Below are positions 1 through 11,788 of a stretch of DNA of 11,788 bases, piece after piece. The stretch's first letter is position 1. Each line of letters opens with the position of its first letter. Origin of the DNA: Lentzea aerocolonigenes (GTDB lineage Bacteria; Actinomycetota; Actinomycetes; Mycobacteriales; Pseudonocardiaceae); the NCBI RefSeq assembly GCF_000955955.1, contig NZ_JYJG01000534.1, forward strand, positions 1-11,788, given 5' to 3'. The position numbers and the translations under genes were made by a program. The notes under the pieces are model-generated. The model did no database searches. It saw only the letters and a program-made list of their open reading frames with translations, and was not told the origin of the DNA.

Positions 1-2472
1 GTGGACGACCGGCCCGAGGGAGGCAGCGAGATCACCGACGGTGCGGTGCTCGTAGAACACCTCCAGTTCCAGAGCACCGAAATGCGCCTGCAACGCGACC
101 GCGGCCTCGACCAGCGCGAGCGACGAGGCACCGAGTTCGGCCAGCGCGCTGTCCGCCGTCAGAGAACCCTGCGGCAGTGCGAGCACGTCGGTCAGCGCGT
201 CGACAACGATGTCGAGAGCATCACGCCGTTCGGCACCCGCGGCCTCGCCGAGCTCGCGTGCGCCGGTCGCGTTCTCGGCCAGCGCGACGAGCGTGCTCAG
301 GCGCGGCCCCGCGTCGACCACCGCGGCAGCGGGAGCCGCCGGGGCGTCGTCGGCCACAGCGGCCGACTCCGGGTCGAAGCGGATCCCGGCGGCCTGTTCC
401 GGCGTCAGCAGGTAGTCCGTGCCACCGGCTGCTGGTACTCCGTCGGCGACGCTGTCGAGAAAACGCCGGGCAGGTTCGTTCTTGGCCGTGGGCACGTAGG
501 GCAGGCGGATCTTCGTGGACGTGTCCGATCCGAGCGCCGCCAGGACCTGGTGCTCCACGCCCCTCCCGAGCACCCGGCAGCTGAGCAGGAACGTGTCCAC
601 GACCAGCTCGTCGGTGTCCTGCCTGCTGATCACGGCGCCCACCACGCCGTGGTCGCCGAAGCGGTCGGTCGCGCGCACCACCTGGCAGCGCATGCCCGGT
701 TCCGCCAGCAAGGCGCGGAGCTCGTTCTCCTGCCGGCGCACGGTGCTGAAGTTGAACTGGTTGGTGCGCTGGGTCATCTGCGCGACGCGGCGCAGATCTG
801 CCTCCGTCGCGGGCGTGCTGGTCACGACCAGGTTCAGGCCTGCGATGAAGTCGGCGAAGGTCAGCGAGGACCGGCGGAGCTCACCGCGGTCCCGGTTGGC
901 GTCGTAGGCGGCCGCCCGGCCGCGGTCCTCCTCCGTCACCACCAGGCGGTCGAACGCCCACACGCGGTCCAGGAAGGGCTTGCCGGCCTCCTGGTCGGCG
1001 GGCACGGTGAGCGCCAGCACACCGGGGCACGCGGCACGGACCTGAGCGACCTCGACCGGGTTGTCGTCGAGGAAGACGAAGCTGTCGAGGCCGAGGTTCA
1101 GCTCCGCCGCCAGCCGCGCCAGGCCGACCGGCTTCGGGTCCCACCCGATCGCCTGCGCCGCAACGTGGTCGGACCGCAACGGGAACTCGGACCGAACGCG
1201 GAAGACCTCGGCCACCGTCTCCGGGTCGTTCTTGCTGGCGAGTGCGAGCAGCACGCCCCGCTCGCGCAGGGCGACGGCCCACTCCTGCACGTGGCGGTGA
1301 CCGTCGGTCAGCCGGACCCCTTCAGGACCGTCCTCGCCGGCCACACCGGCCCACAGCGTGTTGTCGCAGTCGAGGACGAGGACCTTGAACGGCCGGGCGA
1401 GCAGGGAGTGCACCGAGCGGGCGATCCCCGTGGCGAGGGCGTCGTAGCCCGCCGGTGTGTAGGCGAGGTGCGCCATGCGGTAGCGGGCCTCGTCGTGCAC
1501 GTCACCGGGATCGGTGCCACCGTGCCAGTCCTCGGCGCCGAGCAGATGCACCCCCGAGGTGTCACGCAGGTCGTCGAAAAGCCTGTGCCGGCGCGGATCC
1601 TCGCCGGAGACGGACGGGCTGGGACAGACGCGCAGCAGCAGCGGGACGCGTGCCCGGGCGGCGAACGACCGCACGGCCGCCGCGAGCTCGCGCAGGTTGC
1701 GCTCGGTCTCCTGCGCCGGCCAGTCGTCGAACCGCACCAGCACCACCGCACAGCCCGACCGCACCGATCCGAGCGTGCTCGCGGGGTCGAGCAGCTCCTG
1801 GAACACCTGGCCGAACGGCGCGAGCACCGGGCGCAGGCCGACACCGAGGTCGCGGCACCACGCGGTGAGAGGCTCCGCCAGCGGATCGGTGGTGAAGGTC
1901 GCGGCGATGGCGAGCGCGGCGCCGTCCGCCGCCGCCTCGGGGTTCGCCGCCGGTACCTCGGCTTCGGGTGCGAAGGTCTCCAGCACCTCGACCTGACCGG
2001 CGCTCACCCGGCCGAGTCCGGCCACCGCGGCCGCGGCGACTCCCTCGGTGGCGAGCCCGTCGACGACTCCGCGCACCGTCGGTGAGAACCCGGTGTCCAG
2101 CCTCGGCGGCCGCAGGACGAGCCCGCCGAGGCCGGGGTGCCGGGTGATCGTCGCGCGCAGCAGTTCCTCGCAACGGCGCTTCGCGTCCACGTAGTGCTGC
2201 CAGGTCGGCGCGGCGCCGGAGACCACGTCACTGGACACGAGCACGACCTGGCCACCGGCCACCGACAGCGGCTCGGCCAGGGCGGACAGCGGTGCGGACA
2301 CCGCCTCGACGGCCGAGGTCACGTACTCGGCGGCACGATCGGCGGTGTCCGGCCCCGGCACCAGCGGCTGGAAGCTCGGGAACGCGTTGAGCACCAGGAG
2401 GTCCAGCCTGCCCGCCTGCGCGAGCACGTGCTCGCGCAGCCGGGCGCACTCGGCGGGATCGGCCGGGCGCAC
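1..2472 (-). CDS. 3' part of PKS-like protein: SDR C-terminal half, FkbH (HAD) domain, carrier protein (partial, runs off left edge)
   Basis: This frame stays open from a GTG at 2472 to the window edge (824 codons) and continues the gene that starts at 3458; the 23-bp duplication separates the two. Numbering below assumes one repeat copy is removed. It completes a short-chain reductase (S402, Y415, K419 triad). It then carries an FkbH region, entered through a typical linker (VFQELLDPAS), with HAD motifs LDCDNTLW (D689, D691), SKND (about 734-737), LDDNP (D790, D791) and the family hallmark QRTNQFN (889-895). A carrier-protein domain follows, with LGASS placing the phosphopantetheine serine at about S1105. 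FkbH proteins take 1,3-bisphosphoglycerate, remove phosphate and load a glyceryl unit on a carrier. I see no ribosome-binding site before 2472, so independent translation is doubtful. The domains look intact, with no stop over 2.4 kb. Whether more domains follow to the left cannot be seen. Confidence 0.85.
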   Translation of the reverse strand, partial: MRPADPAECARLREHVLAQAGRLDLLVLNAFPSFQPLVPGPDTADRAAEYVTSAVEAVSAPLSALAEPLSVAGGQVVLVSSDVVSGAAPTWQHYVDAKRRCEELLRATITRHPGLGGLVLRPPRLDTGFSPTVRGVVDGLATEGVAAAAVAGLGRVSAGQVEVLETFAPEAEVPAANPEAAADGAALAIAATFTTDPLAEPLTAWCRDLGVGLRPVLAPFGQVFQELLDPASTLGSVRSGCAVVLVRFDDWPAQETERNLRELAAAVRSFAARARVPLLLRVCPSPSVSGEDPRRHRLFDDLRDTSGVHLLGAEDWHGGTDPGDVHDEARYRMAHLAYTPAGYDALATGIARSVHSLLARPFKVLVLDCDNTLWAGVAGEDGPEGVRLTDGHRHVQEWAVALRERGVLLALASKNDPETVAEVFRVRSEFPLRSDHVAAQAIGWDPKPVGLARLAAELNLGLDSFVFLDDNPVEVAQVRAACPGVLALTVPADQEAGKPFLDRVWAFDRLVVTEEDRGRAAAYDANRDRGELRRSSLTFADFIAGLNLVVTSTPATEADLRRVAQMTQRTNQFNFSTVRRQENELRALLAEPGMRCQVVRATDRFGDHGVVGAVISRQDTDELVVDTFLLSCRVLGRGVEHQVLAALGSDTSTKIRLPYVPTAKNEPARRFLDSVADGVPAAGGTDYLLTPEQAAGIRFDPESAAVADDAPAAPAAAVVDAGPRLSTLVALAENATGARELGEAAGAERRDALDIVVDALTDVLALPQGSLTADSALAELGASSLALVEAAVALQAHFGALELEVFYEHRTVGDLAASLGPVVH

Positions 2473-3458
2473 TCAGCGGGATCGGCCGCGTCGGAACGCA
2501 CCGCGTGCACGCGCCCGGCAGCCGTTCCGAGCCCGGCCAGCAGGTCCGGCGGAAAGCCGGGGTCCCGGCGGTGGGTGACGTACACGTGCGCACCGCGCAG
2601 AGCCAGGGCGGCCGCGAAGGCGGCACCGAAGCCGCGGCTGCCACCGGTGAGCACGGCGACCCTGCCCTCCAGGTCGACGTCCTGGCCGGCGAGGGCGGCG
2701 GCCAGTACGTGCGCGTCCGGTTCGGCCGGGACGGCCCTGGCGACGACGGCCAGCTCGGCGCGCCCCAGGCCAGGCAGCGCGCCGTCGAACCGCACCAGGT
2801 CACGGCGTTCGTCCACGGCCGCGACCTGGATCGAGCCGTCGCCGGTCGCGGCCGGGTCGAACTCGACGGTCAGGGAGGAGATCAGCGACTGCCGGCCGGG
2901 AACCTCCATGCCCGCCAGGTAGCTCGCCCAGCCGAGCAGCCGTGCGACCTCTTCACGCACACCGCTGCCGATGCGGCCGAGCAGGTCCGCGAAGTCACCG
3001 GGATCGCTGCGGTAGGAGATCGGGAGGCACTGTCCTGTGTGGAGCTCCGCCGGCGCGCGGTCAGCGGCCTGCCGCCTGCGTTCTCCCGACCCCACGCGCA
3101 CCGCGCCGACCACGGGGCCGCCCGTGTCTCCCAGCTCGACGTCGACGGTCGCGATCGGCTGCCCGCCGTCAGACAGTTCGAGGCGGACACTCCCGTTCTC
3201 GGCGCGCCGCACGTCCAGCGCGTACGCCTGCGCCGAGTAGACAGCGGCGTGGAAACGCGCTCGGACCCGCCGCACCACCGCGGCGTCCTCCGCGGACAGG
3301 CCCGCCAGCGCGTGGAGGACGGTGAGTGCGCCTTGCACCACCTCCGCGCCGAATCCGCTCCTGGACGCGTAGTCCGCGTCCAGGTGCAACGGGTTGAGAT
3401 CGCCGCTCGATTCTGCGAATCGGCTGAGATCGTGTGGAACGACGTGGACTGCGAGCAC
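2319..3458 (-). CDS. 5' part of PKS-like protein: double-hotdog MaoC-type dehydratase plus SDR N-terminal half (frameshifted)
   Basis: The first hotdog shows the R-specific hydratase signature, with D20, N22 and H25 in SGDLNPLHLD followed by a YA..SGFG stretch. A second, catalytically plain hotdog lies at about 150-245. An SDR nucleotide-binding motif TGGSRGFG follows at 271-278. I place the start at GTG 3458 because AAGGGAG sits 6 nt upstream and the hotdog fold begins at once; a GTG at 3512 is in frame but lacks such a site. At about residue 326 the 23-bp tandem duplication shifts the frame, and translation ends at TGA 2319-2321 after 379 aa, before the SDR catalytic residues. Inferred role in the intact protein: dehydrate, and with the reductase re-reduce, the three-carbon unit loaded by the FkbH domain. 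As read, the product is a truncated dehydratase with half a Rossmann fold. A sequencing error is an alternative. Confidence 0.82.
   Translation of the reverse strand: MLAVHVVPHDLSRFAESSGDLNPLHLDADYASRSGFGAEVVQGALTVLHALAGLSAEDAAVVRRVRARFHAAVYSAQAYALDVRRAENGSVRLELSDGGQPIATVDVELGDTGGPVVGAVRVGSGERRRQAADRAPAELHTGQCLPISYRSDPGDFADLLGRIGSGVREEVARLLGWASYLAGMEVPGRQSLISSLTVEFDPAATGDGSIQVAAVDERRDLVRFDGALPGLGRAELAVVARAVPAEPDAHVLAAALAGQDVDLEGRVAVLTGGSRGFGAAFAAALALRGAHVYVTHRRDPGFPPDLLAGLGTAAGRVHAVRSDAADPAECARPIPPSAPGCASTCSRRRAGWTSWCSTRSRASSRWCRGRTPPIVPPST
2439..2488. repeat. 23-bp tandem duplication causing a frameshift
   Basis: The 23 bp at 2441-2463 recur at 2464-2486 with one difference (g at 2452, a at 2475); two more matching bases flank each side. 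23 is not a multiple of three. Both copies encode DPAECAR, in different frames, and deleting one copy joins the upstream frame to the downstream frame exactly. The differing base also creates a TGA in the downstream frame, immediately followed by GTG 2472. The single mismatch argues mildly for a real duplication that has since diverged rather than an assembly stutter, but does not settle it. Confidence 0.9.
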
Positions 3459-3660
3459 AGAGGACTCCCTTTCGACGCGCCCGTGAACGGACAGAGCAGG
3501 ATTGAGGGCCACGCTATTGACGTCGAAGCAGAGCCAGAAGCTCGCGTTCCAACCCTTGGGTCGAGCGACGGAATCGCTGTTGCCGAAGATTCAAATAAAA
3601 TGCGGCTTCACCTTGGTCCTGGTTCGAGTTCCGCGCGCTGCTCCGGAATTTCACAAGGCA
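3459..3660. promoter_or_regulatory. Intergenic region upstream of the PKS-like gene
   Basis: About 200 bp separate the stop of the Nudix gene from the start of the PKS-like gene, both on minus. A short A/T-rich block near 3580-3605 stands out from the surrounding G/C and is a plausible place for a minus-strand promoter. I could not identify convincing -35/-10 elements or a strong terminator hairpin. Confidence 0.35.
3465..3471 (-). promoter_or_regulatory. Ribosome-binding site deciding the start of the PKS-like gene
   Basis: Minus-strand AAGGGAG, close to the anti-16S consensus, is 6 nt before GTG 3458. It favours this start over the in-frame GTG at 3512, which would add 18 residues with no resemblance to a hotdog N-terminus. 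Confidence 0.75.
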
Positions 3661-4221
3661 TCATTGTGTGAACACCGCATCAACTCCGCCCGGCTGTTTT
3701 GCCGCCAGGACGAAGAGCTGGTCGAGGTAGGAGTTTCCGGTGGGTTTCGTCAGCGGCCACCAGACGAAGTCGTCGTGCGTGCTGTCGACCCGCGGCCGGG
3801 CGTCGTGCTCGGCGGAGGCGAGAAAGGTGACGTTGACGGTGTGAGTGGGGGAGTCGCCGTGCGCTGAGGCCTCGAAGACGGTGGAGAAGGTGCCCAGCAC
3901 GCCACGCAGGGTCAAGCTGAGCCCGGACTCCTGCTCGGCCGTGCGCAACGCGGCCTCGGCGAGCTGCTCGCCCTTGCGCATGCGGCCACCCTGCAGCCAC
4001 AGGGAGCCTGCCTGCGGTTCCTGGCTGCGTCGGGTGAGCAGCGCCTCGCCGGCGCGGACGACGAGCGTGTCGACGCAGACGACCGGCATCCGTTCCAGGA
4101 TTTCGCGGTACAGCTGCTCCGGCACCCACGCGTGCCCCGTCGCACCGCGACCGTCATGCCAGTCAAGCGTGGGTGAAGTGGGCAATTTGTCCGATTGCAC
4201 GGGGGTGAGTGGTCCAGGCAT
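3661..4221 (-). CDS. Nudix hydrolase, GDP-mannose mannosyl hydrolase-like
   Basis: 186 aa. The Nudix box spans G79-L101 (GRMRKGE, then R93, E98 and G100). The usual RE pair is RT, and the box is otherwise degenerate in the way seen in GDP-mannose mannosyl hydrolases. Other GDPMH-like features are the VDTLVV strand, GSLWLQGGR before the box, a THTVNVTF strand (H127) and HDDFVWW at 149-155. Family members cleave GDP-hexoses to GDP and the free sugar. I chose ATG 4221 because GGAGG lies just upstream and the protein then has typical GDPMH length; the frame stays open further upstream but without family sequence. It is transcribed away from the epimerase operon and shares its control region. Inferred role: release of free L-hexose from the epimerised GDP-sugar, or simple GDP-mannose hydrolysis. 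Confidence 0.85.
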   Translation of the reverse strand: MPGPLTPVQSDKLPTSPTLDWHDGRGATGHAWVPEQLYREILERMPVVCVDTLVVRAGEALLTRRSQEPQAGSLWLQGGRMRKGEQLAEAALRTAEQESGLSLTLRGVLGTFSTVFEASAHGDSPTHTVNVTFLASAEHDARPRVDSTHDDFVWWPLTKPTGNSYLDQLFVLAAKQPGGVDAVFTQ

Positions 4222-4286
4222 CGTCCTCCGCCTTCCGCTGATGGTCACGGCCACGTCCGGACGTCGCATTCTGGTCCGGCCGCGGA

Positions 4287-4306
4287 TGGGAAGTTCCGGC
4301 TTCCCA
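4287..4306. repeat. Inverted repeat, 7-bp arms, 6-nt spacer
   Basis: TGGGAAG at 4287-4293 is mirrored by CTTCCCA at 4300-4306. It lies about 66 bp upstream of the Nudix start, so it could be an operator or leader hairpin for that gene. Chance occurrence is possible. Confidence 0.45.
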
Positions 4307-4383
4307 CCGGCTACGACGAAGTCGGCCGCCTTGCGCGCATTCCCGCTGGAAGGTATGGACCAGTTCTGCACCGGACCACCTCC

Positions 4384-4402
4384 CGTCCCATTCGCTGGGA
4401 CG
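4384..4402. repeat. Inverted repeat, 7-bp arms, 5-nt loop
   Basis: CGTCCCA at 4384-4390 pairs with TGGGACG at 4396-4402, around the middle of the divergent region. It is a possible regulator site or small hairpin; function unknown. Confidence 0.4.
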
Positions 4403-4523
4403 AACTCCGCTCCTCCGGATCCGGGAAGAATGCCGTCCCGAGCGCTGGAACGGGTTCTGGATGGGCGATACCGGCTGTCACATACTCGCTCCACCCGACC
4501 GGCACCGCGGCGCCACCGCCGAC

Positions 4524-4546
4524 AGTTCTCCCGGCAATCGAGAACT
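4524..4546. promoter_or_regulatory. Candidate operator: AGTTCTC-N9-GAGAACT
   Basis: Perfect 7-bp arms (4524-4530 and 4540-4546) with a 9-bp spacer, half-sites 16 bp apart centre to centre. The dyad geometry suits a dimeric helix-turn-helix repressor. It is 118 bp before the epimerase start. No regulator gene is in the window, so the cognate protein is unknown. Confidence 0.5.
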
Positions 4547-4547
4547 T

Positions 4548-4588
4548 CCGGCAGTGACAACGGTCAGGCCGCCGGAATGTCACGCCGG
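4548..4588. repeat. Long imperfect inverted repeat in the operon leader
   Basis: The left arm at 4548-4559 (CCGGCAGTGACA) pairs with the right arm at 4578-4588 (TGTCACGCCGG) with a single bulged base, enclosing 18 nt. The right arm overlaps the 4585-4598 palindrome, so alternative structures are possible. It could be an RNA hairpin in the 5' leader or a protein-binding dyad. Confidence 0.45.
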
Positions 4589-4598
4589 CAGCTGCCGG
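4585..4598. repeat. 14-bp perfect palindrome upstream of the epimerase operon
   Basis: CCGGCAGCTGCCGG reads the same on both strands and ends 66 bp before the operon start codon. It is a possible operator half-pair or crossover point between competing stems. Confidence 0.45.
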
Positions 4599-4664
4599 TC
4601 CAGAAGTCCATCGGCGGCTGCCCGAAAAACCAGACTGCCCGATCTCACGAATGGAAAATCCTTC

Positions 4665-5696
4665 ATGACCCAGCAGGAATTCTGGCGCGGCAAGCGAGTG
4701 CTGGTCACCGGCGGCTGCTCGTTCATCGGATCGCACCTCGTGGAGCACCTGGTCGGTGCCGGCGCCAGGGTGCGCGTCGCCGACGACCTCAGTTCGGGAC
4801 GCCTGGAGAACCTCAGCGACGTTCCGGAGTCCGCCTGGGAGTTCGTGGAGGGCGACCTCTGCGACCCGCGGCTCGCCGCCGAGGTGATGCGCGGCATCGA
4901 CGTCGTCTTCCACCTCGCCGCGATCCACGGGGGCAGGGGGTTCATCGAGCTGCACCAGGCCGCGTGCTCACGCAACTTCGTCCTGGACGGCGTGGTCTCG
5001 CAGGCGGCGGTCGACGCGGGAGTGGAGAACTTCGTGTTCGCCTCCTCCGGCTGCGTCTACCCGGTCGACCTGCAGGCCGACGTGAACGAGGAGGTCCGGC
5101 TCTCGGAACCGCAGGTGGGGCCGCCCTTCCACGCGGACGGGATCTACGGCTGGGCCAAGCTGATGACGGAGCAGCGGCTCGCCGCGCTCCACGCCGAGCT
5201 CGGGTTCCCGTCGGTGTCGTGCCGCCTGTTCACGGTCTACGGCGAGCGTTGCCCGGAGAGCCACGCCCTGACCGCCATGGTGGGCCGGGCGTTCATCCAG
5301 CAGAAGCCCTTCGAGGTGTGGGGTGACGGGACCCAGATCCGCAACTGGACCTACGTCACGGACATCGTGCGCGGCCTGGTCCTCGCCGGAGAACGCGTCC
5401 ACGACGGCAGCGCGATCAACCTCGGCACCGAGGAGCCGATCCAGGTCAAGGAAGCGGCCAGGATGATCCTGGAGTTCACCGGCCAGGCCGACACGGAGAT
5501 CAAGCCGCTGCCGGACAAGCCGACCGGCCCCTACAACCGGGTCGCGTCCGCGGCCATGGCGTTCGAGCGGCTCGGCTGGACGCCGGAGGTGCCGTTCCAC
5601 ACCGGCCTCAAGAGGCTCACCGAGTGGTACTTCGAGTCGCGTCTGGCGGAGCGGATGACGACGGACGAGTTCGCCGAGCGCCTGACCACGAGGTAG
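4665..5696 (+). CDS. NAD-dependent sugar epimerase, GDP-mannose 3,5-epimerase-like
   Basis: 343 aa extended SDR. The dinucleotide motif TGGCSFIG is at 15-22 and LAAIHGGRGFI at 84-94, closely resembling the LAA..GG.GFI stretch of plant GDP-mannose 3,5-epimerase (GME). SSGCVYP at 127-133 keeps the cysteine (C130) that in GME is an acid/base residue. The catalytic Y161 and K165 are present, followed by EVWGDGTQIRNWTY (217-230). The second GME acid/base lysine (K217 in the Arabidopsis enzyme, from memory) aligns by eye with H200. GME converts GDP-D-mannose to GDP-L-galactose and GDP-L-gulose; a related epimerase is assigned to L-gulose formation in bleomycin clusters. ATG 4665 was chosen because it directly precedes the fold; the ribosome-binding site is weak (GGAAAA). 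First gene of a tight operon; its stop is 2 nt from the next start. Alternative: another NDP-sugar 4-epimerase. Confidence 0.85.
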   Translation: MTQQEFWRGKRVLVTGGCSFIGSHLVEHLVGAGARVRVADDLSSGRLENLSDVPESAWEFVEGDLCDPRLAAEVMRGIDVVFHLAAIHGGRGFIELHQAACSRNFVLDGVVSQAAVDAGVENFVFASSGCVYPVDLQADVNEEVRLSEPQVGPPFHADGIYGWAKLMTEQRLAALHAELGFPSVSCRLFTVYGERCPESHALTAMVGRAFIQQKPFEVWGDGTQIRNWTYVTDIVRGLVLAGERVHDGSAINLGTEEPIQVKEAARMILEFTGQADTEIKPLPDKPTGPYNRVASAAMAFERLGWTPEVPFHTGLKRLTEWYFESRLAERMTTDEFAERLTTR

Positions 5697-5698
5697 TG

Positions 5699-7030
5699 AT
5701 GACCGACGCATCGCGGTTGACACCAGGCCCGGCAGTCACGACCGGAGAACACCGGCGCACGGCGTGGTCCAACTGGAGCGGGGCGGTCCGCGGCATCGCG
5801 GACCGCCTCCTCGCTCCCGGCACCACGGACCAGCTGCGCGAGATCGTGCTCGATGACACCGCACGAGCACACGGCATCAGCGTGGTGGGGTCGGGGCACT
5901 CCTACGCGAACCTCGTCGCGCCGTCCGGCCGGACGCTGATCGACCTGCGCGAGCACCGAGGCGTCGTCGCCGTCGACCCGGCGGCCATGACGGTCACGGT
6001 GAAGTCGGGCACGACGATGCGCGAACTGAACCGGGAGCTCGCCGCCGCGGGCTTCGCGTTGCCGAACCAGAGCGCGATCGACGAGCAGACCGTCGCCGGT
6101 GCCGTCGCCACGGCCACTCACGGGAGCAGCCCGAGGCAGGGCACGCTCTCCAGTCACGTCGTGGCGGCGCGGATCCTGACCGCGGACGGGCAGGTGCGCA
6201 CGATCACGCAGGACGACCCGGAGCTCGACGGCGTCCGCGTGCACCTGGGGTGTCTGGGCGTGGTGCTGGACCTCACCTTCACCATCGTGCCCGGCCACCG
6301 GCTGCGCAAGGTCGTCCTCCGCCGGTCGCTGCCGGATGTGCTGGCCGGTCTGGACGAGTTCCGGGAAGTCCACTTCGGTGGCTTCTGGTGGTACCCGCAC
6401 ACCTCCCAGGCGATCGTCTGGAAGGCCGCGCCGACGAACGAGCCGCCCACCCCGTCACCGGGACCGCCCGGTGCGCTGCTCTCCGCACTGTGCAACAACT
6501 CCTGGCCGCCGCGGGCGGCGGGCGCCGCGCACTACGCGGCGGCACTGGCGGCAGGCCGGGGCGGCGCGCAGGTCATGCGCTGCGACGAGGCTCTGCTGCA
6601 CCACCTCCCACCGCCCGTGCAGGGCACCGAGTACAGCGTCCCGTTCGAACGAGCGGCCGACGCGATCCGCGCCCTGGTCCGGGAGGTACGCAGAGGCGGG
6701 TTGCGCGTCTGCGCACCGGTGGACGTCCGCTTCACCGCCGCGGACACCGCCTGGCTCAGTCCGAGCAGGCAGGCCACCACCTGCCACATCGGCGTGACAC
6801 ACCCCGCGACAGCACGGGATCCCCAGAGGTGGGTCGCGCCGCTCCGCGCCGTGGACTCGGTGCTGTGGGAGTTCGAAGGCCGCCCGCACTGGGCCAAGGT
6901 GCATTCCAGGACGGGCCAGGAGCTGGCCGCGCGCTACCCGGAGTGGGACCGGTTCCAGGACCTGCGCAGGGCCTGGGACCCCGACGGTGTCTTCCTCGGA
7001 AGTCATCTCCGAGAACTCTTCGAGCGCTGA
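5699..7030 (+). CDS. FAD-linked aldonolactone oxidase (L-gulono-/D-arabinono-1,4-lactone oxidase family)
   Basis: 443 aa. An N-terminal FAD-binding (PCMH-type) domain has GSGHSY at 64-69, where H67 is the position covalently flavinylated in many family members, then LPNQSAIDEQTVAGAVATAT (121-140) and THG at 140-142. The C-terminal domain has the EYSVP motif and HWAK at 397-400, the lysine-bearing motif of the ALO family, then a DPDGVFL end. Members oxidise 1,4-lactones such as L-gulono-, L-galactono- or D-arabinono-1,4-lactone to ascorbate or its C5 analogue, or oxidise alditols (AldO). ATG 5699 is 2 nt after the epimerase stop, with GAGG 5 nt upstream overlapping the end of that gene, so the two are co-translated. 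No signal peptide or membrane segment is seen, so it is probably a soluble cytoplasmic oxidase using O2. The lactone specificity cannot be read from sequence. Confidence 0.9.
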   Translation: MTDASRLTPGPAVTTGEHRRTAWSNWSGAVRGIADRLLAPGTTDQLREIVLDDTARAHGISVVGSGHSYANLVAPSGRTLIDLREHRGVVAVDPAAMTVTVKSGTTMRELNRELAAAGFALPNQSAIDEQTVAGAVATATHGSSPRQGTLSSHVVAARILTADGQVRTITQDDPELDGVRVHLGCLGVVLDLTFTIVPGHRLRKVVLRRSLPDVLAGLDEFREVHFGGFWWYPHTSQAIVWKAAPTNEPPTPSPGPPGALLSALCNNSWPPRAAGAAHYAAALAAGRGGAQVMRCDEALLHHLPPPVQGTEYSVPFERAADAIRALVREVRRGGLRVCAPVDVRFTAADTAWLSPSRQATTCHIGVTHPATARDPQRWVAPLRAVDSVLWEFEGRPHWAKVHSRTGQELAARYPEWDRFQDLRRAWDPDGVFLGSHLRELFER

Positions 7031-7050
7031 CCCCCGAGAGGCGAGAGCTC

Positions 7051-7866
7051 ATGGCGATCAAGTTCGGCTATCACACCTGGTCCTACTCCAGCTTCGGCAG
7101 CTGGGTCCCCGCGTACACGCTGGACGAGACGATCAAGCGGCTGGCCCGGATCGGCTACGACGGCATCGAGCTCGGCGCCGCCGCACCCCACGCCTATCCG
7201 CCGTACCTCAGCCAGGCCAGGCGGCGCGAGGTGCGCAGCCTGCTCGACGACCACGGCATCGAGGTCTTGGGCATCGGCCCGGCGCCCTCCGGCGGGCCCG
7301 GCTACAACCCGAGCTCTCCCGTCGCCGAAGAACGCGCAGCGACCGTCGAGCACTACCGCGCGATCAGCGAGCTGTGCGCCGAGTGGGGCGCCGGGTCGAT
7401 GGTCTACCTCCCCGGCTGGACCGTGTTCGGCACCCGGCGGCGGCAGGCCTGGGCGTGGTCGCGAGAGTGGAACCTCTGCGAGAGCGGCGAGGACGCCATG
7501 GAGCTGATGGAGGACATCGAGCGGTCCAACGTGAAGGTGATGTTCGACTGCAACCACGTCCGCTACAGGCGGGAGTCGCTCACCGACCACGTCCACCTGA
7601 TGGGTGCGGACCTGCACCAGATCCACATCTCCGACACGAAGGGTGCTCAGACGCGGTTGCCGGCCGGCCTGGGGGACGAGGACTGGGAAGGCCTGGTCGA
7701 CGCTCTGCTCGACACGGGCTTCGACGGCTACCTCACGGCCGAGACGGGGTTCCACCGCCGCGGGATCGATCCCGACCACGACGCGCGCGCCGGGCTCGGC
7801 TTCCTCAAACCGCTGGTCGAACGGAAGTGCGCCGAACGCGCCGCCGCGGCGAACCTCAACCCCTGA
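7051..7866 (+). CDS. Sugar isomerase/epimerase-like TIM-barrel protein (xylose-isomerase-like), probably with internal deletion
   Basis: 271 aa. N-terminal strands and loops are typical (FGYHTW; RIGYDGIELG at 33-42), and three of four expected metal ligands are visible: D166 (VMFDCNHV), H192 (HQIHISD) and E231 (TAETGF). The D-H spacing of 26 matches D-tagatose 3-epimerase. The first ligand, normally a Glu in an xxEP-type strand about 32 residues before the Asp, is missing: SREW (137-140) runs straight into NLCESGED, a junction that usually has a helix and strand of about 25-28 residues between. The frame is kept. E139 might be a poor substitute. The superfamily includes sugar epimerases, hydroxypyruvate isomerase and UlaE of ascorbate breakdown; the substrate here is unknown. 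It starts 20 nt after the oxidase stop, with a GAGAGG-like site upstream. Confidence 0.8.
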   Translation: MAIKFGYHTWSYSSFGSWVPAYTLDETIKRLARIGYDGIELGAAAPHAYPPYLSQARRREVRSLLDDHGIEVLGIGPAPSGGPGYNPSSPVAEERAATVEHYRAISELCAEWGAGSMVYLPGWTVFGTRRRQAWAWSREWNLCESGEDAMELMEDIERSNVKVMFDCNHVRYRRESLTDHVHLMGADLHQIHISDTKGAQTRLPAGLGDEDWEGLVDALLDTGFDGYLTAETGFHRRGIDPDHDARAGLGFLKPLVERKCAERAAAANLNP

Positions 7867-7904
7867 ACCACAGCCCAGCAACTCGATCGGAAGGTACCGG
7901 CACG

Positions 7905-8216
7905 ATGGAGACAGTCGCCCTGCACACCAGGCTCATTCCGGGCCAGGAAGAGGCCTACGAGGCCGCGCACGCCCGCATCCCCGACGATCTCGACGCGGCG
8001 CTGCGCGCAGCGGGCGTGCGTTCATGGCGGATCTGGCGCAGCGGCCTCGACCTGTTCCACGTCGTCGAGGTGGACGACTACGCGGCCATGATGGAACAGA
8101 TGCACGGGCACCCGGCCGACATCCCGTGGCAGAAGAGAATGGACGAGTTCCTCGACGCCCCACTCGACTACGACTCCGGCCGCTCGGACGCGAAGTTCGT
8201 GTGGGAGCTGCCGTGA
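7905..8216 (+). CDS. L-rhamnose mutarotase-like protein (RhaM/DUF718 family)
   Basis: 103 aa, the usual size for this dimeric alpha/beta-barrel family. H22 (AAHARIP) sits at the same position as the catalytic His of E. coli RhaM, in the matching YxxxH.xIP context. The WRIWRS strand, WQKRMDEFLD helix and a VWELP end also fit. RhaM-type enzymes interconvert alpha and beta anomers of L-rhamnose, and relatives act on L-fucose and other L-sugars. GGAAGG lies 10 nt before ATG 7905. Its TGA overlaps the GTG start of the aldo-keto reductase by 4 bp, so the two are translationally coupled. Inferred role: supply the anomer the dehydrogenase uses, after the sugar is freed from GDP. Confidence 0.88.
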   Translation: METVALHTRLIPGQEEAYEAAHARIPDDLDAALRAAGVRSWRIWRSGLDLFHVVEVDDYAAMMEQMHGHPADIPWQKRMDEFLDAPLDYDSGRSDAKFVWELP

Positions 8217-9220
8217 TCAGCGGACTCGGCCTCGGCGGGTCCGCACTGGGAAACCTGTACCGTGCCGTGTCCGAAGTGGACGCCCGTGCCACCGTCGACG
8301 CCGCGTGGCAAGCGGGCGTCCGGTACTTCGACACCGCTCCGCACTACGGCCTCGGCCTGTCGGAACGGCGGCTCGGGGCGGCACTGGCGGATCGGCCCCG
8401 TTCGGAGTTCGTGATCTCGACCAAGGTCGGCCGGCTGCTGCAGCCCTGCGACAGCGGCGGCGACGACCTGGCCAACGGCTTCGCGGTACCCGCGACCCAG
8501 CACCGGGTGTGGGACTTCAGCGCGGACGGGGTGCGCCGGTCGCTGGAAGCCTCGCTGTCCCGGCTCGGCCTGGACCGGATCGACCTCGTCTACCTCCACG
8601 ATCCTGACGACCACGGCGAGCAGGCACTCCGCGAGGCGTTGCCGGCCTTGGCGGAGCTGAAGGACCAGGGCGTGATCCGCGGGATCGGCGTGGGTGTGAA
8701 CCGGTGGCAGGTGGCGGAGCGGTTCGTGCCGGAGTTCCCCCTGGACCACGTCATGCTGGCCGGCCGGTACACGTTGCTGGAACACGCCACGACGGCGGAC
8801 TTCCTCACGCGGTGCTCGGAACGGGGCGTTTCCGTCGTGGCGGCCGGTGTCTTCAACTCCGGACTGCTGGCCCGCCGCGAGGTCCCGGCCGACGCCACGC
8901 ACGACTACACGACGGCACCGGCCGCGCTGGTCGAACGCGCCCGCAGGATCGCCGAGATCTGCCGGCGGCACGGCGTCTCGCTCCCGCAGGCGGCGCTGCA
9001 CTTCCCGTTCGGGCATCCGGCGGTGCGGGCGATCGCGGTCGGTGCCCGAAAGGCGGCGGAGGTCACCGAGAACGTCGCGATGGCCGCGGGCGAGGTGCCC
9101 GCCGGCGTCTGGTCCGACCTGCGCGCGGAAAACCTGATCTCCTCGAACGTTCCCGTACCTCTGCCACGGGACGGCAAGAAGGCTTCACCGGCCGGCACCG
9201 GGCAGCCCGTCCTGCACTGA
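8213..9220 (+). CDS. Aldo-keto reductase, L-galactose/L-fucose (D-threo-aldose) 1-dehydrogenase-like
   Basis: 335 aa from GTG 8213, which overlaps the preceding stop as GTGA. The AKR catalytic tetrad is complete: D40 (FDTAPHYG), Y45, K71 (ISTKVG) and H129 (VYLHDPD). LGGSALGNLY at the N-terminus and VFNSGLLA in the middle are hallmarks shared with L-fucose dehydrogenase, pyridoxal 4-dehydrogenase and plant L-galactose dehydrogenase. These oxidise an L-sugar at C1 to its lactone with NAD(P)+. Coupling to a mutarotase upstream supports a free-aldose substrate. In the proposed route it makes L-galactono- or L-gulono-1,4-lactone for the FAD oxidase encoded two genes upstream. Oxidation of another aldose or an aldehyde is possible. 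The last 20 residues are a loose, family-unlike tail. Confidence 0.88.
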   Translation: MISGLGLGGSALGNLYRAVSEVDARATVDAAWQAGVRYFDTAPHYGLGLSERRLGAALADRPRSEFVISTKVGRLLQPCDSGGDDLANGFAVPATQHRVWDFSADGVRRSLEASLSRLGLDRIDLVYLHDPDDHGEQALREALPALAELKDQGVIRGIGVGVNRWQVAERFVPEFPLDHVMLAGRYTLLEHATTADFLTRCSERGVSVVAAGVFNSGLLARREVPADATHDYTTAPAALVERARRIAEICRRHGVSLPQAALHFPFGHPAVRAIAVGARKAAEVTENVAMAAGEVPAGVWSDLRAENLISSNVPVPLPRDGKKASPAGTGQPVLH

Positions 9221-9268
9221 GGCCGGCACCGAGCAAGTTGATGTTCTTTCGATCCTCATTGGGGTGTG

Positions 9269-10711
9269 ATGATGGTTGACCTGCAGGGGAACTCCACGCG
9301 CGGGACGGGGTCCGGAAGGCCCGCGAGCTGGCGGCTGCCGCAGGAGTCGACGACAGCGGGTGCGGCGTACCAAGCGGTGCAGGACGAACTGCGCCCGGAC
9401 GTGCGACCGCAGCTGAACCTGGCGACGTTCATCACCACCGGCATGGAACCGGAAGCCGAACGGCTGATGTCCGACTTCCTCTACAACAACACCGTCGATG
9501 GCGTGCAGCCGTTGCACACCGCCGACTTGGCGCAGCGGTGCATCACAGCGCTCGCCGACCTGTGGCACGCTCCCGACCCGGACAGCGCGGTCGGCACCTC
9601 GACCGGTGGCTCCAGCGAGGCCTGCATGCTCGCCGGGCTCGCGATGCTGATGCTGTGGCGCTCCCGCACCGGCGGCTCACGCGGGCGGCCCAACCTGGTC
9701 ATGAGCACCGCCGTGCACGTCTGCTGGGCCAAGTTCTGCGCCTACTGGGACGTCGAGGCGAGGCAGGTCCCGGTGGTGCAAGGCGGCTGCGGCATCGACC
9801 CGCACACCGCGGCCGAGGCGTGCGACAGCAACACCATCGGCGTGGTGACCGTGCTGGGCACCACCTATGACGGCTTCTACGAACCGGTGCAGCAGGTGTG
9901 CGCCGCGCTGGACCGGCGGTGCGCCCGCGACGGCGTCGACGTGCCGGTGCACGTCGACGCGGCCTCCGGCGGGATGGTGGCGCCGTTCCTCGATCCCGCA
10001 CTGGTCTGGGACTTCCGGCTGCCCAGGGTGAGTTCGATCAACACGTCCGGGCACAAGTACGGCTTGGTCGCTCCGGGGCTGGGGTGGCTCGTGTGGCGTG
10101 ACCCGGGCGTGGTGCCCGCCGAACTCGGATTCTCGACCGACTACACCGGTGGCCGCATGTCCACCCAGACCCTCACGTTCACCCGGCCTGTCGCGCCGGT
10201 CATCGCGCAGTACTACCAGTTCCTCCGCCTGGGCGCGGACGGCTACCGGGCTGTCATGCAACGCTGCCGCGACCTCGCCCAGTCACTGGCCGCCCACCTC
10301 GGGCAGTTCCGCGAGTTGCGGGTGGTCTCCTCCGCGGACCACCTGCCCGTGGTCGCGTTCACCACCCACGACCACGCCGGTTTCAGCGTCACCGACCTCG
10401 CCGACCGCCTCCGCCAGCGGGGCTGGCTCGTGCCCACCTACGCACTCCCGTCCGACCAGGCCGACGTCACCGTCGCGAGGATCGTCTGCCGCAACGACCT
10501 CTCCGACGTCCTCGCGCGCCGGCTCGCGCACGACCTGGCCACCGCGGTCACCGCACTCCGCGCCGGATCGTGCTCTCAGCGACGCAGCGACGTGGTGCCG
10601 TCGAGTTCAGAGATCGCCTTGACGATCGACGCCGGGAAGACCTTGGAGCGCATGGGATCCACCGGCCTCGTCGACCACCTCGACACCGCGGTGGCCGCGG
10701 TCACGACCTGA
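9269..10711 (+). CDS. PLP-dependent glutamate decarboxylase-like protein
   Basis: About 480 aa, close to the 466 of E. coli GadB. QLNLATFITTG, ADLWHAP, VGTSTGGSSEACM (108-120) and HVDAASGG (228-235, D230) follow the GAD pattern in order. SINTSGHKYG puts the PLP-binding lysine at K263. D77 aligns with the substrate-contacting Asp of GadB. Expected reaction: L-glutamate to GABA plus CO2 in the cytoplasm; other acidic amino acids are possible. The start is uncertain: GTG 9266, ATG 9269 and ATG 9272 are consecutive in frame, with only a weak GGGG upstream; I chose 9269. It lies 48 bp after the aldo-keto reductase on the same strand, probably in the same transcript. No gadC-like antiporter is in view, so acid resistance is not indicated; supply of an amine building block is an inference. 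Confidence 0.88.
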   Translation: MMVDLQGNSTRGTGSGRPASWRLPQESTTAGAAYQAVQDELRPDVRPQLNLATFITTGMEPEAERLMSDFLYNNTVDGVQPLHTADLAQRCITALADLWHAPDPDSAVGTSTGGSSEACMLAGLAMLMLWRSRTGGSRGRPNLVMSTAVHVCWAKFCAYWDVEARQVPVVQGGCGIDPHTAAEACDSNTIGVVTVLGTTYDGFYEPVQQVCAALDRRCARDGVDVPVHVDAASGGMVAPFLDPALVWDFRLPRVSSINTSGHKYGLVAPGLGWLVWRDPGVVPAELGFSTDYTGGRMSTQTLTFTRPVAPVIAQYYQFLRLGADGYRAVMQRCRDLAQSLAAHLGQFRELRVVSSADHLPVVAFTTHDHAGFSVTDLADRLRQRGWLVPTYALPSDQADVTVARIVCRNDLSDVLARRLAHDLATAVTALRAGSCSQRRSDVVPSSSEIALTIDAGKTLERMGSTGLVDHLDTAVAAVTT

Positions 10712-10746
10712 CGCCCCACCGCATGCCCGCTGTCCGAGATGATCTG

Positions 10747-10778
10747 CCGGCGCACCCCGGCTTCCCGGGGTGCGCCGG
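10747..10778. terminator. Perfect 14-bp hairpin between decarboxylase and methyltransferase genes
   Basis: CCGGCGCACCCCGG (10747-10760) is mirrored exactly by 10765-10778 around a CTTC loop. It starts 36 nt after the decarboxylase stop and ends 5 nt before the GAGGAG ribosome-binding site of the next gene. No T-run follows, which is common for actinobacterial terminators. It could end the operon, attenuate read-through, or shape the leader of the methyltransferase mRNA. Confidence 0.6.
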
Positions 10779-10794
10779 ACGCCGAGGAGTTGTC

Positions 10795-11670
10795 ATGTCC
10801 CACCCGAACGACGAGCCCTTCCCGCTGCCGGGCGTCGATCTGACCCGTCCGAGCGTCGCCCGGATCTACGACTACTACCTCGGAGGAACCACCAACTGGG
10901 AGGTCGACCGGCAGTTCGCCGAGCGCGTCCTGCGCGACTACCCGGTGATCAGGTCGGTCGCCTACGCCAACCGGATGTTCCAGCGCAGGGTGGTGCGGCA
11001 CCTCGTCCGGCTGGGCATCCGCCAGTTCATCGACATCGGGTCCGGCGTTCCCACGATGGGGCACGTGCACGAGGTGGGTGAGCAGGTCGCGCCAGGAGAG
11101 GTGCGGGTCGCCTACGTCGATCACGAGCCGGTGGCCGTCGATCACGCGAACCTGCTGCTCAAAGACCACGGTGACCCCAGCAGGCATGCGGCCGTCCATG
11201 CCGACATGCGTGACCCGGAACGGGTCTGGTCGCGAATCTCGGACACCGGGGTGATCGACCTGGCCGAACCGGCGGCGGTGCTTCTCATGGCGGTGCTGCA
11301 CATCCAGCAGCCACCCCCGCCGGGCAGCGACGACACCGAGGACCTCGGCCCTCACCTCGTCGCCACCTACCGCGACCTGCTCGTGCCGGGGTCATACCTC
11401 TCCCTGTCCCACGTCACCGACACCGAGGTCTCCCGGCAGAGCGCCGCGATGCTCGGCGAACTGAAGAGCCTGTACGCGAACTCGGTCAGCCCCGCCATCT
11501 TCCGCGACCGCAGGGAGATCACCGCCCTCTTCGGAGATTTCACCCTCCTGGAACCGGGGGTCACCTGGGCGCCCGCCTGGCATCCGGAAGAGGCGAGCGA
11601 GCACGATCAGGTAGCGGACTTCACCGATCCGAGCGGGTCGCTGCTCCTGGTCGGCACCGCCCGGAAGTGA
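10795..11670 (+). CDS. SAM-dependent methyltransferase of the Methyltransf_19 (DUF574) type
   Basis: 291 aa. It opens with the family hallmark PSVARIYDYYLGG (19-31), followed by the SAM-binding loop FIDIGSGVPT (78-87), an acidic strand end YVDHEP, and a conserved ALLMAVLHI-like strand (here VLLMAVLHI). These proteins are abundant in actinobacteria, often many per genome, and their substrates are mostly unknown. ATG 10795 has an excellent GAGGAG 5 nt upstream. A strong hairpin separates it from the decarboxylase gene, so it may be a separate unit, and its membership in the cluster is uncertain. No transmembrane segment or signal peptide is visible. Confidence 0.88.
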   Translation: MSHPNDEPFPLPGVDLTRPSVARIYDYYLGGTTNWEVDRQFAERVLRDYPVIRSVAYANRMFQRRVVRHLVRLGIRQFIDIGSGVPTMGHVHEVGEQVAPGEVRVAYVDHEPVAVDHANLLLKDHGDPSRHAAVHADMRDPERVWSRISDTGVIDLAEPAAVLLMAVLHIQQPPPPGSDDTEDLGPHLVATYRDLLVPGSYLSLSHVTDTEVSRQSAAMLGELKSLYANSVSPAIFRDRREITALFGDFTLLEPGVTWAPAWHPEEASEHDQVADFTDPSGSLLLVGTARK

Positions 11671-11717
11671 GGCGTGCGGGACCTGCGAGGCCGGCTCATC
11701 GCCTGCGCGGATCTCGA

Positions 11718-11788
11718 CTAGTCGGTTGATTCCAAGGGGTCGGCTCTGTTGGCGTCTGCAAGTACCGCCAACTCTTGATCAAATCGCC
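11718..11788 (-). other. Possible C-terminal end of a gene entering from the right
   Basis: On the minus strand one frame reads to the edge without a stop, ending in ELAVLADANRADPLESTD and TAG at 11718-11720. Its codons are less G/C-rich at third positions than the neighbouring genes. A second minus frame is also open here, so this may be chance. A 7-bp inverted repeat (11748-11754 and 11766-11772) lies within it. No family recognised; the rest of 11671-11788 shows nothing else. Confidence 0.2.

Follow-up and report, generated by a model that had tools for sequence, protein, structure and literature searches.

A conserved actinobacterial gene cassette with a candidate route from a GDP-hexose to an ascorbate-type lactone

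Whether bacteria synthesize vitamin C de novo is an unsettled question, on which the evidence is relatively scarce and has been argued from single oxidase genes (according to passages of PMC9602106). With a gene cluster able to supply the substrate of such an oxidase, the question could be tested directly in strains that are in culture. The window analyzed here, an 11,788-nucleotide stretch of Lentzea aerocolonigenes (contig NZ_JYJG01000534.1), was proposed in an initial annotation to encode, in five genes, a complete route resembling the Smirnoff-Wheeler pathway of plants. If this were true, the logic of the plant route would have been attained a second time, in a compact, all-bacterial gene set for making ascorbate.

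Pfam searches located all five of the claimed gene types within positions 3661 to 9220 (Table 1), together with a sixth gene, a xylose-isomerase-like TIM barrel between the oxidase and mutarotase genes, that the initial annotation had omitted. The Nudix gene is divergent from the other five.

Table 1. Predicted features of the window
Feature	Positions	Strand	Evidence
Nudix hydrolase, GDPMH type, 186 aa	3661..4221	-	Pfam PF00293, 47 bits; start set from relatives
Extended-SDR NDP-sugar epimerase, GME-like fold, Cys130/His200/Arg292	4665..5696	+	Pfam PF01370, 153 bits
FAD-dependent aldonolactone (or alditol) oxidase, GSGHS, VDVRF, Cys362, HWAK	5699..7030	+	PF01565, 96 bits; PF04030 ALO, 150 bits
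TIM-barrel sugar isomerase/3-epimerase (AP_endonuc_2)	7051..7866	+	PF01261, 115 bits
RhaM-family sugar mutarotase	7905..8216	+	PF05336, 68 bits
Aldo-keto reductase (AKR), L-fucose/L-galactose dehydrogenase type	8213..9220	+	PF00248, 182 bits
Flank: FkbH-type, ACP, and MaoC-KR regions belonging to one multidomain protein, outside the cassette core	1..3512	-	Pfam, NCBIfam
Flank: glutamate-decarboxylase-family PLP enzyme	9269..10711	+	TIGR01788, 512 bits
Flank: S-adenosyl methyltransferase (PF04672)	10795..11670	+	Pfam, 228 bits

The Nudix, epimerase, and oxidase genes were adjacent in all nine loci whose epimerase was at least 76% identical (i.e., the window, five loci in four Lentzea-type genomes, one in Streptomyces, and two in Pseudonocardiaceae genomes), while the flanks varied. 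The dN/dS values of all six genes (0.05 to 0.39; window versus three related loci) indicate purifying selection. Given the recurrence of the trio amid differing flanks and these low ratios, the sequences indicate that the genes form a real, conserved, and portable cassette, which is more than a chance grouping. The mutarotase and AKR genes were both present in six of the nine loci. The three loci without them in the cassette come close to a condition that would count against the proposed pathway, the lack of a core gene without replacement, although an L-fucose-type AKR is encoded elsewhere in all three genomes.

Regarding the flanks, the FkbH-type protein was matched by tblastn in loci L024 and L025, with no tblastn match in L026 to L028; the left flank of L029 is not visible because this locus begins at a contig end. 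The L024 version was called at 2004 aa, with an AdhE-like region at its end. The PLP enzyme adjoins the cassette in three of the nine loci (the window, L024, and L025), and L027 has only a 28% match, which lies 4 kb off.

The epimerase had been annotated as resembling a GDP-mannose 3,5-epimerase (GM35E), the canonical form of which is ruled out by His200 in place of the catalytic Lys. In an alignment to 2c59, the catalytic Cys (At C145) was matched by Cys130, which was present in 81 of 81 aligned epimerases, a count due partly to selection because one of the two search patterns contained that Cys. The base position (At K217), which lay outside the search patterns, was His in all 81 sequences; His at this position is described as the GMER state (PMC8787198). 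Arg292 is the equivalent of At R306 (the Cys-acidifying Arg in GM35E), and the triad of Ser128, Tyr161, and Lys165 is kept. The enzyme has a Cys acid as in both GM35E and GMER, a His base as in GMER, and an Arg as in GM35E. The NAD motif GxxGxxG (or GxxGxxA) was not matched; the window reads TGGCSFIG, with Ser19, invariant in alignments A1 and A3, at the middle Gly. A PDB profile search placed 6pmh (E = 1.8e-45) ahead of GDP-mannose 3,5-epimerase (E = 1.1e-37), and a sequence search found 6pmh (UDP-glucose-4-epimerase-related; E = 4e-35) and GME (E = 1.2e-31) about equally close. No NCBIfam model reached its cutoff, the best being dTDP-glucose dehydratase and GalE models. In an AF2 model (pLDDT, 92.4), substrate-bound GME chains had the highest query-normalised TM scores (0.87 to 0.88) among the best 50 fold matches. 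The likeness to GM35E, including the bacterial Methylacidiphilum enzyme as described in passages of PMC6678494 (where BlmG is also mentioned), covers the Cys acid, the Tyr/Lys triad, the Arg306 equivalent, a GGxGF stretch, and the fold, whereas the base, the Gly motif, and the identity to plant GM35E chains (26 to 27%) set the window enzyme apart. At L053, a canonical GM35E, to which the window epimerase is 32% identical, lies 4 kb from a distant epimerase locus. Neither oxidase nor AKR was found at 73 of the 74 distant epimerase loci, many of which are on short contigs; some of these loci lie, by eye, amid polysaccharide genes.

The Nudix enzyme had been read as a GDP-hexose hydrolase, and its top PDB match was the GDP-mannose mannosyl hydrolase (GDPMH) 1rya (E = 3.6e-8). 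Its Nudix box (GGRMRKGEQLAEAALRTAEQESGL) is degenerate relative to the standard Nudix signature, with the usual Glu positions replaced (R-T-A-E-Q-E-S-G-L versus R-L-T-M-A-E-L-G-L of 1rya). It shares this degenerate box and a GGR..K.E start with GDPMH (WcaH/Gmm/NudD), but at 41.2 bits it fell below the 146-bit cutoff of the GDPMH model PRK15434. The Nudix protein of L138 scored 43.2 bits with an NMN-adenylyltransferase/Nudix model and 43.1 bits with the GDPMH model, both far under cutoff. WcaH of the E. coli type is described as binding GDP-L-fucose well and splitting it slowly (PMC10037897). GDP-L-fucose is the 6-deoxy analogue of GDP-L-galactose.

The AKR contains D40, Y45, K71, and H129, which we take to be the catalytic tetrad, as annotated. 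Its top five PDB matches were plant L-galactose dehydrogenases (best E = 1.9e-34). In a 26-row tree that included algal enzymes and left out those of land plants, it formed a clade with actinobacterial L-fucose-operon AKRs (100/100), apart from algal L-galactose dehydrogenases; the "L-galactose/L-fucose dehydrogenase-type" label thus stands in its L-fucose part. The AKR start overlaps the mutarotase stop, and the same order and 4-base overlap occur in L-fucose operons. The mutarotase of the L024 cassette is 58% identical to the operon copy in L126. On these grounds, the mutarotase and AKR genes are paralogues of the corresponding two genes in the host operon for catabolism of L-fucose (6-deoxy-L-galactose). 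Compared with this non-phosphorylating operon (L126, with parts in L127 and L141), the cassette has the RhaM-AKR pair, its order, and its overlap (L126 and L141) but not the lactonase, enolase-type dehydratase, FAA hydrolase, and importer genes. AKR genes of this clade have an L-fuconolactonase-like gene as a neighbor (211 bits with the lactonase model; cutoff, 400), whereas gene calls in the nine cassette loci, with blast for L024 and L149, placed no lactonase beside the AKR. L024 and 3.9 kb of L149 gave no lactonase, dehydratase, SDR, or FAAH match; L126 has all of these. The lactone therefore need not enter catabolism, and the operon paralogy, the dropped lactonase, and the lactone-oxidase-like gene nearby together favor a conversion of an L-galactose-type sugar to a lactone and then to an ascorbate-type product.

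The oxidase carries the motifs that had been reported for it, i.e., GSGHS (residue 64), with the FAD-His H67, and HWAK (residue 397), in which H397, W398, and K400 form HWxK; these are common to lactone and alditol oxidases and so do not separate the two. It scored 267 bits with TIGR01679 (cutoff, 292) and 221 bits with TIGR01678 (cutoff, 397). In our alignment, Cys362 was also present in vertebrate GULO rows and in the independent locus L030 and was absent from three alditol/xylitol oxidase rows, but it is not decisive because two rows named L-gulono-1,4-lactone dehydrogenase lack it as well. A Cys is linked to the substrate in aldonolactone oxidoreductases in passages of PMC9602106. The site of the Glu-Arg pair is Asp342-Arg344, with Asp likewise in L138, L024, and L030. 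The gatekeeper Gly for O2 use, mapped through the A113G variant 8qnc versus 8qmy, is absent from the window (Ser125) and L138 (Cys); L030 and the GULO rows have Gly. The best PDB match was xylitol oxidase (E = 2.8e-41), and the cassette clade joined the alditol oxidases at 89/89, which is not strong and involves a long branch, with the three alditol/xylitol oxidase rows in a separate clade (100/100). The enzyme thus leans in part to alditol oxidases. M. tuberculosis GUDH and similar bacterial aldonolactone oxidases/dehydrogenases, likened here through the published description in passages of PMC9602106, share the FAD-His and HWxK; the cassette oxidase differs in its own clade, its Ser gatekeeper, and its linkage to upstream pathway genes.

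Taken together, these features lead us to favor, at somewhat below even confidence, a portable anabolic cassette that would convert a GDP-hexose, probably GDP-mannose, to an ascorbate-type enediol lactone, and with similar reserve L-ascorbate would be our leading guess for the product. The epimerase would invert C5, with C3 perhaps inverted as well, yielding GDP-L-galactose and/or GDP-L-gulose; the Nudix enzyme of the GDPMH type would free the L-sugar and GDP in a single step; the RhaM mutarotase would provide the right anomer; the L-fucose-dehydrogenase-type AKR would oxidize C1 to yield an aldonolactone; and the FAD enzyme would oxidize C2, after which the product would enolise to ascorbate. 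An L-gulose-derived analogue, initially listed as a separate outcome, falls away: L-gulose would give L-ascorbate itself, because the only difference between L-galactono- and L-gulono-1,4-lactone lies at C3, a carbon that joins the enediol.

The plant route uses a GDP-hexose 3,5-epimerase, a phosphorylase and a phosphatase, an AKR, and an FAD enzyme. The cassette would follow the same logical order, with an enzyme like the 3,5-epimerase, liberation of the L-sugar, an NAD(P)-linked AKR, and an FAD lactone-oxidizing enzyme. It differs in the Nudix enzyme that would replace GDP-L-galactose phosphorylase and L-galactose-1-P phosphatase (neither was among the genes called in the cassette), His for Lys in the epimerase, an AKR of the L-fucose dehydrogenase clade, a GSGHS (covalent-FAD-type) oxidase instead of GALDH, clustering of the genes, and the additional mutarotase and TIM barrel. 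The Smirnoff-Wheeler-like reading draws on the conserved cassette, the GDPMH-like box, the PDB matches of the AKR, the oxidase motifs, and L030; against it are the missing epimerase Lys, the three loci without AKR and mutarotase, and the overlooked TIM barrel. The anabolic proposal is further favored by the Cys, His, and Arg residues of the epimerase and its fold match to substrate-bound GME, whereas the closeness of the epimerase to 6pmh, the distant epimerase loci that gave no oxidase or AKR match, the canonical GM35E near the L053 locus, the near-equal model scores of the L138 Nudix protein, and the xylitol oxidase match, Asp342, and Ser125 of the FAD enzyme speak against it. Its completeness, like every substrate, product, and reaction order in it, we infer. 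More tentatively still, the cassette may be a complete, horizontally moving route by which bacteria turn GDP-mannose into L-ascorbate, one that arose apart from that of plants and was assembled from a polysaccharide-type Cys-His epimerase, a GDPMH-type Nudix in place of phosphorylase and phosphatase, a mutarotase-dehydrogenase pair from L-fucose breakdown that has shed its lactonase, and an FAD enzyme resembling GULO.

A plain ascorbate route offers no step for the TIM barrel. A full-length relative matched D-tagatose/D-psicose 3-epimerases in PDB (best E = 1.4e-13). Such relatives work via enediolates, so one guess is that it may speed a keto-enol step or epimerise a keto intermediate. It would be a core step if the cassette made another L-sugar-derived building block or small molecule, such as an aldonolactone, a keto-aldonic acid, or a rare ketose, that is joined to a neighboring natural product or leaves the cell alongside it, with the FAD enzyme acting elsewhere than at aldonolactone C2. 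We regard this as possible but improbable on balance. The TIM gene is intact in seven of the nine loci, including all three that lack the AKR; natural-product-type genes adjoin the cassette in L024 (FkbH-type, ACP, and KR); L137 has condensation, AMP-binding, and carrier domains as neighbors and an MFS transporter (Pfam) between the oxidase and TIM genes; L138 has a similar gene between these two, judged by sequence start and place; and the best PDB match puts the oxidase toward alditol oxidases. However, the unlike surroundings argue against a tie between the cassette and any one natural product, two loci with a damaged TIM gene keep the other five genes, and the oxidase has the GULO-type Cys.

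The window copy itself may be decaying and make nothing in this strain, which we consider unlikely and which is compatible with any reading for other strains. Its TIM protein lacks 24 residues, including a predicted metal-ligand Glu, that are present in all seven intact relatives, and this copy is probably inactive; the frame of the flanking FkbH-type gene is broken near position 2450, with a 23-base insertion relative to L024. Assembly error may lie behind this damage, as the assembly has 648 contigs, and the other five cassette genes are open frames under the constraint described above.

A pairing of an alditol/sugar oxidase with a TIM ketose epimerase, in which the Nudix-freed sugar would become a rare keto-sugar and the AKR would act as a reductase, would suit the xylitol oxidase match, the joined clades, and the tagatose/psicose relatives of the TIM barrel, but appears quite improbable given that the alditol/xylitol oxidase rows lack the Cys and stand in their own clade and that close kin of the AKR belong to L-fucose oxidation operons with a lactonase. 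Catabolism or salvage of L-fucose or L-galactose, to which the paralogous mutarotase-AKR pair could point, is very improbable, since gene calls and blast showed no lactonase beside the AKR in the cassette loci, the same genome has a RhaM-AKR-lactonase set at another place (G000:C74), and a GDP-sugar epimerase and hydrolase would have no obvious use in uptake. The Luteolibacter L-glucose/L-galactose pathway likewise combines an AKR of the L-galactose dehydrogenase kind with an IolO-type epimerase in one organism, but is catabolic, and the passages cited name neither a GDP-sugar enzyme nor a lactone oxidase (PMC12632266).

Returning to the anabolic reading, independent support comes from L030, a MAG of another phylum, in which a single gene run encodes an epimerase (63%) together with a lactone oxidase and a homologue of L-galactose dehydrogenase that is plant-like (E = 9.5e-76). 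AKRs of this kind had at least 1835 bacterial matches and are so common in bacteria that such an AKR alone does not imply ascorbate. In the tree, the L030 oxidase falls in a group (94/87) that contains vertebrate GULO and a sequence from a fungus.

The window corresponds to contig C194 in a genome of 10.25 Mb (648 contigs). The five gene types named in the initial annotation are all present, together with a sixth gene, encoding a TIM-barrel protein, that it had overlooked.

Genes of the cassette and their positions in the window
Gene	Position	Strand
Nudix hydrolase	3661-4221	minus
Epimerase	4665-5696	
FAD oxidase	5699-7030	
TIM barrel	7051-7866	
RhaM mutarotase	7905-8216	
AKR	8213-9220	

Loci with an epimerase of at least 76% identity were counted as cassette loci, giving nine in total (the window, L024 to L029, L137, and L138). 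The relatives came from Nocardia sp. NRRL S-836, Lentzea albida (two loci), L. xinjiangensis, Lentzea sp. NEAU-D7 (L027), and Streptomyces sp. NBRC 110028, and L137 and L138 came from two genomes (G178 and G219) of a different genus in the same family as the window, probably Amycolatopsis, as judged from 57% oxidase matches bearing that name. Genes in these relatives were called with a simple codon-usage caller written for this analysis rather than a standard program, and most flanking genes, as well as those around distant epimerase loci, were named by eye. The Nudix, epimerase, and oxidase genes (the trio) were adjacent in 9/9 loci, and the TIM-barrel gene was intact in seven (exceptions, the window and NEAU-D7). 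Mutarotase and AKR genes adjoined the trio in six loci and were missing from the cassette in L029, L137, and L138. An MFS transporter gene (Pfam) lies between the oxidase and TIM-barrel genes of L137 (positions 10636 to 12060), and an MFS-like gene with a similar sequence start occupies the equivalent place in L138 (7934 to 9358), which suggests that the product may be exported. The window flanks (FkbH-type protein, GAD, and methyltransferase) were found again only in L024 and L025; the left flank of L029 was cut by the contig end, and the surroundings of L026, L027, L028, L137, and L138 differed from those of the window, mostly on the basis of gene lists rather than domain scans. Such constant gene company in changing surroundings marks the gene set as a functional unit, a portable cassette. 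The dN/dS values (NG86) of the six genes were 0.05 to 0.39 (window versus L024, L026, and L028).

Among 390 genomes of the family, eight encoded an oxidase at an E value of ≤1e-60 (G000, which is the window's genome; G005; G008; G011; G317, probably NEAU-D7; G178; G219; and G428); the 14 kb fetched from G428 (oxidase, 37%) contained no other cassette gene. Three oxidases (36 to 39% identity) were found in 394 genomes of the class, with no epimerase match in their 4.3-kb loci, and 396 Actinomycetota genomes yielded only ten epimerases (50 to 55% identity) beyond that of the window. A cassette relative was present in G020 alone among 392 genomes of its genus. G428, G017 (epimerase, 52%; no other cassette gene matched within 50 kb), and the cyanobacterial locus L030 described below were left out of the nine-locus count, as were further oxidase homologs from Lentzea sp. 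DG1S-22, L. flaviverrucosa, and Streptomyces axinellae.

PDB profile matches of the epimerase were mixed, comprising UDP-sugar epimerases (6pmh; E = 1.8e-45) and plant GDP-mannose 3,5-epimerase (GM35E) (2c59; E = 1.1e-37). Cys130 (C145), Ser128, Tyr161, Lys165, Arg226, and Arg292 (R306) match GM35E residues, and His200 stands at the position of GM35E Lys217. His200 and Arg292 were invariant in all 81 aligned family members; Cys130 was also present in 81/81 but was part of one of the two search patterns that gathered these members. According to PMC8787198, the Cys acid marks both GM35E and GMER, the base is Lys in GM35E and His in GMER, and Arg is the acidifier in GM35E. The combination of Cys, His, and Arg in one protein is thus a mixed fingerprint; the enzyme is predicted to be equipped for 3/5-epimerization, and it is not formally a GM35E. 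A canonical GM35E was rejected because of His in place of Lys and the glycine motif. In a Foldseek search with the AF2 model (pLDDT, 92.4), ligand-bound GM35E chains had the highest query-normalized TM scores of the top 50 (0.87 to 0.88; two substrate-free chains, 0.78 to 0.79), whereas target-normalized scores favored enzymes other than GM35E, and the top rank was 6pmh.

The epimerase-relative loci were the best 80 of 131. One of them, L053, encodes a canonical bacterial GM35E (4802 to 5764; E = 2.6e-78 to 2c59) and, approximately 4 kb away, a Cys-His family epimerase (10001 to 10972), so the same job is not required of both. Genes resembling glycosyltransferases (by eye) surround this pair. 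Loci L030 to L103 represent a widespread family whose aligned members all carry His200 and Arg292 and for which we know of no assigned function; its members come from MAGs labeled Acidobacteria, Chloroflexi, and Omnitrophota, among others. Oxidase and AKR matches were detected in L030 alone among 74 distant epimerase loci, many of them on short contigs.

In the oxidase alignment, the FAD-His (H67), HWAK (397 to 400), and Cys362 agreed with the rows of vertebrate GULO, a lactone-oxidizing enzyme. The Cys362 equivalent was missing from the three rows named xylitol/alditol oxidase and also from two rows named L-gulono-1,4-lactone dehydrogenase, and Asp342 replaces Glu in the window. The gatekeeper A113 of GALDH, another lactone-oxidizing enzyme (mapped via PDB 8qmy versus the A113G variant 8qnc), corresponds to Ser125 in the window, Gly in GULO and L030, and Cys in L138. 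In the tree, the cassette oxidases formed a separate clade, and the fork linking it to alditol oxidases was not strong (89/89). As judged from its sequence, the FAD enzyme likely performs lactone oxidation.

The closest PDB match of the Nudix protein was GDP-mannose mannosyl hydrolase; the protein scored 41 bits with that family's model (cutoff, 146 bits), and for the L138 Nudix protein, an NMN-adenylyltransferase/Nudix model scored as high as the GDP-mannose mannosyl hydrolase model. In the Nudix box (GGRMRKGEQLAEAALRTAEQESGL), two Glu of the usual signature are replaced, in parallel with GDP-mannose mannosyl hydrolase. WcaH is described in PMC10037897 as binding GDP-L-fucose well and cleaving it slowly, which shows chemistry on a GDP-L-galactose-like substrate to be possible.

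The chromosomal L-fucose catabolic operon of NEAU-D7 (L126) encodes an FAA hydrolase, enolase-type dehydratase, SDR, sugar-binding protein, ABC ATPase, RhaM, AKR, and amidohydrolase. Its RhaM and AKR are 58% and 62% identical, respectively, to the L024 cassette copies, and the top NCBIfam model of the amidohydrolase was L-fucono-1,5-lactonase (211 bits; cutoff, 400). Cassette AKRs nested in the clade of L-fucose-operon AKRs, apart from algal L-galactose dehydrogenases (100/100); the algal/plant type was rejected on this tree. Since L-fucose is 6-deoxy-L-galactose, the putatively recruited mutarotase-AKR pair points to an L-galactose-like substrate. AKR relatives (E ≤ 1e-25) occurred in 8/8 genomes searched, that of G021 being the copy in L030. 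Where the cassette lacks the pair (three genomes), an AKR relative (51 to 58%) is encoded elsewhere and could serve instead; a lactonase adjoins it in G219 and G020, and no lactonase match was found within 3.9 kb around it in G178. The window's genome carries a RhaM-AKR-lactonase set (C74) and an SDR-AKR-FAAH-lactonase set (C585), i.e., two separate L-fucose-type catabolic gene sets.

An intact TIM-barrel relative matched D-tagatose/psicose 3-epimerases (E = 1.4e-13). The window protein lacks 24 residues, an in-frame loss of 72 bases relative to its relatives, including the stretch with the IEP Glu, presumably a metal ligand by homology; with this stretch gone, the window copy is probably inactive. 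The NEAU-D7 gene has a larger disruption, and the remaining cassette genes are open in both loci. The structure model was poor (pLDDT, 67.7). For the ascorbate reading, the weakest link is the part that the TIM barrel would play in the pathway.

Oxidation of L-galactono- and L-gulono-1,4-lactone erases the C2 and C3 configuration, and both give L-ascorbate; either GDP-L-galactose or GDP-L-gulose would therefore do, and a D-configured sugar would give isoascorbate. As the cassette product, our tentative first choice is L-ascorbate or its closest relative; a different L-sugar-derived compound, ranked second, seems somewhat less likely. Membership in one natural-product cluster is weakened because the FkbH-type, GAD, and methyltransferase flanks occur in just 3/9 loci. 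A catabolic role was judged unlikely, as the cassette AKR has no lactonase beside it and L-fucose is served by a separate gene set in the host. Among the open-access PMC papers listed, we recognized no report of an actinobacterial or Nudix-linked ascorbate route or of a comparable gene set in bacteria. PMC9602106 builds the case for prokaryotic aldonolactone oxidoreductases on single genes, PMC6678494 characterizes a bacterial GM35E with a guessed role in LPS, and PMC12632266 concerns catabolic use of L-galactose.

L030, from the MAG Cyanobacteria bacterium RYN_339, contains a run (1744 to 6334) of an epimerase (63%), ABM-fold protein, lactone oxidase, AKR, and glycosyltransferase. The oxidase scored 294 bits with TIGR01679, at the cutoff, and grouped with vertebrate GULO and one fungal sequence at a fork that was not strong (94/87); the AKR, of a kind common in bacteria, matched plant L-galactose dehydrogenase (E = 9.5e-76). 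The oxidase is GULO-like and the dehydrogenase plant-like. No Nudix match was found in the 12.7 kb, which include just 1.7 kb upstream before the contig end, and the next-closest epimerase among 59 relatives (the L030 genome included) was only 36% identical. This single MAG contig, from another phylum, supports the epimerase-oxidase-dehydrogenase link independently, and as a candidate for bacterial ascorbate synthesis its run may be cleaner than the window.

A 23-base near-tandem repeat at 2430 to 2500 of the window, absent from L024, breaks the MaoC-KR-FkbH frame and reflects either real decay or an assembly error. In L024 (2780 to 8794), a 2,004-aa protein combines KR, an FkbH-type HAD, and ACP with a complete AdhE-like aldehyde/alcohol dehydrogenase (1,238 bits to PRK13805), an unusual fusion that may serve the reductive release of an acyl-ACP.
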